A stretch of DNA of 64,000 nucleotides from Paraglaciecola sp. MB-3u-78 (lineage in GTDB: Bacteria; Pseudomonadota; Gammaproteobacteria; Enterobacterales; Alteromonadaceae): assembly GCF_002835935.1 (NCBI RefSeq), contig NZ_PJCF01000004.1, positions 620,001 through 684,000 of the forward strand, given 5' to 3'. Both the position numbers and the translations under genes were made by a program. Every line of letters starts with the position of its first letter. Position 1 is the first letter of the stretch. Below, in pieces: positions 1 through 64,000 of this stretch. A model generated the notes under the pieces. That model had not been told where the DNA came from. It saw nothing but the letters and a program-made list of their open reading frames with translations, and did not search any database.

Positions 1-154
1 TTATTATATTTAAGTCTGAATCAGTTCGTATACCGGCAAACTGACATGGAAAATCTTTTTGGGGATTAGCCCCCCATGTTTCATAGTCGTGCCAATAAAT
101 GCTTGGCTGATTTATAGGGGCATATTTTGTGTTTTCATGTTCTTTATTGTTCAT
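1..154 (-). CDS. sbcB: Exodeoxyribonuclease I, 5' end only (runs off the window)
   Basis: Reading the minus strand from the ATG at 154 gives about 51 residues that match the start of exonuclease I, including WHDYETWG (the first DEDD-exonuclease motif, D and E being metal ligands) followed by NPQKDFPCQFAGIRTDSD, the usual sequence after it. The family degrades single-stranded DNA 3' to 5' in mismatch repair and recombination. The rest of the gene lies left of the window. No strong ribosome binding site is visible. The identification rests on motif recognition from a short fragment. Confidence 0.85.
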   Translation of the reverse strand, partial: MNNKEHENTKYAPINQPSIYWHDYETWGANPQKDFPCQFAGIRTDSDLNII

Positions 155-397
155 ATAAATCAACTGATGAATGTGGTTTAGTGTTTCTTGATGGAAAGCT
201 GTGTATCGACGGGTTTTCTAACGTTCTCTTAAAAAACACGTGAAAAATACCAGAATTATTACAAATGTTACATGATGTTATCTGGCTGATGATTTTAGAG
301 CAAAGATTATATGTGGTGAAAGTCTCATTAGCCTTTGATTGTGTTGGTTGTTTTAATAGATAATTTGAGAATTGAGTGTGTGTTATCTATATCTGAG

Positions 398-3300
398 TTA
401 ATGATAGATTTCTCGTATATGATTAATTTTGTCATTACCACGGAACAAGCCAAATGTGGCAGTAGCACTAGGGTCTTGGTCCAATATTCTGGCATCAATG
501 CCATTCCAGTTCCAGTCATACTCTAGCCATGAATAAATGTCATACTCAACATTTATTGTTCCCTGCTTACCTGCTCCCGGTGCAGTTAATAGTATCTTTT
601 GGGTTTTACCTTCCTCAAGTTGTCCTACTACTACATTAACACCGGTTAATTCTTTTTCTAATGTACCTGAGGTGAGTTCGATATTGTCAGCATCATACTT
701 TGTACAACTATCTTGTTTATTGACCACATAACGGTCACTAGCATTTAAATATTGTGCTGACAAATGAAGCCGAAAACTTTCAGTTTCGGGCCCAAAGCTA
801 TTTTTTAGTGCAGCACGCCCAAAGCGAATGTTAATACTTGCTGTACTGGTTATATCTTCGGGAGAAGTGATTTTAATACCATCACTATCAGCAAAGTTAG
901 CTTGATCGATTAAAAAATCAATATCATTGTCTTGTGCAAACACTTCTGAATTTTCATTGCGTGGATAAAAAAAGTTATCCTCATCAGCTAGCTCATAATG
1001 CAATATTCCTGCCCCAAGGGGCAAATCAAAGCTAGCGTCGCTTGTGGCGAGTCCTATATTACTCAAAGTTCCAGCGAATATATTGGCTGTTAATGGCAGA
1101 AGATGAGAGTCGTTACCTAGGATAGAAGAGTCGGTTGTAGGCGCTATAATAAAATTAGCCCTCGCAATAAGTTTGTTATAACCCGATGCTGTATAATTTT
1201 GCACTGTGACACCCTGTACATTTTTTGCGGTGAGCTCAACAACTGGATTAACAAAATAAGATATGGCACCTTTTCCAGCATCACTATTCAAAACTTGTCC
1301 GGTGTAAGCAAAAGGGGGGTTTTGATAACAAACTGCATCTAGGCTGCCATGTTCAACGACTGTTTGCTCAAAATAATCAGGAGTAAAACGCCCTATATTG
1401 ATGGCGTCAGTATTTATTATATTATCTGAAAAACCATAGTCGACATCTTGTAGATCGAGATTTAGTAAACCAACCTCAGAATAAGATGCAATGTCAGTAG
1501 AGGACACTCCTGAGTTAAACGTCGTTAACGTAACACTTTGATAAACTTTAGAAAGGCTACTTAACATAGTGCCATTTCCATAGTTGAAAACGCCATCAAC
1601 CCCGTCTGAAGTTGGCCCCGTCCGCAATAATAATAATTGCATATCATTAGGGGCATAATTAGCCGTAATATTGTCAGGTTCTATGCCAAGAGAGTTATAT
1701 GCTGTTACGGTGAGATCAAAGGTTTGCCCTGCTTTATGTTTTATAACTGAACTGTCAGCATTACCACTGATGTGACTACCATTAGATGTTGCAGTAACAA
1801 CTAATTTTGCTGGACTCACCCAAAAATCTGTACTACCCCCTAAGAGGTTCACACCATCAACACTGTATTTAGCATGCAAACGAATTTGACCTGCGTCTAA
1901 GTATACAGGTGAAGGAATAATAGCTTTGCTATCCTCATCAAAATTGAGTGTAATGTCTGGCGTATAAGTTGGATATTTAGCAATATTAGTACCTGAAGGG
2001 CCATTAACTTTAAAGCTTAATCCCGTTGTTCCAGTAAGTGTAATATTTTGTTGTGAAAATTCAACATCCACATTGTCAGTAAATAAACCAGTACAAACCC
2101 CATTTTCATTTTTTACAGCTTGAATCTTTATTTCATCAGTAAAGTTATTGCCACTTATTTGATGATCAATAGTCGTTGTTTCATCGTTGCCATATAAAAA
2201 TCTGAAACCTGCATCAGCGAACATCACATCACAACTGGTTGAGTTTCCATTTTTACATTCAAAGGTTTGATCTAAACTTAAGGTTGCCGTATCGGTATTC
2301 GTAAAAGAAAAGTTGGCGATAACACTGCCATCAGAAATCGTTAAAGTTTGATCAAGTATGCCATTAATTGATAACTGCACCTCAATAGCATCATTATATA
2401 AAGTAGAACAGGTTGCATCAGCGCAAGCTTTCAAGGTCACACTCTCGGATTCGCAAGTCAAACCTTCGCCATCATGTTCGATTTGAATGAATTCGAGCTC
2501 AGATGCTCCTGCACAACCGGGGGGGACTGGCACAACTAACGTACTGTCGTTAGTTGTGCTGTCAGTTAGAGTGACAACTCCTCCACCTGAGGAGGAAACA
2601 GTGCCAGCGACTCGTGAATTTGTTAACGTTATGGCGCCAGCGCTAGTGGCGACATTACCGCCTACATTGACATTTGTTAAAGTCACAACATCAGCACCCA
2701 AAGGGCTAACGTTGCCTCCAATCCTACTTCCAGAACCAATCGATATGGCGCCTCGAAAGGTGCTGACATCGCCGCCTATTAGTATATTTTTTGCTATTGA
2801 TACCTCACCATCACCTCCCGTGGTGGATACGCTTCCACAAGTTGAGCTTCCATCTTCAATACTAATACCGCCTGCGTCGGTGCTTATATCACCGCCAACT
2901 TGTATGTTAGTTTGTAAAGTAACAACTCCAGCTTGTGTGGAAACCCCCCCTCCGACAGTACTTAAACTAGCGATATTAACTGCACCGGCATCAGTCTGAA
3001 TAAAACCACCCACAGAGTTCTTACCACCAAGGGTGACAACGCCTGTGGTAGTGCTTGCCGAGAGATCGCCGCCAATTGAACTGCTAGCCCCCATGTTAAT
3101 GGCGGCAGTGCCTGTCACGTTTGCATTTAAAATGGTGTCAGCACCCAGTGTGAGTGTGCCTTTAGTTATAAGATTCAAGTCAGAAGTAGCACCTGCGGTA
3201 TTAATTAAATTACCCGCAGCTGTTGTGAATGCACCGGTAAAAGTAACAGTAACTGGCGTAAGTGACGGTATCACCCCAACCACGACTGTGTCTCCTCTCC

Positions 3301-3520
3301 CGAGAGCGACAACACCACAAGTATAGGAAGTGCTGCTGAGTACATCTAATTCACAGCTATCAGGCAGTGTTCCATCTGGTGTAAAACTATATTCAGTTGC
3401 TGCATATGATGGCAGCCCAGCAAGGGCAGGTAGCAGAGCAACTAAAGCTAATAGCCACTTAAAGGTGATATTAGTGTTTGACAAAATGCCATCGAAGTGA
3501 TTGATTTTAGGTTGTGTCAC
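398..3520 (-). CDS. MshQ-like secreted protein with beta-helical repeats and a DUF6701 C-terminus
   Basis: The 1040-residue product has a signal peptide (hydrophobic residues about 20-40, ending LPSYA). Residues about 149-320 hold roughly nine imperfect repeats of 19-20 residues, each opening GG-D/N/G-V/I-S-T and followed by a short beta strand such as GAISI or VVTL, which suggests a right-handed beta-helix or bactofilin-like fold. A proline linker (VVPVPPG) follows, then beta-rich domains. The C-terminal part (GRAALKNSFGPETESF, then a DSCT motif) matches the DUF6701 domain of MshQ, the large protein of MSHA pilus loci. No other MSHA genes are in the window. The start is GTG with no strong ribosome binding site. 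It is probably surface-exposed or adhesive; this is inference. Confidence 0.7.
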   Translation of the reverse strand: MTQPKINHFDGILSNTNITFKWLLALVALLPALAGLPSYAATEYSFTPDGTLPDSCELDVLSSTSYTCGVVALGRGDTVVVGVIPSLTPVTVTFTGAFTTAAGNLINTAGATSDLNLITKGTLTLGADTILNANVTGTAAINMGASSSIGGDLSASTTTGVVTLGGKNSVGGFIQTDAGAVNIASLSTVGGGVSTQAGVVTLQTNIQVGGDISTDAGGISIEDGSSTCGSVSTTGGDGEVSIAKNILIGGDVSTFRGAISIGSGSRIGGNVSPLGADVVTLTNVNVGGNVATSAGAITLTNSRVAGTVSSSGGGVVTLTDSTTNDSTLVVPVPPGCAGASELEFIQIEHDGEGLTCESESVTLKACADATCSTLYNDAIEVQLSINGILDQTLTISDGSVIANFSFTNTDTATLSLDQTFECKNGNSTSCDVMFADAGFRFLYGNDETTTIDHQISGNNFTDEIKIQAVKNENGVCTGLFTDNVDVEFSQQNITLTGTTGLSFKVNGPSGTNIAKYPTYTPDITLNFDEDSKAIIPSPVYLDAGQIRLHAKYSVDGVNLLGGSTDFWVSPAKLVVTATSNGSHISGNADSSVIKHKAGQTFDLTVTAYNSLGIEPDNITANYAPNDMQLLLLRTGPTSDGVDGVFNYGNGTMLSSLSKVYQSVTLTTFNSGVSSTDIASYSEVGLLNLDLQDVDYGFSDNIINTDAINIGRFTPDYFEQTVVEHGSLDAVCYQNPPFAYTGQVLNSDAGKGAISYFVNPVVELTAKNVQGVTVQNYTASGYNKLIARANFIIAPTTDSSILGNDSHLLPLTANIFAGTLSNIGLATSDASFDLPLGAGILHYELADEDNFFYPRNENSEVFAQDNDIDFLIDQANFADSDGIKITSPEDITSTASINIRFGRAALKNSFGPETESFRLHLSAQYLNASDRYVVNKQDSCTKYDADNIELTSGTLEKELTGVNVVVGQLEEGKTQKILLTAPGAGKQGTINVEYDIYSWLEYDWNWNGIDARILDQDPSATATFGLFRGNDKINHIREIYH
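2530..2559. repeat. Perfect 12-bp inverted repeat inside the MshQ-like gene
   Basis: GCACAACTAACG at 2530-2541 and its exact reverse complement at 2548-2559 are separated by six bases. The hairpin lies inside the coding sequence, where the beta-helical repeats give way to the proline linker. A stem of this perfection inside an open frame is unusual. It may be a small insertion or a recombination scar; no function is shown. Confidence 0.7.
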
Positions 3521-3825
3521 TTTTTTGATATTTGATACCTGCCAAAAGTTGAAATTATACTTGAAATGCTCAGGTCCGGCTATTGGTAAAAATGCCTAAA
3601 TTGAAGGTTTGTAGCGGTTAGAGGGTGAAACTCTATGGTGTAAAACATTGATGACTCTAAACTGCTACTTGTGTAAACAGCCAACACGCATCAATAACGT
3701 TATGAACTTTATTCGTTACATCATCATTAGTTTCATATCAAAACAATTAGGAATAACCGTCACTTAAGTATATCTTTATCTGTGTCGATATAGGTTTTTT
3801 ATCCAAACAAGATTGTCTGGTCCAG
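3521..3825. other. Intergenic region between divergent MshQ-like and CBS genes
   Basis: This AT-rich stretch must hold the promoters of the two divergent genes. I see no clear operator, hairpin or small gene in it. Confidence 0.4.
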
Positions 3826-4071
3826 ATGATTGAATCTAGTTACTACAGAGAGCAGGTAGCACACGTTAAAGATATTATGAAAACCGAGGTGTTGGCGATC
3901 AAGCCTTATACCTCAGTCATTGAGTTAGCACAAAAAATGATAACTGAAAGACTAAAAATTTACCCCATCGTGGATGGCGATGGTTATTTGCTTGGCACCA
4001 TCAATCGTTCAGCTTTGTTGCACGCCATAGATTTGCAACTCCATGAGGGTTACAAATTACGAACAAGTTAA
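3826..4071 (+). CDS. Small single-CBS-domain protein
   Basis: This 81-residue protein contains one full CBS motif: DIMKTEVLAIKPYTSV, then a helix, then IYPIVDGDGYLLGTINRSALLHAI. CBS domains usually occur in pairs that bind adenine nucleotides, so a lone copy should dimerise to form a site. There is no attached enzyme or transporter domain. It lies upstream of hrpA with a 92-nt gap and may be independent. Its partner is unknown. Confidence 0.65.
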   Translation: MIESSYYREQVAHVKDIMKTEVLAIKPYTSVIELAQKMITERLKIYPIVDGDGYLLGTINRSALLHAIDLQLHEGYKLRTS

Positions 4072-4163
4072 GTCATATTTGTTGAGTAATATTTCTGGTA
4101 TTTGCTCTGTTCATCTTCTAGGATCATTTATTCCCTTTTATAGATGTAATAGAGCAGTCGTTT

Positions 4164-7100
4164 TTGTCTTCAGCACAATCATCACAATCATCACAATCCA
4201 AACAAGAAAGTAGCGTTAAACAACTTTCCAGTGATATCGCATCTTGTATGTCTAAAGACAAATTTAGGCTTTTTTCCCGTTTGCGAAAATTTCACAGCCT
4301 AACTGCAGATAAAAAACCAGAACATTTATCCAAACTACAACATGATGTAGAAAAATCAGCTCAAATTTATGCTTCTAGACTAGCCCAACGTCCAGAAATT
4401 GATTTTCCTCCCTTACCCGTTTGTGAAAGGAAAGATGAAATAGCAGAGGCTATTGCTAATAATCAAGTGGTCATCATTGCAGGCGAAACAGGCTCAGGGA
4501 AAACCACACAAATACCCAAAATATGTTTAGAACTCGGCAGAGGAGTTGGCGGTTTGATTGGTCATACTCAGCCTAGACGTCTTGCTGCTAGAACTGTGGC
4601 CAACCGTATTGCTGAAGAATTAAAGACCCCACTTGGGCAACAAGTGGGGTTTAAAATTAGATTTTCAGACCATGTATCTGATAGAACCTACATCAAATTG
4701 ATGACAGACGGTATTTTGTTGGCTGAAATTCAACAAGATAAATTTTTAAGTCAATATGACACGATCATCATAGATGAAGCCCATGAGCGTAGTTTAAACA
4801 TTGATTTTATTTTGGGTTATCTAAAACAACTTTTGCCTAGACGTCCCGAACTCAAGCTGATTATTACTTCGGCGACTATTGATCCATTACGTTTTTCTAA
4901 ACATTTTAACGATGCACCGATGATTGAAGTCAGTGGCAGAACTTACCCTGTAGAAATGCGCTACCGGGAAATTGAAAGCAGCGATTACGATCAGATCCAA
5001 GCAATCACCGAAGCCGTTAATGAACTTTTGACCGAAGCCGGTGGTGATATTTTAGTGTTTTTGAGTGGAGAGCGTGAAATACGCGATACTGCTGATGCAC
5101 TAAACAAACAACAATATCGCAATACAGAAGTGTTACCACTGTATTCAAGGTTAAGTAACAGCGAACAAAACAAAGTTTTTTCTGCACACTCTGCGAGGCG
5201 AATTGTACTTGCTACCAACGTTGCCGAAACGTCACTGACTGTACCGGGAATTAAGTATGTAATAGACCCTGGTACCGCTCGAATTTCGCGGTACAGCGTG
5301 CGCAGTAAAGTGCAACGTTTGCCTATTGAAGCTATTTCACAAGCATCAGCGAATCAAAGGGCAGGGCGCTGTGGTCGTGTATCCGATGGTATTTGTATCC
5401 GTTTGTATTCAGAAGATGACTTTTTATCCAGAGATGTGTTTACTGATCCAGAGATATTACGCACCAATTTGGCTTCCGTTATTTTGCAAATGATGTCGCT
5501 AGGGTTAGGTAAAGTGGATGATTTCCCTTTTGTAGAGCCGCCTGATTCCAGAAGTATTAATGATGGTTTTAAATTGCTCGAAGAGTTAGGAGCTATCGAT
5601 AACAAACTGGGTCGCCAAGGATTAACGCACCAAGGTAGACAACTAGCCAGACTTCCCATTGACCCTAGATATGCACGTATGGTGATCGAAGCCGCGAAAC
5701 AAAATTGCCTAAGTGAAGTACTGATTATTGCTGCGGGATTGAGCATTCAAGATCCTAAGGAAAGACCTCAAGATAAGAAACAACAAGCTGACCAAATGCA
5801 TGAGGATTTCACTAATAAAGAATCTGATTTTCTTGGGTTTTTTCAGCTATGGAAAGGTTTTAAAGAACAACAGCAAGTCTTATCATCAAGTCAATTACGT
5901 CATTGGTGTAAGAAACACTTTATCAATTTTATGCGGATGCGCGAATGGCAAGATATTGTCAGTCAACTTAAAAAATCAGTCGCAGAGTTAGGTTTTGGTA
6001 TTACTTCGCAACAGGCTGAGTATCAAGCTATCCACCAAGCTATTGCCTCTGGTTTGTTATCCCATTTAGGCAATAAAGATACAGACCGTGAATACTTGGG
6101 TGCCCGTAATAGCCGATTTAAAATTTTCCCCGGTTCTGCTTTAGCTAAATCTCAACCTAAATGGACTATGGTGGCTGAGTTAGTTGAAACAGCACACCTG
6201 TTTGGTCGAGTGGCAGCTAAAATCGAACCAGAGTGGATTGAGCCGCTGGCTCAACACTTAATCAAAACAGAATACTCCGAGCCACACTGGTCAAAAAAAC
6301 AAGGAGTGGTGCAAGCTTTTGAAAAAGTGAGTTTATATGGGTTGATACTGGTAAACCAAAGGCGAAAAAATTATAGCCAGATTGACCCAGAGATCTGCAG
6401 AGACATATTTATACGGGAAGCACTCGTTAATATGGAGACTAAATTAAACTTTGCCTTTTTGTCACTTAATCAGAAAATGATAGAAAATATTGAAGATTTA
6501 GAGGACAAAAGTCGCAGACGTGACCTTCTAGTAGATGAAGATACCTTAGTCGATTTTTATAGTGAAAAAATTCCCAGTCATATTTGTTCTGAAGTCAATT
6601 TTAAGAAATGGTGGAAAAAACAATCTGTTGAAAATCCAGGTGTGCTTAATTTCGATCCTAAAGCCTTACTTAAGAAAGATACCGGACATATCGACGCTAT
6701 GTCATTCCCAGAAACCTTTAGACAAAATAATCTTACTCTAGGTTTAGATTATCATTTCGATCCTAAAGATGAAGACGACGGTGTGAGTTTGATGGTGCCT
6801 TTAGCACTTCTCAATCAAGTGACTCCTGCGGGCTTAGATTGGCTTATTCCGGGGTTACGTCATGAACTTATCGTAGCCTTAATCAAAGCGTTGCCAAAAT
6901 CATTAAGGCGAAATTTTGTGCCTGCACCCAATTACGCGGATGCTTGTTTGTCGGATATGCCGCAACTCGATAAGCAAGGTAACCCTGTAGCATTTTTAAG
7001 CGCTTTGTCTTTAAAATTAAAACGCATGACAGGTCGCGAGCTGGAAGCCAGTGAATGGCAAATAGATAAATTACCGCAACACTTAACGTTTAATATCAAG

Positions 7101-8087
7101 GTAATAGATCAACATGCCAAATTAATTGCCCAAGGTCGAGATTTGTTTGCGCTACAACAAAAACTCCAAGGCAAAGTGAAACAAAACCTGCAGGCAGTGG
7201 CCACACCTGAACTTGAGAAAACCGGTTTAGTCAGTTGGGAAATCGATAAATTACCCAGTGAGTTTATCAACAAAACAGGTGGCTATGAAATTAAGGCCTA
7301 TCCTGCCTTAGTGAATGAAGGTAAAACGGTAGCCGTTAAATTATTCGATCAACCCCACATGGCGCAAGCATCTCACAAACTGGGATTGCGCAAATTGATT
7401 ATTTTAGGGATCCCTTCACCGGTTAAATATCTACAGGATAAATTGCCTAATAAAGCCAAGTTAGGGCTGTATTTTAATCCCTTCGGTCAAATTAAAGCAT
7501 TAATCGATGACTGTATTGATGCCGGAGTAGATCAGCTTATTAATCAATTTTCTCAGCAAACAAACAGTGACATCCGAGACAAAGTCCATTTTGAATCATG
7601 CTGTAATTTTGTCAGACAAGAAATTAACGATACGGTGTTGCGAATTGCTCAACAAGTAGAAGCGGGCCTGACTGTTGCCCATGAAATCAAGAAAAAGATG
7701 AAAGGCAGTGTGCCATTGAATCTAATCTACGCTCATGGACATATCAAAGGTCAGCTCGACTCCTTGGTTTACAAAGGTTTTGTTGCTGATGTAGGCGCGC
7801 ACAAGCTGGCTGATTGGCAACGATATATTAAGGCGATTTCTAAAAGGTTAGAAAAAGTCGCCATAGATACCACCAAAGATAAATTACATCAGCTTAACTT
7901 AGAAAAAGCAGAACAAGCCTATCAAGCCAAATGTAATAAGATCCCCGAAAATCAGCCTATACCCGAAGAATTACAAGAAGTACGCTGGTTATTACATGAA
8001 TTACAAGTTTCATTTTTTGCTCAACAATTAGGCACGTCAGCGCCTATTTCAGTCAAACGTATACTGAATCATTTGGATTCTATTTAA
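4164..8087 (+). CDS. hrpA: ATP-dependent RNA helicase HrpA
   Basis: The 1307-residue product is a DEAH-box helicase of full HrpA length. Walker A (GETGSGKTT, about residues 107-115), DEAH, SAT and the motif VI sequence QRAGRCGRV are all intact, followed by the HA2, OB-fold and long HrpA C-terminal domains. HrpA acts on mRNA processing and stalled ribosomes in the cytoplasm. The start shown is a TTG; the next in-frame ATG is residue 29 and may be the true start. The first codons contain three copies of a 9-bp tandem repeat coding Ser-Ser-Gln, so the N-terminus is likely variable. Confidence 0.95.
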   Translation: MSSAQSSQSSQSKQESSVKQLSSDIASCMSKDKFRLFSRLRKFHSLTADKKPEHLSKLQHDVEKSAQIYASRLAQRPEIDFPPLPVCERKDEIAEAIANNQVVIIAGETGSGKTTQIPKICLELGRGVGGLIGHTQPRRLAARTVANRIAEELKTPLGQQVGFKIRFSDHVSDRTYIKLMTDGILLAEIQQDKFLSQYDTIIIDEAHERSLNIDFILGYLKQLLPRRPELKLIITSATIDPLRFSKHFNDAPMIEVSGRTYPVEMRYREIESSDYDQIQAITEAVNELLTEAGGDILVFLSGEREIRDTADALNKQQYRNTEVLPLYSRLSNSEQNKVFSAHSARRIVLATNVAETSLTVPGIKYVIDPGTARISRYSVRSKVQRLPIEAISQASANQRAGRCGRVSDGICIRLYSEDDFLSRDVFTDPEILRTNLASVILQMMSLGLGKVDDFPFVEPPDSRSINDGFKLLEELGAIDNKLGRQGLTHQGRQLARLPIDPRYARMVIEAAKQNCLSEVLIIAAGLSIQDPKERPQDKKQQADQMHEDFTNKESDFLGFFQLWKGFKEQQQVLSSSQLRHWCKKHFINFMRMREWQDIVSQLKKSVAELGFGITSQQAEYQAIHQAIASGLLSHLGNKDTDREYLGARNSRFKIFPGSALAKSQPKWTMVAELVETAHLFGRVAAKIEPEWIEPLAQHLIKTEYSEPHWSKKQGVVQAFEKVSLYGLILVNQRRKNYSQIDPEICRDIFIREALVNMETKLNFAFLSLNQKMIENIEDLEDKSRRRDLLVDEDTLVDFYSEKIPSHICSEVNFKKWWKKQSVENPGVLNFDPKALLKKDTGHIDAMSFPETFRQNNLTLGLDYHFDPKDEDDGVSLMVPLALLNQVTPAGLDWLIPGLRHELIVALIKALPKSLRRNFVPAPNYADACLSDMPQLDKQGNPVAFLSALSLKLKRMTGRELEASEWQIDKLPQHLTFNIKVIDQHAKLIAQGRDLFALQQKLQGKVKQNLQAVATPELEKTGLVSWEIDKLPSEFINKTGGYEIKAYPALVNEGKTVAVKLFDQPHMAQASHKLGLRKLIILGIPSPVKYLQDKLPNKAKLGLYFNPFGQIKALIDDCIDAGVDQLINQFSQQTNSDIRDKVHFESCCNFVRQEINDTVLRIAQQVEAGLTVAHEIKKKMKGSVPLNLIYAHGHIKGQLDSLVYKGFVADVGAHKLADWQRYIKAISKRLEKVAIDTTKDKLHQLNLEKAEQAYQAKCNKIPENQPIPEELQEVRWLLHELQVSFFAQQLGTSAPISVKRILNHLDSI

Positions 8088-8157
8088 TATGCGTTGACTT
8101 TGTTTTCACGGCATCCTATAAACAACAAGGTAGAATTTAAACAGTATGAGGTAATGG

Positions 8158-8460
8158 ATGATAGGTTACGATGACAAACGCAATTTTTTCCGAATGATGG
8201 TTAATTCTGTATGTGAACTCAAAATAGTAGACGATGAATCATCACGTAGCCTTCAGGCCGTGTGTAAGGACATAAGCGCAACTGGAATGTCTCTTGAAAT
8301 AGAAGAAAATTCCGTTGAAATGGGCACCAAGGTCAACGTTTATATTGAATCAACCAATTCACAAATCCCTTCACTTACTGCCGATACTAAAGTGGTGCGC
8401 TGTGAAGCGATTGATGACAACTCATGCACTGTCGGTGTTGAAATTCTCGAAATGAAATAA
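8158..8460 (+). CDS. PilZ domain protein
   Basis: This 100-residue protein is a stand-alone PilZ domain. The N-terminal RNFFRMMVN resembles the RxxxR c-di-GMP loop, though the second arginine is replaced (R-N-F-F-R is present, followed by M). The core strand DISATGMSLEIE matches the D-x-S-x-x-G motif. The family senses cyclic di-GMP and controls motility or surface traits. The ribosome binding site TGAGG lies just before the ATG at 8158. An 11-bp hairpin begins at its stop codon. Confidence 0.85.
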   Translation: MIGYDDKRNFFRMMVNSVCELKIVDDESSRSLQAVCKDISATGMSLEIEENSVEMGTKVNVYIESTNSQIPSLTADTKVVRCEAIDDNSCTVGVEILEMK

Positions 8461-8481
8461 GCGACTACGCAGTCGCTTATT
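8456..8481. terminator. Bidirectional hairpin terminator between the PilZ gene and rlmI
   Basis: AATAAGCGACT at 8456-8466 pairs perfectly with AGTCGCTTATT at 8471-8481 across a four-base loop. It sits between two convergent genes and has A/T tracts on both sides, so it can serve both directions. Confidence 0.75.
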
Positions 8482-8532
8482 AAAATTTACGATTATAAGT
8501 TGCTCTGACAAACCCGAGGTTTGCAGGTCAAC

Positions 8533-9720
8533 TTACAGTACCCTACACACCAATCCTTTTAAATAAAATCCTTCAGGATAGTTACTGCCAACAGGGTGAT
8601 CGGCGGCTTGGCCTAATCTTTCGATAAATTGTACCGTTCTGCCCGCGTCTAATGCTGCATCTGCTACTACCTTCTGAAACAAGTCAAAAGATAATAAGCC
8701 TGAGCAACTAAAGGTACATAAAATTCCGCTCGGCTGCATGATTTGCATGGCCAACATATTGATGTCTTTATAACCGCGACAGCCACGAACTAACGAACTC
8801 TTTGAATCGATAAATTTAGGTGGATCAAGAATGATTTGGTCAAAGATTCGACCTTCTTGTTTAAAGTCTCGCAAGGCCTGAAAAACATCAGCGTTTAGAA
8901 ACTCACATTTATCCGTGTCTAAATCATTGATCTCAACATTTCTTTTTGCAGTGGTTAAAGCCAAGTCTGAAACATCTATACTGGTTACTGACTTAGCGCC
9001 ACTAGCCAAGGCATAACTGCCAAAGGTGCCGGTGTAACAAAAACAATTGAGTAAGGTTTTATCCTTTACGTATGTTGCCGCAATGGCACGATTGTCTCTT
9101 TGATCAAGATAAAACCCCGTTTTATGTCCCGCTTTGACATTGACAATGATTTTTACACCATTTTCTTCAATCACTACTTCTTCAGGCACGTCACCATGTA
9201 ATACCTGAGTAATTTGTTCTAAGCCTTCTTTCTTTCTTATCGCCACATCACTGCGTTCATAAATAGAACATTCTGGAAATTCTTTCTTTAATGCCCAAAC
9301 AATTTTGTCGCGATGTTTTTCAGCTCCGGCCGATAACAACTGACAAACCAACACATCCGTGTATCTATCAATAGTGACACCAGGCAGTCCGTCTGATTCG
9401 GCAGCGATAAGTCTATAACCGGTTAATCCATGACGGGCGATTAAATCTTCTCGTGACGCTTGGGCTGCAGCAATACGCCTTTGAAAAAAACCATTATCAA
9501 TAATTTCATCTTGTTCAAATGTCCAAATCCGAACTTGAATTTGAGATTCTGGCGACCAAGCTCCTCTGCCTAAAAACTTACCATCATGGGAGATCACATC
9601 TACTGTGTCTCCCATGTTGGTTCTGCCAATAGTTTTTTCTATCGCCCGAGAAAAAATCCAAGGATGTTTACGTAATAAAGATTTTTCACGACCGGGCTGC
9701 AAAATGACGCTAGATGACAT
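8533..9720 (-). CDS. rlmI: 23S rRNA m5C1962 methyltransferase RlmI
   Basis: From the ATG at 9720 the 395-residue product has the family length and the characteristic N-terminus [19 protein letters not shown], a PUA domain. A Rossmann methyltransferase domain follows, with [10 protein letters not shown] as SAM-binding motif I and LDPPKF as the catalytic motif. It methylates cytosine 1962 of 23S rRNA. An in-frame extension to 9825 exists but has no family similarity and would overlap the divergent gene, so the shorter start is preferred. Confidence 0.9.
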
Positions 9721-9811
9721 AGGATAACTTTTAGAAATAATTTGATTTGATTGTACATGAGGGTAAGGCTTTGCTAAACAGAATTTCCAATCCAAAAAAA
9801 GATTTAAGGTT

Positions 9812-10807
9812 ATGAGTGATTCCATGCGTTATATAAAACACGAAAACAGTTGTGCACCTGACGCATTAGAAATTTGTCAGACCAACATTCCTTCTTTGGC
9901 ATCTGGACAGGTATTGGTCAAAGTGGCCTGTTTTGGTTTGAATCGAGCAGATACCTTACAAAGGCAGGGTAAGTATCCCGCACCAGCAGGTGAAAGCGAT
10001 ATTTTAGGTTTAGAAATGAGCGGTGAGATAATCGAAATCCATCCTGAACAAACTGCTCATCAATCTTTTAAACTCGGTGACAAAGTATTTGGTTTAGTGG
10101 CAGGTGGCGGATATGCCGAGTATGTGGCAGTGCACAGTCAACATCTGATGCCAGTGCCTATCAACATGGAAATGCCTCAAGCGGCGGGTATAGCTGAATG
10201 TTTTCTGACGGCATACCAAGCAATGTTTATTGAAAATGATTTACAGCCAAAACAACATGTATTGATCCATGCTGGAGCCAGTGGTGTTGGGCTTGCAGCT
10301 ATTCAGTTAGCCAAACGACACGGCTGTGCTGTTGCGGTAACCGCATCAAGTCAAACTAAATTAGACTTATGTAAACAGCTCGGAGCGGATCTGGTCATCA
10401 ATTATCAACAACAAGATTTTGCGGTTGAAATCGCCAAACATTGGCAAGGTTGTGATTTGATTATTGATTTTGTTGCGGGTGATTATCTGAATCTAAACCT
10501 AAAACTCCTGAATATTGATGGTTGTGTGTTGTATTTGGCCATGTTGGCTGGCCGCTATGCAGATAAATTAGATATGGCGATGATGTTGGGTAAACGGGCG
10601 ACAGTAAAAGGGTCAACGTTGAGAAGTCGCGATGATCAGTATAAAACCCATCTTATAAAAGAGTTTAGCCAAACCTATTTAGCCGAATTTGATACTCGTA
10701 ACATCATCCCCAATATTGATACTGAATTTGCTGCTAAAGATGTGGGCTCAGCCCATCAACGCTTAGAAAATAACGATACTATGGGTAAGTTAATTGGTTG
10801 TTGGTGA
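9812..10807 (+). CDS. NAD(P)H:quinone oxidoreductase of the PIG3 type
   Basis: The 331-residue zinc-independent medium-chain dehydrogenase has [16 protein letters not shown] near its N-terminus, typical of the PIG3/TP53I3-like group, and the NADPH-binding glycine motif [16 protein letters not shown]. The family reduces quinones with NADPH in the cytoplasm. AAGG lies a few bases before the ATG. It is divergent from rlmI across about 90 bases and ends before a clear terminator. Confidence 0.9.
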
Positions 10808-10883
10808 GATACTAGAAGTTTTAATAAGCAGTTAATTTCTCAAACCAAGCTATGCACAGCTTTTCAATTCCATTACAATAATT

Positions 10884-10907
10884 ACCTGACAGTTGTGTCA
10901 GGTTTTA
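10884..10907 (+). terminator. Rho-independent terminator after the quinone oxidoreductase
   Basis: ACCTGACA and TGTCAGGT form a perfect 8-bp stem with a GTTG loop, followed by a short T run. It lies 77 bases after the stop codon and insulates the allantoicase operon. Confidence 0.8.
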
Positions 10908-10936
10908 TTGCTGATAGAGCCCGTTACGACTTCCCC

Positions 10937-10950
10937 TTGTATTAATACAA
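10937..10950. promoter_or_regulatory. Candidate operator upstream of allantoicase
   Basis: TTGTATTAATACAA is a perfect 14-bp palindrome 36 bases upstream of the allantoicase start. The position suits a repressor site and the TetR-type regulator four genes downstream is the obvious candidate. It does not match the E. coli RutR consensus, so the link is inference. Confidence 0.4.
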
Positions 10951-10986
10951 ATCAAATTGAAAACCATCATGTTAGGGAAATTTTAA

Positions 10987-12036
10987 ATGATTGAGAATAC
11001 CCAAGAGCAAAACAAACTAGCTGGTAAAGGTGCTGAGCTGGAATTGAAGTTAAAAACCTATTTTGTTGATCTAGCCAGCGAACGTGTTGGTGGCGAAACC
11101 TTATCTTGCAGTGATGATTTTTTTGCCGAGATGGAAAACTTACTTAAATCTGGCCGTGGTATTTTTATCGATGATAAATACACACAACGTGGCAAATGGA
11201 TGGACGGTTGGGAGTCTCGTCGCAGTTATGGCAGACACAATGGTCGTGAATTTGACTGGTGTGTTATTCGCCTTGGTATCAGTGGTGTGATCCATGGTTT
11301 TGATATTGATACCAATTATTTTCGTGGTAATGCCCCGCAAACTGTTTCAGTTGAAGCCTGTGTCAGTCTAGAGCAGCCAGATGAAAATACTGTTTGGCAC
11401 ACAGTGTTAGCCGAAAGTGAAGTATCAGCTCATAGCCAAAATATTTTTAAAATTTCTAATTCTCAATCTTGGACCCATGTTCGACTCAATATGTTTCCCG
11501 ACGGTGGGATCGCCCGTTTTCGGGTCTATGGCGAAGCAGATGTAAACTGGAACAACTTTGTTGATGGTGAACTGATTGATTTAGCATCTATTAAAAACGG
11601 TGCAAAAGCATTGTTAGTGAGTGACATGTTTTTCAGTGATAAAAACAATTTGATCATGCCTGGTCGTGGTAAAGATATGGGTGATGGTTGGGAAACAAAA
11701 CGTCGCCGTGATCCTGGTCCGGATTGGTCAATTGTTAAATTAGCGGCACAAGGCAGTGTTGAGAAAGTTATTGTAGATACTTGTCACTTTAAAGGTAACT
11801 TTCCAGACACTTTTAAGCTGGAAGGCATTAATACCAGTAGTGGCGATTTTAATGCTGCTAATGCAGACTTAGATTGGCATTCCATTATTCCTCAAACTAA
11901 GTTGTATGCCCACCGCGAGCACCTATTTATTAATGAAATAGTAGCTGATAAATTACAACAATTTACCCACGTTAAATTAAGTATTTATCCAGATGGCGGT
12001 ATTTCTAGGATGCGTGTATTGGGTAAACGTACGTAA
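10987..12036 (+). CDS. alc: Allantoicase
   Basis: The 349-residue protein consists of two related allantoicase repeats, each with a GKxMGDGWE/GKWMDGWESRRR-type segment (about residues 70-82 and 233-245), followed by DWxIVKLG-like and CHFKGN/TNYFRGN strands. The enzyme hydrolyses allantoate to (S)-ureidoglycolate and urea. AGGGA precedes the ATG. It heads a same-strand run with allA, glcB and a regulator, which gives a complete route from allantoate to malate. Confidence 0.95.
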   Translation: MIENTQEQNKLAGKGAELELKLKTYFVDLASERVGGETLSCSDDFFAEMENLLKSGRGIFIDDKYTQRGKWMDGWESRRSYGRHNGREFDWCVIRLGISGVIHGFDIDTNYFRGNAPQTVSVEACVSLEQPDENTVWHTVLAESEVSAHSQNIFKISNSQSWTHVRLNMFPDGGIARFRVYGEADVNWNNFVDGELIDLASIKNGAKALLVSDMFFSDKNNLIMPGRGKDMGDGWETKRRRDPGPDWSIVKLAAQGSVEKVIVDTCHFKGNFPDTFKLEGINTSSGDFNAANADLDWHSIIPQTKLYAHREHLFINEIVADKLQQFTHVKLSIYPDGGISRMRVLGKRT

Positions 12037-12072
12037 GGCTTAATTATTGGATGGTAATGGGATAATAGCTTG

Positions 12073-12576
12073 ATGATAGATAATAAACTGATAATACCGA
12101 AAATACTCACCCGGGAAAACTTCGCCCAGTTTGGTGATGTGATAGAAGTGAATGATAAGGCCAAGCACTTCAGTATTAACGATGGATTTACGCAGCGTTA
12201 TCATGATTTAGCAGAGGTTGACGTAACTCAAGAAAATGGCCGTACCTTGATTAATATATTTCGTTCAACACCACTTGAACAACCTGTCAGTATTAAGATG
12301 ATGGAGCGCCACCCATTATCTAGCCAAGCTTTTATTCCAATAGGACAACAACCTTATTTGGTGGTGGTTGCGCCTAAAGGTGAATTAGATATTACAAAAA
12401 TTGAAGTGTTCTTGGCTTCATCAAACCAAGGTGTCAATTATCATAAAGGCACTTGGCATCATTACTGTCTGGCGTTACACCAAGTCAGTGACTTTATCGT
12501 GGTTGATCGCGGTGGAGCTGGGGATAATTGCGATGTGATTAATCTGGACGGATCCCTCATCATAGCTCCTAGCTAG
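12073..12576 (+). CDS. allA: Ureidoglycolate lyase
   Basis: The 167-residue protein matches the AllA family: FAQFGDVIEV near the start, then RTLINIFR, MMERHPLSSQAFIPI and the C-terminal NYHKGTWHHYCLAL cupin segment with its histidines. The enzyme releases urea and glyoxylate from ureidoglycolate. The ATG at 12073 is preferred over the adjoining TTG at 12070. It starts 36 bases after allantoicase, in the same operon. Confidence 0.93.
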   Translation: MIDNKLIIPKILTRENFAQFGDVIEVNDKAKHFSINDGFTQRYHDLAEVDVTQENGRTLINIFRSTPLEQPVSIKMMERHPLSSQAFIPIGQQPYLVVVAPKGELDITKIEVFLASSNQGVNYHKGTWHHYCLALHQVSDFIVVDRGGAGDNCDVINLDGSLIIAPS

Positions 12577-12650
12577 GATACACGTTAGAGATTAACGTTA
12601 ACAACATAAACTACATCTAACGGATGATTAGAAATATTATAGGAAACACA

Positions 12651-14846
12651 ATGAATAAACGAATTGATGAACATGGCTATAAAATCGCCGAATGCCTTCA
12701 CCGCTTAATTAACCATGAAGTGCTTCCTGGTTTGCATATTGAACAACAAGACTTTTGGCTGGCAGTGGCGGATGTACTTAATGAGTTTATTCCTAGAAAC
12801 CAAGCACTGTTGAATACTCGAGACGTTTTACAAGCCAAAATTGATATCTGGCATTTGGACAATGCAAATACGGCTTTTTCACAACAAACATACCAACAAT
12901 TTTTGACTGAAATTGGTTACTTGGTGCCTGAGCAAGGTGATTTTCACATCACCACTGAAAATGTTGACTCTGAAGTTGCGTTCATTGCTGGTCCCCAATT
13001 AGTTGTGCCTTTAATTAATGCCCGGTTTGCACTAAATGCGGCCAATGCAAGATGGGGTAGTTTGTATGATGCCCTTTATGGCTCTGACGTGATTGTTGAT
13101 GATCATAAACGAGAAAAAATAGCCGGTTATGATCCCGTTCGTGGTCAAAAAGTGCAAATATTTGCTCGCGACTTTTTGGATATATCTTTGCCTTTAATAA
13201 AAGGCAGTCACCATGATGCAGTCAACTATAAAGTCGATGACCAACAACTTGTTATTACCTTAAATACCGGTAACCAAGTTAGCTTAAAAGATATCAGTCA
13301 ATTTGTTGGTTTCAATGGCTCTGTAGAAAACCCTAACGCTATATTGTGTATCCACAATGGCTTGCATGTTGAAATTCAAATTGATAAAAACCATCTAATT
13401 GGTCAAACAGATGCGGCAGGAGTAAAGGATGTTGTTTTAGAATCTGCCTTGAGCACCATACAAGATTGTGAAGACTCCATTGCTGCTGTAGATGCCGCTG
13501 ACAAAACCGCTGTTTATGCTAATTGGTTAGGATTGATGAAAGGTGATTTGGCTGAAACCATAAGTAAAGCTGGTAAAGAAACCACCAGAACCCTTAATCC
13601 TGATAGAACATACCTGACGACTGCTGGTGAACCCTTGAGTTTACCCGGCCGAAGCTTACAGTTTATCCGTAATGTAGGTCATTTAATGACAACTGACGCT
13701 ATATTAACTGCGAATGATGAAGAAGTACCGGAAGGTATTCTGGATGCTCTGATAACATCCTTGATTGCTCTGCACGACTTAAATGGTTCGTCAAAGTTTG
13801 TGAACTCTAAACATGGCAGCATCTATATAGTTAAACCTAAGATGCATGGGCCCGAAGAAGTAAAATTTACCAATGACTTGTTTAGCCGCGTCGAAGAAAT
13901 CCTTGGCCTAGATGAAAATACTATCAAGATGGGAATTATGGATGAAGAGCGCAGAACGTCGGCCAATCTAAAAGAATGTATTCGCGCAGCAAGTACCCGA
14001 GTCGCCTTTATTAATACTGGGTTTTTAGATAGAACGGGTGATGAAATTCATACCAGCATGTTAGCAGGGCCTATGGTTCGTAAAGAGCTGATGAAAAATG
14101 AAAAATGGATTTCAGCCTATGAAAACAGAAATGTGGTAATTGGTCTAAAAGCAGGCCTTAAAGGTAAAGCGCAAATAGGAAAGGGCATGTGGGCCACGCC
14201 CGATGAAATGGCCGCTATGCTTAAGGCTAAAATAGGTCATCCACAATCAGGCGCGTCATGTGCGTGGGTGCCATCTCCCACAGCGGCCACATTACATGTG
14301 ATGCATTACCATCAAGTCAATGTGTCACAAGTACAACAACAGATGTTAACTGAGGCTAATCTGAGAGAAGATAATGCTCAATTCGATGACTTGTTAACTA
14401 TTCCGTTACTTAAAAATAGTGCTGATTTGTCTGAGCAAGAGCGACAAGACGAATTGGATAATAATGTTCAAGGGTTATTAGGTTATGTCGTGCGTTGGGT
14501 TAATCAGGGAGTAGGGTGTTCTAAAGTCCCGGATATCCATAACGTAGGCCGCATGGAAGACCGAGCGACCTTGCGTATATCCAGTCAACATATCTGTAAC
14601 TGGTTACATCATGGTTTATTGCATGCTGATCAAGTTTTGGAAACCTTAAAACGTATGGCTGTTGTGGTAGATTCTCAAAATGAGCAGGACAGTTCATATA
14701 TTGCCATGGCACCTAATTTTGATTCCAGTTTAGCTTTTCAGGCGGCGGTTGATCTTATTTTTCAAGGTGAAAAGCAACCAAGTGGTTACACCGAACCTTT
14801 GTTACATAAAATGCGTAATCAGCTGAAGCACAGTTTAGCTCGTTAA
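12651..14846 (+). CDS. glcB: Malate synthase G
   Basis: The 731-residue product has the length of isoform G. The typical internal block MLAGPMVRKELMK-NEKWISAYE and the WVPSPTAATLHVMHYH segment are present. It condenses glyoxylate with acetyl-CoA to malate, so it disposes of the glyoxylate made by AllA. The ATG at 12651 follows TAGGAAACAC and matches family N-termini; an upstream ATG at 12624 would add nine residues. The gap to allA is about 75 bases. Confidence 0.95.
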   Translation: MNKRIDEHGYKIAECLHRLINHEVLPGLHIEQQDFWLAVADVLNEFIPRNQALLNTRDVLQAKIDIWHLDNANTAFSQQTYQQFLTEIGYLVPEQGDFHITTENVDSEVAFIAGPQLVVPLINARFALNAANARWGSLYDALYGSDVIVDDHKREKIAGYDPVRGQKVQIFARDFLDISLPLIKGSHHDAVNYKVDDQQLVITLNTGNQVSLKDISQFVGFNGSVENPNAILCIHNGLHVEIQIDKNHLIGQTDAAGVKDVVLESALSTIQDCEDSIAAVDAADKTAVYANWLGLMKGDLAETISKAGKETTRTLNPDRTYLTTAGEPLSLPGRSLQFIRNVGHLMTTDAILTANDEEVPEGILDALITSLIALHDLNGSSKFVNSKHGSIYIVKPKMHGPEEVKFTNDLFSRVEEILGLDENTIKMGIMDEERRTSANLKECIRAASTRVAFINTGFLDRTGDEIHTSMLAGPMVRKELMKNEKWISAYENRNVVIGLKAGLKGKAQIGKGMWATPDEMAAMLKAKIGHPQSGASCAWVPSPTAATLHVMHYHQVNVSQVQQQMLTEANLREDNAQFDDLLTIPLLKNSADLSEQERQDELDNNVQGLLGYVVRWVNQGVGCSKVPDIHNVGRMEDRATLRISSQHICNWLHHGLLHADQVLETLKRMAVVVDSQNEQDSSYIAMAPNFDSSLAFQAAVDLIFQGEKQPSGYTEPLLHKMRNQLKHSLAR

Positions 14847-14870
14847 TGTTAACCAACGCCAAAGATTGTC

Positions 14871-15500
14871 ATGGTAAATAAAAAAAATGAGGTGGGCGAT
14901 ATTCGTAAAAAGAATAAAGCGCTCATTCTTGATGCAGCAAAAAAAGAATTTGTTACTTTCGGATTTAAAGGTGCGTCAATCAAACGTATCGCCGAAAGAG
15001 CCAACATCCCCCGAGCCAACATCCATTACTATTTTGCACACAAGATGGAGTTGTACCAAGAATTGCTCAGTAATATTGTGAGTATATGGAACTCTAAATT
15101 TGACTCCCTGAGCATCGATGATGATCCTAAAACTGCTTTGTCAGCTTATATACGCTCAAAAGTGATGTATTCCCGTGATGAGCCAGACGCATCACGAATT
15201 TTTGCTAGTGAGATAATTCACGGGGCGCCTGTCCTGAAGGATTACCTTTCCAACGACTTTAAAGTCTGGGTGCAAACCAAGGTTGATGTTATTCAATACT
15301 GGATCAAGCAAGAGCTCATCGACGATATTAACCCTCACCATCTATTGTTTTTAATCTGGGGAGCCACTCAACACTATGCAGATTTTAATGTTCAGGTACT
15401 GGCCGCTATGGATAAGCAAGAACTGGATGAACAGAGTTTTGAAGCTATTGTTGACTCCATCACCGCTATTGTTTTGAAGGGCTGTGGCGTTAAACAATGA
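14871..15500 (+). CDS. TetR-family regulator, RutR/YcdC-like
   Basis: The 209-residue protein has an N-terminal TetR helix-turn-helix (GFKGASIKRIAERA then the recognition helix ending IHYYF). Its C-terminal domain matches the YcdC/RutR type, with FASEIIHGAP and LIWGATQHYADFNVQV. RutR in E. coli responds to uracil and controls pyrimidine and purine catabolism. Position directly after glcB suggests it regulates the allantoate genes. The ligand here is unknown. Confidence 0.85.
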   Translation: MVNKKNEVGDIRKKNKALILDAAKKEFVTFGFKGASIKRIAERANIPRANIHYYFAHKMELYQELLSNIVSIWNSKFDSLSIDDDPKTALSAYIRSKVMYSRDEPDASRIFASEIIHGAPVLKDYLSNDFKVWVQTKVDVIQYWIKQELIDDINPHHLLFLIWGATQHYADFNVQVLAAMDKQELDEQSFEAIVDSITAIVLKGCGVKQ

Positions 15501-15543
15501 CATCATGATTTCATTGTTTGATAAATGGATTTTATAAAAGGTG

Positions 15544-16365
15544 TTAGATAAACAGTTGTGTCAGCATCCGCAAGCCGGTGATGAGTAATACCACGGCAAA
15601 CACTTTTTTTAGGAGCTTGGCGTCCATTATGCTGGCTAACTTAGCGCCTATTGGCGCAAAAATAACCGTTAGCGGCACAATACATAGGAAACCTAATAAA
15701 TTAACTAATCCATAGGTGCCAATGGGAGCATCATCAGGCGTGACGCCGAATGTCAACATAGTCATGGCAGCTGGAAGAGAGATAATAAGGCCTATACCGG
15801 CAGCAGTGCCTACTGCTTTATGTGCAGGATAACGATAAGCGGTAAGTATGGGCACACTAAATGTTCCGCCGCCGATTCCAACCATAGCGCTAAAAAAGCC
15901 AATACAACTGGCAATTACCCGTTGACCAATTTTTCCGGGTAATGAGTCAGCCTTCGATGTTTTGTTTGCTCGAAATAACATATTAAGTGCGGATAAACTG
16001 GCTACCACACCAAACAATACGCTAAGCCATTGGCCACCATATTCGGTGACTAACAAGCTACCGATAATCACGCCAATCAAAATATACACACCCCAAGACT
16101 TAAGTAAGTTAAAATCTACGTTACCTTTTTTATGGTGAGACTTAATGGCACTAAGCGAAGTCGGGACAATAGTCGCTAATGAGGTGGCTGTGGCAATCAA
16201 CATGGCACTTTGGGGCGAAACGTCGAAGCTTTGAAATAGAAAATACAACACTGGCACAATCACAATGCCACCACCAACGCCTAATAAACCAGCTAACAAC
16301 CCAGCAAAAACCCCAGTTGTTATTAACGCAAAAATGGTTGGCAGATTGCCAAGTAAAACATCCAT
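15544..16365 (-). CDS. TSUP/TauE-SafE family membrane permease
   Basis: The 273-residue protein is strongly hydrophobic, with about eight membrane segments in two repeats: GLLAGLLGVGGGIVIVPVL near the N-terminus and GFFSAMVGIGGGTFSVP in the second half, both carrying the conserved GxGGG loop. The family exports or imports small organic or sulfur anions. It is convergent with the RutR-like gene and lies beside the GGT-like gene. The substrate cannot be read from sequence; a carboxylate or a purine-pathway product is possible. Confidence 0.85.
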   Translation of the reverse strand: MDVLLGNLPTIFALITTGVFAGLLAGLLGVGGGIVIVPVLYFLFQSFDVSPQSAMLIATATSLATIVPTSLSAIKSHHKKGNVDFNLLKSWGVYILIGVIIGSLLVTEYGGQWLSVLFGVVASLSALNMLFRANKTSKADSLPGKIGQRVIASCIGFFSAMVGIGGGTFSVPILTAYRYPAHKAVGTAAGIGLIISLPAAMTMLTFGVTPDDAPIGTYGLVNLLGFLCIVPLTVIFAPIGAKLASIMDAKLLKKVFAVVLLITGLRMLTQLFI

Positions 16366-16412
16366 AATGTACTCTTAGTTTAATGATTGGGTGACATCGC
16401 TAATGCAGTCTT

Positions 16413-17993
16413 TTACAACGTCGCTGCGAAGGCTTTGCCGTCACTACGAGGGTCAGTTGCCGCTGCAACAGAATTGTCAGGCCTTAATACCACGGCGCCA
16501 GCGTGGCCCATTAATTCATTGCATGCTGCAACGGTCAAGACTTCATGACCTTTAGTTACTAATTCATGAATAACATCTTGCGGGATATCTTCCTCAAGCT
16601 TCAAATTATGGCTGTTTTCACCCCAAGAACGACCTAATAACCAGCGGCTTGCAGCAATGGCCTTAGGCAATGCTTGATGACCATACACGTAACGACTAAA
16701 CACGGCGGCTTGTGTTTGCGGCTGACCTTCTCCGCCCATAGTCCCGTAACTTAAACGTCTACCATCTTTTAGTTCAGCAAAAGCAGGGTTGAGGGTATGA
16801 AAAGGTTTTAAACCAGGTTTGAGCTGCTGAAGATGATCAGGCTCGAGACTAAAGGAGGTACCACGGTTATTCCAAACAATGCCCGTTTGTGGCAATACAA
16901 CACCACTACCAAATTCCCAGTAGATACTTTGAATATAGCTAACCATTCTGCCTTCTTGATCGCAGGCCCCCATCCAAACAGTATCGCCTGTTTTGGCAAT
17001 GTGCGGCCATGGTAGAGCCTTATTTAAGCGGACCTTTTTTGCCAGTTGATTGAGCTTTTCTTCTTGTAAATAATGCTCTAAAGGAAAGGCTAAACGAGAA
17101 GAGTCTGTCAATACTGCATCTCGCACTATGAAGGCTTGTTTAGTGCATTCAACCAATAGGTGAATAAACTCAGCTTCAGTACTTGCTTGATGCTGAACCT
17201 TATCGAATAAGCCCAAGATGATAAGCGAAGCGATACCTTGGGTCGGTGCCGGCAAGTTATATAATTTGCCGGCAGACGTATTCAAGCTCAAAGGCGTGAC
17301 CTGTTGCGCTTGATAATGGTTAAAATCGCTTAATTGAATCGGTGAGCCAACAGTGCTTAAATCTTCCGCCAATAATTTTGCAATGTCACCATGATAGAAA
17401 TCATCAAGGCCATTTTTGACTAGGGTTTTTAATGTTTGAGCAATTTTTGGAAGTTTTAGTATTTTACCTTTTCTTAAACTTTTACCTTTAATCAAAAATT
17501 GTTCGAAATTGTCTAACTTATGCAAGTCATCAAACGTTTTCTCACTGGCATTTTGCAAACTCTGGGTCACTTCAACGCCCCATTCAGCTTGACCTATGGC
17601 AGTGGATAATAATTGTTCTAACGTAAGGGCTGACTGCCAACTGTGACTAATATCTAATGCTTTTTTCCAACCCGCAACCGCACCTGCCATATTTAAACAG
17701 GCACGAGGGCCACGACTCTCTATCATTTTTTGCCCTGAATAAAAATCAAGGTCGGCGCTTTTTGCCGCAGTACCACTGGCGTCTATGGCAATCGGCTCTT
17801 TGCCTGGCTCACTGATGAGCCAAAAACCGTCGCCACCTAAACTATTCATATGTGGGTAAACAACCGATATTGAAGCTGCCGCAGCGACCATCGCCTCTAT
17901 GGCCGTTCCACCCTGTTGTAGAATATTTTGCCCTGCCTGGCTGGCTGCATAATGTGGTGCAGTAAAGGCAATAGATTTTGATGTAACACTCAA
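16413..17993 (-). CDS. Gamma-glutamyltransferase-family Ntn hydrolase, possibly HpxW-like
   Basis: The 526-residue protein is a GGT-family autoprocessing hydrolase. The expected cleavage threonine is in TGDTVWMGACDQEGRMVS (about residues 335-352), followed by the small-subunit landmarks NNRGTSF and the GGEGQPQ segment. It lacks a signal peptide, unlike periplasmic GGT. In Klebsiella the relative HpxW hydrolyses oxamate in uric-acid breakdown, and this gene also sits by purine-catabolism genes. Plain gamma-glutamyltransferase activity is the alternative. The start is TTG with GGG nine bases upstream. Confidence 0.75.
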   Translation of the reverse strand: MSVTSKSIAFTAPHYAASQAGQNILQQGGTAIEAMVAAAASISVVYPHMNSLGGDGFWLISEPGKEPIAIDASGTAAKSADLDFYSGQKMIESRGPRACLNMAGAVAGWKKALDISHSWQSALTLEQLLSTAIGQAEWGVEVTQSLQNASEKTFDDLHKLDNFEQFLIKGKSLRKGKILKLPKIAQTLKTLVKNGLDDFYHGDIAKLLAEDLSTVGSPIQLSDFNHYQAQQVTPLSLNTSAGKLYNLPAPTQGIASLIILGLFDKVQHQASTEAEFIHLLVECTKQAFIVRDAVLTDSSRLAFPLEHYLQEEKLNQLAKKVRLNKALPWPHIAKTGDTVWMGACDQEGRMVSYIQSIYWEFGSGVVLPQTGIVWNNRGTSFSLEPDHLQQLKPGLKPFHTLNPAFAELKDGRRLSYGTMGGEGQPQTQAAVFSRYVYGHQALPKAIAASRWLLGRSWGENSHNLKLEEDIPQDVIHELVTKGHEVLTVAACNELMGHAGAVVLRPDNSVAAATDPRSDGKAFAATL

Positions 17994-18341
17994 TGTTTTG
18001 ATCCCTGTAATATCTTCATCATTTTATTTATGGCTGTTTTGCTTGTCACTTTCCACTAATAGGTACGCCGCATAAACGAGATGGAAGGCTCCAGAGCCGA
18101 GTCGATCTAATGTACACCATAGGCTTTTACAGTCACTGATCAGAAATAAGACCGAGGTTGAATGAAAATAGCAGGTAACTATCTTTAGTTAGTTGTAAAA
18201 ATCATGAATTTTTATACAAAATAAACCAATGCTTAAAAGTTATTTTTGATAGCATAATAACATTATAAAATATCTAAAAATGATGTTTAAGTAATCATAT
18301 GTTTGTTATCAATTCGATTGTTCAATCTTGTTAGGCCTCCT
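17994..18341. other. Intergenic region, AT-rich, no gene seen
   Basis: This region separates the GGT-like gene from the sirtuin remnant. It is strongly AT-rich toward its right end, where the old sirtuin promoter should lie. I see no RNA gene or clear operator. Confidence 0.4.
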
Positions 18342-18461
18342 ATGTTAGCTAATCTTCCTTTTTATGAACTTAACCAGTTGAAAGTGATGGTGTTGGCAGG
18401 TACTGGTATTTCTGCTGAATCTGGATTAAAAACCTTATTAAAAGGGCATGAATTTGATTGA
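18342..18461 (+). pseudogene. N-terminal remnant of a Sir2-family NAD-dependent deacylase
   Basis: A 39-codon frame from the ATG at 18342 encodes VMVLAGTGISAESGLKT, the NAD-binding signature of bacterial sirtuins (normally GAGISAESGIxTFR). After SGLKT the similarity stops and the frame runs LLKGHEFD into a stop inside the LysE gene start. About 85 percent of a CobB-type gene is therefore missing and the break joins directly to the next gene. AGG precedes the ATG, so the stub may still be translated. Confidence 0.75.
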
Positions 18462-19098
18462 ACATGTACAACAATATTGGGTAGAGTTTTTAACCATAGC
18501 TAGTGTGCACTTGCTGGCTGTCGCTAGTCCCGGCCCAGATTTTGCCATAGTATTGAAACACAGCATTAGTTTTGGTCGCAGAGCAGCCATCATTACCAGT
18601 ATTGGTGTGGGGGTCGGTATTCTCATCCATGTGGGCTATTCATTATTAGGTATTGGTATTTTAATAAAGACAACACCTGTGCTTTTTCAAGTATTTAGTT
18701 ATGTTGCTGCTGCGTATTTGCTGTATTTAGGTTGGGGGGCGATTAGAAGCCCTGCGCCTAAGCACTTAAATAATGTAGAGCTTGAAAAAACTGTTCAAAT
18801 TATTTCTGATAACAAAGCCTTTATGGTGGGGTTTTTAACCAATGGTCTTAATCCTAAAGCCACGCTGTTCTTTCTATCGGTATTTGCCGTTGCAGTATCG
18901 CCAGATACACCCAATGTAATTAAGCTTGGGTACGGATTATATTTGGCTGTGGCCACAGGTATCTGGTTTTGTGTGCTGTCTTTATTTTTAAGTTCTAAAA
19001 AAGTCACACTGTTTATTGGAAAAAAAGGTTATTGGTTTGACAGAGTTATGGGAGTTGTTTTGATTTTGTTGGCGATAAAACTGGTTATGCCTGTATAG
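18448..19098 (+). CDS. LysE/RhtB-family amino-acid exporter
   Basis: The 216-residue protein has about six membrane segments and the family signature VASPGPDFAIVLKHSISFGRRAA (about residues 26-48), plus GFLTNGLNPKATLFFLSVF. The family exports amino acids such as threonine, homoserine or lysine. Its start overlaps the 3' end of the sirtuin stub by 14 bases, so it probably uses the remnant's promoter and may be translationally coupled to it. Confidence 0.9.
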   Translation: MNLIEHVQQYWVEFLTIASVHLLAVASPGPDFAIVLKHSISFGRRAAIITSIGVGVGILIHVGYSLLGIGILIKTTPVLFQVFSYVAAAYLLYLGWGAIRSPAPKHLNNVELEKTVQIISDNKAFMVGFLTNGLNPKATLFFLSVFAVAVSPDTPNVIKLGYGLYLAVATGIWFCVLSLFLSSKKVTLFIGKKGYWFDRVMGVVLILLAIKLVMPV

Positions 19099-19146
19099 TG
19101 CGCTTTTATAAAGTTACGTAATAGAGATCCTTAAGTAGGAATATAA

Positions 19147-19914
19147 GTGGAAGAACAAAAACAGTTTGAAATACAGGGCGGCAGCCTTGAAAAGTCTCTA
19201 AAGGGTGAAACCCAATTAGATTTAAAAGCAATTGCTGAAGAGGCATGGAATTTATCCAAAAATACTAAGACAGCCGTTTTACACGGTGTGTTGTTGTTGT
19301 TTTTTATCGCCATTATATTTGCGTGGATATTGCAATCTTTCTTTGGCATATCCGATTTAAGTGTTGTTCCTCAGAGTATGATGATTTCACTCAAAGTCGC
19401 AGGTATTATTGTGACAACACCCATAATAGCCACTATGTTCTTGTTAGGTATTTCACATAGTGTAGGGATTAAGCCAAAGTTTTTATCCATTTTAAAAAAT
19501 GTAATAGGCTCTATTTTAGTTATTTTACTGGCTCTGTTATTAGCCGCGATGTCAGATGTTGGCTCTTTTGTTGGTTCACAAATTAGTGTTTTGTTAGGTG
19601 TGGCGGTGTTGTTTTATATTAATCTTGCCACAGGTTTTTCAATTATGTTGTTGATTGAAAAAAGGCTAGCTCCGAGTCAATCTGTGATCCAGTCTTTAAA
19701 AGTGTTCCACAAATATTGGATGCCACTTTCAATGTTTTATATAATGTATTACCTTTGTTTGTTTTTAGGTGCATTGACCTTAGGTTTTGCCTACATTTGG
19801 ATAATTCCATTTTTTATCAATATGAAAGGTATTTTATATCGGGAATTATTTGGCGTTAAGGTGCTTAGTGTTAAGAATCAATCTAACCCTGATGAGGCTG
19901 TCTTTCATGCGTGA
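19147..19914 (+). CDS. Multi-pass membrane protein of unknown function
   Basis: The 255-residue protein has a soluble N-terminus of about 45 residues and five or six membrane segments. The start is GTG with AGGA nine bases upstream. It overlaps the Bax-like gene by eight bases, so the two are probably co-translated. I do not recognise the family. A role in envelope homeostasis alongside the downstream glucosaminidase is only a guess from position. Confidence 0.75.
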   Translation: MEEQKQFEIQGGSLEKSLKGETQLDLKAIAEEAWNLSKNTKTAVLHGVLLLFFIAIIFAWILQSFFGISDLSVVPQSMMISLKVAGIIVTTPIIATMFLLGISHSVGIKPKFLSILKNVIGSILVILLALLLAAMSDVGSFVGSQISVLLGVAVLFYINLATGFSIMLLIEKRLAPSQSVIQSLKVFHKYWMPLSMFYIMYYLCLFLGALTLGFAYIWIIPFFINMKGILYRELFGVKVLSVKNQSNPDEAVFHA

Positions 19915-20734
19915 TTTTGTTAAAATATCGGTTGTCACAGTTGCGGTGCTAATCAGCACAATAACCTTAATCGTTTTACTTCAGCAATCTAAAACAGAAG
20001 ATGTTGCAGAAGACATTATAAGCCTTGATGGATTGCACATACCCCCATTAGATAGCAGTGTGCAAGCGGTTCCCACGTTTTCTGGTTATGCTGATGTGAC
20101 TGATAAAAAACGGGCATTCTTCGCTTATTTACAACCTGAAATTCAAAGACAAAATGCCATCGTTTTAAAAGAACGTGAGATGGTGTTTGCGTTACATGAA
20201 GTGTTCCTGAAACATCAAGCGTTTAATAAGCATCAACAACAAGTATTTAATAAATTAGCAAAAAAATACCATTTTACAAGTGATAAAAAACAATCTTTAG
20301 AGCAGACACTAGAAACCTTAATAAGAAGAGTTGATACCATACCTGAGGCCCTTATTTTGGTTCAGGCTGCGAATGAATCAGGTTGGGGAGACTCAAGGTT
20401 TGCCCAACAGGGGTACAATTTTTTTGGTCTTTGGTGTTTTAAAAAGGGCTGTGGTTTTGTACCGAAACAACGCAATGATGACGCAGTTCATGAAGTGGCA
20501 AAATTTAGAGATTTATCTCATGCGGTTATGACTTACATACGTAATCTTAATCGTCACTATGCTTATAAAGACTTACGTGTAATAAGACAAAACCTCAGAC
20601 AGGCTGACAAACCTGTTACTGCAAGAGCGTTAGCTGCAGGCCTATCAAGCTATTCTGAGCGGGGACAAGAATACATTGATGAGTTACTCAGCATGTTGCG
20701 AGTGAATAGAAAACATATGGATACAGCGGGTTGA
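19907..20734 (+). CDS. Bax-like glucosaminidase-domain protein
   Basis: From the ATG at 19907 the product has 275 residues: an N-terminal membrane anchor (VVTVAVLISTITLIVLL), a linker, then a glucosaminidase domain with the catalytic ESGWGDSRFA, GYNFFGLWCFKKGCGF and YIRNLNRHYAY. Length and motifs match E. coli Bax, a peptidoglycan-hydrolase-like protein. It would act at the periplasmic face of the inner membrane. An in-frame extension to 19850 lies inside the previous gene and is rejected. Confidence 0.85.
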   Translation: MRDFVKISVVTVAVLISTITLIVLLQQSKTEDVAEDIISLDGLHIPPLDSSVQAVPTFSGYADVTDKKRAFFAYLQPEIQRQNAIVLKEREMVFALHEVFLKHQAFNKHQQQVFNKLAKKYHFTSDKKQSLEQTLETLIRRVDTIPEALILVQAANESGWGDSRFAQQGYNFFGLWCFKKGCGFVPKQRNDDAVHEVAKFRDLSHAVMTYIRNLNRHYAYKDLRVIRQNLRQADKPVTARALAAGLSSYSERGQEYIDELLSMLRVNRKHMDTAG

Positions 20735-21366
20735 AAATAATTATATTTATAATAGGGCATTTGATTTTAAGTACCTATGCTACAGCAGATACTTTAGAAG
20801 TAGAATATTCAAGTTTTTATAGTCACGTTAAAAAACTGGATGATCCTGACACAGACGCATTAAGATTTGCCTTTGGATTTCAACATATTGCCCAGAAACG
20901 CCTTTGTCACATCATCAGTGCCAATATAGTCACGCAAAAACAAACATTGCCATTAACGGTTGAAAATAATGATCGTTTTACGGTACCCACAGATAAAATT
21001 CTTAAAATGGCTAAGGCACAGGTGATCATCGAATTAGATGACCAGGCAAATCGATGTGATATGTCAGTGCAGCTAGAGACGTTACCGAGTTTTCTGAAGA
21101 CACAATACAGCCATGATGAGTTGTTATTGTTGTTTAATCAGTATCAGGCCTTTTTTGATGAGATGGGGAGTTTCTTGGCGTTTATGATGCCTTCAGCAGA
21201 AGGTTTATCGTTTCACTTTGATGAAGAAGTAGGTTTACCTGAAAGCTTACAACCCTTAATGAATAAAGAGGGAGCGTTAGCTTTGAGCAAGACATGGCTA
21301 ATGCAAGCCAAGGGACTAGAATTACCTTATAAACCGTTACGCATAACCGCTATTGTTGAAAAATAA
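20731..21366 (+). CDS. Secreted DUF2987-like protein
   Basis: The 211-residue protein has a signal peptide (IIIFIIGHLILSTYATA) and a body with two conserved-looking cysteines (RLCHII, NRCDM). The start is TTG overlapping the bax-like stop as TTGA, a form that suggests translational coupling. It resembles the gammaproteobacterial DUF2987 family, of unknown function. It closes the three-gene operon beginning at 19147. Confidence 0.65.
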   Translation: MKIIIFIIGHLILSTYATADTLEVEYSSFYSHVKKLDDPDTDALRFAFGFQHIAQKRLCHIISANIVTQKQTLPLTVENNDRFTVPTDKILKMAKAQVIIELDDQANRCDMSVQLETLPSFLKTQYSHDELLLLFNQYQAFFDEMGSFLAFMMPSAEGLSFHFDEEVGLPESLQPLMNKEGALALSKTWLMQAKGLELPYKPLRITAIVEK

Positions 21367-21432
21367 ATAATTGAAGTGATGTATCTATGCAGGGACGGTG
21401 AATTTACCCCTGCATAGGTTCATTAAATACTA

Positions 21433-21984
21433 TTACATTATCCTTGAGAATAAACGTCTACTTCCACCTGTACTGCGACCGCGACGCATTTGAGAACGAA
21501 GCTCCGTTCTTTTGCTAGTTAACCAACTGTCTCTATTCACATTCGCTTCGGCGCCTCTGCGGTTTTCTTCAGTGGTTCGGTATTTACAAAATTGTTTATA
21601 AGCCGATAAATCTTGTGACAACTCTTGAATAACCAATTCGATCATGATGGCATCATCCACATAACCTAAACCTGGAATGTTGTCAGGAACTAAATCCTCT
21701 GGTTCACTAAAATAGGCAAGGGAAGTTAAAATTTCATTTTTTTCATCTTCTGGCATTTGCCATTCAGGATCTTCCAAAGCTGATATAAGGGTTTCTAGAG
21801 ATTCCATTCTGTGTTTTACAAAATCAGGCAAATTAGCCTGTTCCATTTCCGCACAGACGGCACGTGCTTTCTTTAATACTTCAGCCGGTGGATATTCACT
21901 GGCCTTTTCCATAGCGGCTTTCATCATGGAACGAAAATGATCTAAATCACTGTCAGAAAGTTCGAAACTAATTTGAATTGGCAT
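21433..21984 (-). CDS. DUF1232/YkvA-like protein
   Basis: The ATG at 21984 follows AAGGA at good spacing and gives 183 residues; an upstream in-frame start at 22020 adds 12 and lacks a ribosome site. The segment AYFSEPEDLVPDNIPGLGYVDDAIMI is the DUF1232 motif. The C-terminus is arginine- and glycine-rich, which may contact nucleic acid or membrane. The function is unknown. Confidence 0.75.
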   Translation of the reverse strand: MPIQISFELSDSDLDHFRSMMKAAMEKASEYPPAEVLKKARAVCAEMEQANLPDFVKHRMESLETLISALEDPEWQMPEDEKNEILTSLAYFSEPEDLVPDNIPGLGYVDDAIMIELVIQELSQDLSAYKQFCKYRTTEENRRGAEANVNRDSWLTSKRTELRSQMRRGRSTGGSRRLFSRIM

Positions 21985-22067
21985 GTTGGCATTCCTTGTT
22001 TTGTTGTTAGATTGATACATTAAAGAGCAGTCGAGGGTCTGTCAATTATACTGTTCAAATAACACAT

Positions 22068-23090
22068 TTAATCAGTACCTAATTGATACTTAATTTGGTC
22101 TGAAATTCTATGAACACTCGCACGACCATGTTCAATGAGTTCTTTTGCTCGATAAAATTCCATCATGCCGAAATCTCGAAGTTGCGGTTCAATTAGAATG
22201 TCAGGTGGATCGCCAGCTAGGCGAGAGCGTGTGACTCTTGCAGATAGAATATCTAATGAACCTGACATAGCATTGATAATAGATGGGGCAGGAGGTACAG
22301 CAATATGATCCGCACTCAATATATCTGCTCCTTTTGGTTGTTCGACATTGGCAGATTCAAGTATCTCTAAACATTCTTTAGTCAAACATTCTTGGTCTGT
22401 ATTTAAGTTTTGTGCAGTTGGTTTAGGGGGATCTCCATCCTTATGAAACCATTGTTGGATTTGTTGCTGACTACGTTTAAAAAAATCTGATGTCTTTTTT
22501 TGGTTATTCCCATGATCAATCGGATTAGCGACTAGAGATTGTGGTCTAAAGTCTGCACTTAAATTAACCGCAATCACAACATCAGCCCCTAACAATCTGC
22601 ACATATTAACAGGCACAGGGTTGACTACCCCCCCATCAACTAACCATCTATTCTCAAATAAAAGCGGCGGAAACAAGCCAGGAATAGCACAGGACGCTTT
22701 AACGGCTTCAATCACAGAACCACTCATAAAATTAACTTCTCGGCCACTGTATAAGTCAGTAGCAACTGCTGCAAAAGGTTTATTTAACTCTTCAAAGGTT
22801 TCAAAACTAAAATTATCTTGCAGTGCTTTAAATACTTTTAGGCCACTCACTAGACCCCCTTTATAAAAACCGACCCCCATCAAAGCAAACACCTGCCAAT
22901 CTGTTAGGCTTTCAACCCACTCTGATAAGGCTGGCAACTTTCCTGAGGCGTAAGCTGCTCCTACATAGGAGCCGATAGAGCACCCCGAAACTACATCTAT
23001 CTCGATACCCATTTCTTCGAGAGCTTGGATCACCCCAATATGCGCCCATCCTCGTGCGGCACCACAACCTAATGCTAATCCGATTTTCAT
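22068..23090 (-). CDS. Patatin-like phospholipase, RssA-like
   Basis: The 340-residue protein has the oxyanion motif GCGAARGWAHIG at residues 8-19, the nucleophile elbow GCSIGS and the catalytic aspartate in VDGGV, so the Ser-Asp dyad is complete. It is a predicted cytoplasmic or membrane-associated lipid acyl hydrolase. A proline- and glutamine-rich insertion of about 70 residues (around 205-270) separates the core from a conserved C-terminus. It lies 18 bases after ttcA and may be cotranscribed. Confidence 0.85.
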   Translation of the reverse strand: MKIGLALGCGAARGWAHIGVIQALEEMGIEIDVVSGCSIGSYVGAAYASGKLPALSEWVESLTDWQVFALMGVGFYKGGLVSGLKVFKALQDNFSFETFEELNKPFAAVATDLYSGREVNFMSGSVIEAVKASCAIPGLFPPLLFENRWLVDGGVVNPVPVNMCRLLGADVVIAVNLSADFRPQSLVANPIDHGNNQKKTSDFFKRSQQQIQQWFHKDGDPPKPTAQNLNTDQECLTKECLEILESANVEQPKGADILSADHIAVPPAPSIINAMSGSLDILSARVTRSRLAGDPPDILIEPQLRDFGMMEFYRAKELIEHGRASVHRISDQIKYQLGTD

Positions 23091-23108
23091 ATGTTTATTC
23101 TTTTAATC

Positions 23109-24020
23109 CTAAATGTTGGTTATAACAAGTGATGCTACTTTTCCCAACTTGGTCGTTTCGGGTGAAGTCAGTTCGGGAGGATCAAAACCTATGTCACCAT
23201 TTTTGAATGGTGTTGATTGGGTTTTTAAATCCACGAAATCAAATTGAGTGTTGTCTGCTAAGTGTGAAGGCACCACATTTTGTAACGCTTTTGACATAGA
23301 CTCTATTCTGCCGGGAAAACGCTGTTGCCAATCTTGCAACATGCTTTTAATGACTTTTCTTTGGAGGTTTTCTTGTGAGCCACAGAGATTGCATGGAATA
23401 ATGGGAAATTTAAGATGCTGGGAATAAAGTACGATATCTTGTTCAGCGCAATAAGCCAGAGGTCGAATGACCATTTGCTTACCATCATCACTGACTAATT
23501 TAGGCGGCATAGATTTTAGCTGACCACCATTAAACATGTTCAGAAAAAGAGTCTCCAACATATCATCCCTATGATGTCCCAGTGCAATTTTAGTCGCTTT
23601 TAAACGAGTGGCGGTGTTGTATAGAATTCCTCGGCGCAGCCTGGAACAAAGTGCACAGGTTGTTTTACCTTCAGGCACTTTATCAATCACGATTGAATAA
23701 GTGTCTTCTTCAACCACCTCAAAATCCACACCAAGCTGGGTCAGGTATTCTGGCAATACATGTTCTGGAAATCCAGGTTGTTTCTGATCAAGATTGACTA
23801 CAATAAGACTAAAAGAAATGGGTGCTACTTTTTGCATATGTAGCAACATATCCAACATAGTGTAGCTATCCTTGCCGCCAGATAAGCAGACCATTACTTT
23901 GTCGCCATCTTCAATCATATTAAAATCAGCTATCGCTTTACCAGTATTATGTCTGATGCGTTTTTGTAATTTATCGAAGCTTCGGGTGTTTTTTTGTTTA
24001 ATGCTGGATAATTGATTCAT
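23109..24020 (-). CDS. ttcA: tRNA 2-thiocytidine synthetase TtcA
   Basis: The 303-residue protein has the PP-loop SGGKDS at about residues 49-54 and the two CxxC pairs CALC and CNLC that hold the iron-sulfur cluster. TtcA thiolates cytidine 32 of certain tRNAs, using ATP. Length and motif order match the family. The final 40 residues are variable. Confidence 0.95.
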
Positions 24021-24134
24021 GAATATGGCTTATATTTTATAGACTAAAAAGGTTGCCTCAGGTGGCGGGGTAATTATACTGGAAAATTTCCTTCTTTCTA
24101 AACTAAACCTTTGTTTAATGGATATGTTGTTTTT

Positions 24135-24818
24135 ATGTCTTATAGTTTATCAATAAAAAATCTGTTTTTTACTTGGTCAAAACAAACTGAATTTGCTCTG
24201 AGGATAGCTAATTGGCAGGTTGAAACAGGGAACAATGTATTTTTATATGGTCGTTCAGGTGAAGGTAAGTCTACACTGTTGAATTTAATTTCTGGCATTG
24301 AAAATCGTTACACAGGCAACATTCAAGTCTTAGGACAAGACATGGCCAAGTTAAGCCAAAGGCAAAAAGATACTTTCAGAGCGAATAATATTGGCATCAT
24401 ATTTCAACAGTTCAATTTATTGCCTTATTTATCTGCAGAACAAAACATACTCTTGGCTCAGCGATTTAAGAGTGTGAATAAGTCACCCCATGCAGATCAA
24501 TTAGCTGCAATATGTGAACGCTTAGAATTAAGTCGAAATTTACTTAAGCGAAAAGCAATTGAGCTAAGTGTCGGTCAACAACAACGTGTAGCCGTTGCTC
24601 GGGCATTGTTTGCAACACCTGCGCTTATTATTGCCGATGAGCCCACCTCGGCGTTAGATACTCAAACCAGGGAACAATTTATTCAGCTACTTTTAGACTG
24701 CGCTCAAACCTCAACTGTTGTATTTGTGAGTCACGATATGTCTTTAGCGTCACACTTTGATCAACAATTGGCTCTAGCAGATTTACAGCAATCAAGGAGT
24801 GAGGGTGATGCTGCTTAA
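24135..24818 (+). CDS. ABC transporter ATP-binding protein, LolD/MacB type
   Basis: From the ATG at 24135 the protein has 227 residues with Walker A GRSGEGKST, the Q-loop, signature LSVGQQQR, Walker B LIIADEP and the H-loop SHDMS. It pairs with the overlapping permease gene. An in-frame TTG at 24111 would add eight residues. The divergent neighbour is ttcA. Confidence 0.9.
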   Translation: MSYSLSIKNLFFTWSKQTEFALRIANWQVETGNNVFLYGRSGEGKSTLLNLISGIENRYTGNIQVLGQDMAKLSQRQKDTFRANNIGIIFQQFNLLPYLSAEQNILLAQRFKSVNKSPHADQLAAICERLELSRNLLKRKAIELSVGQQQRVAVARALFATPALIIADEPTSALDTQTREQFIQLLLDCAQTSTVVFVSHDMSLASHFDQQLALADLQQSRSEGDAA

Positions 24819-26040
24819 ATTAGTTCTGGCGAGTCTATGGTCCCGTCGGGTTATGGCTATTCTGACCTGTACCTCAATTGGCATAAGTATGTTGGTGCTT
24901 ATCGGTGTTGAGCATCTGCGTGCTGAAGTAAAGAACAACTTTGAACGCACTGTATCAGGGGTCGATTTGATTGTTGGCAGTCGTACCAGTGGGATTAATT
25001 TATTGTTGTTTTCGGTGTTTAAAATTGGTAACCCTAGCAACAATATACAATGGAAAACGTACCAAGATATTGTTAATAGAAACCAAGTGGCTTGGTCGGT
25101 ACCGCTTTCGATGGGAGACTCTCATCAAGGGTTTTCTGTGATCGGCACTACAAATGACTATTTCAAATATTTTAAGTATGGCGACAAACAACATATTTCC
25201 TTTGTACAAGGTGAGTCTTTTAAACGGTTATATGAAGTGGTATTAGGCGCAGATGTCGCTAAGAGTCTGGGTTATAACATTAATCAATCGTTAGTCATGT
25301 CCCATGGCACAGGTAAAGTCAGCTTTACCCATCATGACAATCATCCATTTAGAGTGGTAGGTATATTAAAGTCCACAGGCACACCAGCTGATCAATCTTT
25401 GTATATTCCCTTACAAAGCATCGATATCCTTCATCAAACACAACACATTCATGATGAATTGTTAACAGAAGTGCCTTTAGGTCAAAAATATCAACCACAG
25501 CTCAGTGCATTTTTGCTTGGCAGTAAAAGTAAAATAGCCGTTTTACGATTGCAGCGTGATATTAACCAATATAAACAAGAGCCTCTTAGTGCAATTCTAC
25601 CGGCTTTGGCTCTTCGAGAGCTTTGGAAAATAGTTGGCGCAGTCGAAATTAGCTTGAGGGTTATTTCATGGCTAATATTAGCTACGGCGCTTATTTGTAT
25701 GACAACCATGCTATTGGCTTCAATGAAAGAAAGGGAAAGGGAACTAGCAGTGCTACGGGCTTTGGGTGCTAAGGCACATATCATTATTTTACTGATTGGC
25801 ACTGAGGCCTTATTACTTACATTACTAGGGTCATTGGCAGGTTACCTGTTAGTCACTGTGGGGTTATTTCTGGGCCAACCTTTACTTGAACATCATTTTG
25901 CTTTGTATATCAGCCCATATGTGGATCTGACCTCTGTAGGACGATTTTTCTTAATAGCCGCATGCGCGGCTATTTTGTTGTCTTTTATCCCAGCAGTATC
26001 GGCTTATAAAAAGTCATTACTCAGTGGCCTCAAGCAATAG
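24808..26040 (+). CDS. FtsX-family ABC permease
   Basis: The 410-residue protein has one N-terminal membrane helix, a periplasmic domain of about 220 residues and three C-terminal helices, the FtsX/MacB topology. ATG at 24808 has AAGGAG eight bases upstream inside the ATPase gene and overlaps it by 11 bases. The motif ERERELAVLRALGAKA is typical of FtsX coupling helices. The transported substrate is unknown; lipoprotein or peptide export is usual for this type. No periplasmic adaptor is adjacent. Confidence 0.9.
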   Translation: MLLKLVLASLWSRRVMAILTCTSIGISMLVLIGVEHLRAEVKNNFERTVSGVDLIVGSRTSGINLLLFSVFKIGNPSNNIQWKTYQDIVNRNQVAWSVPLSMGDSHQGFSVIGTTNDYFKYFKYGDKQHISFVQGESFKRLYEVVLGADVAKSLGYNINQSLVMSHGTGKVSFTHHDNHPFRVVGILKSTGTPADQSLYIPLQSIDILHQTQHIHDELLTEVPLGQKYQPQLSAFLLGSKSKIAVLRLQRDINQYKQEPLSAILPALALRELWKIVGAVEISLRVISWLILATALICMTTMLLASMKERERELAVLRALGAKAHIIILLIGTEALLLTLLGSLAGYLLVTVGLFLGQPLLEHHFALYISPYVDLTSVGRFFLIAACAAILLSFIPAVSAYKKSLLSGLKQ

Positions 26041-26057
26041 GCTCTATTGGTAAATGC

Positions 26058-26987
26058 CTAACATTTGACGGGGGATACAAAACCATCAGGTTTAATCGCT
26101 AATACGTCACAATTAAGCTTATCAATCACATGTTCTGCAGTGTTACCTATCAGCGCGGCAGAAATACCTTGCCTGCCAACTGTGCCAAGCACCACTAATT
26201 CTGCATCCAGTTGTTTAGCGTATTTTGGGATCACGTCCTCTGGCAAACCAATATCCACATGACAATGTTCTTTACTTATATGATGTCTAGTAGCGTGAAT
26301 TTGCATAAAGTGTTCATGATGCTGCTTAGCTGACTCATCGTAAGTTGTGGGATCAAACTCAGGAATTTCGATGACAATATTGGCGGGTGTGCCAGGATAG
26401 GTATTTACTAAGTGGACATTTGAAGATAATAACTTAGCAAAATGTAATGCTTGTTTAGTAATTTCTTCATTTAATGAAATGTGCTCTTCGACATCCACTC
26501 CAACGTTAATTGCGGCAATAATTTGACCTCCTAAGGGCCAGTCATGCTCTTTTACCAACAATACAGGAACAGGTGCTTTGCGCATGATATGCCAGTCGGT
26601 TGGAGTGAAAATAACGGATTTTAATGAATCGTGTTCTTTTGTCCCTTTAACAACTAAATCGTAGCCTTTATCTATGACTTCATAAATGATGCTTTCATAA
26701 GGTCTATTATGCCAAACGATTTTTACATCGATGCTCACGCCTTGGGTACTGAATTGTTCTGAAACTAAATTAACTAACCAGTCAGTTCTATCATCTATAA
26801 CGGCCTGTCGCATATTTTCACGTTCGTCCATCGACAACATGGTGGTCATTTCATATGAAAAGTCATAGATAGTTAAGAATGCTGTAATACTGGCGCCATT
26901 AATCTTGGCTATTTCAATGGCTCTGGCCAGTGATTTTTGAGTAGGAAGTTCTGGCTCTATAACGGCTAATATTTTTTGATAATTCAT
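26058..26987 (-). CDS. uspE: Universal stress protein E
   Basis: The 309-residue protein has two tandem Usp domains (about 1-150 and 155-309). The second carries VVLGTVGRQGISAALIGNTAEHV, an ATP-binding-type loop. Length and start MNYQKILAVIEPE match UspE. In related genomes uspE lies next to fnr/etrA and the cbb3 genes; here fnr is absent from that slot. AAGG precedes the ATG. Confidence 0.9.
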   Translation of the reverse strand: MNYQKILAVIEPELPTQKSLARAIEIAKINGASITAFLTIYDFSYEMTTMLSMDERENMRQAVIDDRTDWLVNLVSEQFSTQGVSIDVKIVWHNRPYESIIYEVIDKGYDLVVKGTKEHDSLKSVIFTPTDWHIMRKAPVPVLLVKEHDWPLGGQIIAAINVGVDVEEHISLNEEITKQALHFAKLLSSNVHLVNTYPGTPANIVIEIPEFDPTTYDESAKQHHEHFMQIHATRHHISKEHCHVDIGLPEDVIPKYAKQLDAELVVLGTVGRQGISAALIGNTAEHVIDKLNCDVLAIKPDGFVSPVKC

Positions 26988-27085
26988 ACCGGACCTTTAT
27001 ATAAAAATAGCGAATAAGAAGTTAACTAAGCTTATGAAATTATTTAAGATTATTCCAGTTGTAATACAGTAAAAACGCTGCGGTT

Positions 27086-27757
27086 TTATTGAATTGAAGC
27101 AGAGATGGCTTGGAATAATTGGTTTATAGCGAATACCATTAATAATAAACCCATTACTACTTTTGCTTTAGGGTTCTGCATTAATTGTTGAATTTTGTTG
27201 AACCCGGTAGCCATTAATATCATTATCGGCAAAGTGCCTAGACCAAAACCAGCCATAATGATGGCTCCTTGTAACGCAGAACCGCTTGCCAGAGACCAGG
27301 TAAGTACCGAATAAACCAATCCACAGGGTAACCATCCCCAAATCATGCCATAGGGTAGGGCGTGTAATGGGCTTTTAAAAGGTAATAACTTTTTTGACCA
27401 AGGGCGAATACATTGCCAAAACTTGCTACCAAGTCTTTCAATGTTGCTAAGACCTTGCCACCAACCCGCAACATATAGGCCTAACAAAAACAGAAAAACC
27501 CCGCTAACAAACTGCAAGATTACAATACCCTGATTGATTTGTTGAGAAAATAAATATCCAGCCCAGCCCGTAAGAGAGCCAGCAATAATGTAGCTTATAA
27601 TCCGACCAAAATTGTAAGCTAAAGTATAAGGTAATAGTGCTGAATTTTTAGGCACCGCGTAAGTAAAAGCACCCACTATTCCTCCGCACATCCCTACGCA
27701 GTGAACCCCACCGGCTAAACCAATTAGGAAAGCTGAAAAAAAACTTAAGTCATTCAT
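27086..27757 (-). CDS. DsbD_2/TauE-like membrane protein of the cbb3 assembly cluster
   Basis: From the ATG at 27757 this is a 223-residue, six-helix protein with the characteristic GLAGGVHCVGMCGGIVGAF near its N-terminus. The family is found at the end of ccoGHIS clusters and is thought to help oxidase assembly or metal handling. It overlaps ccoS by eight bases. Its exact substrate is not known. Confidence 0.8.
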   Translation of the reverse strand: MNDLSFFSAFLIGLAGGVHCVGMCGGIVGAFTYAVPKNSALLPYTLAYNFGRIISYIIAGSLTGWAGYLFSQQINQGIVILQFVSGVFLFLLGLYVAGWWQGLSNIERLGSKFWQCIRPWSKKLLPFKSPLHALPYGMIWGWLPCGLVYSVLTWSLASGSALQGAIIMAGFGLGTLPIMILMATGFNKIQQLMQNPKAKVVMGLLLMVFAINQLFQAISASIQ

Positions 27758-27941
27758 CACTTTTGTTTGGATCGGGTTGTGGTTTTGATGGTTTTTTAGG
27801 TAGGTCATCATCGAACAAAATACTGCTTCCGTGACGTTCTAAATCCTCAAATTGATTGGATTTAACTGCCCAAAAAAACACACCTATCGCGATACTCACT
27901 AGTAATATGGCGAGTGGGATCAAAACATAAATGCTGCTCAA
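27750..27941 (-). CDS. ccoS: cbb3 oxidase assembly protein CcoS
   Basis: This 63-residue protein has one membrane helix (IYVLIPLAILLVSIAIGVFFW) and the tail FEDLERHGSSILFDDD typical of CcoS. The start is TTG at 27941 with GAGAG upstream; a longer frame to 28028 overlaps ccoI and has no family similarity. CcoS is needed to insert cofactors into cbb3 oxidase. It lies between ccoI and the DsbD_2-like gene. Confidence 0.9.
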   Translation of the reverse strand: MSSIYVLIPLAILLVSIAIGVFFWAVKSNQFEDLERHGSSILFDDDLPKKPSKPQPDPNKSDE

Positions 27942-27955
27942 AAGTAGGCTCTCTT

Positions 27956-30325
27956 TTATTTTAGAAGTCGAGTGGAATTTACCACTACTATTAAAGAACT
28001 CAGGGACATACCCAATACTGCCATCCAAGGGCTAAGTAAACCCATAACAGCCAAGGGTAATATTAATAAATTATATCCTATCGCCCAGCCGATATTTTGT
28101 TTGATTTTAGTTTTACATCTTGCCGCTATACTAAATATTGTTTGTAGCTTAACCAGTTCGTTATCGAGTAACACGATATCTGCAGATGATTTAGCTAAAT
28201 CTGAGCCTGCTCCTAAAGTAATAGATACATCAGCTTGAGCTAATACTGGACCATCGTTGATCCCATCTCCAACCATCAATACCACATGATTATTGCTCTG
28301 AGCGTCTTTAATCGTTTGTAATTTATCTTTTGGGCTTTGTTCAGCTAACCAATTATTAATGCCTAACTCTGCGGCAACAGATTTCACTATAGGTGCAATA
28401 TCACCACTAATTAAATTAACGTTGTAGGGTTTTAGTGCGTTTATTAATGCAGTACCCTTGGGCCTAAGTTTGTCGGTTAATAAAAAACCACAAAGTAATC
28501 CATTGTCTGACTGCAGAAAAACATTACAAGCAGACATACTATTTGGGACCGGAATATCCATAAAGCTAGCCGCTCCTAGTTTATAAAAAATACCTTCTAT
28601 TATGCCACTTACACCTTTACCCATTTCACTTTGAAAATCAGTTACTGTGAATGGGCTCTCATAAAGACTAAATGCCCGAGCAATAGGATGAGATGAATAC
28701 TGTTCTATGCTTGCCGCTATTTCAAGATAATCACTATCAGGTTGTTTACTTGGGTTAATGCACTGAGTGATAGTGAATTTTCCTTCCGTTAAAGTCCCAG
28801 TTTTATCTAAACCAATCCAGTCCACTAACGTAATTTGCTCTAACGCATCGCCTCGCTTTAATAACACACCTTTGCTGTTTAAATTAGCAATAGCACAAGA
28901 TAAGGCGGAAGGTGTGGCCAGTCCTAAAGCACAGGGGCAAGTAGCAATTAATACCGCGACCATTACCCAAAGCGCCTGAGAAGAGTCGATTTGTTGCCAC
29001 ACTACATAACTAATACATGAAATCAGTAACACCACGACAACAAAATATTGTGAGAACCGATCTGCTAAACTAGCAATCCTTGGCTTAGTACTCATGGCTT
29101 GAGTCTGTAACTTACTAATTTGATTAAGAGTAGAATGTTGCAAGCTTGCTGTAACCCTCACAGTCAAGGTACCTAATTGATTTAAGCTACCCGCTAAAAC
29201 TTGATCTCCGGTGTATTTACTAATCAAATCAAACTCTCCCGTTAACATAGCCTGATCAAGTTGACCTTGTCCTTGGATAATAATCCCATCTACAGGGACC
29301 AATTCACCAGCTTTAACTAAAACGAGTTGCTGTACCTTTAAGGATTTAGCCAACACTGGCGTGAGTACATCACCCTCAATCAAAGTGGCAGTAGTGGGCA
29401 TATACTCGAGCATATTGGCTGATGCCTGGGCTGCTTTATAGCGAGCACTATGTTCAAGATACCGGCTAACCAGTAGTAAAAATACAAACATACATAACGA
29501 TTCAAAATACGTTTGCCCAGTATTTTGTGCAGTGGCAAACACCCCTGATATATAAGTAATGCCTAAGGCCAAAACAATAGGCACATCCATATTAAAGGTG
29601 TGAGCACGTAATCCTCGAATGGCACTGGTATAAAATTCTGAGGCTGAGTAGACGATAACCGGAGTGGTCAATAACAAACTAATCCAATTAAAGTATTGCT
29701 TAGTTTGAGGGTCTATATGGCCAAACAAATCAAAAAACGCGCCTACGTTTAACATCATGACTTGCATCGTCATTAAACCAGCTAAGCCTAGTCGTTTTAG
29801 AAAGGCTTTGTTTTCCTGCCTGAATGTAGCTTCATGTTGTTCGGGTTGAAAAGGTTTCGCGTGATAACCTATTTTATCAATATGGCTCAATATTTGGCTA
29901 AGTTTTAGTTGCTGATTATTCCAGGTTACGCTTGCACGTCTGGCAGAAACATTAACACCGACTTTCATGATCCCGTTTAATTTAGCCAGTTGTTTTTCGA
30001 TTAGCCAACCACATGCCGCACAATTAATACCGCTAATGGTTAATTGAATTTCGCTTGCGTCATCCTGACTTTCAACAAATTCTTGCAATATACTATCGTC
30101 ATCAAATACTTTAAGTTTTTGTAACAACTCATCTTCGTTTTCTGAGGCCTTTTCTGCAAATTCACTTCGATAGTGATAATAATCTTCCAAACCATTATTC
30201 ACTATTGCATCTGCCACGGCGCAACAGCCAGGACAACAAAAGGATTGCCGTTTTCCCAGTACGTTAGTGTGATAGTTATGTTGTGGGGCTACATGCAAAC
30301 CACAATGAAAACACTTAACCAGCAT
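27956..30325 (-). CDS. ccoI: Copper-transporting P-type ATPase CcoI
   Basis: The 789-residue protein has an N-terminal cysteine domain (CFHCG, CCPGCC), a heavy-metal-associated domain with CAAC, eight membrane helices, the CPC transport motif, the phosphorylation site DKTGTLTEG and the GDGINDGP hinge. CcoI/FixI supplies copper for the cbb3 active site. It starts five bases after ccoH, so the two are one transcript. Confidence 0.95.
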   Translation of the reverse strand: MLVKCFHCGLHVAPQHNYHTNVLGKRQSFCCPGCCAVADAIVNNGLEDYYHYRSEFAEKASENEDELLQKLKVFDDDSILQEFVESQDDASEIQLTISGINCAACGWLIEKQLAKLNGIMKVGVNVSARRASVTWNNQQLKLSQILSHIDKIGYHAKPFQPEQHEATFRQENKAFLKRLGLAGLMTMQVMMLNVGAFFDLFGHIDPQTKQYFNWISLLLTTPVIVYSASEFYTSAIRGLRAHTFNMDVPIVLALGITYISGVFATAQNTGQTYFESLCMFVFLLLVSRYLEHSARYKAAQASANMLEYMPTTATLIEGDVLTPVLAKSLKVQQLVLVKAGELVPVDGIIIQGQGQLDQAMLTGEFDLISKYTGDQVLAGSLNQLGTLTVRVTASLQHSTLNQISKLQTQAMSTKPRIASLADRFSQYFVVVVLLISCISYVVWQQIDSSQALWVMVAVLIATCPCALGLATPSALSCAIANLNSKGVLLKRGDALEQITLVDWIGLDKTGTLTEGKFTITQCINPSKQPDSDYLEIAASIEQYSSHPIARAFSLYESPFTVTDFQSEMGKGVSGIIEGIFYKLGAASFMDIPVPNSMSACNVFLQSDNGLLCGFLLTDKLRPKGTALINALKPYNVNLISGDIAPIVKSVAAELGINNWLAEQSPKDKLQTIKDAQSNNHVVLMVGDGINDGPVLAQADVSITLGAGSDLAKSSADIVLLDNELVKLQTIFSIAARCKTKIKQNIGWAIGYNLLILPLAVMGLLSPWMAVLGMSLSSLIVVVNSTRLLK

Positions 30326-30330
30326 TGTGA

Positions 30331-30822
30331 TTAAGGATTTAAATCAAATGGATTTGTTTGCGGCAGAGAAACCACTTTTTGAATTTTCCAATTTTCGTTG
30401 AAGGGATGTAAACTCAATTGCCACTTACCCAGAACATCTCCCGTTAATGGCGCGCGGTATACCCCATTGGCATCACGAAACAATGTCACTGAAAAATCCT
30501 TGAACTTTTGTGTGGAATGAAAAAAGTCTAAAGTCAGAGCTTCACCATTTTCAGGTTCGCCACTGATAAAAATGACTTCAACGTAATCTGAAAAGACTTG
30601 GGTCTTAGTTGATATATTGAGGATTTTAGCTTGTTCTAATTTTTTTATTTTGAGATTGATAGCTCTCCCTTCTTTATAATAATCATCAATGACCATGCTG
30701 TCTTCGCCAGTAAATGCTAAATTCATCATAGTAAAGCTGAGAACCATAGATGTGAGCGGCACAATGATTAGAAACCAGGGCCAGAACTGTTTGTACCAAA
30801 CTTTTGGAATATCAGATTGCAT
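30331..30822 (-). CDS. ccoH: cbb3 oxidase assembly protein CcoH/FixH
   Basis: The 163-residue protein has an N-terminal membrane helix and a periplasmic beta-sandwich domain, beginning WYKQFWPWFLIIVPL and carrying VIDDYYKEGRAIN, both typical of FixH. It helps assemble the CcoN subunit. It lies after the ccoP terminator and just before ccoI. Confidence 0.9.
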   Translation of the reverse strand: MQSDIPKVWYKQFWPWFLIIVPLTSMVLSFTMMNLAFTGEDSMVIDDYYKEGRAINLKIKKLEQAKILNISTKTQVFSDYVEVIFISGEPENGEALTLDFFHSTQKFKDFSVTLFRDANGVYRAPLTGDVLGKWQLSLHPFNENWKIQKVVSLPQTNPFDLNP

Positions 30823-30844
30823 GTAAAGAAACTACTCAATGTTA

Positions 30845-30879
30845 AAATAAAAATAAAAAGGCCCCGTAAACGGGGCCTT
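30845..30879 (-). terminator. Terminator at the end of ccoNOQP
   Basis: On the minus strand AAGGCCCCG pairs with CGGGGCCTT over a TTTA loop, followed by TTTTTATTTTTATTTT. It lies 18 bases after the ccoP stop. It would end the structural operon or lower expression of the downstream ccoHIS genes. Confidence 0.9.
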
Positions 30880-30897
30880 CAGTAAATTACTTCGTTA

Positions 30898-31884
30898 CTA
30901 TTTGTCCTGAGATAAACTGTATACGTATGCACTAACCAGATGGATTTTCTTTTCTCCTAGTGTGGTCTTAAATGCAGGCATTACACCGTTACGACCATAT
31001 CTAAGGGTTTCTGTAATCGACTTATCAGTACCTCCATATAACCAAATTTGGTCGGTTAAATTAGGGGAGCCTATCATTTGATTGCCTTTGCCATCTTGAC
31101 CGTGACAAGCAGCACAAACAGCAAACCTACCTTTGCCTCCATCTACCATTGATTGGTTTAAACTTGGGTCATCAACATATTTTTGACCGCTTAACTTTCT
31201 ATTACTTAAACTTAGAACATAAGCCACTAGTTCTTCGATACCATCCTCACCGTGTGCAGCTAATTGAGCCGGCATCATGGCCTTACGACCATTGATTAAG
31301 GTTTCAGTGATTTTTTCAGGTGACCCACCATATAACCAATCATCATCAGTTAAATTTGGAAAGCCTCTTTGACCCCGAGCATCAGAACCGTGGCACTGTG
31401 AACAATTTTGGCTAAACAAACGTTGACCAATTTTGAGTGCTTCAGGATCTTTAGCTAACTCAGGAATAGGCTGTTTATAATAAGCTTCAAAGATTGGGGC
31501 AAAAAGTTCATTAGCAAACTCAACTTCCCTATCATATTGATTTATCACTCCGTTGGTTTTATTTGCCTCAGTTGCTGCTCTAGACTCGGCCAATGATTGA
31601 ATGTTTTGATTAGAACTTTGCCAGTTAATCAATCCTTTATAATTGCCTAAGCCAGGATACAAGGCTAAGTAAATGAGTGCCCAAACGATACAAATATAAA
31701 ATAAGATCGTCCACCATCTAGGTAGCTGGTTATTGAGTTCGATAATGCCATCAAACTCATGATGCATATCGTCACCCTCTGCAACACCTGTTTTATTGGA
31801 TAAACACCAGCGAAGCAATAAAAAACAACCTAATATTGACCCCAATGTGATCACAGTGATCCAGATACTCCAAAAACTACTCAT
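30898..31884 (-). CDS. ccoP: cbb3 oxidase subunit III, diheme cytochrome CcoP
   Basis: The 328-residue subunit has N-terminal membrane helices and two c-type heme sites, CSQCH and CAACH, each followed by the methionine-containing loop. It receives electrons from soluble cytochromes and passes them to CcoO. Its ATG lies inside the end of ccoQ (eight-base overlap). Confidence 0.97.
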   Translation of the reverse strand: MSSFWSIWITVITLGSILGCFLLLRWCLSNKTGVAEGDDMHHEFDGIIELNNQLPRWWTILFYICIVWALIYLALYPGLGNYKGLINWQSSNQNIQSLAESRAATEANKTNGVINQYDREVEFANELFAPIFEAYYKQPIPELAKDPEALKIGQRLFSQNCSQCHGSDARGQRGFPNLTDDDWLYGGSPEKITETLINGRKAMMPAQLAAHGEDGIEELVAYVLSLSNRKLSGQKYVDDPSLNQSMVDGGKGRFAVCAACHGQDGKGNQMIGSPNLTDQIWLYGGTDKSITETLRYGRNGVMPAFKTTLGEKKIHLVSAYVYSLSQDK

Positions 31885-32050
31885 TTACTTTAGACTCCCG
31901 CTTATCTTGTTGTGGCTCATCATCAAAGATAAGCATTTCGGCCTCGTCAAAACTTGCTTTTGACTTTTTACTATAGGCCCACCAAACGATTCCAATAAAA
32001 CACACGAATACTAATACAGTGTAAATACTGCCACTTATTGCATAATCCAT
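31877..32050 (-). CDS. ccoQ: cbb3 oxidase subunit IV CcoQ
   Basis: This 57-residue protein begins MDYAISGSIYTVLVFVCFIG, a single membrane helix, then WWAYSKKSK and an acidic tail. Size, sequence and position between ccoO and ccoP identify CcoQ, which stabilises the oxidase. It starts one base after the ccoO stop and overlaps ccoP by eight bases. Confidence 0.93.
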   Translation of the reverse strand: MDYAISGSIYTVLVFVCFIGIVWWAYSKKSKASFDEAEMLIFDDEPQQDKRESKVNE

Positions 32051-32051
32051 G

Positions 32052-32657
32052 TTATTTCAACGCCGTGCCAAGTGACTGTAGATAAGCGATAAGCGCAACC
32101 ATTTCAGTTTTACCCTTAACGGCTTCTTTAGCCCCAGCAATGTCTTCATCGGTATAAGGCACACCAAAATCTCTAAATACTGATAGTTTTTTTGCTGTTA
32201 ACTCACCGTCTAGAGTATTTTCCATCAACCAAGGAAAACCAGGCATATTAGACTCTGGTACTAAGTCTCTGGCGTTAATGAGGTGAATTCTATGCCAATC
32301 GTCGCTGTATCTACCACCAACACGGGCTAAATCTGGCCCAGTACGTTTAGAGCCCCATAAAAACGGGTGTTCCCATACTGACTCACCCGCAACTGAGTAA
32401 TGACCATAACGTTCTGTTTCAGAACGGAAAGGGCGGATCATTTGGCTGTGACATCCCACACAGCCTTCACGAATATAGATATCTCGGCCTTCCATTTGCA
32501 GAGCGGTATAGGGTTTCAAACCATCAACTGGCTCCATCATTTGTTGTTGGTACATCAGCGGAGTAATTTGCGCCATGCCACCCAAACTAATGGCTACCAG
32601 TATAAGAACGGTCAATAGACCAACGTTTTTTTCAACTAACTCATGTGCGTTTTTCAT
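32052..32657 (-). CDS. ccoO: cbb3 oxidase subunit II, monoheme cytochrome CcoO
   Basis: The 201-residue protein has one N-terminal membrane helix and a single c-heme motif GCVGCHSQ. Conserved blocks such as [18 protein letters not shown] and PGFPW are present. AAGGAGG precedes the ATG at ideal spacing. It lies 12 bases after ccoN. Confidence 0.97.
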
Positions 32658-32669
32658 AGTCTATCCTCC

Positions 32670-34103
32670 TTAAGCCGGTTGTACTTCTGGTTCAATTGCC
32701 TTTTCTTCGCTCTCACTTCTAATGGTTTTGTAAACGTTGTAAGCCATGATTGACATGCCTACCACAACTAATACACCGCCGATAAAGCGAACTAGATAGA
32801 ATGGTTTGGAAGCTTCAAGTGATTCCACAAAACTATAGGTTAACGTTCCGTCGGAGTTGATTGCACGCCACATCAAACCTTGTAATACACCAGACATCCA
32901 CATGGCGACTATGTATAACACCACGCCAATTGTGGCCAACCAAAAATGTACGTTGATCAATTTAATACTGTACATTTTGGGTTTATCAAACAAAACAGGG
33001 ATCAGGTGATAAATAGAACCAATAGATACCATAGCAACCCAACCCAAGGCACCAGAATGCACATGGCCGATAGTCCAATCTGTATAATGTGATAATGCAT
33101 TTACAGTTTTGATCGCCATCATAGGGCCTTCAAACGTCGACATGCCGTAGAAGGACAATGAAACAACAAGGAAGCGTAATATAGGATCGGTACGCAGCTT
33201 ATGCCATGCACCTGATAAGGTCATAATACCGTTTATCATGCCGCCCCAAGAAGGTACGAATAAGATAATAGACATGGCCATACCTAAAGACTGAGTCCAG
33301 TCAGGTAGTGCTGTGTAATGTAAATGGTGTGGTCCGGCCCATATATAAAGAGATATCAGCGCCCAAAAATGTACTACTGACAACCGATATGAATAAACAG
33401 GGCGGCCCGCTTGTTTAGGTACAAAATAATACATCATGCCTAAGAAGCCAGCTGTTAGGAAAAAGCCAACCGCATTGTGCCCGTACCACCACTGGATCAT
33501 GGCATCAACCGCGCCAGCATAAATAGAGTAGGACTTTGTCAAAGAAACAGGTATAGCCATACTGTTAGCGATATGCAATACCGCAACAGTTAACATAAAG
33601 GCACCAAAAAACCAGTTAGCTACATATATATGAGAAACTTTTCTGATAACCATAGTACCAAAGAAGTTAATCACATAAGACAACCAGACTATGGTGATTA
33701 ATATATCAATAGGCCATTCAAGCTCGGCATATTCTTTTGAACTGGTCAGTCCCATTGGAAGAGTTATTACAGCGAGTACAATGACAAGCTGCCAGCCCCA
33801 AAAAGTAAATGAAGCCAGTTTGTCGCTGAACAACCTCACATTGGATGTTCGCTGAACTACATACAAAGATGTAGCAAATAAGGCACATCCGCCGAAGGCA
33901 AAAATAACCGCATTAGTATGCAACGGTCTTAACCTAGAAAATGTTAACCATGGAGTGTCAAAGTTCAACGCAGGCCAATATAGCTGAGCGGCAAGTAACA
34001 CCCCTACGGCCATACCAATAATTCCCCATACTACGGTCATCACCGCAAATTGCCGAACTACTTTATAGTTGTATTCGGGATGTACTTGAATAGCTTCACT
34101 CAT
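32670..34103 (-). CDS. ccoN: cbb3 oxidase catalytic subunit I CcoN
   Basis: The 477-residue protein has 12 membrane segments and the heme-copper ligand histidines, including HNAVGF, GPHHLHY and [10 protein letters not shown]. It reduces oxygen to water and pumps protons, with high oxygen affinity. It heads the ccoNOQP operon. The upstream 234 bases shared with a divergent gene must hold the promoter. I found no good FNR site there. Confidence 0.97.
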
Positions 34104-34337
34104 TTAATGAATCTTCCGCTCTTGTTAACAATAAATTTACAGGCTTGTTACAAATAAGATGCAACCAGAGGTTGGTACTTATTTTATTTTCTAAGATATT
34201 GATATTAAATCCAATAATCATTATAACCCTATATATAGTAAGGTTATGTCTTTTAAAAAGAAAGGTAAAAACACTCTTGTTACTTACCTTTTTTTTTATC
34301 ACACTTAACAGGTCTTTAGTTTAACCGCTGTGCAATT

Positions 34338-34808
34338 TTGAATCCTACTTTTTTTGCTAGAATATTGCTTCCTTTGCTCGTTTTTACAGCAGCTGTAGGT
34401 ATATTTTTAAATTATACAGATTCCCCATCAATAAAATCGACAAAACAGTGCAACATTGATCTAACGCAAGAATGTATTGTATTTAATAATGGCCAACAGA
34501 TTTCAGTTCGATTTCTACAAGAGATTGAGGTAGAGGAAGAACTATTACTCACTATAACTGTTCCAAATAATACAAAAATCAAACAAATGTGGGTGCAAGG
34601 TATCAATATGTATATGGGGAAAAATGCCGTTCTTAATGACTCTGTTTACGCAAAGGAAGATAAAAAGGTTTACAACGCGCGTTTATTTTTAGGCTCTTGC
34701 AGCGAACCAGCTATGAGATGGCAGTTAATCATCCAGACCTTAGATAATAATGAATTAGAGCAATCTTGGTTTTTTAATTTTTCTACAGACAGAAACAAAA
34801 AAAACTGA
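34338..34808 (+). CDS. Membrane-anchored protein of unknown function beside ccoN
   Basis: The 156-residue protein has one N-terminal membrane helix (ILLPLLVFTAAVGIFL) and a periplasmic domain of about 125 residues with three cysteines (KQCNIDLTQECIV and GSCSEP). The start is TTG. It is divergent from ccoN and ends in a hairpin terminator. I do not recognise a family. Position suggests a role linked to the oxidase, which is only inference. Confidence 0.65.
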   Translation: MNPTFFARILLPLLVFTAAVGIFLNYTDSPSIKSTKQCNIDLTQECIVFNNGQQISVRFLQEIEVEEELLLTITVPNNTKIKQMWVQGINMYMGKNAVLNDSVYAKEDKKVYNARLFLGSCSEPAMRWQLIIQTLDNNELEQSWFFNFSTDRNKKN

Positions 34809-34834
34809 ATGAGCGCAGGCTGGTTCAGTTTTTT
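34799..34834. terminator. Bidirectional terminator between the unknown gene and bfr
   Basis: AAAAAACTGAA at 34799-34809 pairs with TTCAGTTTTTT at 34824-34834 across a 14-base loop. The T and A tracts suit termination in both directions between convergent genes. Confidence 0.8.
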
Positions 34835-34851
34835 AAAATCAGTTATGTTAT

Positions 34852-35319
34852 TTACATCTGTGATTGCAAGTAATTCGCCAAGCCTAAACGTTTTATCAAA
34901 CCTATCTGCTGTTCAAGCCAATAGGCATGATCCATCTCAGTGTCGTCTAGTAAAATCATCAGCATGTCTCTAGTGACATAATCCTGCTCTGTCTCACAAA
35001 TACTAATGGTATCTTTCAACGCTTGTGCAACGGCATATTCCACACGCAAATCACTTTCTAACATCGAAGGTACATCTGACCCTATCATCAGGCCGTCACG
35101 ATCGACCATATTAGGCGTGCCTTCTAAAAACAGCATACGCTCTATTAATTTTGTCGCGTGGCCCTTTTCATCGTCAAATTCATGGGATATTCGCGTATAT
35201 AACTTACTAAAACCCCAGTCTTGGTACATTTGAGAATGAATAAAGTATTGATCCATGGCTGCCAACTCATAAGCGAGTAGGGCATTAAGCTGATCAATTA
35301 TGACTTTTTTACCTTGCAT
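34852..35319 (-). CDS. bfr: Bacterioferritin, ferroxidase-competent subunit without the heme methionine
   Basis: From the ATG at 35319, preceded by GAGGAGG, this is a 155-residue bacterioferritin. The ferroxidase ligands align as E18, Y25, E51, H54, E127 and H130, with aspartate at position 94. The heme ligand Met52 is replaced by lysine (DDEKGHA). It overlaps no coding sequence but starts one base after the paired gene. It stores iron in a 24-mer, presumably mixed with its neighbour. Confidence 0.93.
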   Translation of the reverse strand: MQGKKVIIDQLNALLAYELAAMDQYFIHSQMYQDWGFSKLYTRISHEFDDEKGHATKLIERMLFLEGTPNMVDRDGLMIGSDVPSMLESDLRVEYAVAQALKDTISICETEQDYVTRDMLMILLDDTEMDHAYWLEQQIGLIKRLGLANYLQSQM

Positions 35320-35320
35320 G

Positions 35321-35794
35321 TTAATCCTCCTCAACTTGGCTTTGTAGATATTTTTCTAAACCTAAATGCTTAATTTGATATTGCTGGGTTTCAATCCAAT
35401 CAATATAGTCTTCCTCGTAGCTTAAAATGGAAACAAGCAAATCACGAGACACAAAATCTTGTAAACCTTCACATACGTTGATGGATTGTTTTAATAAGGG
35501 AATTTGTAAGTTCTGAAAGGCCATATCGCAGGTAAGCATTTCGACAGTTTCTTCACCTATCATTAATTTGCCCAACATTTGTAAGTTAGGTAACCCTTCC
35601 AGAAACAAAATACGTTCTATTAATTGGTCAGCTTGCTTCATGTCTTTTATGGATTTTTTATAAGCCGCGTTATTTAATTTTTCTAATCCCCAGTTTTTAA
35701 ACATGCGAGCATGTAAAAAATATTGATTGATAGAGGTGAGTTCAAAGGTAAGTATTTCACTTAATACAACTAATACTTGTTTATCGCCTTTCAT
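35321..35794 (-). CDS. bfr: Bacterioferritin, heme-binding subunit with a degraded ferroxidase site
   Basis: This 157-residue bacterioferritin begins MKGDKQVLVVLSEIL and keeps Met52 (SIKDMKQAD), the heme axial ligand. Ferroxidase ligands are changed: E51 to D, H54 to Q, E94 to Q and H130 to Y, while E18, Y25 and E127 remain. It should bind heme but not oxidise iron well. It is the first gene of a two-gene operon behind a Fur box. Paired subunits of this kind are known in other proteobacteria. Confidence 0.93.
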   Translation of the reverse strand: MKGDKQVLVVLSEILTFELTSINQYFLHARMFKNWGLEKLNNAAYKKSIKDMKQADQLIERILFLEGLPNLQMLGKLMIGEETVEMLTCDMAFQNLQIPLLKQSINVCEGLQDFVSRDLLVSILSYEEDYIDWIETQQYQIKHLGLEKYLQSQVEED

Positions 35795-35885
35795 TCTAGG
35801 TAATCCATGAGTAATAACTAATAAAACAAATCATAATGGTAAGCGCTATAAAAAACCACTAGTTAATAAAAAAATCATCTTATAA

Positions 35886-35934
35886 AACAATGTGATACAT
35901 AATGATAACGATTATCATTATGTATCACATTGTT
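35886..35934. promoter_or_regulatory. 49-nt perfect palindrome containing a Fur box
   Basis: Two perfect 23-bp arms (35886-35908 and 35912-35934) flank a three-base centre. The core TGATAACGATTATCA at 35903-35917 differs from the Fur 7-1-7 consensus TGATAATNATTATCA at one base. It lies about 110 bases upstream of the bacterioferritin pair and begins at the stop codon of the Kef gene, so it may be both operator and terminator. Confidence 0.85.
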
Positions 35935-37510
35935 AAGACTTTATGTAACGGGGTAAAAGTTGCAGACTTTCCTCAGCAAAACCTGTTCCTGCTTCGGTGA
36001 AAAAGTTAAAAACTTTATCTGAACCTGCATCTATAAGTGGTTGTATTTCATCTTCATAACGAGCAATTGAGGCTATTTTCCCTGTGTAATTTGCGTGTTG
36101 AAGTTGTTCAGTAATATTGCAAATATCTTCAATAGAAGGTAAGGCCAGTAAGATTAACTGTATTTGGGTTAGGTCCATATTCTCCCATAAATCGACGTCC
36201 TCGCCGTCTCCTACCATGGCCTGATAGCCTACTTTTTTTAGTTGATGTATGCGGCTACGGTCTGCATCCATTCCCCAAACTCTATTACCCACCATGCTGT
36301 TTAACGATAAATAAGCACCTTTGCCAACTCTTCCAAGACCAATCACGATAATTTCAGCCCCAACGGGTTGTACGTAGACATCCTCATGCAATCGATGTGG
36401 ACTTTCAAAAGATTTAAGTCGATTTTTAAATTTGGTGTATTGGTTATGTGAGGTTTTGTAAAATAAGCCAGTTAACACGAATGAGAACGATACGGCCAAA
36501 GCCAAAACCACTAACCACTCGGCACTTAACCAGCCTAGACTTACTAACAATGCTACTACAATCAGACCAAACTCACTGTAATTTGATAACACCAGGCTGG
36601 CTAAATAACTGGTGCGAGCCCTTAATTTTAAAAAAGTAAATAACGAAAAAAATAAGGCAAATTTAATGGGGATAAACAGGCAAAGTATTATGGCCGTATA
36701 GATTAAATCTAGGGTGGGGAGTGCACTAAAACCAATGGTTAGAAAAAAACCTACTAGAAAAATATCTTTGAAATTCATAAGAGCTTTGGACATTTCTGCA
36801 GACTTTGCATGTGTCGCGATAAACATTCCGAAAATTAAAGCACCCAGATCGCCTTTAATTCCTAAGGCTTCGAAAAGCTCATAACCACCTAAAGCAAACA
36901 TAAACCCTGACAATATGAGAAGTTCGCCGTGACCTACACGTTCCAAAATTATGGACCATATGGGTTTCGCGAAAAATAATAATAACAATAATAACGCCCA
37001 TATAGATGGTACTTTACCCGTTGCTATAACCAAAAACAGCACCGCTACAATATCCTGCATAATCAACACTCCAATGGCTAACTTGCCATGACGGGTCTTG
37101 ATTTCACCACTTTCTTCGAGAATTTTAACAATACAAACGGTGCTACTAAAACTGAGTGAAAAAGCAAGTAGGGCTTGTGTTGACCAGTCTAAGTTAGCAA
37201 AAGCCGCTAATCCAAGCCAAGACACCACAAATAATAGTAAGTTGATTAATGTTACCCATACAACTGAGTGAAAAATACTGCCTAACCAGACTTCTTTTTT
37301 ATACAAGTCACGGACATTAAGTTTTAAGCCAATGGTAAACAACATCAATGTTATGCCTAAATTGGCGATTGTCTGCAAAGCGTCTGTTGAATGAAAGCCG
37401 AGGTAATTTAAAGTGAAGCCAGCAATCAAATAACCTATCAATGGAGGTAACCCAACTAATTTCAGACCTAAACCACAGATAAAGGCTAGGAGAATAAATG
37501 CGAATTCCAT
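35933..37510 (-). CDS. Kef-type cation:proton antiporter with TrkA-N domain
   Basis: The 525-residue protein has about 12 membrane helices (residues 1-365) followed by a TrkA-N nucleotide-binding domain starting IIVIGLGRVGKGAY. The first part carries LPPLIGYLIAGFTL, typical of the CPA2 family. It should exchange potassium or sodium for protons under nucleotide or thiol control. Closest named types are KefB/C and YbaL; no KefF/G partner is adjacent. Confidence 0.88.
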   Translation of the reverse strand: MEFAFILLAFICGLGLKLVGLPPLIGYLIAGFTLNYLGFHSTDALQTIANLGITLMLFTIGLKLNVRDLYKKEVWLGSIFHSVVWVTLINLLLFVVSWLGLAAFANLDWSTQALLAFSLSFSSTVCIVKILEESGEIKTRHGKLAIGVLIMQDIVAVLFLVIATGKVPSIWALLLLLLFFAKPIWSIILERVGHGELLILSGFMFALGGYELFEALGIKGDLGALIFGMFIATHAKSAEMSKALMNFKDIFLVGFFLTIGFSALPTLDLIYTAIILCLFIPIKFALFFSLFTFLKLRARTSYLASLVLSNYSEFGLIVVALLVSLGWLSAEWLVVLALAVSFSFVLTGLFYKTSHNQYTKFKNRLKSFESPHRLHEDVYVQPVGAEIIVIGLGRVGKGAYLSLNSMVGNRVWGMDADRSRIHQLKKVGYQAMVGDGEDVDLWENMDLTQIQLILLALPSIEDICNITEQLQHANYTGKIASIARYEDEIQPLIDAGSDKVFNFFTEAGTGFAEESLQLLPRYIKS

Positions 37511-37937
37511 ATGAACTCTATGACAATAAAAAAGTGACTATTATGGTAACGATTTAATTTAGGAAAGCTAGTTGAACAATACACAGGAAAAGTTTGAGTA
37601 ATAATTAAAGAATCTTTGCGATGGTCGGTTATTCATCGAATAAACTAATCATTAATTACCATTGTTTGACAAGAATCAATATCCCATCGAGCAACGCCTG
37701 CATTATAGACTTCCAAAATTGGTTTTATCATCAGTTATTAATATTCATTAGCAGTGATTGGCAAAGACTGTTTTCGCCATTGTCATCTCAAGTCAGCTTT
37801 CATAATCAGTTGAAACTATTGAAAAGGGACGTTAGGTCATGAAATTAATCTATTTAAGGCCTCAGCAACATGACATTTGTACTAAACATCATTAATTCAG
37901 CGTCGACTATTATTGTCGTCTAAATAGGGATCTAAAA
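37511..37937. other. Intergenic region upstream of clpB
   Basis: This region separates the divergent Kef and clpB genes. A short frame at 37621-37842 has no ribosome site and no family likeness. I could not find a convincing sigma-32 promoter (CTTGAAA and CCCCAT), although GTTGAAA occurs at about 37809. Confidence 0.4.
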
Positions 37938-40526
37938 ATGAGAATAGATAAATTTACTAGTAAGCTGCAGCTAGCCCTGTCTGATGCACAGAGCTTAGCT
38001 TTGGGTAATGACAATCCAACCATTGAACCAGTGCACTTATTGTTTGCTTTGCTCAATCAAGATGACGGCACCGCAAGGCCTTTGTTACATAAAGCCGATG
38101 TTGATATTAACAAACTTAGATCACAGCTAGGTGAATCTCTTGAGCGCATCGCTAAGGTAGAAGACGGTAACGGGGATATTCATGTCTCTAATGAACTTTC
38201 TAGACTGTTTAATCAAACAGACAAATTAGCGCAGAAACGCGGTGATAAATTCATTTCAAGTGATTTGTTTTTACTGGCTTGTACGCAAGACAAAGGACAA
38301 GTCGGAAAGTTGATGAAAGAAGCGGGTGCAACAGAACTCGCTATTGAAAAATCTATAGCCGATACGACAGGAGGACAGCCTATTAATGATGCTAATGCCG
38401 AAGAACAACGAGATGCTTTAGATAAATATAGTATCGACGTTACAGAACGAGCCGAGCAGGGAAAACTTGATCCCGTAATTGGTCGTGATGATGAAATCAG
38501 ACGTGTTATTCAAGTGTTGCAGCGTCGCTCAAAAAACAACCCTGTTTTAATTGGCGAGCCGGGTGTGGGTAAAACGGCCATTGTTGAAGGTCTAGCCCAA
38601 CGTATTGTTAATGGAGAAGTACCTGAAGGGTTAAAAGGACGTAAATTATTGTCTCTGGATATGGCTGCCCTGATTGCAGGAGCTAAATATAGAGGAGAAT
38701 TTGAAGAGCGCCTAAAAGCGGTTTTAAATGATGTGGCTAAACAAGAAGGCAATGTCATTTTATTCATCGACGAAATCCACACTATAGTAGGAGCAGGAAA
38801 GAGCGACGGTGCCATGGACGCAGGCAATATGCTTAAACCCGCGTTGGCACGAGGCGAGCTGCATTGTGTGGGTGCAACAACCCTTGATGAGTACAGAAAA
38901 TACATTGAAAAAGATACCGCACTAGAGCGTCGTTTTCAGAAAGTGCTAGTAGAAGAACCTTCGGTCGAAGATACCATTGCAATTTTACGGGGCTTAAAGG
39001 AGAGGTATGAAGTACATCACGGTGTTGCGATCAACGACTCTGCCATTGTTGCTGCCACCACGCTGTCACAGCGGTATATTACAGATCGCCAATTACCAGA
39101 CAAAGCCATAGACCTCATTGACGAAGCTGGATCACGGATTAGAATGGAAATTGATTCTATGCCGGAAGTAATGGATAAGCTAGACAGACGCTTAATCCAA
39201 TTAAAAATTGAACGTGAAGCATTAAAAAAAGAAACCGATGATGCATCTAAAAAAAGGCTAGACAACCTTGACGAAGAAGTAAACAGTTTAGAGCTGGAAT
39301 TTGCTGATCTCAAAGAAACGTGGACCTCTGAAAAAGCCTACGTGCAAGGTGAAACACACATTAAGGAAGAACTGGAGCAAGCGAGAAGAGAGCTTGAGGC
39401 TGCAGGTAGGGCAAGTGATCTAACCCGAATGTCAGAAATTCAATATGGAAGAATACCCGAGTTAGAAGCGAAATTAGTGGTGGCGAGTCAGAGCCAAACC
39501 CAAGAGATGACGTTATTAAAAAATAAAGTAACGGACGAAGAAATAGCTGAAGTTGTCTCAAAGTGGACAGGTATACCTGTTTCAAAAATGCTGTCTGGAG
39601 AGCGTGAAAAACTGCTTAAAATGGAAGAAGCACTGCATAGCCGAGTCATTGGACAAGAGGAGGCTATCACTGCTGTATCAGATTCCATAAGAAGTTCAAG
39701 AGCGGGGCTGGCTGATCCTCAAAGGCCAAATGGCTCATTTTTGTTTTTAGGTCCGACAGGTGTGGGTAAGACTGAATTAACCAAAGCACTTGCTGAATTT
39801 TTGTTTGATACAGAGGATTCTATTGTACGCATTGATATGTCTGAATTTATGGAGAAACATTCGGTTGCTCGATTAGTTGGAGCCCCTCCTGGATATGTTG
39901 GCTATGAGGAAGGAGGTTATCTAACCGAAGCTGTCAGACGCAGGCCTTACGCAGTTGTATTGTTAGACGAAGTCGAAAAAGCCCATCCTGATGTATTTAA
40001 TATATTGCTTCAGGTACTTGATGATGGACGCCTGACTGATGGACAAGGACGCACTGTAGATTTTCGGAACACGGTAATTGTGATGACTTCAAATCTTGGA
40101 AGTCATTTAATTTTAGATGTTGCAGGTGAAGAGAATTATGATGAAATAAAGACCAGAGTGTTGGAAGTAGTAGGTCAACATTTCAGACCAGAGTTTATCA
40201 ATAGACTAGATGAAATAGTGGTGTTCCATCCACTTAAACAAGACCAAGTAAGAGAGATAGCAAAAATACAATTAAACTATTTACATACTCGCTTGGCGGA
40301 AAAGGACTTGTCATTAGATATTTCAGAAGAGGTTGTTGATGTCATAGCTGATGCAGGTTTTGACCCAGTCTACGGAGCCAGACCCTTAAAAAGGGTCATC
40401 AAAAACAAAATTGAAAAAGAGTTAGCAAAGCGCATTCTTGGAGGTGAATTTAGTCCAGGGGATATCATTAATATTGAGATGAAGGACAGTATTGTGGTGT
40501 TTTCTAAAACAATAAAAACCGACTAA
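37938..40526 (+). CDS. clpB: Disaggregase chaperone ClpB
   Basis: The 862-residue protein has the Clp N-domain, a first AAA module with GEPGVGKT, a coiled-coil middle domain (about 410-525), a second AAA module with GPTGVGKT and the arginine-finger regions. It rescues aggregated protein with DnaK. AGGGA precedes the ATG. Length matches the family and the gene is intact. Confidence 0.97.
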
Positions 40527-40554
40527 TTTAATCTGATCGGGTATCGCTCTATTT

Positions 40555-40782
40555 TTGATTGGCTGGACGTCAACTTCCATGTGGTTGGTGACGAAAGTGG
40601 TTTTGCCACGCAAGTTTCCTCCAATCAGTTACCCAATGATCGGTTCTCAAGCACGTCGAGAAATGACACTGCTAATTATTGAATATGAATTGGCAACAGG
40701 GGCACCACATCTGTATGCATTTTATGATGATTTACATCTCATAGAGCAGCAAGTTATTTTGAATCCCGACAAGGAGAGATGA
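40555..40782 (+). CDS. Small ORF upstream of the stress-protein gene, uncertain
   Basis: A 75-codon frame ends four bases into the next possible start. Its second half, from an ATG at 40663, reads MTLLIIEYELATGAPHLYAF and ends with DKER beside an AAGGAG site. It might be a small gene coupled to the next, or a decayed fragment. I do not recognise it. Confidence 0.25.
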   Translation: MIGWTSTSMWLVTKVVLPRKFPPISYPMIGSQARREMTLLIIEYELATGAPHLYAFYDDLHLIEQQVILNPDKER

Positions 40783-40784
40783 AC

Positions 40785-41309
40785 ATGAATACGCATAATG
40801 AACATTTTGTTGGTGCTGTGTTTAACAATATTGATGATGCCAACGCCGTTGTGGAGGATATGATCAAACATGACTTTCCAATGGATCAGCTCTCCATCCT
40901 CCACAATGCTGGCGGACAGGGTGATGACACTCTTGGTATCGCCTATACCAATGAAAAGGAACGTTTTAAGGTCTGGGGTTTGGAGGGCGCGCTGGGTGGA
41001 CTATTAGCAGCAGCCGCCAGCATGTTTTTGCTGCCCGGCGTAGGGACTGTGATTATTGGTGGGCCGTTGCTCAATGCTGTGGCCAGCAGCGCTGTTGGTG
41101 CCGGTCTAATGACAACTGGCGCTGCCTTGACTCACCTGACCATCGCCCAGCGTCGTCTTGGTATTCCCGAAGACAAGTTAGAAACACTGCATCGGGCAGT
41201 TATGGACGGTAAGACAGTGCTGCTTATGCACTGTGGTAATGACGACCCAAAAGTCTGGCATCAACGTCTAGTTTGGACAGGCGCAGACCCTATTTTTACT
41301 ATGCCTTGA
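40785..41309 (+). CDS. General stress protein 17M-like/DUF1269-like protein
   Basis: The 174-residue protein has an N-terminal ferredoxin-like domain (HFVGAVFNNIDDANAVVEDM) and a central glycine/alanine-rich hydrophobic hairpin (about residues 65-120), as in GSP17M-like proteins. AAGGAG lies eight bases before the ATG at 40785, which favours it over 40779. The coding sequence is clearly more GC-rich than its neighbours, which suggests transfer. It is convergent with the slipin gene. Confidence 0.7.
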   Translation: MNTHNEHFVGAVFNNIDDANAVVEDMIKHDFPMDQLSILHNAGGQGDDTLGIAYTNEKERFKVWGLEGALGGLLAAAASMFLLPGVGTVIIGGPLLNAVASSAVGAGLMTTGAALTHLTIAQRRLGIPEDKLETLHRAVMDGKTVLLMHCGNDDPKVWHQRLVWTGADPIFTMP

Positions 41310-41321
41310 TGTGATGTGATG

Positions 41322-42101
41322 TTATTTAGTTACCTTATTATCAAGTATCTGTTTTAGTCCTTGCATGAAATCCATAGGAATGGGGAAAATGATTGTGCTA
41401 CTTTTATCGCCTGCAATTTCAGTCAGTGTTTGTAAGTACCTGAGTTGTAAAGCCTGAGGTTGTTTTGCCAAAGTTTTTGCCGCGCTTAGTAATTGCTCAG
41501 AAGCCTCGTTTTCTCCTAGCGCATGAATAACTTTAGCACGTCGGGTTCTTTCGGCTTCTGCCTGCTGGGCAATTGCGCGGATCATGCTTTCGTCTAAATC
41601 TACGTGTTTTATTTCCACATTAGACACTTTGATACCCCACGCATTGGTTTGTTTATCCAAAATACTCTGAATATCACCGTTAAGTTGATCTCTTTCCGCG
41701 AGCATATCGTCTAGCTCGTGCTGACCTAAAACAGATCGCAAGGTGGTTTGTGATAATTGACTCGTCGCAGCCAAAAAGTCTTCTACTTGGATGATTGCCT
41801 TCTCTGGATCAACCACTTTAAAGTAAACCACTGCATTGACTTTAACAGATACATTATCCCTAGAAATAACATCCTGTGTAGGTACGTCCATCACAATGGT
41901 ACGTAAATCAACACGAACCATTTGCTGTATTAGCGGGATAACAATAATCAACCCTGGTCCTTTTACTTTTTGAAAGCGGCCTAAGAAAAAAATGACGCCT
42001 CTTTCATACTCGCGCAGTACTTTAAAAATTGAAAAAACAAACAAGGTGATAAAAAATGCCAGTGGCATCCAAACATAGTCAAAAGTAAATGTAGTGTCCA
42101 T
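41322..42101 (-). CDS. Slipin (stomatin/SPFH) membrane protein
   Basis: The 259-residue protein has one N-terminal membrane helix and an SPFH domain, with [20 protein letters not shown] and [23 protein letters not shown]. Slipins form membrane microdomain scaffolds. It starts one base after the NfeD gene; the pair is a well-known operon in which NfeD is a protease acting on stomatin. Confidence 0.92.
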
Positions 42102-42102
42102 T

Positions 42103-43437
42103 TTAGTGCTCCAATTGTTTTAAAACATTTAACGTGAGTCCATTTATTGAGGATACGGTAACTTTATCTCCGGGTATAAGGGGCTCGTTTGCTTGTACCT
42201 GCCATAATTCCCCTTGTAGTCGCGCTAAAGTAATGTCTTCATGAATGGATTCAATTTCAGCTGTTTCACCCAATAAAGTTTCAATACCGCTAACCTTGGT
42301 TTGCTGACGAGATTTGAACAACATGCCAAATGTTAAGAAAACAAAGGCGAGACTGGAGATAGCAACAGAGAGGATAATAGGCCAGGCAATTTGAAATGCA
42401 GGCTCAGGTGTATCTATAAGTATGACTGAACCCATAACAAGACTCACTGCTCCAATAATACCCAATATGCCAAAGCTGGGAGAATATACTTCGGCTATCA
42501 TCAACCCTATACCTAACAGAATGAGTGCCAAACCGGCATAATTTATCGGCAATACTTGAAAACCATACAATGCAGTTAGTATACAAACTGCACCGACAAG
42601 ACCAAATACACCTCCCCCAGGATTTGAAAACTCAAAGATTAAGCCATAAATACCGATCAGTATTAATATGAAAGCAAAGCTAGGATCCCCAACTACTGAA
42701 AGAAATTTTTGTCGCCAATTTGCTGATATATTAACAATATTAATATCATTCAAATTAAGTGCGCTCTGCTGCCCGTTTATCACAACAGCGTACCCATTTA
42801 ATTGTGTCAATAAATCATCTATGTCATCAGCAATAATATTAATGATGTTTGCTTCTAAGGCATCTTTCGCAGACATACTGGCTCCCGACAAAACGGCTTC
42901 CGCTGCCCACTCACGATTTCGACCTCTAAGGTCTGCGAGGCCTTCAATATAAGCAGTGGCATCGTTCACTATTTTGCGTGTCATGGCATTATTAGTATTG
43001 GATTGATTGATTTGTTCATCAGGATCAGTGGGTGCCCCAGATAAACCTATTTGCACAGGTGTCGCAGCACCCAGATTTGTGGCTGCTGACATTGCCGCAA
43101 TATGAGTTGCATACAAAATGTAAGTGCCAGCACTAGCGGCTCTAGCTCTTTTAGGATGAACATAGCCAACGATAGGGATGTTTGAAGACAATATGCGTTT
43201 AATAATACTGCGCATCGCATTATCTAAACCACCAGGCGTATCGAGTTTCAGAATAATAAGAGTGGGCTGGATGGGGGAGTTATCACTATGGGCCAGATCA
43301 ATAGAGGAAACGACGTACTCCATAGTCGCCACACCTATTGGACCCCGAACATCAAGTATCCAGACGTCATGGGTAGCGGAACTAAACCGAGAAAAACACA
43401 AAAATAATAAAAACATCCAAATACGTAAAATAAACAT
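42103..43437 (-). CDS. NfeD-family membrane serine protease
   Basis: The 444-residue protein has a signal peptide, a ClpP-like domain with the nucleophile in AASAGTYIL (about residue 107) and the downstream lysine in MTRKIVND, four membrane helices (about 235-365) and a C-terminal OB-fold NfeD domain. It is the long form found upstream of slipin genes. An FNR-type box lies 76 bases upstream. Confidence 0.92.
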
Positions 43438-44386
43438 GTTTTTTACTCAAATTGACCAACAAGTTCAATGTAGAAGTTAATCAAGACTTTACTGATACTT
43501 GTTTTTAGTCATTTGACACAGATCAACACTTAATAAGAAAGTACCTAGGACGTTACGACGTCATCATTATTCTCCAATAATAAATATGAAATACGTGGTC
43601 CTTTATAAATGCCCAACTTAAAAAAAACATACTCTGCCTTGCTGCAACTAGCCTAGTTCTAATCTGGGTGTAACTGAATGCTGTCCTGTTTCTTATGAGG
43701 ATAACCTAACCAAAACGGGAGTAATTATTTGATACTCTTTTGTGACGTCCTTAGCAAAACGGTGTTTTATTAACCGTTCAAAAAGTGCTGAAAAATTAAT
43801 GCCTAATAAATAATACTAATTTGCAGTTGCTTTCGATGCTCAGTGAATGAACTTAAATGGGGGGGTATTTTGTAGTATCAAGGCTAAAAGGGTTACGCGT
43901 TACCATTTGTGCGTAATTAATACTAGCGTGAATGCCCATGTAAATAAGGTATCAAGGTATGAAACAACGATTAGGACTCATGACCTATTCAAGTCAAGCT
44001 TTAGCATCTTTATGTTTCGTAAAATTGCCTTTTTAACATCAGTCTTGTCACAGAAGCTATGAGTAATTAGGTGCCATATTCATCTCTCTCTCATTCATAG
44101 TAGGTGTCAGCGGGATAAATTTTCTATAGACCTGCATCTGATATTCGAGCATATTAATGTTTGAAACTCAGCCTGTTTAATAAACTGACAAGCGGGTTTG
44201 ACCGAATTGGAGACCTTCTTTAAATTGCCTGTTGGTCTTAATAAACATGGAAAGTACGCCAAAGCGGACGGCAGTTAACGAAAGTTTACTGTGACCAAAA
44301 AGTAAACTCGCGGGGGCTCAAAAAGAGCTTCTGTTGTCCTATAATCTATTTTCGATTTATTACCTATTATCTCGATAAAAAGATAT
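43438..44386. other. Intergenic region with an FNR-type box and scattered hairpins
   Basis: Apart from the FNR-type site at 43513, this 950-base region holds only short unsupported frames. There is an 8-bp inverted repeat AGTTTACT/AGTAAACT at 44283-44308 and a GCTC-A5-GAGC hairpin just after it. It marks the boundary between core and accessory DNA. Confidence 0.5.
43513..43526. promoter_or_regulatory. FNR/Anr-type box upstream of the NfeD-slipin operon
   Basis: TTGACACAGATCAA matches TTGAY-N4-RTCAA exactly. It lies 76 bases upstream of the NfeD start. FNR-family control in response to oxygen is inferred from sequence alone. Confidence 0.55.
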
Positions 44387-45232
44387 CTAATTCGATTGTG
44401 CTTTGATTCTTATTAGTTGATTTTTGGCATTTTTATTGTCTGGTTGTAGCGCCAGCACTTTGTTATAAAACTCAATTGCTTTTTTGCTATCGCCAAGTAA
44501 CCAATAAGCTTCGGCCAAACTATCATAAGTATTGGCACTGGTAGGAAACAACTGAGTATTGAGGGTGAAAACTCCCACTGCTTGGTCCAATTTTTTCCGT
44601 CCTATTAGTTGATATCCCCAGGTATTCAAATCGACCTCAATCAGTTTGATAGCACCTTGGCTTTGCATTTCCTGTGCGACATTAGAAATATTGGCATAGC
44701 CTTGTATTTCTAATTGTGTCCACAAAGGTTTAATTGATAAAGGTAAACCAAAACCATTTTCGGCTTTCATGTCGGCGATATAAACCCCGGCAATTTCATC
44801 AATAAAAGTTGATGGCAATGAACCAGATAGATTAGTCAGTACCACAATTAATAAATTGTCATGAGGATAAACAACTAAAGCCGAACGATTTGCACCAAGG
44901 GGAGCCACCGCAGAGTGTTCCGCACGGCTTATTACAGGCCAACCTAAAGCATACCCATTAACCAGTTGGTTGAACCCCGCAGTCTTTCCATCAACTAGTA
45001 TGTTGGGTTCCCAAAGTTTTTTAAGACTATCACTTTTATCAAAGAGCTTATTCGCTTGAAGTGCGATAACCCTTTGAGCTAATTCCTTAGCACTACTTGT
45101 CATGCCCGCAGTGGTGCGTAAAGGTGGCGCAAATTCTGCGCTCAGGTTAGTCAACTGCCCCGTTTTTACATAAGTATAAGCGCGCGCTTGATTGGGTACG
45201 ACCGTTTCAAAATGGGCAAAACCCGCTGGCAC
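44387..45232 (-). pseudogene. Truncated beta-lactamase-family serine hydrolase with TPR tail
   Basis: The 281 codons match the C-terminal half of a class C beta-lactamase-related hydrolase (GYALGWPV, GANRSALVVYPHDNLLIVVLTNLSGS) followed by tetratricopeptide repeats (TYDSLAEAYWLLGDSKKAIEFYNKVLALQP). The N-terminal half with the SxxK nucleophile is missing. The reading stops at about 45225, where an RT remnant begins on the other strand, so the gene was cut by that rearrangement. Confidence 0.8.
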
Positions 45233-45597
45233 TTATGCAAGGCCGTGAGAACAGTCAATCAACACTTTCATCAATTAAAAGTCGAGCAAGCACCGGATAA
45301 AACCTTTATCGGGCGTATTGAAAAAGAATTTATTCCAGGCATCTTGCCTTTCACCCTGCGGGCCAGCTATAGCTGTTCTAAATTGCTCCCGACAATTTGG
45401 TGATTTTTTGGGTTATCGATTTGTCCTGCCAGAATTAGGCTTAGCAGAAAAAACGATAACTAACGCGGTGAATAAAGTGCGTCAGCCCACTTTATTTATA
45501 GAGAAGGAGCAAAAGAAAACGGCCCCCAAAAGAGCCGCTATGCTTGATGATTATATTACCCGCTGGTTACGATGGGTAGTTGCAGGGCTGGATGACA
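45221..45597 (+). pseudogene. Frameshifted C-terminal remnant of a group II-intron-like reverse transcriptase
   Basis: The plus strand encodes KTRWHLCKAVRTVNQ and LKVEQAPDKTFIGRIEK in one frame, then FLGYRFVLPELGLAEKTI and DDYITRWLRWVVAGLD in another. These are the C-terminal (thumb/X-like) blocks of a family of stand-alone RNA-directed DNA polymerases found near integrons and mobile DNA. At least one frameshift lies around 45330-45395. The catalytic palm with YADD is absent. A second remnant is at 58989. Confidence 0.75.
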
Positions 45598-45603
45598 ATC
45601 CGA

Positions 45604-46119
45604 TTAATATTGTTTTCTATATCGAGTAAATGACAAGCCCGCTAAACCCAGCAGCACCAATATAACCGAACCGGGCTCGGGGACTGTCACGCGGTTGACA
45701 AATTTGATACCCGAGCCGGTGAACGAATCGTAGTACGAAGGCGGGGTTATAGTATCGTTAAATAAATAATACTCCGCTGTGCCACTAAACCGATTAAAAC
45801 GGAAAAAACTTACTGGGTTCGGCGCAAATGCATAAAATTCCGATGTGACCATTACACCGCCACTAACCGAAAATAAATTGTTAGAAACGTTATAAAACGG
45901 AGCTAAAAAATCGATGTAATCCGCATCCCCGTCGACAATAGTGATAATGACGCCGCTGGCCGCCTGCAATGAGGCGTTGTCCACTAACCCCAATATCTCG
46001 CCGCTAATCTTACCATTACTAGATTCCCACGAAAAATCAAATATCAACGACGCATTGGCGACGCCCATCCATCCCGCTAATGCTATTGCTCCTAAAAGCT
46101 TTGTGACCTTCTTAAACAT
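45604..46119 (-). CDS. PEP-CTERM sorting-domain protein
   Basis: The 171-residue protein has a signal peptide (LLGAIALAGWMGVANA), a beta-rich body and the C-terminal tail VPEPGSVILVLLGLAGLSF followed by arginine and lysine. This is the PEP-CTERM signal recognised by exosortase, which transfers such proteins to the cell surface. AAGGA precedes the ATG. A sigma-54 promoter and a T-rich element lie upstream. No exosortase gene is in the window. Confidence 0.85.
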   Translation of the reverse strand: MFKKVTKLLGAIALAGWMGVANASLIFDFSWESSNGKISGEILGLVDNASLQAASGVIITIVDGDADYIDFLAPFYNVSNNLFSVSGGVMVTSEFYAFAPNPVSFFRFNRFSGTAEYYLFNDTITPPSYYDSFTGSGIKFVNRVTVPEPGSVILVLLGLAGLSFTRYRKQY

Positions 46120-46176
46120 ACCGTTATCCTTTTAAAAATTAATTAAATGGAACTACAAGTCGTGCGCTCAAAAATA

Positions 46177-46193
46177 TGCAAGAAAAAAGCCAC
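46177..46193 (-). promoter_or_regulatory. Sigma-54 promoter of the first PEP-CTERM gene
   Basis: On the minus strand GTGGCTTTTTTCTTGCA has GG and GC separated by exactly ten bases, the -24/-12 pattern. It lies about 60 bases before the start codon, leaving a leader of about 45 bases. Confidence 0.75.
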
Positions 46194-46257
46194 ATAAATA
46201 AAACCAATCTAATTCAACAGCTTAGTATTCTTAATACAATAAACATGGGATTAATTG

Positions 46258-46273
46258 TGTAAAAAAACCTGAC
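46258..46273 (-). promoter_or_regulatory. GTCAGG-T7-ACA element of the first PEP-CTERM gene
   Basis: On the minus strand this reads GTCAGGTTTTTTTACA. It lies about 66 bases upstream of the -24 GG. The same element occurs identically at 57878 and with two changes at 58346. A binding site for a sigma-54 enhancer-binding protein is the natural reading. Confidence 0.65.
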
Positions 46274-46660
46274 TCATCCATTTGGATTAAGTTGTTATGT
46301 TGATTGCGCGTGCCATTCAAGGGCACTGCCATCACTTGATGTGCCGTTGTTTGCTAATAAGGCGGTGTGTAAGGGTGACGTTTGATGGCATGTCATTCAT
46401 GATGTTGACTGCTCGGTATTTGAACAGTTGATTCAGATATCATTTTACTGTGAACGGCTGAGATGAGCGAAAGCGGGCATAGGATTGAATGCCCGCGACT
46501 GTCTGTAATTCGCTCATTGTCGTCAGTCGCCATTTTGCTAACGGCAAGTTTCCGACAAAGCAGACATTAGGAAAATCACTGAACTATGATTTTTTGAACA
46601 ATCTATAGGTGTTATGTAGCGCCTACACCAGCGTCCTAGTTTTCTGACTGACTGCGGTTT
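46274..46660. other. Intergenic region with a perfect hairpin
   Basis: GCGGGCAT at 46473-46480 and ATGCCCGC at 46489-46496 form a perfect 8-bp stem. One copy of a dispersed motif follows at 46511. I see no gene. Confidence 0.5.
46511..46528 (+). repeat. Dispersed 18-bp motif, copy 1
   Basis: CGCTCATTGTCGTCAGTC. Related copies are at 48977, 50966 (reverse) and 57388, with one to three differences, all in non-coding accessory DNA. Confidence 0.6.
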
Positions 46661-47020
46661 TCATGCATGACTTATCTCGAATTTATTATCAAAATTCATT
46701 TTTTGTAGGAATGGATAGACAGAGTCCAATTCCTCTTTACCGACCTTCGACAAATCAACTTTATATATCCCAGTCATAGTAGCAATTTCTATATCTTTGG
46801 ATGAAAGGGTAACTCGAACCAACATGCTATCCTCTTCATCCGTTTCTTGCCCCTCAAGAGAAACACGAACGCCCCTTTCTTCTTCAATTACAAGGGATTC
46901 AAACTTAGGGGTTCTCATTAATATGAGACTACGAACTCCTAAAGCTTCATCCTCAAGGGCAAAAGAAAGAATTAAGTCTACATCTTCATCGTCGATTGAT
47001 ATAAAGCTAGCTCGTTTCAT
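46661..47020 (-). CDS. Small acidic protein of unknown function
   Basis: The 119-residue protein is acidic with no signal peptide or membrane helix. It has alternating hydrophobic and charged segments and a run of aspartate and glutamate near residues 56-66. The ATG at 47020 is in a weak context. I do not recognise a family. Its place among cassettes and remnants suggests accessory cargo. Confidence 0.55.
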   Translation of the reverse strand: MKRASFISIDDEDVDLILSFALEDEALGVRSLILMRTPKFESLVIEEERGVRVSLEGQETDEEDSMLVRVTLSSKDIEIATMTGIYKVDLSKVGKEELDSVYPFLQKMNFDNKFEISHA

Positions 47021-47615
47021 CTCATATTCTCAGATCTATGTGGGCAACAGTTGATTAGTGTGAACTTGCAAGTTAGGTTACCTTATAATATAAACGGTGA
47101 CTTAAATCAAAAGCTTGAGTAGTTATTTAGTGGCTAAGGCGTGCCGTAGATCCATTATAGTCATTGGCCGATATTCACTGACTGGGAACTAAGTGCCAAT
47201 TGCCGTCATTCGCCATTGGTTTTGTAATCGCAATAAGTTTCAATAAAGCGGACTCTGAATTAACTGGCTCGCTAAATAGTTTCTACTTAAATTGACTGTA
47301 TACAAAATCAGGTCTAATGAAATTTATTGAATAATGTCTATTTCGCTTCCTATTATATAATTTTATCTGGTCTCACTTTGTTTTTCTCAAAACGCTAAGT
47401 CATTCATTTAATTATTGAAAATATTATACCCATAGTATTTAATAGGAATCATAAAAGTCGCGTTAAAGTCAGGCTCATCTTGCTTTTTTAGGTTTTCATG
47501 TTTTTGTAACTACAAAAGTAAAGAATATGTAATTAAATCAATTGGTAAGTAATGAGAATGGTAGCGATTAAAAGTAAAACGAGCAATTACATATACGAAA
47601 TGCTTTTTAATAAGT
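47021..47615. other. Non-coding region before the cassette array
   Basis: TATGTAATT at about 47528 pairs with AATTACATA at about 47585, and the stretch ends in GTTAGGC at 47616. This could be a long attC site of a lost cassette, but its left core site is not clear. No gene is seen. Confidence 0.35.
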
Positions 47616-47622
47616 GTTAGGC
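47616..47622 (+). other. Candidate attC core GTTAGGC at the left edge of cassette 1
   Basis: GTTAGGC fits the GTTRRRY recombination core. It lies 40 bases before the first cassette gene and is complementary to GCCTAAC at the start of the attC at 48174, as expected for cassette ends. Confidence 0.45.
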
Positions 47623-47661
47623 GCCCCCGGTCTACTCAAATAGAATTTTAAAGGATGTAGT

Positions 47662-48162
47662 GTGAACAATAACAAAATAGGCTCTCTTTTTTTCGTACAT
47701 GTGTTGATTATCCTGTGCTGCTCTTCTGCTATTGCTAATGAGAATATTGAGTCTAAGAATATTGAGACTCTGATACTTTGGAATGAGGAGGTTTGGTGTA
47801 AAGGTCGAGTCGATTTAGTGTCTCAGTTAGTAGCGCCCTCTTACACTCGACATGAGAATCAAGGAACTCGTAGCGTAACTCCTTCAGAATATGTGCTTGA
47901 GATTTTGGCGTTACGGAAACGTAATATCGAATTATTCTTGCCAAATGATATTGGCGTAGACGGAAACTTAATATGGACAAGATGGTCCATGCGTGCAGAC
48001 GGACCCAATGGAGACAAAATAACTGGAAGGGTATTACAAACCTATCGATTCAAAAATGGAAAGCTGGCCGAAACATGGTTAGTATTTACTGCCGGTGAAA
48101 TGTGGTCAAAAGATGAGCCGTTTACGAGTTGCAATATTTCCGAACTATTTAAGAGTAGATAA
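47662..48162 (+). CDS. Exported SnoaL/NTF2-like protein (cassette gene 1)
   Basis: The 166-residue protein has a signal peptide (FFVHVLIILCCSSAIA) and a SnoaL-like fold: WNEEVWCKGRVDLVSQLVAPSYTRHE and a C-terminal TYRFKNGKLAETWLVF. The family includes cyclases and isomerases, and many members are of unknown role. The start is GTG with AAGGA upstream. It ends 11 bases before an attC site, the usual layout of an integron cassette. Confidence 0.75.
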   Translation: MNNNKIGSLFFVHVLIILCCSSAIANENIESKNIETLILWNEEVWCKGRVDLVSQLVAPSYTRHENQGTRSVTPSEYVLEILALRKRNIELFLPNDIGVDGNLIWTRWSMRADGPNGDKITGRVLQTYRFKNGKLAETWLVFTAGEMWSKDEPFTSCNISELFKSR

Positions 48163-48173
48163 ATGGGACGAGT

Positions 48174-48260
48174 GCCTAACAAAACCATGAATTCGTTCGC
48201 TTCGCTCACTGGGACGCTTCGCAGCAAGCTGCTTCGCGCCCATTATGGTAAGCGTTATGT
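48174..48260 (+). repeat. attC-like site closing cassette 1
   Basis: The site begins GCCTAAC and ends GCGTTATG. AACCAT-G-AAT near the left end pairs with ATTATGGT near the right end, leaving one unpaired G, the extrahelical base typical of attC. A longer inner stem (TGGG...GCAGC with GCTGC...CCCA) completes the hairpin. Size, about 87 bases, fits. Confidence 0.8.
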
Positions 48261-48345
48261 TTCTTCCAACTGGACTAAGAGTAAAAATATACATATGATT
48301 TCTGTTAAAAAACAACCCACAACAAACGCAAGCGCGCTAATTGGT

Positions 48346-48834
48346 ATGCCCCGAGTCTTTCGCACCATTACTTGCCTTATGCTGCTCGTTCTCGCCTCTT
48401 GCTCGACGCTCCAGGACCCGCAAAGGTCCAGGAATATCGCAATGGCGGAGGACTTGTTCGATAAAGTCAACTCAGCTGATCCGTACACTGCTCAGGATCT
48501 GCTTCACCCGGATTTTAGCTTCATGTACATGAGTCAGCTTCCTATCTCTGACGTTAACTACAACCGGGATACCTTCTTTACCGTCTGGCTTCCGACTGTG
48601 GGCAGTCTTGCTCCTAAAGGCATTGTCTTTGAGACTGTCGGTACAATTGCAGATAACCATGGAGTTGCTCTAATCAGGACCGGCGACGCGGAGGGAATTA
48701 ACGGAGAGTACGACAATGCCTACGTTTTTATTTTCAAGATGAAGGACGGTAAAATCCACTCGATCGAGGAGTACAACAGTGATCTTCTGACCGCGACCCG
48801 CCTTTATAACAATAAACTCGTCCCTTCAAATTGA
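48346..48834 (+). CDS. SnoaL-like lipoprotein (cassette gene 2)
   Basis: From the ATG at 48346 the 162-residue protein has a lipoprotein signal ending LVLASC, then a SnoaL/NTF2-like domain (AEDLFDKVNSADPYTAQDLLHPDFSF and NAYVFIFKMKDGKIHSIEEYNSD). It would sit in the outer or inner membrane facing the periplasm. A longer frame begins at 48163, but its first part lies in the attC site. A start at 48295 is also possible. GC content is higher than around it. Confidence 0.72.
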   Translation: MPRVFRTITCLMLLVLASCSTLQDPQRSRNIAMAEDLFDKVNSADPYTAQDLLHPDFSFMYMSQLPISDVNYNRDTFFTVWLPTVGSLAPKGIVFETVGTIADNHGVALIRTGDAEGINGEYDNAYVFIFKMKDGKIHSIEEYNSDLLTATRLYNNKLVPSN

Positions 48835-48856
48835 GTCAATAATGTTGTCCGCGAAT

Positions 48857-48921
48857 AGCAAAACATAATAATCAGATCAAAAAGGACGCGCGTTGCGCGC
48901 CTATTATTCAAGGAGTTAATG
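48857..48921 (+). repeat. Weaker attC-like site closing cassette 2
   Basis: ATAATA near the left pairs with TATTAT near the right, with an inner GGACGCGCG/GCGCGCC hairpin, and the right end is GTTAATG. The left core (CAAAAC) fits poorly. It lies 22 bases after the lipoprotein stop. Confidence 0.5.
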
Positions 48922-48976
48922 TCCGCTTTACAGCGAAAGTTCGATGAAGAACTGGACATCCTCAATGACTGCAACT

Positions 48977-48994
48977 CGCTCATTGCTGTCAGTC
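48977..48994 (+). repeat. Dispersed 18-bp motif, copy 2
   Basis: CGCTCATTGCTGTCAGTC. Confidence 0.6.
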
Positions 48995-49234
48995 AACTTA
49001 TTCAAATCAAACCGAACTCGCCATACTCTATCTAATGCAAAATCGAATAGCATCAAAACATCTAATTAGCTTCATATAGGAAACGGCTATCGGGTAAAAG
49101 GCAATGAAAAGTCTCTATCATATAGGCTAGTAGTAGTTAATGTTTGGCTTAATGGTGTCTTGCCCCGACATAAAAGGCTTTGCTCAAGTTGCTATACGTC
49201 CACGAGAGACTGTACTCGTGAATTATTTGTGGTT

Positions 49235-49924
49235 TTAGTTTGTATAGAGGCTGAAAGGGGTTAGCTTGTTCACTTCTGTTAGCTGGTTGTTGTCGTATAA
49301 AAATTCAAACTTACTGCCTGTGGTGATTACTTTAACAAGCTTAGGGCTAAAGAGTGCATAGCAATCATTATGTGGATTCCTAACAGAGTTATAGACTAGC
49401 CCGTCCTTTTTGTCGGCTCTGAGTTTTAATGCTAGTGTCTGACTGGTGTCGTAATCGTTTGATTGGTGTGCATTTTTGTTGTTGCGTATATCGGCAAGCT
49501 TAGCGCTAAATGTCACTAAAAGCTCTTGAGCAATAAAGCGCTCTGTTTTTAAATCAGGAGTTTCTGCTAGTGTTTTTGCGTAATGGTAGGTTACTTCGAG
49601 TATGGCGGTTTCTATGGTGTTTGCCACGTACAAAACGCCAAATGCCGTATTGTCTGAGAATCGGCTTGGCTGGCTTGGTGACAAGTGAACAAAGGGCGCG
49701 ACTGCGTATGAACACCCTTGAATATTGAACGGTATTTCAGATTTATTTAGCAGGGCGTAATTACCTGTTTCTGCTTTTAGTCGAGGATTCACTCTACTTT
49801 GTAATTGGTATAGGATCTCAAAGTCTTCGAAGTCTGCCGCATCTTCGTAAATAGCAATTGGCGGAAACTGGGTTCCTATTATGCGTTTCCCTTTGGTGTT
49901 ACTGAGTACTTCTGTATTCACCAT
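49235..49924 (-). CDS. RES-domain toxin
   Basis: The 229-residue protein has the RES core: an arginine in PSRFSDN, tyrosine in FGVLYVAN, glutamate in TAILEVTYHY and a serine in VYNSVRN. RES toxins of type II systems break down NAD+. It overlaps the upstream antitoxin gene by seven bases. All expected active residues are present, so it may be functional. Confidence 0.88.
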   Translation of the reverse strand: MVNTEVLSNTKGKRIIGTQFPPIAIYEDAADFEDFEILYQLQSRVNPRLKAETGNYALLNKSEIPFNIQGCSYAVAPFVHLSPSQPSRFSDNTAFGVLYVANTIETAILEVTYHYAKTLAETPDLKTERFIAQELLVTFSAKLADIRNNKNAHQSNDYDTSQTLALKLRADKKDGLVYNSVRNPHNDCYALFSPKLVKVITTGSKFEFLYDNNQLTEVNKLTPFSLYTN

Positions 49925-50310
49925 TGACCTCTTAACGCGTAGATATGTTTTGTAACAGCAATTAAGTTTTCCATGCTCCCTTCGAGGATCATAGACTTAG
50001 GGGGATTGCTATTGAAGAGAGGATTTGAGTTCTTCATGTTGATGTAGCCGTAAATATTTTCTGGGTTAGAGAAAAACATGCGAAGCCCTGCGTGAATGTT
50101 GAGCACGTATGACACTCTATCGAGCGCATCTCGGTTTAGTTTAGTCTTTTCAGGTGAGGCAAGGTAGCGCTGAAGCGTGGGTTTTGGAGTGCCCAATGTA
50201 ATCGCCATTTCCGCTTGGTTAAAGCCCCATAGCTTCATTATGTTGGCGCAGGCGCTTATTCCTACTCCATCAGGATTCTTCGTTAGTTTTGTTGCTATGG
50301 CTGTATTCAT
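49918..50310 (-). CDS. Xre/MbcA/ParS-type antitoxin
   Basis: From the ATG at 50310 the 130-residue protein has an N-terminal helix-turn-helix (FNQAEMAITLGTPKPTLQRYL) and a C-terminal MbcA-like domain (GYINMKNSNPLF then MILEGSMENLIAVTKHIYALRG). It neutralises the RES toxin and represses the operon. A longer frame to 50436 runs through the operator and is rejected. It directly precedes the toxin. Confidence 0.88.
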   Translation of the reverse strand: MNTAIATKLTKNPDGVGISACANIMKLWGFNQAEMAITLGTPKPTLQRYLASPEKTKLNRDALDRVSYVLNIHAGLRMFFSNPENIYGYINMKNSNPLFNSNPPKSMILEGSMENLIAVTKHIYALRGQW

Positions 50311-50321
50311 GGTGACTTGCC

Positions 50322-50347
50322 TATAAAGCATCAAGTGATGCTTTATA
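50322..50347. promoter_or_regulatory. Operator of the RES-Xre operon
   Basis: TATAAAGCATCA and TGATGCTTTATA are perfect 12-bp arms around AG, 12 bases upstream of the antitoxin start. A weaker related site, TGTCATTTGATGTA, lies at 50358-50371. Autorepression by the Xre antitoxin is expected. Confidence 0.75.
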
Positions 50348-50432
50348 TTAGCATAGGTGTCATTTGATGTAAAAATAAAAATAAAAATAAAAGTAAAATA
50401 ATTTCGGGTTGTTTGCTCTATGTTTTTGGTCT

Positions 50433-50793
50433 TCAAAAGGCGATTATTGTGGCGTTAATGCCGTCTTGCTTCGGCAAATCAATAATTTCGCCTACTTCAC
50501 GGGGAAAAATAGCACTATTAGATAATTCTGATTCAACGAAACCTAATTGAGTAGCGCTGACTTTTGATAATTCATAATAATGTTTGTTCTTTTTTAATAG
50601 AGTTGATAATTTTAAGCTGCAACGTATCAATATAGACCTCAACATCTACTGGCGGTTCTATACCAATTTCGCCTAGTCTATTTATAAATACCAAATAAGC
50701 ATTTTGTGCCACTACCGGACGTTTCAAATCATTCCCCAAGCGAGATGCAAAAGGTTGTTTGCCAATTATCGATGAAATTAACTGTAGGGCGGC
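50433..50793 (-). pseudogene. Unrecognised gene fragment with a frameshift
   Basis: Two open frames on the minus strand meet at an A-run near 50595: PFASRLGNDLKRPVVAQNAY onward to INSIKK, then YYELSKVSATQLGFVE to the stop at 50433. Joined, they give about 120 residues. A start codon is not visible. I do not recognise the product. Confidence 0.35.
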
Positions 50794-50965
50794 TTAGAGC
50801 CTAAAACCGGACAGTCGAGCGTTAAACCTGAAGGAGAACTTTGTGCCAAAAGCCGACATAAGGTTCTAGTCTAGAAAAGGCTTAAATCGACCTAAAGCGG
50901 TCGTAAAAGAATTCGAACTATCAGACTATATTGAGCGAATAACAATCATACGATTAATCAAATGT

Positions 50966-50983
50966 GACTGACGGCAATGAGCG
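50966..50983 (-). repeat. Dispersed 18-bp motif, copy 3
   Basis: CGCTCATTGCCGTCAGTC on the minus strand, ending three bases before the IS4 element. Confidence 0.6.
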
Positions 50984-50986
50984 ATC

Positions 50987-52395
50987 CAATGTCATTAACT
51001 TAAGCTTATTTTGCGTATTTACAACAAGTTACCTAGTTGATAATCTGTCGATGAATTAAAAATTTAGAGAAATTACCAATGAGCTGTTCAGTATTTAATT
51101 CAAATAGTACAAAATTTAACCACTAAAATTCATTCAACTGAGTTTTTAGAAAAGCATCGTAAAAAACCTACCGATTTCACACGAAATCGCACCCTTACTT
51201 TTCCACGTTTAATGAGTTTTATGTTGAATGCTCTCAATAGTTCAATTCAGGCTGAACTTGTTCGGTTTTTCAATGTTATCGATGATAGCTACTTGTCAAC
51301 AAAATCAGTTAGCACCGCTGCTTTTTGTAAAGCAAGAATGAAACTATCTCATCAGGCATTTATCGAGTTAAACGATGATTTAGTTCAAGCATTCTATGAA
51401 GCTGCAACCATCGATAAATGGCAAGGACACAGACTGTTAGCCGTTGATGGGGCAGTCACACAATTACCAACCTCTAACGAACTACTTAAGCATTTTGGTA
51501 AAGCTCGCTCACATGCTGCTATGCCTGCCGTTCGTCTTTCTCAACTTTATGATGTTAAGAATAATATTACGGTAGATTTACAGGTCGAGAGCCATTCAAC
51601 AGGAGAGCGTGAAATGGCACTAAAGCATTTAAATAAAACCCAAGCAGGCTATTTAGTCGTTTACGACAGAGGTTATCCAGCCGTTTGGTTTTATAAGTAC
51701 CATAGGCTAAAGAATGTTGATTTCTGCATGCGCATTGTTCAAAGCTCTAATGTGGTTAAAGCCTTCTTAGAAAGTGGAAAATATAGTGATGTCGTTGACT
51801 TTCCTTGTACTGAGAAGTCTCTTCGCCGATGTAGAAAAGATAAAATATCGACAGAATCACTACGTTTACGATTAGTGCGAGTTGATCTGCCATCAGGTGA
51901 ATCGGAGATTTTAGTTTCGTCATTAACAGATCTACAAGCTTATCCTACTGCTCTTTTTGCTGATTTATATCACCAACGCTGGGGAGTTGAAGAAGATTAC
52001 AAAGTATTGAAAAGTCGCCTTAATATTGAAAATATTCTAGTGTTTCTGTTGAAGGTGTTTTACAAGACTTACACGCTAAGCTATTAACTAAAAACCTTGC
52101 CGCTTGTGCAATACATGATGCAAAACAAAAAATAAAGAAAGCTAAAAACAATAGGCTCTATGAATATAAAATCAATTTCACCTTTGCAGTAAATCAGCTC
52201 AAAGATAATGTTGTACAGTTCACAATGAAGCTAGCTGGGCTTGAATTATACGAACTGTTAATAAGCAAAATATCAAAGAATTTAAGTGTCATTCGACCCA
52301 ACCGTAAGTTTTTTCGACAAGACCGTAGAAACAAGACAAATAAGTACCCAATGAATTATAAACGTATGTGTTAAATCCTTAAGTTAATGACATTG
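50987..52395 (+). mobile_element. IS4-family insertion sequence
   Basis: Perfect 18-bp terminal inverted repeats, CAATGTCATTAACTTAAG, lie at 50987-51004 and 52378-52395. The 1409-bp element carries one transposase reading frame, now broken. No target duplication is visible beside the ends, which suggests an old insertion or later flank loss. Confidence 0.85.
51079..52374 (+). pseudogene. Frameshifted IS4-family transposase
   Basis: The main frame (51212-52087, extendable upstream by about 40 codons) includes the DDE features LLAVDGAV, YLVVYDRGYPAVWF and YHQRWGVEEDYKVLKSRLNIEN (YREK-like). At about 52032 the frame breaks and the C-terminus continues in another frame (GVLQDLHAKLLTKNLAACAI to KRMC). 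The N-terminus also lacks a clean start codon. The element should be inactive on its own. Confidence 0.85.
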
Positions 52396-52546
52396 CAGTG
52401 CCAGGAGCAGACCTTACCGCGCACTCGCAGTGTGCTAACTGTTTAAGCTCTTCAACCCAGTTATCAACAAAAATAAAGTGACGACTATGAGCAGCTATCC
52501 ATGGGCTAAGGGATCGACTGGCTCACACTTCTTTGGCTTTAAAACG

Positions 52547-52575
52547 AAAAAGCCACCTCTGTGAGATGGCTTTTT
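52547..52575. terminator. Hairpin terminator right of the IS4 element
   Basis: AAAAAGCCA-c-CTC pairs with GAG-a-TGGCTTTTT. It has A and T tails on both sides and lies downstream of the M19/HYR gene on the minus strand. Confidence 0.75.
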
Positions 52576-52630
52576 CTCTGTGACTATCAGTTAGCCGTCG
52601 GCAGTTGGGCTGCCGCAGGAATGCAGGGTA

Positions 52631-52738
52631 TTAAGATTGACGTCTTCTAAGTGCAAAACCTAAACCAGCAAGCCCTAATCCAAACAAAGCGATGGTTGAG
52701 GGTTCTGAGACAGCCTGTGAATCACCATATATGTCCTG
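52631..52738 (-). pseudogene. Orphan PEP-CTERM tail behind the M19/HYR gene
   Basis: The minus strand encodes GDSQAVSEPSTIALFGLGLA then GLGFALRRRQS and a stop: a complete PEP-CTERM signal. It starts just after the stop of the M19/HYR gene but in another frame and without a start codon. It is most simply the lost sorting tail of that protein. Confidence 0.8.
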
Positions 52739-52742
52739 TTAA

Positions 52743-55700
52743 CTAATGCTTAGCTACCGTCACCGTAGTTTCAGCAACCGTGGTATTACCGGTCTCATCA
52801 GCGCAAATAACCTCTACGGTGTAAGTGCGACCGTCTCTAGATCCATCGCGTTCAGAACGTAACTCGATGTTCAAGGTCGCTCCAACCTCGGTTAAATCCC
52901 ATCCGTAGTCCTCGGCGGTATTACCGTCACCGGTGTCATTCAAATCCTCGCTGCTCGATATTTTATTGATCCTGCACACGGGCATAGAATTGTCACAGCG
53001 ATCGCTAGTTATCACCGCTACGGCAACCTTATTCATCTTGTGATTAGGTGGCCACAGATTGGGCATTGATACGGTGACGGATTCAATCACCGGCGGGGTA
53101 GTGTCTTCAATAACAACATTGCTGCTGCAACTGGCCGTCAATTCCACTTCATCCGTCGCTACATACTCCAACGATGTTAAGCCCATGGGAAAGCTGGCCA
53201 TGTCGTGGGTCGAGAGATTCACGGCGGCACAAATATCCGTACCCGTGGCCATGGCTGGTGTCACAGTAGCACTTCGGTTGCCAGTACATTCAGCCACAAT
53301 ATTCGCCGGGCAAGTGATCTCCGGTGGCGTAGTATCCTCAATGGTGACCGCAAACCCACAGGTGCCCTCGTTCCTTGCGGCGTCAAAGCCGCTACAGCTG
53401 ACCGGGGTCGCACCAAAGCCAAAGGGGTGCCCGGGGGCCACACTACAGCCAGCAAATTCAGCGCCCGCACAGTTATCCTGGACTATTTCTCGAGGCTCGA
53501 AGGGTACAGAGGTACCTCTCAAGTCGCCCGCGGCATAAGGCCATGGCAATTCCTCAGGCCATTCATCAGGTTTAACCGGGGCGGGCTGTGTCACTGGCTT
53601 ACATTCAGCGACGATATTTTCCGGACAGTACAGGGTAGGCGGCGTATCATCAACGACCGTCACGGTGCCAGTACAAGAAGAGAGTAAATTACCACAACTA
53701 TCAGAACCGCCGGCACCTAAAATAACGGCTGTAGTGCCCAGTGCATAGGGGGCATCAGGCGTTTGTGGAAACGTAAAGTCGACAGTATTTTCGTCCGCAA
53801 TGGTGGCGTCCCGGTCTGATTCACAGAACGCATTGGCACTGACGATAATATCCTGGCAACCTACAGCCGTATTGGTGGACGGCAACGGAATATGCTGACC
53901 CTCTCCACGTTTCCAGACATTGACAAAACCCATTGCCGAGTTAAACAGCGGTGCAAGTTCAGCATTCGATATTCCAATCCCACTGAGGTCAGCGACCATA
54001 TCGGGCAACAAGCCAACATGAGCCAGACCATCGTTATTAAAGTCGAAGGTACGGGTACCGGTCTTTTGCGCTTCAAATTCATCAAAACCTGCCAGCTCGA
54101 AGGGGTACGCGAGGCGGTTATTGGCCAGCCCCTGCTTGGCTCGTTGCACATGGTCTTGAGCACAGGCATCGTAACCAAAGCGCGGTCCCACATGACCAGC
54201 CACGCCATTAAAGTCACTGCCCATAGCCACCGGGCCTTTCATGACATCCACCCCATACTGATACATCTGTGCCCAGGTCTTAGAGGAATGTGTACAATCG
54301 TTGGTAATGGTATTGCCATTGGCGCTGGAATACTGCACTGGACCTTCACCGTAATTGCCTTCCTGCTGATCATCTTTCAGCATTGCGCCGATCATGCCTC
54401 CCAGCTCGGCAATGCGCTCAAGGTGGGCCCGTGTGCGCATCCGCTCGTGGCGCACTTCTGGCTGGTTGAGGTCAAAAAACTGGACGTGGCTGGCGATCAC
54501 CGGCCGACTCTGCTCTTCTGCAATAGCCAGTGTGGCATCGAGTGCCTTGTTGGACATATGATCAACATCCACCAGGATGCCCTTGGTCATCATATATTCG
54601 ATGGTACTCGCACCCAAGCTTGTCAATCCATTATGGTTACAGTGGGCAGCTGCGGGAGGGAGAGAAGGGCCTTCGGGTAAATTATCAAATGAGATTAAAG
54701 CCAGCACCCAGGGCAAGAAAGGTCCAAGCTCCAGTCCATAGCCCTGATCACCGCAGTCTTCCACCGTCCACCAGGCATTCTCGGAAGCCGCATTACCCGC
54801 ATGAATCGCATCCTGCCAGGTAGCTGGCGCACCAAATGCGTTGTCGAAATTGTGAATAGGGAAAATCACGCGAACGCCCTTATCGTAATACTTATCGACT
54901 TGCTGCTGGACATACTCCTCGGGAGTTTGCGGCCGGGTATCCATCTCAATGATGACCTGACCATCGTCATCCAATTGCTCGAGGTCGTCCTCATCAAGCA
55001 CCGGTATTTCCATTCCTTCTTCATCAAGTACTGCAAATTCAAACTCGCCAACCGGGCAACCATCTTTTTTGCAATCGAACAAATTGGCCACTTCGATACC
55101 GAGTACCACCGCCAGTTTGCCCTCATCAATGATAGCCTGGGCGTCGCTTGGGTCTGTCACAATCCGGAACCATCCCATGCCCTTACCGCCGTGTTTATCA
55201 TCAATAAACTTTTGGAAGGCAATGGTGGCGTCAATTTGGGCATCGACAGGGCCCATCTCATCGGCGCAATCAACACCATCGTCTTCGGCCCCCGTAGACA
55301 GACACAACGCCTCGTTGGTGACAGCAAATTGCACCATCAAGCGCAGCCCGCCCCGCCACGCGCGCTCCAGCCATTTGTAGTACATCTGTTGATGGGTAGT
55401 ACTGCTCCAGGTGGGCCAGGTATTAAAAGTAGGTGAGCCATAGTTAAGCCCTCCCACGGGCTCAAAATTATGGGAACCTTTAAGGTCACTGGTACCGAAA
55501 CCCAAAGCATCCCCTGTTAAACCATGGATACCATGCAGGTCGAAATCATCCTCTTTACTGAGTGCCTTATTGAAGCCCAAATCTATGCCTTGGTCATCCA
55601 CGGCATAGGGCTTACCGGCCAGCACTTTGCCACCATGAGCCAGGTGGCCAAACATATGGGCGTGCAGGTCGGCATAGCCCTTACCACTTATGGCATCACA

Positions 55701-56504
55701 GGCTTCAACCTCAGTCTCACCCAGCCAGCCAGTGGTGGGTTCCGGATAATCAGAATATGGCTTGCCCAGGTCGACGCAGCTGTGCCCTGCCGAAACCGGG
55801 TTAGCAACCAGGTTACCGATCCCGCAGGAGGAATCTCCGGCCACACCCGGGACTTTAGTCAAGCCAGCATTGCAAGCACGACTATCTGTCGTATATTCAC
55901 CAATGAAGTCACAGCAGGCTCGCTGACCATTACCGCCGCAAGCGCTAGGCTTGGTACACCAACCACTGGAAGGACCAAACTCCAGTGGATCCTGATAGCG
56001 GTCACCGCCAATTTCAATAAGGCCCGCCGCACAGGACTTGCCAGCAATGAGACCGTCGCCGATGGTGCAGGCTCGCTCACCTTCATTGCCACAGGACGTT
56101 GGTTTCCAGCAGGTTCCCGCGGAAGCGCCGACGAACCACGAGGGGCTGGGGCACGCACCGCCGTACACATCCAGCACTTCGATATTGCCTGTATCACAAG
56201 GGGTGAATCCTTCTGTCTCACCTACACAACAGGCGCGCTGACCGTCACCACCGCATTGATCCAGATTATCCGGAGTACTAAAACCACAGGTACCATCCGG
56301 AAAGCCACCACACTGAAAGCTCCATACCGCTCCAGTTTCCCGAAGACCGGAATCACAAGAAGGTACTCGTTCACTCAGGCAACAGGCACGCTCACCAAAC
56401 CCCCCGCAGCCAGCAAGGGCTTCTGAAGTCATAAGGGTAAGCAACAGTATTGCCAGGCACAATTGCAGTGGCGTCAGCAGATTCTTCTTCAGTAGGATTA
56501 ACAT
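52743..56504 (-). CDS. Secreted M19-dipeptidase-like protein with cysteine-rich and HYR domains
   Basis: The 1253-residue protein has a signal peptide (LQLCLAILLLTLMTSEALA). Residues about 33-243 hold four cysteine-rich repeats opening CGG-x-G-x-RAC. Residues about 270-870 resemble membrane dipeptidase (M19): metal motif DLHAHMFG (H281, H283), PVIASHVQF and AMGSDFNGV. The C-terminus has HYR-type repeats (DDTPPTLYCPENIVAEC, EDTTPPEITCPANIVAEC) and LWPPNHKM. Its GC content is well above its surroundings, which points to recent transfer. The sorting tail lies out of frame behind it. Confidence 0.82.
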   Translation of the reverse strand: MLILLKKNLLTPLQLCLAILLLTLMTSEALAGCGGFGERACCLSERVPSCDSGLRETGAVWSFQCGGFPDGTCGFSTPDNLDQCGGDGQRACCVGETEGFTPCDTGNIEVLDVYGGACPSPSWFVGASAGTCWKPTSCGNEGERACTIGDGLIAGKSCAAGLIEIGGDRYQDPLEFGPSSGWCTKPSACGGNGQRACCDFIGEYTTDSRACNAGLTKVPGVAGDSSCGIGNLVANPVSAGHSCVDLGKPYSDYPEPTTGWLGETEVEACDAISGKGYADLHAHMFGHLAHGGKVLAGKPYAVDDQGIDLGFNKALSKEDDFDLHGIHGLTGDALGFGTSDLKGSHNFEPVGGLNYGSPTFNTWPTWSSTTHQQMYYKWLERAWRGGLRLMVQFAVTNEALCLSTGAEDDGVDCADEMGPVDAQIDATIAFQKFIDDKHGGKGMGWFRIVTDPSDAQAIIDEGKLAVVLGIEVANLFDCKKDGCPVGEFEFAVLDEEGMEIPVLDEDDLEQLDDDGQVIIEMDTRPQTPEEYVQQQVDKYYDKGVRVIFPIHNFDNAFGAPATWQDAIHAGNAASENAWWTVEDCGDQGYGLELGPFLPWVLALISFDNLPEGPSLPPAAAHCNHNGLTSLGASTIEYMMTKGILVDVDHMSNKALDATLAIAEEQSRPVIASHVQFFDLNQPEVRHERMRTRAHLERIAELGGMIGAMLKDDQQEGNYGEGPVQYSSANGNTITNDCTHSSKTWAQMYQYGVDVMKGPVAMGSDFNGVAGHVGPRFGYDACAQDHVQRAKQGLANNRLAYPFELAGFDEFEAQKTGTRTFDFNNDGLAHVGLLPDMVADLSGIGISNAELAPLFNSAMGFVNVWKRGEGQHIPLPSTNTAVGCQDIIVSANAFCESDRDATIADENTVDFTFPQTPDAPYALGTTAVILGAGGSDSCGNLLSSCTGTVTVVDDTPPTLYCPENIVAECKPVTQPAPVKPDEWPEELPWPYAAGDLRGTSVPFEPREIVQDNCAGAEFAGCSVAPGHPFGFGATPVSCSGFDAARNEGTCGFAVTIEDTTPPEITCPANIVAECTGNRSATVTPAMATGTDICAAVNLSTHDMASFPMGLTSLEYVATDEVELTASCSSNVVIEDTTPPVIESVTVSMPNLWPPNHKMNKVAVAVITSDRCDNSMPVCRINKISSSEDLNDTGDGNTAEDYGWDLTEVGATLNIELRSERDGSRDGRTYTVEVICADETGNTTVAETTVTVAKH

Positions 56505-56658
56505 GGGATCACCCGTTTATTTGTTGTTTGTTTTAATAGGCTATATGCAGCCAATAACATTACATCTTTGTTTACCGCGTTTAATTCATCAGTTGCTTGC
56601 ATATGCCCGGGCCTTGATCCATGGTTTGCACCCCGGCGGCATCTTCTTTCCTAGTATG

Positions 56659-56799
56659 CTAATCGTCATTCCAGACCACGCTACCATGACCGTTGGCTTG
56701 CTTGATACTGACTGCCATCTGCTCGTTGACGTAGGTGGCAAAATCCAGGCTGTACAGCTTGTCAGACTCAATCGACAGGGTCAGACTCGTTGAAGCAGT
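56659..56799 (-). pseudogene. C-terminal fragment of an unknown gene
   Basis: A start-less frame of about 46 codons reads SIESDKLYSLDFATYVNEQM onward to GSVVWNDD and a stop. GC content matches the following M19/HYR gene. It may be the end of a former operon partner. I cannot name it. Confidence 0.35.
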
Positions 56800-56828
56800 G
56801 CGTTAACAGAGTTCAACGTCTCTGACCC
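56778..56828. repeat. REP-like imperfect palindrome
   Basis: GGGTCAGACTCGTTGAA at 56778-56794 and GTTCAACGTCTCTGACCC at 56811-56828 are inverted with two mismatches. It lies just downstream of the RAYT remnant, as REP sequences of this transposase group do. Confidence 0.6.
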
Positions 56829-56865
56829 ATTGGTTCGGTTGCTCGTTATCATGGGTCTTGTTAAT

Positions 56866-56955
56866 TTGTAAAAAAGCTGACTTGCCTATTATTCCCCCCC
56901 GTTGAACAACGTGCTGAGGAATTCCAGGTAAATTTAATCGAGGTAATCTAGCCAT
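56866..56955 (-). pseudogene. RAYT (REP-associated Y1 transposase) remnant
   Basis: The ATG at 56955 starts MARLPRLNLPGIPQHVVQRG, the hallmark N-terminus of RAYT transposases. A run of seven G shifts the frame, after which NNRQVSFFT continues the family sequence, then a stop. The catalytic HUH and tyrosine regions are gone. Confidence 0.8.
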
Positions 56956-57387
56956 CGCCACACAGCCATAAAATGCAGAATAACTGGAGTATAGAACGCT
57001 AACTCACCAAATCAACGAATCTGTCCGAATATAGGTAAAATAAAATGTCATTTTCTAAAATCAAAATACATGATGCCTTGTACTTTCCATATTGACATCT
57101 ATTTTATATGCTTAAGGGAGTGAAAGTCGGCTATTTTTCGTCTATTAATCAACTGTTTCCACGTAATTCAGAATTCAAGACAAGCGCCTCCCGCTGTTGT
57201 GCAAACCAGTTTTGTTTATGATGATGAACGGCTTTTATTCAAACAGACTTATCTGAGGTAGTGCTCTACTTTGTGGGGGCAATAATTCAACGACTTTGTC
57301 ATTTTTTGTATTCAGGCCACTGAGTACCATTGCTGTTGCTACGGGAATTTCAATGCTTCCAGTGCCTGAGGCTGACAGTCCGTTGAT

Positions 57388-57405
57388 CGCTCTTTGCCGT
57401 CAGTT
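57388..57405 (+). repeat. Dispersed 18-bp motif, copy 4
   Basis: CGCTCTTTGCCGTCAGTT, the most diverged of the four copies. Confidence 0.5.
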
Positions 57406-57877
57406 ATGTATGATTAATCGGATGATTGTTTTTCACTCAATATAATCTGATAGTTTGAATTATCTAACGACCGCTATAGGTCGTTAGCTGTCCTTTTGGG
57501 CTGCGAACTAGACTGACAATTTATCGCGAAAATCAGTTTAACTGAAGTGACTCCGAATGATGGGTATTGGCACATTTTCGACGCTCAGCGAATGGCTCCA
57601 ATGAGCGATCAGCGGACATACGTCTAGGCGGTGTAATATAACAAGGTCACACCGCGTTAGCGGAATATCAATCGACGCCTTTTCAAGTGCTGTGCCCCCT
57701 TGATTTTAAGTATGTATGCTTTGAGCGACGCACTGTCAGGTTCTTTTACATAATTTAACTCTGGAATATTCCCTTGAAATTGATAATTCATTGCCTATTT
57801 AACGCTGTAACCTGCGTAGCCAGTCACACTTATCATCATACGGAGTTGATTTCAGTCAATTACTTAGTGATTATTGT

Positions 57878-57893
57878 GTCAGGTTTTTTTACA
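57878..57893 (+). promoter_or_regulatory. Orphan GTCAGG-T7-ACA element
   Basis: GTCAGGTTTTTTTACA is identical to the element at 46258. No -24/-12 sequence with proper spacing follows in the next 100 bases, so its gene may have been lost. Confidence 0.5.
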
Positions 57894-58345
57894 ATGTTCG
57901 AGTGAAGTTAGTCACTGCCGAGAGCGGAAGCTATCTCGATGTCGCAAAGTTAGCATAGGGTCGAAAGCGACTTAAATGGGCCTGAGTGGCGCCAGATCAA
58001 GCGCTCGGGTAGGTTTGTGAGTCGGTCATGGGCAGTAACTCTAAAGATAGGCTCGCTAACCCGTTAAGCGATAAATAACAGTAACTTGGGCGTTGAATTC
58101 ACGCTTAGCTTATAAATGAAAGTTAGTTTGCTGCGCTGTAAATACCATTTAATTAAACCCTCCGGGGGATGAAGGATATTTTTTGATTTAGTAGATAGTT
58201 CTTACAAGCCGCAATAGATGTTTTGTAGTTGTCAGGCAAACGAAACATATTAAGAAGTGGCGGGCCTCGCCAGCCGTCATCGTAGTTGCGGTCAGGCCTT
58301 GATAGCGGATACTCAGCTAACAGAAGCTTTTTTGAGGTGATTTAT

Positions 58346-58361
58346 GTCAGTATTTTTTACA
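58346..58361 (+). promoter_or_regulatory. GTCAG-rich element of the second PEP-CTERM gene
   Basis: GTCAGTATTTTTTACA matches the element at 46258 in 14 of 16 bases. It lies 62 bases upstream of the -24 GG, nearly the same distance as for the first gene. Confidence 0.6.
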
Positions 58362-58422
58362 TCTAAAGCTAGAAAAAATTTAATGAATGTTTAGATGTTT
58401 GTAATAATAAAATATTTTTATT

Positions 58423-58438
58423 TGGCCTGATTATTGCT
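58423..58438 (+). promoter_or_regulatory. Sigma-54 promoter of the second PEP-CTERM gene
   Basis: TGGCCTGATTATTGCT has GG and GC ten bases apart, the -24/-12 pattern. It lies 40 bases before the start codon. Confidence 0.75.
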
Positions 58439-58477
58439 TCTTGTTGATTTATTAACTAGTTAAATTAAGGCATTATA

Positions 58478-58981
58478 ATGAAAGGTTTGATACATATGTT
58501 GCGTTATTTTTGCATCGCTATTCCGATGTTGTGTTACGCGTCGTTCTCCCATGCGGGGTTGATAACTTCGTTCCATTTTTCCATATTGGGATCACCATTT
58601 GAACTTTCGTGGGTATTACCTTCATCTCCTACCCCCGACTTGTACAATACAAGTTATTTTGAGATAAATGACGTGAGTGTTTACAACGTGGCTACCGGTG
58701 AAACACTATCGGCCACGTTTTACGGCTATGCTAATCCCCAATGGGGCGGATTCGAGTTGGCCAACAACGTTCTTAACATCATAAGAATGGAGGGCTCAAA
58801 GATTTATTCAGGATCTCCAAATAACCCCGTATTTGTTAATGGAACGTATTTCCACACCGACTACGCCGATAAGGTACTTGTGGTGGCAGATGTAATTGAT
58901 GTCCATGAACCCGCGTCGCTCGCACTTTTTGCACTAGGATTGTCAGGTTTGGCATCACGTCGATTGAAGAAGAAAGCTTAA
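58478..58981 (+). CDS. PEP-CTERM sorting-domain protein
   Basis: The 167-residue protein has a signal peptide (FCIAIPMLCYASFSHA), a beta-rich body and the tail VHEPASLALFALGLSGLAS followed by RRLKKK. The expected proline-glutamate-proline is reduced to HEP, which is tolerated in the family. AAGG precedes the ATG. It shares promoter layout with the gene at 45604 and, like it, has an RT remnant converging on its 3' end. Confidence 0.8.
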   Translation: MKGLIHMLRYFCIAIPMLCYASFSHAGLITSFHFSILGSPFELSWVLPSSPTPDLYNTSYFEINDVSVYNVATGETLSATFYGYANPQWGGFELANNVLNIIRMEGSKIYSGSPNNPVFVNGTYFHTDYADKVLVVADVIDVHEPASLALFALGLSGLASRRLKKKA

Positions 58982-58988
58982 TAAAGCT

Positions 58989-59195
58989 TCACGATCTAAA
59001 CCAATTATCAAAAAGTATCTGCCAATTGGGTAGATGCTTTTTTTGCTCATAAAGCTGCGTTAATCGATGCAGGTGATTGTGTACCGTTCGTTTTGACACG
59101 GTTAATTTATTTTTGCCAAATTGATACCCTAGAAAATCAAAACTTCTTGACATCTTTTCAATAAATGTCTCGTCCGGCGCTTGCTCGACCTTTAA
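58989..59195 (-). pseudogene. Second reverse-transcriptase C-terminal remnant
   Basis: The minus strand encodes LKVEQAPDETFIEKMSRSFD then FLGYQFGKNKLTVSKRTV and LYEQKK, matching the same RT family as at 45221. The frame ends eight bases from the PEP-CTERM stop. The catalytic part is missing. Confidence 0.75.
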
Positions 59196-59518
59196 ACGGA
59201 CCTGCGGGGTTCTGAGGTAAACCTGCGGGGTCACCCATTAGCCAGCCGGTGTCAATAGAGCGTCAGTAATCGGAGCGCCCAGGCAAGCATAAAGTTATGT
59301 GACTCTGCTTCGGTGTACCGGTTATATTATTCGCAATATTTGTTTTTCTATTGGTCGTGCTGGATAAATATCCGCAACAGTCACCCATCTGGATCTAGGT
59401 CGAGAAATACTTCTTCCTTCCCCCACGTACCTAAGTACGCCACAAAAACCTCAGTTCCCCTAACGGCGTTACGCATATTATCCAATGCGATATTACGCAC
59501 AGAGTAAGTGGCTAAGCT
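59196..59518. other. Region between the RT remnant and the IS110 element
   Basis: A direct repeat ACCTGCGGGGT occurs twice at about 59199-59228. No gene is supported. Confidence 0.4.
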
Positions 59519-59644
59519 TGCACTTTCCAGACCCAAAGTGGCTTAACATGTGGGCGAATAAAAATAAATACCGGCATCATCCTCCACTCAGAGTGTGATG
59601 GCTTGTTATCCAACCCCGCAAACGGGCTGAATGATGCCAGTAAA
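59519..59644 (-). ncRNA. Candidate bridge RNA region of the IS110-family element
   Basis: Directly downstream of the transposase are several stems: GGCATCAT/ATGATGCC enclosing 50 bases (59573-59638), CACTC/GAGTG inside it, CCCG/CGGG (59615-59626), and CACTTT/AAAGTG (59521-59540). IS110-family elements carry a structured bridge RNA in a non-coding end. The assignment is inference from position and folding. Confidence 0.4.
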
Positions 59645-60655
59645 CTAGTGAAACACTCTATCGATATCGAATGCCTCGTTGTTCTTTAACATATGAAATA
59701 CTGCCCGTGAGAGTTTGTGTGCCACTGCGCGTATGGCGACTATCCCATTACGTTTTTGTCTTTTACGCTCATAAAAACCTTTTGCTTGGTTGTTGAAACG
59801 CACCATGTAGTGAGCGGCTTCTGAAAATGCCCACGATAGATATTTGTTTCCTGCCTTGCGATTACCAGTGCCTTTTTTCTTGCCGTTACTTTCACGAATG
59901 CTATTCACGCAGCGGCAATAAGACGCGTAATTCCCTGGCGAGTCAAAACGCTGAATATCGCCAGTTTCGAGCATAATGGTTAAACCCAAAATCGGGCCAA
60001 TACCTGTGACTGATGTGAGTAACTTATATTCATTTTTGAGTGATACACCTTCCAAAACTTGTTGCTCGACGAGTTTAATTTGTGTATCCAACGTACGCAT
60101 CAACACCAGATTACTATTGGCAGAATGGTAAAGGTAACCGTCTTTTTCGAAGGGAAGCACAAAGCCTTTTCTACGAATGGCAGTACACGTTTGTTTATAA
60201 CCTAGCGAGCGCCAGATTTGGTTTTGAATACTGAGAGCGTGAGTAGAAGCATGTCTGACAAGTTGCCGTCTTCGCCTGAGTAAATCTCTTACTTGGCGAT
60301 ATTCTGGCGGGTAAATATAGCCCGTAGGTAGAATGTTTAAACGCATTAGGTGCGCCAAGTGAAAAGCATCCTGATGGTCACCGCTGTATTTTAATCCATC
60401 GTATTGCTTCACCGCTGTGGTGTTCACTAGCTCTACCTTGAAACCATTTTCTATCAGCCCATCGACGAGCCAATACCAGTTAAAAGTGGATTCAACGGCC
60501 ACTGCCTTCAGCTCCTTTTTATAGGGCAATAGTAACGCAATGGTTGTATTTAAATCATTGTCGATGCGCTTATCCACTAGCTTGTTATCCTCTTCATCAA
60601 TGACAACCACTACGTGGTTGTTTGAATGTAAATCAATGCCGCAGTAATATGACAT
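59645..60655 (-). CDS. IS110-family transposase (bridge-RNA recombinase)
   Basis: The 336-residue protein is complete. It begins YYCGIDLHSNNHVVVVID with the first catalytic aspartate of the RuvC-like DEDD domain, continues VESTFNWYWLVDGL and DHQDAFHLAHL, and has the C-terminal Tnp20 domain (LTSVTGIGPILGLTI, SPGNYASYCRCV, RKAGNKYL). These enzymes insert DNA guided by a bridge RNA. The frame is intact. Element ends were not determined. Confidence 0.92.
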   Translation of the reverse strand: MSYYCGIDLHSNNHVVVVIDEEDNKLVDKRIDNDLNTTIALLLPYKKELKAVAVESTFNWYWLVDGLIENGFKVELVNTTAVKQYDGLKYSGDHQDAFHLAHLMRLNILPTGYIYPPEYRQVRDLLRRRRQLVRHASTHALSIQNQIWRSLGYKQTCTAIRRKGFVLPFEKDGYLYHSANSNLVLMRTLDTQIKLVEQQVLEGVSLKNEYKLLTSVTGIGPILGLTIMLETGDIQRFDSPGNYASYCRCVNSIRESNGKKKGTGNRKAGNKYLSWAFSEAAHYMVRFNNQAKGFYERKRQKRNGIVAIRAVAHKLSRAVFHMLKNNEAFDIDRVFH

Positions 60656-60862
60656 TACAGTCTCCTGTTTTCGTTTGGTTTAGGAACCTACAGCTTAGCT
60701 GGAACTTAAACTAGGAGGCTGGCTAGAGGATTATCAGGTTCGCTGAAACGTACCATTTGTCACCAAGTTTACCATTCAACCTGTTAAGTTATTTAGTCTG
60801 CTTTGGGCGTATAGCCGAAGTAACAATCAAAGGTACCCAATGACCAGTTGAACTCACAGCAC

Positions 60863-60884
60863 AAACCCGACCAAAAGCGGGTTT
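60863..60884 (-). terminator. Hairpin after glgP
   Basis: AAACCCG and CGGGTTT form a 7-bp stem with an eight-base loop, 64 bases after the glgP stop. The T run is weak, so it is a possible terminator only. Confidence 0.45.
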
Positions 60885-60947
60885 AAACTAGTTGTTCGAG
60901 TTTCAAACATTAATTCCCAGTTTCAAACTTTAATATGCTCGTACATC

Positions 60948-63491
60948 TCATACTATTGTTCGTGAACCGGACCACCACTTTATAAAGTGGTTTTCACAAG
61001 GCACTTGAACACTTGTATGAACGGCAATGACCCGTGGTGTGTAGTCCTCAACCTGACGATTTGATTGCAACTCAATTCGGTATATAAAGCCATTAAGTGA
61101 ACCGGGTATCGCTGTTTCACAATTCATCTTTTGACAGAAAGGGGAGTGCGTTGGATTTTTAGCATCTGCAAATAGTTGAACTTCAATATAATCAACAGGC
61201 ACGTCACCCAAATAAACAGATACAACAAAACTTCTGCTATCCGTATGTTGTTCTACCCGTAAATCACCCCAAAGAATATTGTCACCATAGTGGGCTAATT
61301 GAGTTTGCCATTGTTCTAATTTATGGGCTAATTCAACTCCGTTTTCATTGCGCATCTTGTAGTCAGCCAGGGCTGGGAGATACAGCTTTTCGGTGTATTC
61401 GCGTAACATGCGGTTGCTACTGAATTTTGGGGTCAGGGAAGACATGCTATTACGGATCATTTGTATCCACTCAATCGGTATACCTTCTACATCTCGATGA
61501 TAAAATGCAGGTATAATTTGGTCTTCTAATAAAGTATATAATTGTTGCGCTTCGATTTGATCCCAATCACTTTCATGGTGTTGTTCCCCGTCACCCAGTG
61601 CCCAACCCACATCGGCCGTATAGGCTTCTGCCCACCAACCATCCAATTCTGAAATGTTAAGCCCCCCATTTACTAACACTTTCATACCACTGGTTCCACA
61701 TGCTTCCCATGGACGGCGGGGGGTGTTTAACCAAAGATCTACACCCTGAACCATATGTTGTGCCAGTCTAATATCATAATCTTCAAGAAATACTATGTGT
61801 GGCCTTACATCGGGACGTTGCAAAAAGGAAAACCATTCTTTAATAAAATGTTTGCCTGTATTGTCTTTAGGATGTGCTTTGCCAGCTATGATGATTTGTA
61901 GTGGCATTTGGGTATTGGACAATAGATTGATTAAACGTTGTTGATCAGACAATAACAAGTTTGGGCGTTTATACTCAGTAAAGCGTCTGGCGAAACCCAA
62001 GGTCAGAATATTTGGATCGAGTATTGTTTGAGCCTGTTCAATGGGTTGACCACTATTAGGTGAACGTCTTTTTTGATCGCTTAAACGACGGCGAACATAA
62101 TGTATTAAATCTGTACGCTGTTGTCCCCGTAAACTCCAGATTTCATTGTCGTCCAGTTTTTCAATTTTACTATCCAGACACTCTTGTGCGCCTAACCAAC
62201 GGTCTTTGCCACAACTATCAGTCCATACTTTGTCGGCCAATGCTGAATCCCATGAAGGCATATGCACGCCATTGGTAACATGACTTACGGGGATTTCAGC
62301 CAATGGCCAATCGGGGTAAAGTCCGGAAAAAATCTTTTTACTTACCACACCGTGTAATTCACTCACGCCGTTAATTCTGGCGCAAGTGCGAGCCGCTAGA
62401 TAGGCCATATTAAAACGTTCATTATTATCATCAGCAATCATTTTACCCATATTTAGCAAATGTTCAGGGTTGATCCCGAGAGTATCGGCATAGTGCTGTC
62501 CATAATGTTCCAATAAATCAGCAGGAAACGTATCAAAGGCAGCTGCTACTGGCGTATGGGTCGTGAATATGTTGCCCGCGCGCGTTGCCCAAAGTGCCTG
62601 CCAAAAATTCAAATTGTTTTTGTTCATAAAACAGCGAGCACGTTCTAGGGCTGCAAACGCAGCATGGCCTTCATTTAAGTGGCATATTTTGATATCCAGT
62701 TTCAAGGCTTCGATAACTTGCCACCCACCCACGCCCAAAACTATTTCCTGTATCAAGCGTAATTCCTCAGAGCCTGCATACAGTCGTCCTGTTATGGCTT
62801 GATCAACTGGGTTATTTAATGGGTCATTACTGTCAAGTAAATACAAGGTAGTGCGCCCAACTTGTGCCTGCCATACTTGCAGGTATAAGATCCTCCCAGG
62901 AAGAGTAATTTCAATGGTTAACCATGCACCATCTACCGTTATAACAGGCTGTAAGGGTAGGTTTCGTGAATCGTTGTGTGGGTACATTTCATGCTGCCAA
63001 CCCTCACTGTCTAAGTATTGGCGAAAATATCCTTCATCATATAATAAACCGATACCAATCGCGGGAACCCCCAGATCACTGGCGGTTTTTAAATAATCTC
63101 CGGCTAAAATACCTAGGCCACCAGCATATAGTGGCAATGCCTCAGATAAGCCAAACTCCATACTGAAATAGGCAATCTGAGCTTGTTCACTTTTAGTGAA
63201 ATGCTGTTCTGCCCAACAATCTTTAGTCAGATAGTCTTCACGGGCACCCAATAGGGTGTTCAGGTGTTTAGAAAAATCTTCATCAGTATGCAATTCAGTT
63301 AGGCGCTTTACTGATAGTTTTTGCAATACAGCATAAGGGTTACGGGTTAACGTCCATGTTTTGGTATCTAAGTATTGCCAAAACGTGTCTCCATCGTGGC
63401 TCCATGTCCATCGTAAATCGGTTGCCAAAGTTAAAATTTGTTTAACCAAAGATTCTAATTCGAGTGGAATATTTCGAGCAAGGAGAAGCAT
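60948..63491 (-). CDS. glgP: Alpha-glucan phosphorylase
   Basis: The 847-residue protein is of the alpha-glucan phosphorylase type with an N-terminal DUF3417 domain (LATDLRWTWSHDGDTFWQYLD). Landmarks include AYFSMEFGLSEALPLYAGGLG, HLNEGHAAF, FTTHTPVAAAFDTF and the PLP-lysine region GTSGMKVLVNGGLN. It releases glucose-1-phosphate from glycogen or maltodextrin. No other glycogen genes are in view. An FNR-type box lies upstream, so it may be used under low oxygen. Confidence 0.95.
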   Translation of the reverse strand: MLLLARNIPLELESLVKQILTLATDLRWTWSHDGDTFWQYLDTKTWTLTRNPYAVLQKLSVKRLTELHTDEDFSKHLNTLLGAREDYLTKDCWAEQHFTKSEQAQIAYFSMEFGLSEALPLYAGGLGILAGDYLKTASDLGVPAIGIGLLYDEGYFRQYLDSEGWQHEMYPHNDSRNLPLQPVITVDGAWLTIEITLPGRILYLQVWQAQVGRTTLYLLDSNDPLNNPVDQAITGRLYAGSEELRLIQEIVLGVGGWQVIEALKLDIKICHLNEGHAAFAALERARCFMNKNNLNFWQALWATRAGNIFTTHTPVAAAFDTFPADLLEHYGQHYADTLGINPEHLLNMGKMIADDNNERFNMAYLAARTCARINGVSELHGVVSKKIFSGLYPDWPLAEIPVSHVTNGVHMPSWDSALADKVWTDSCGKDRWLGAQECLDSKIEKLDDNEIWSLRGQQRTDLIHYVRRRLSDQKRRSPNSGQPIEQAQTILDPNILTLGFARRFTEYKRPNLLLSDQQRLINLLSNTQMPLQIIIAGKAHPKDNTGKHFIKEWFSFLQRPDVRPHIVFLEDYDIRLAQHMVQGVDLWLNTPRRPWEACGTSGMKVLVNGGLNISELDGWWAEAYTADVGWALGDGEQHHESDWDQIEAQQLYTLLEDQIIPAFYHRDVEGIPIEWIQMIRNSMSSLTPKFSSNRMLREYTEKLYLPALADYKMRNENGVELAHKLEQWQTQLAHYGDNILWGDLRVEQHTDSRSFVVSVYLGDVPVDYIEVQLFADAKNPTHSPFCQKMNCETAIPGSLNGFIYRIELQSNRQVEDYTPRVIAVHTSVQVPCENHFIKWWSGSRTIV

Positions 63492-63550
63492 GATGATTGA
63501 ACCGATATCTGACTTATTGAGTGATTATCTAGCATCTTTATTTTTAACTG

Positions 63551-63564
63551 TTGACTAAGATCAA
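63551..63564. promoter_or_regulatory. FNR/Anr-type box upstream of glgP
   Basis: TTGACTAAGATCAA matches TTGAY-N4-RTCAA. It lies 60 bases upstream of the glgP start. Confidence 0.55.
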
Positions 63565-63608
63565 AGATGGCGCATTTTAGTATTAAGAATTTTATCTGGG
63601 TTAATCAT

Positions 63609-64000
63609 TTATAGGTCCAACGGGATGCTAAGTGCCCAATTTACCATTTCATCATGGTTCATTTGTTTATCTGTTCGCGCGAGTTCTTCATTTCGATAAA
63701 ATATACCTATGGTTTGAGCCGCAGATATTCCAAGTGCGATAGCGGTATTCTTTTCGCTATCTATATTGATTCTAGCAAGCCTAATATGTGGCTCTAAGGT
63801 CCCAACACAGTCATCAAACGCCAATATCATTTTAGTGTTAGGACTGGATAAAACAGACCAGAAAAGGATCATCAGTGGAATGTCATTACGTGTCATAAAG
63901 TGACTGATATTAACACCAGATAATTCTATGGATTTCCCCATGAAAAGAATTTGGTGACATTTTCCACACATCGGTTTGCGTACTATGTGTTGATACTGAA
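63609..64000 (-). CDS. Thioredoxin 2-like protein lacking the CGPC active site, 5' end off the window
   Basis: The frame stays open to the window edge. It has the second zinc-finger pair of TrxC (CGKCHQ), then a thioredoxin fold: IPLMILFWSVLSSPN-TKM in place of the usual FWAPWCGPCKMM, LEPHIRLARINIDSE and a C-terminal helix. Both active-site cysteines are absent (SSPN), and the cis-proline region ISAAQT also differs from IRSIPT. It is therefore unlikely to be a disulfide reductase. A chaperone or zinc role is possible. Confidence 0.8.
   Translation of the reverse strand, partial: QYQHIVRKPMCGKCHQILFMGKSIELSGVNISHFMTRNDIPLMILFWSVLSSPNTKMILAFDDCVGTLEPHIRLARINIDSEKNTAIALGISAAQTIGIFYRNEELARTDKQMNHDEMVNWALSIPLDL

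Follow-up and report, generated by a model that had tools for sequence, protein, structure and literature searches.

In this study, we show that the box and the sigma-54 element in front of a PEP-CTERM gene of Paraglaciecola sp. MB-3u-78 form a real layout and not a chance one. Judged from its sequence, the region is very probably a PrsR-type, sigma-54-dependent and possibly IHF-assisted promoter. The elements, their geometry and genes for PrsK, PrsR, RpoN, IHF-alpha and XrtA are present. The gene lies in a stretch of 64,000 nucleotides (the window; contig NZ_PJCF01000004.1, positions 620,001 to 684,000), to which the positions given below refer. Its promoter region and product comprise the following features:

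46258-46273, minus strand: PEP-CTERM box (motif 1), the presumed PrsR enhancer site, GTCAGGTTTTTTTACA, exact match
46212-46224, minus strand: IHF-like site TAAGCTGTTGAAT, which differs from YAANNNNTTGATW at one position and starts 32 bases upstream of TGGC
46177-46192, minus strand: sigma-54 -24/-12 element TGGCTTTTTTCTTGCA, TGGC-N7-TTGCA, from the sequence and a pattern search
46127-46131, minus strand: AAGGA, a likely ribosome-binding site 7 bases upstream of the ATG, from the sequence
45604-46119, minus strand: PEP-CTERM gene, 171 amino acids, with a signal-peptide-like start and a C-terminal sorting signal
45616-45684, minus strand: PEP-CTERM sorting signal VPEPGSVILVLLGLAGLSFTRYR, TIGR02595 match at G000:C1:665616-665684 (G000, the source genome)

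On the minus strand, the GG of the sigma-54 element occupies 46191-46190 and is followed by ten bases and the GC at 46179-46178, and 57 bases separate the end of TGGC-N7-TTGCA from the ATG. The box is 65 bases from the T of TGGC and 66 bases from GG. The initial annotation had described GG-N10-GC with GTCAGGTTTTTTTACA 66 bases upstream and had taken this for the RpoN-type layout of a PEP-CTERM gene; sequence and pattern searches agree with it in the distance, and the layout is borne out by the box, the sigma-54 element and a tail above curated cut-offs (TIGR02595, 22.2 bits, cut-off 16; PF07589, 23 bits, cut-off 20.7). The spacer site was scored against the IHF consensus YAANNNNTTGATW.

The sigma-54 pattern alone is weak evidence. 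With up to one mismatch it matches 37 times in the window against 36.25 expected, which is no excess, and chance is not rejected for this pattern by itself. The box with up to three mismatches matches 7 times in the window against 1.41 expected, a number reached by none of 100 shuffles; these copies include two exact ones and one with a single mismatch. Across the whole genome the same search gives a moderate excess only (188 matches against 138 for the backwards pattern), and the joint pattern GTCANNNNNNTTTACA-N45..68-GGC-N8-TGC is found 13 times against 0 backwards. A chance origin of the box is rejected by the window shuffles together with the backwards control of the joint pattern.

The window contains a second PEP-CTERM-like gene with several upstream boxes:

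58478-58981, plus strand: second PEP-CTERM-like gene, 167 amino acids, tail HEPASLALFALGLSGLASRRLKKK
58423-58438, plus strand: sigma-54 element TGGCCTGATTATTGCT before this gene
58346-58361, plus strand: proximal box GTCAGTATTTTTTACA, two mismatches, 61 bases before TGGC
57878-57893, plus strand: distal box copy upstream of this gene, exact
57735-57750, plus strand: distal box copy GTCAGGTTCTTTTACA upstream of this gene, one mismatch

The distal boxes at 57878 and 57735 start 468 and 611 bases upstream of the start of the proximal box. For this gene no TIGR02595 match was reported and NF038125 matches weakly (20 bits, cut-off 85); a good IHF-like site is absent from the spacer of its promoter (58346-58438). 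Elsewhere in the window, a PEP-CTERM tail VSEPSTIALFGLGLAGLGFALRRRQS is encoded at 52637-52711 on the minus strand, in another frame and just downstream of the stop of ORF 52743-56504, which has 1253 amino acids and whose own end is without a PEP-CTERM tail.

Throughout the source genome, 57 boxes with up to two mismatches are found, 23 of them with a scored sigma-54 element no more than 130 bases downstream. Twenty-one of these 23 pairs have spacings of 51-65 bases, two of the 21 lying inside ORFs. In the mirror-orientation control, with the sigma-54 element upstream of the box, the count is 4/57, and three of the four are one repeated 16-mer. The box consensus and matrix were made from the 23 distinct paired genome sites, including C12:423451, which lies inside an ORF and is probably a chance match. 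Allowing three mismatches in the stretches examined gives 25 pairs; with C12:423451 and C9:50545 (both inside ORFs) removed and C8:28871 added, 24 credible pairs result, which cover the examined stretches plus C8:28871 and are not a full genome census. The gap is 51-53 bases in four pairs and 61-65 in the others. The initial annotation had suggested a genome search for box and sigma-54 element before PEP-CTERM genes, and this association is found: by eye, the downstream frames of 16 of the 24 credible pairs are PEP-CTERM-like, although in one case the start is read in another frame than the tail. The other eight pairs precede secreted proteins with a shared signal peptide (five) or twin-arginine starts (two), or are without a visible gene (one). 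The listing of TIGR02595 matches in the genome at E <=0.001, a threshold that misses for example window gene 58478, has 11 entries. Seven of them have a complete box and sigma-54 pair upstream; in two a box is present without the sigma-54 pattern at 45-74 bases, and two are short fragments with neither.

Several repeats and an unusually small product were noted in the course of this census. A PEP-CTERM protein of 55 amino acids, barely more than a signal peptide and a sorting signal, is encoded behind one pair (L069, G000:C2, box 95959). The sequence GTCAAGTTTTTTTTCA occurs six times with identical flanks (tac...tta), at five places of G000:C12 and at C23:520904; the six copies look like a separate repeat and not like the box. 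A single 16-mer, GGGCTCTGCCATCGCT, is found on the opposite strand about 46-59 bases upstream of three boxes (L066, L056, L059). One unit of box, promoter and PEP-CTERM gene occurs both on contig C23 and on contig C6 (L049, L073), by duplication or assembly redundancy.

The same arrangement was sought in named genomes. The pattern GTCAGGNTTTTTTACA-N50..70-TGGC-N7-TTGC matches at 70 places in a collection from which the source organism's own records may be absent. Judged by record title, the places lie in genera of the alpha-, beta- and gammaproteobacteria, with one record labelled Deltaproteobacteria. Five sites have no downstream ORF of >=40 amino acids in the stretch. The 65 downstream ORFs scanned match Pfam PEP-CTERM in 49 cases and TIGR02595 in 42 (E <=0.1), and they have hardly any sequence in common (mean column identity 5%). 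Named counts are not counts of independent events, since near relatives are included (L112, L125 and L134; L104 and L114; L120 and L144).

The spacing between box and promoter falls into two classes about one DNA turn apart, a division that open-access searches did not find in print. The gaps of the named sites are 50-54 (18/70) and 59-65 (52/70), with none at 55-58 or 66-70 though 50-70 was allowed. At 34 sites in the other PrsR genomes of the survey described below, gaps of 46-54 (12 sites) and 59-65 (22 sites) were found, though 45-67 was allowed.

Aligned on TGGC, the spacers have TAA-N4-TTG in common, which on the opposite strand corresponds to the IHF consensus WATCAANNNNTTR. All spacers were compared with dinucleotide shuffles, identical spacers being counted once (69 of the 70 named spacers are distinct; 22 are distinct in the source genome). 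The exact 13-base consensus occurs in 11 of the 69 named spacers (shuffle mean 0.6, maximum 5; 200 runs), and 39 match with up to one mismatch (shuffle mean 10.3, maximum 17; 200 runs). In the source genome, where paralogous promoters are included, 16/22 spacers contain a match when one mismatch is allowed (shuffle mean 6.4, maximum 14), but only one contains an exact match. The IHF-like site has two favoured starts, 30-33 bases ahead of TGGC for one orientation (22 loci) and 19-20 bases ahead of it for the other (11 other loci); in widened windows of 29-34 or 17-22 bases, 33/69 named spacers have a match and 36/69 have none. These positions, fixed on the source and named sets, were then applied to the 34 other sites, which come partly from the source genome's family: 18/34 of these held-out spacers carry an IHF-like site there (shuffle mean 0.96, maximum 5; 500 runs). 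A third cluster, in forward orientation and starting 16 bases before TGGC, was rejected; each of its six loci also belongs to the eleven that match at 19-20 in the opposite orientation, so that it represents a near-palindromic site read twice.

The IHF-like site appears to keep its distance to the promoter and not to the box. A short gap is found in 17 distinct spacers, which contain eight forward IHF-like matches. Six of the eight begin 31 bases ahead of TGGC, the start also seen in the long class, and these six are about 21 bases from the box, against 31-32 in the long class, a difference of about one helical turn. Since four of the six loci come from related records, Emcibacter-like or unclassified alphaproteobacterial, the independent cases behind the short class are few. 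Of the held-out sites with a short gap, 4/12 (L236, L253, L261, L272) have an IHF-like site at the preset distance to TGGC.

About half of the spacers, those of held-out genomes included, have an IHF-like site at a fixed position, and IHF may well bind there. TAA-N4-TTG could also be no IHF site and serve instead a second activator or another nucleoid protein, or be simply curved A+T-rich DNA. We consider this rather unlikely, although the IHF reading comes from sequence comparison only and 36/69 named and 16/34 held-out spacers show no match of up to one mismatch at the favoured positions. Exact 13-base matches are more than twice as many as in any shuffle, and the sites occur in both orientations, at different loci, mirrored about an axis 19-20 bases before TGGC. 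Such mirrored positions would suit a pseudo-symmetric bending dimer.

The proteins that the proposed promoter would need are encoded in the genome. A profile search identified PrsR (TIGR02915, 697 bits, cut-off 502.6), with PrsK in the neighbouring ORF (TIGR02916, 604 bits, cut-off 300; L065), and exosortase A (TIGR03109, 307 bits, cut-off 208), which is accompanied by XrtA-type export, chain-length, kinase and glycosyltransferase genes. The three components for which the initial annotation had asked one to look, prsK, prsR and an exosortase, are therefore all present, each above its cut-off. RpoN scores 510.8 bits (TIGR02395, cut-off 277.35) and IHF-alpha 164 bits (cut-off 120.25), the IHF search having covered the alpha subunit. 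For a candidate PrsT, the first 128 amino acids, which are the part contained in L064, give 92.6 bits (TIGR02917), against a cut-off of 312.2 set for the whole protein. The PrsR sequence carries GESGTGKE, a Walker A motif, and GAFTGA, the motif of sigma-54 contact.

The distribution of box and PrsR was surveyed in 299 genomes of the phylum, 27 with PrsR over the cut-off and 272 others. The strict box and sigma-54 pattern is found in 8/299 genomes, namely in 7/27 with PrsR and in 1/272 without, and never backwards; the seven all belong to the family of the source genome, of which the survey includes eight members, all with PrsR. A looser pattern matches in 14/27 PrsR genomes (47 sites) against 3/27 genomes without PrsR (3 sites), with one backwards match per group. 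Genomes without PrsR are here those with no TIGR02915 match at E <=1e-140, and many of them are incomplete; the 27 used for comparison were hand-picked and consist of 26 members of the same order and class and of G160, which already matched. The site in G160 is a good one and is followed by a PEP-CTERM-like ORF, and the other two sites lie in G+C-rich sequence with no IHF-like site. Leaving out the source genome, the PrsR genomes contain 34 looser sites; by eye, a PEP-CTERM-like ORF follows 26 of them and is absent behind 8, several of which are probably chance matches.

No looser-pattern site is found in 13/27 PrsR genomes, including 11/12 of family f38, all twelve members of which have PrsR over the cut-off (G024, G087, G127, G131, G155, G214, G223, G229, G241, G250, G268 and G283). 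With PrsR in 12/12 and the box in 1/12, the PrsR of f38 may read another site. More generally, since many PrsR genomes are boxless, PrsR and the box are not tied to each other everywhere or the box has diverged there.

These boxless genomes also bear on whether the window promoter is a sigma-54 promoter whose box is bound by another NtrC-family activator, PrsR being a mere neighbour. Fifteen places of the source genome match the activator ATPase part of the PrsR model, and the box occurs before genes other than PEP-CTERM genes as well. Yet just one of the fifteen passes the PrsR cut-off, and the concentration of strict sites in PrsR genomes, though confined to one family, makes another activator improbable. 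Least credible of all is that duplication accounts for most of the shared sequence and that the box is functionless: three paralogues of the window gene (88/178, 93/181 and 94/185 aligned columns identical) do have similar spacers and might have been copied with their upstream DNA, as might the unit found on C6 and C23, but box and spacing recur at the 70 named sites and before unrelated families, and the almost unrelated downstream ORFs rule out simple duplication as the whole explanation.

Besides PEP-CTERM genes, two further groups stand behind boxes. Five genome pairs precede proteins that have a common signal peptide, MKN(I/V/R/K)VLKxCxTxLxLS, and glycine-alanine-rich repeats. They belong to a secreted family near boxes with near-identical signal peptides and diverging mature parts, several of them matching PF11999 (ice-binding-like):

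L067, 1139-2497: member of the signal-peptide family
L055, 8821-10254: member of the signal-peptide family
L056, 4994-5293: member of the signal-peptide family
L062, 3264-3737: member of the signal-peptide family
L048, 6331-7362: member of the signal-peptide family
L051, 3249-4784: member of the signal-peptide family
L078, 473-1735: member of the signal-peptide family

No PEP-CTERM tail was seen in any of these seven. The L055 member reaches the PF11999 cut-off, L048 and L067 are below it, L051 has no match and L078 was outside the Pfam scan. A relative at C78:3999 (L062) likewise has a score at the cut-off or above; the element downstream of its box has GT instead of GC.

The second group consists of HPr-rel-A-like cassettes. 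In L064 (1824-7950) two of them diverge, each behind a box and a sigma-54 element, with gaps of 51 and 63 bases, and each with the order twin-arginine-start ORF, small ORF, HprK-related kinase A and an ORF that we name nucleotidyltransferase-like. The kinases score 367.7 and 303.9 bits (cut-off 200). For TAT_signal_seq, one twin-arginine ORF gives 15.9 bits (cut-off 16.7) and no match was reported for the other; neither of the small ORFs (L064:3788-4057 and 5675-5935) matches TIGR04353, the PqqD family peptide chaperone. Behind 5/70 named sites lie cassettes with this gene order (L105, L112, L125, L134 and L159, from Emcibacter or unclassified alphaproteobacteria). Three of these were scanned and are all over the TIGR04352 cut-off (259-268 bits, cut-off 200), and their TIGR04353 scores are 32-40 bits (cut-off 35), one of the three being over.

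How far this link extends was examined at HPr-rel-A loci of 40 of the 50 other genomes with TIGR04352 over the cut-off (14 with PrsR, 26 without); the ten left out include several with loci near contig ends. A loose upstream scan matched in 3/14 genomes with PrsR and 1/26 without, and the controls matched about as often (antisense 2/14 and 0/26, backwards 3/14 and 2/26), so that these counts alone show nothing. The scores do separate: G015 (19.5 bits) and G126 (17.7 bits), both before twin-arginine ORFs, lie above all controls (<=16.2 bits). These two likely cases among the 40 loci both come from genomes of the source family. With the box so rare, a general rule that HPr-rel-A is driven by PrsR is rejected; the link holds for the source family and the five Emcibacter-like loci. 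TIGR04352 itself is over its cut-off in 15/27 PrsR genomes against 36/272 others, as raw counts not corrected for kinship.

The following mechanism would account for these elements. PrsR, phosphorylated by its kinase PrsK, is predicted to bind the box GTCAGGTTTTTTTACA, and IHF would bend the spacer at the site of fixed position. The bend would bring the PrsR oligomer to RNA polymerase-sigma-54 waiting at TGGC-N7-TTGCA, and the ATPase of PrsR would then open the promoter. The product of 45604-46119 would be exported and, along with exopolysaccharide, sorted by exosortase A. That PrsR binds, that IHF binds and bends the DNA, that the promoter depends on RpoN, that the product is sorted, and the signal, are what we infer from the elements described. 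More widely, the data suggest that many PEP-CTERM promoters may have a DNA-bending site at a fixed place and that the same switch may serve other secreted proteins. To the fuller proposal, a three-part machine of fixed geometry together with PrsR control of secreted proteins not sorted by the exosortase (ice-binding-like proteins and, in some lineages, HPr-rel-A cassettes headed by a gene for a Tat-like protein), we give a little better than an even chance.

The result confirms a 20-year-old prediction, made in 2006, in one more genome. If the proposal is true, the fixed IHF-like site and helical phasing would explain the preferred spacer lengths and would sharpen genome searches for PrsR targets. 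The box points to a likely regulator and a likely context, the building of a surface matrix, for the ice-binding-like family, and likewise for the cassette of HprK-related kinase A, PqqD-like, nucleotidyltransferase-like and Tat-like proteins. HPr-rel-A would then be part of the same surface programme in some lineages.

IHF-assisted sigma-54 promoters of the NtrC/NifA type have an activator site, an IHF site and the -24/-12 element in this order. At the window promoter, the activator box, the IHF-like site and the -24/-12 element follow each other in the same order. A difference from the NtrC/NifA type lies in the geometry of the PEP-CTERM promoters: where an IHF-like site is present, in roughly half of the spacers, its distance to the promoter is constant, and the box is found in two phases about one turn apart. 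The HPr-rel-A system (TIGR04352/TIGR04353) is matched by the cassettes with kinase A behind boxes in the five named loci, whereas at other HPr-rel-A loci the box is rare. No paper on HPr-rel-A was found in the open-access literature.

Experimental work on a PEP-CTERM gene of this kind comes from Aquincola tertiaricarbonis RN12, for which the relevant parts of a 2023 paper report RpoN1 dependence of pepA and a mapped -24/-12 start (PMC9850573). That start lies behind TGGCAC / CTGCTT, with a predicted enhancer sequence (PMC9850573). In contrast to our case this is another organism, with experiments, and its enhancer is merely mentioned in the parts concerned (PMC9850573). An open-access text search did not place PMC9850573 among the papers that pair PEP-CTERM with IHF. 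PEP-CTERM and the word IHF were not found together in any one open-access paper; where PEP-CTERM and integration host factor co-occur, the mentions, as far as the matching text goes, are unrelated and mostly reference-list entries. The text of PMC1569441 has no occurrence of IHF, integration host factor or words beginning phas-. The fixed IHF-like site, the two spacing classes and the extra targets were accordingly not found in print in open-access searches.

The closest relative is the class described by Haft et al. (2006). In its account of the regulation motif, that paper gives a 17-base motif 1 that ends in TTTACA and is sometimes repeated, a spacer with a mean of 62.8 (32-92) and a motif 2 with -24(GG)/-12(GC), a sigma-54 element 23-221 bases before the start codon (PMC1569441). 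PrsR is named there as the presumed binder of motif 1, and the sites belong mostly to single-gene units with long upstream regions, in genomes with PrsK, PrsR, PrsT and EpsH (PMC1569441). A few sites before other genes are mentioned and are left unnamed in the section on the regulation motif (PMC1569441). A single mean spacing is given in that account, whereas two classes about one turn apart are found here. Compared by description, the agreement is close: GTCAGGTTTTTTTACA ends in TTTACA, its spacer has 65 bases and it precedes a PEP-CTERM gene from outside coding sequence, and the repeated motif 1 has its counterpart in the distal box copies of the window's second gene. The window promoter is an instance of the class described in 2006.
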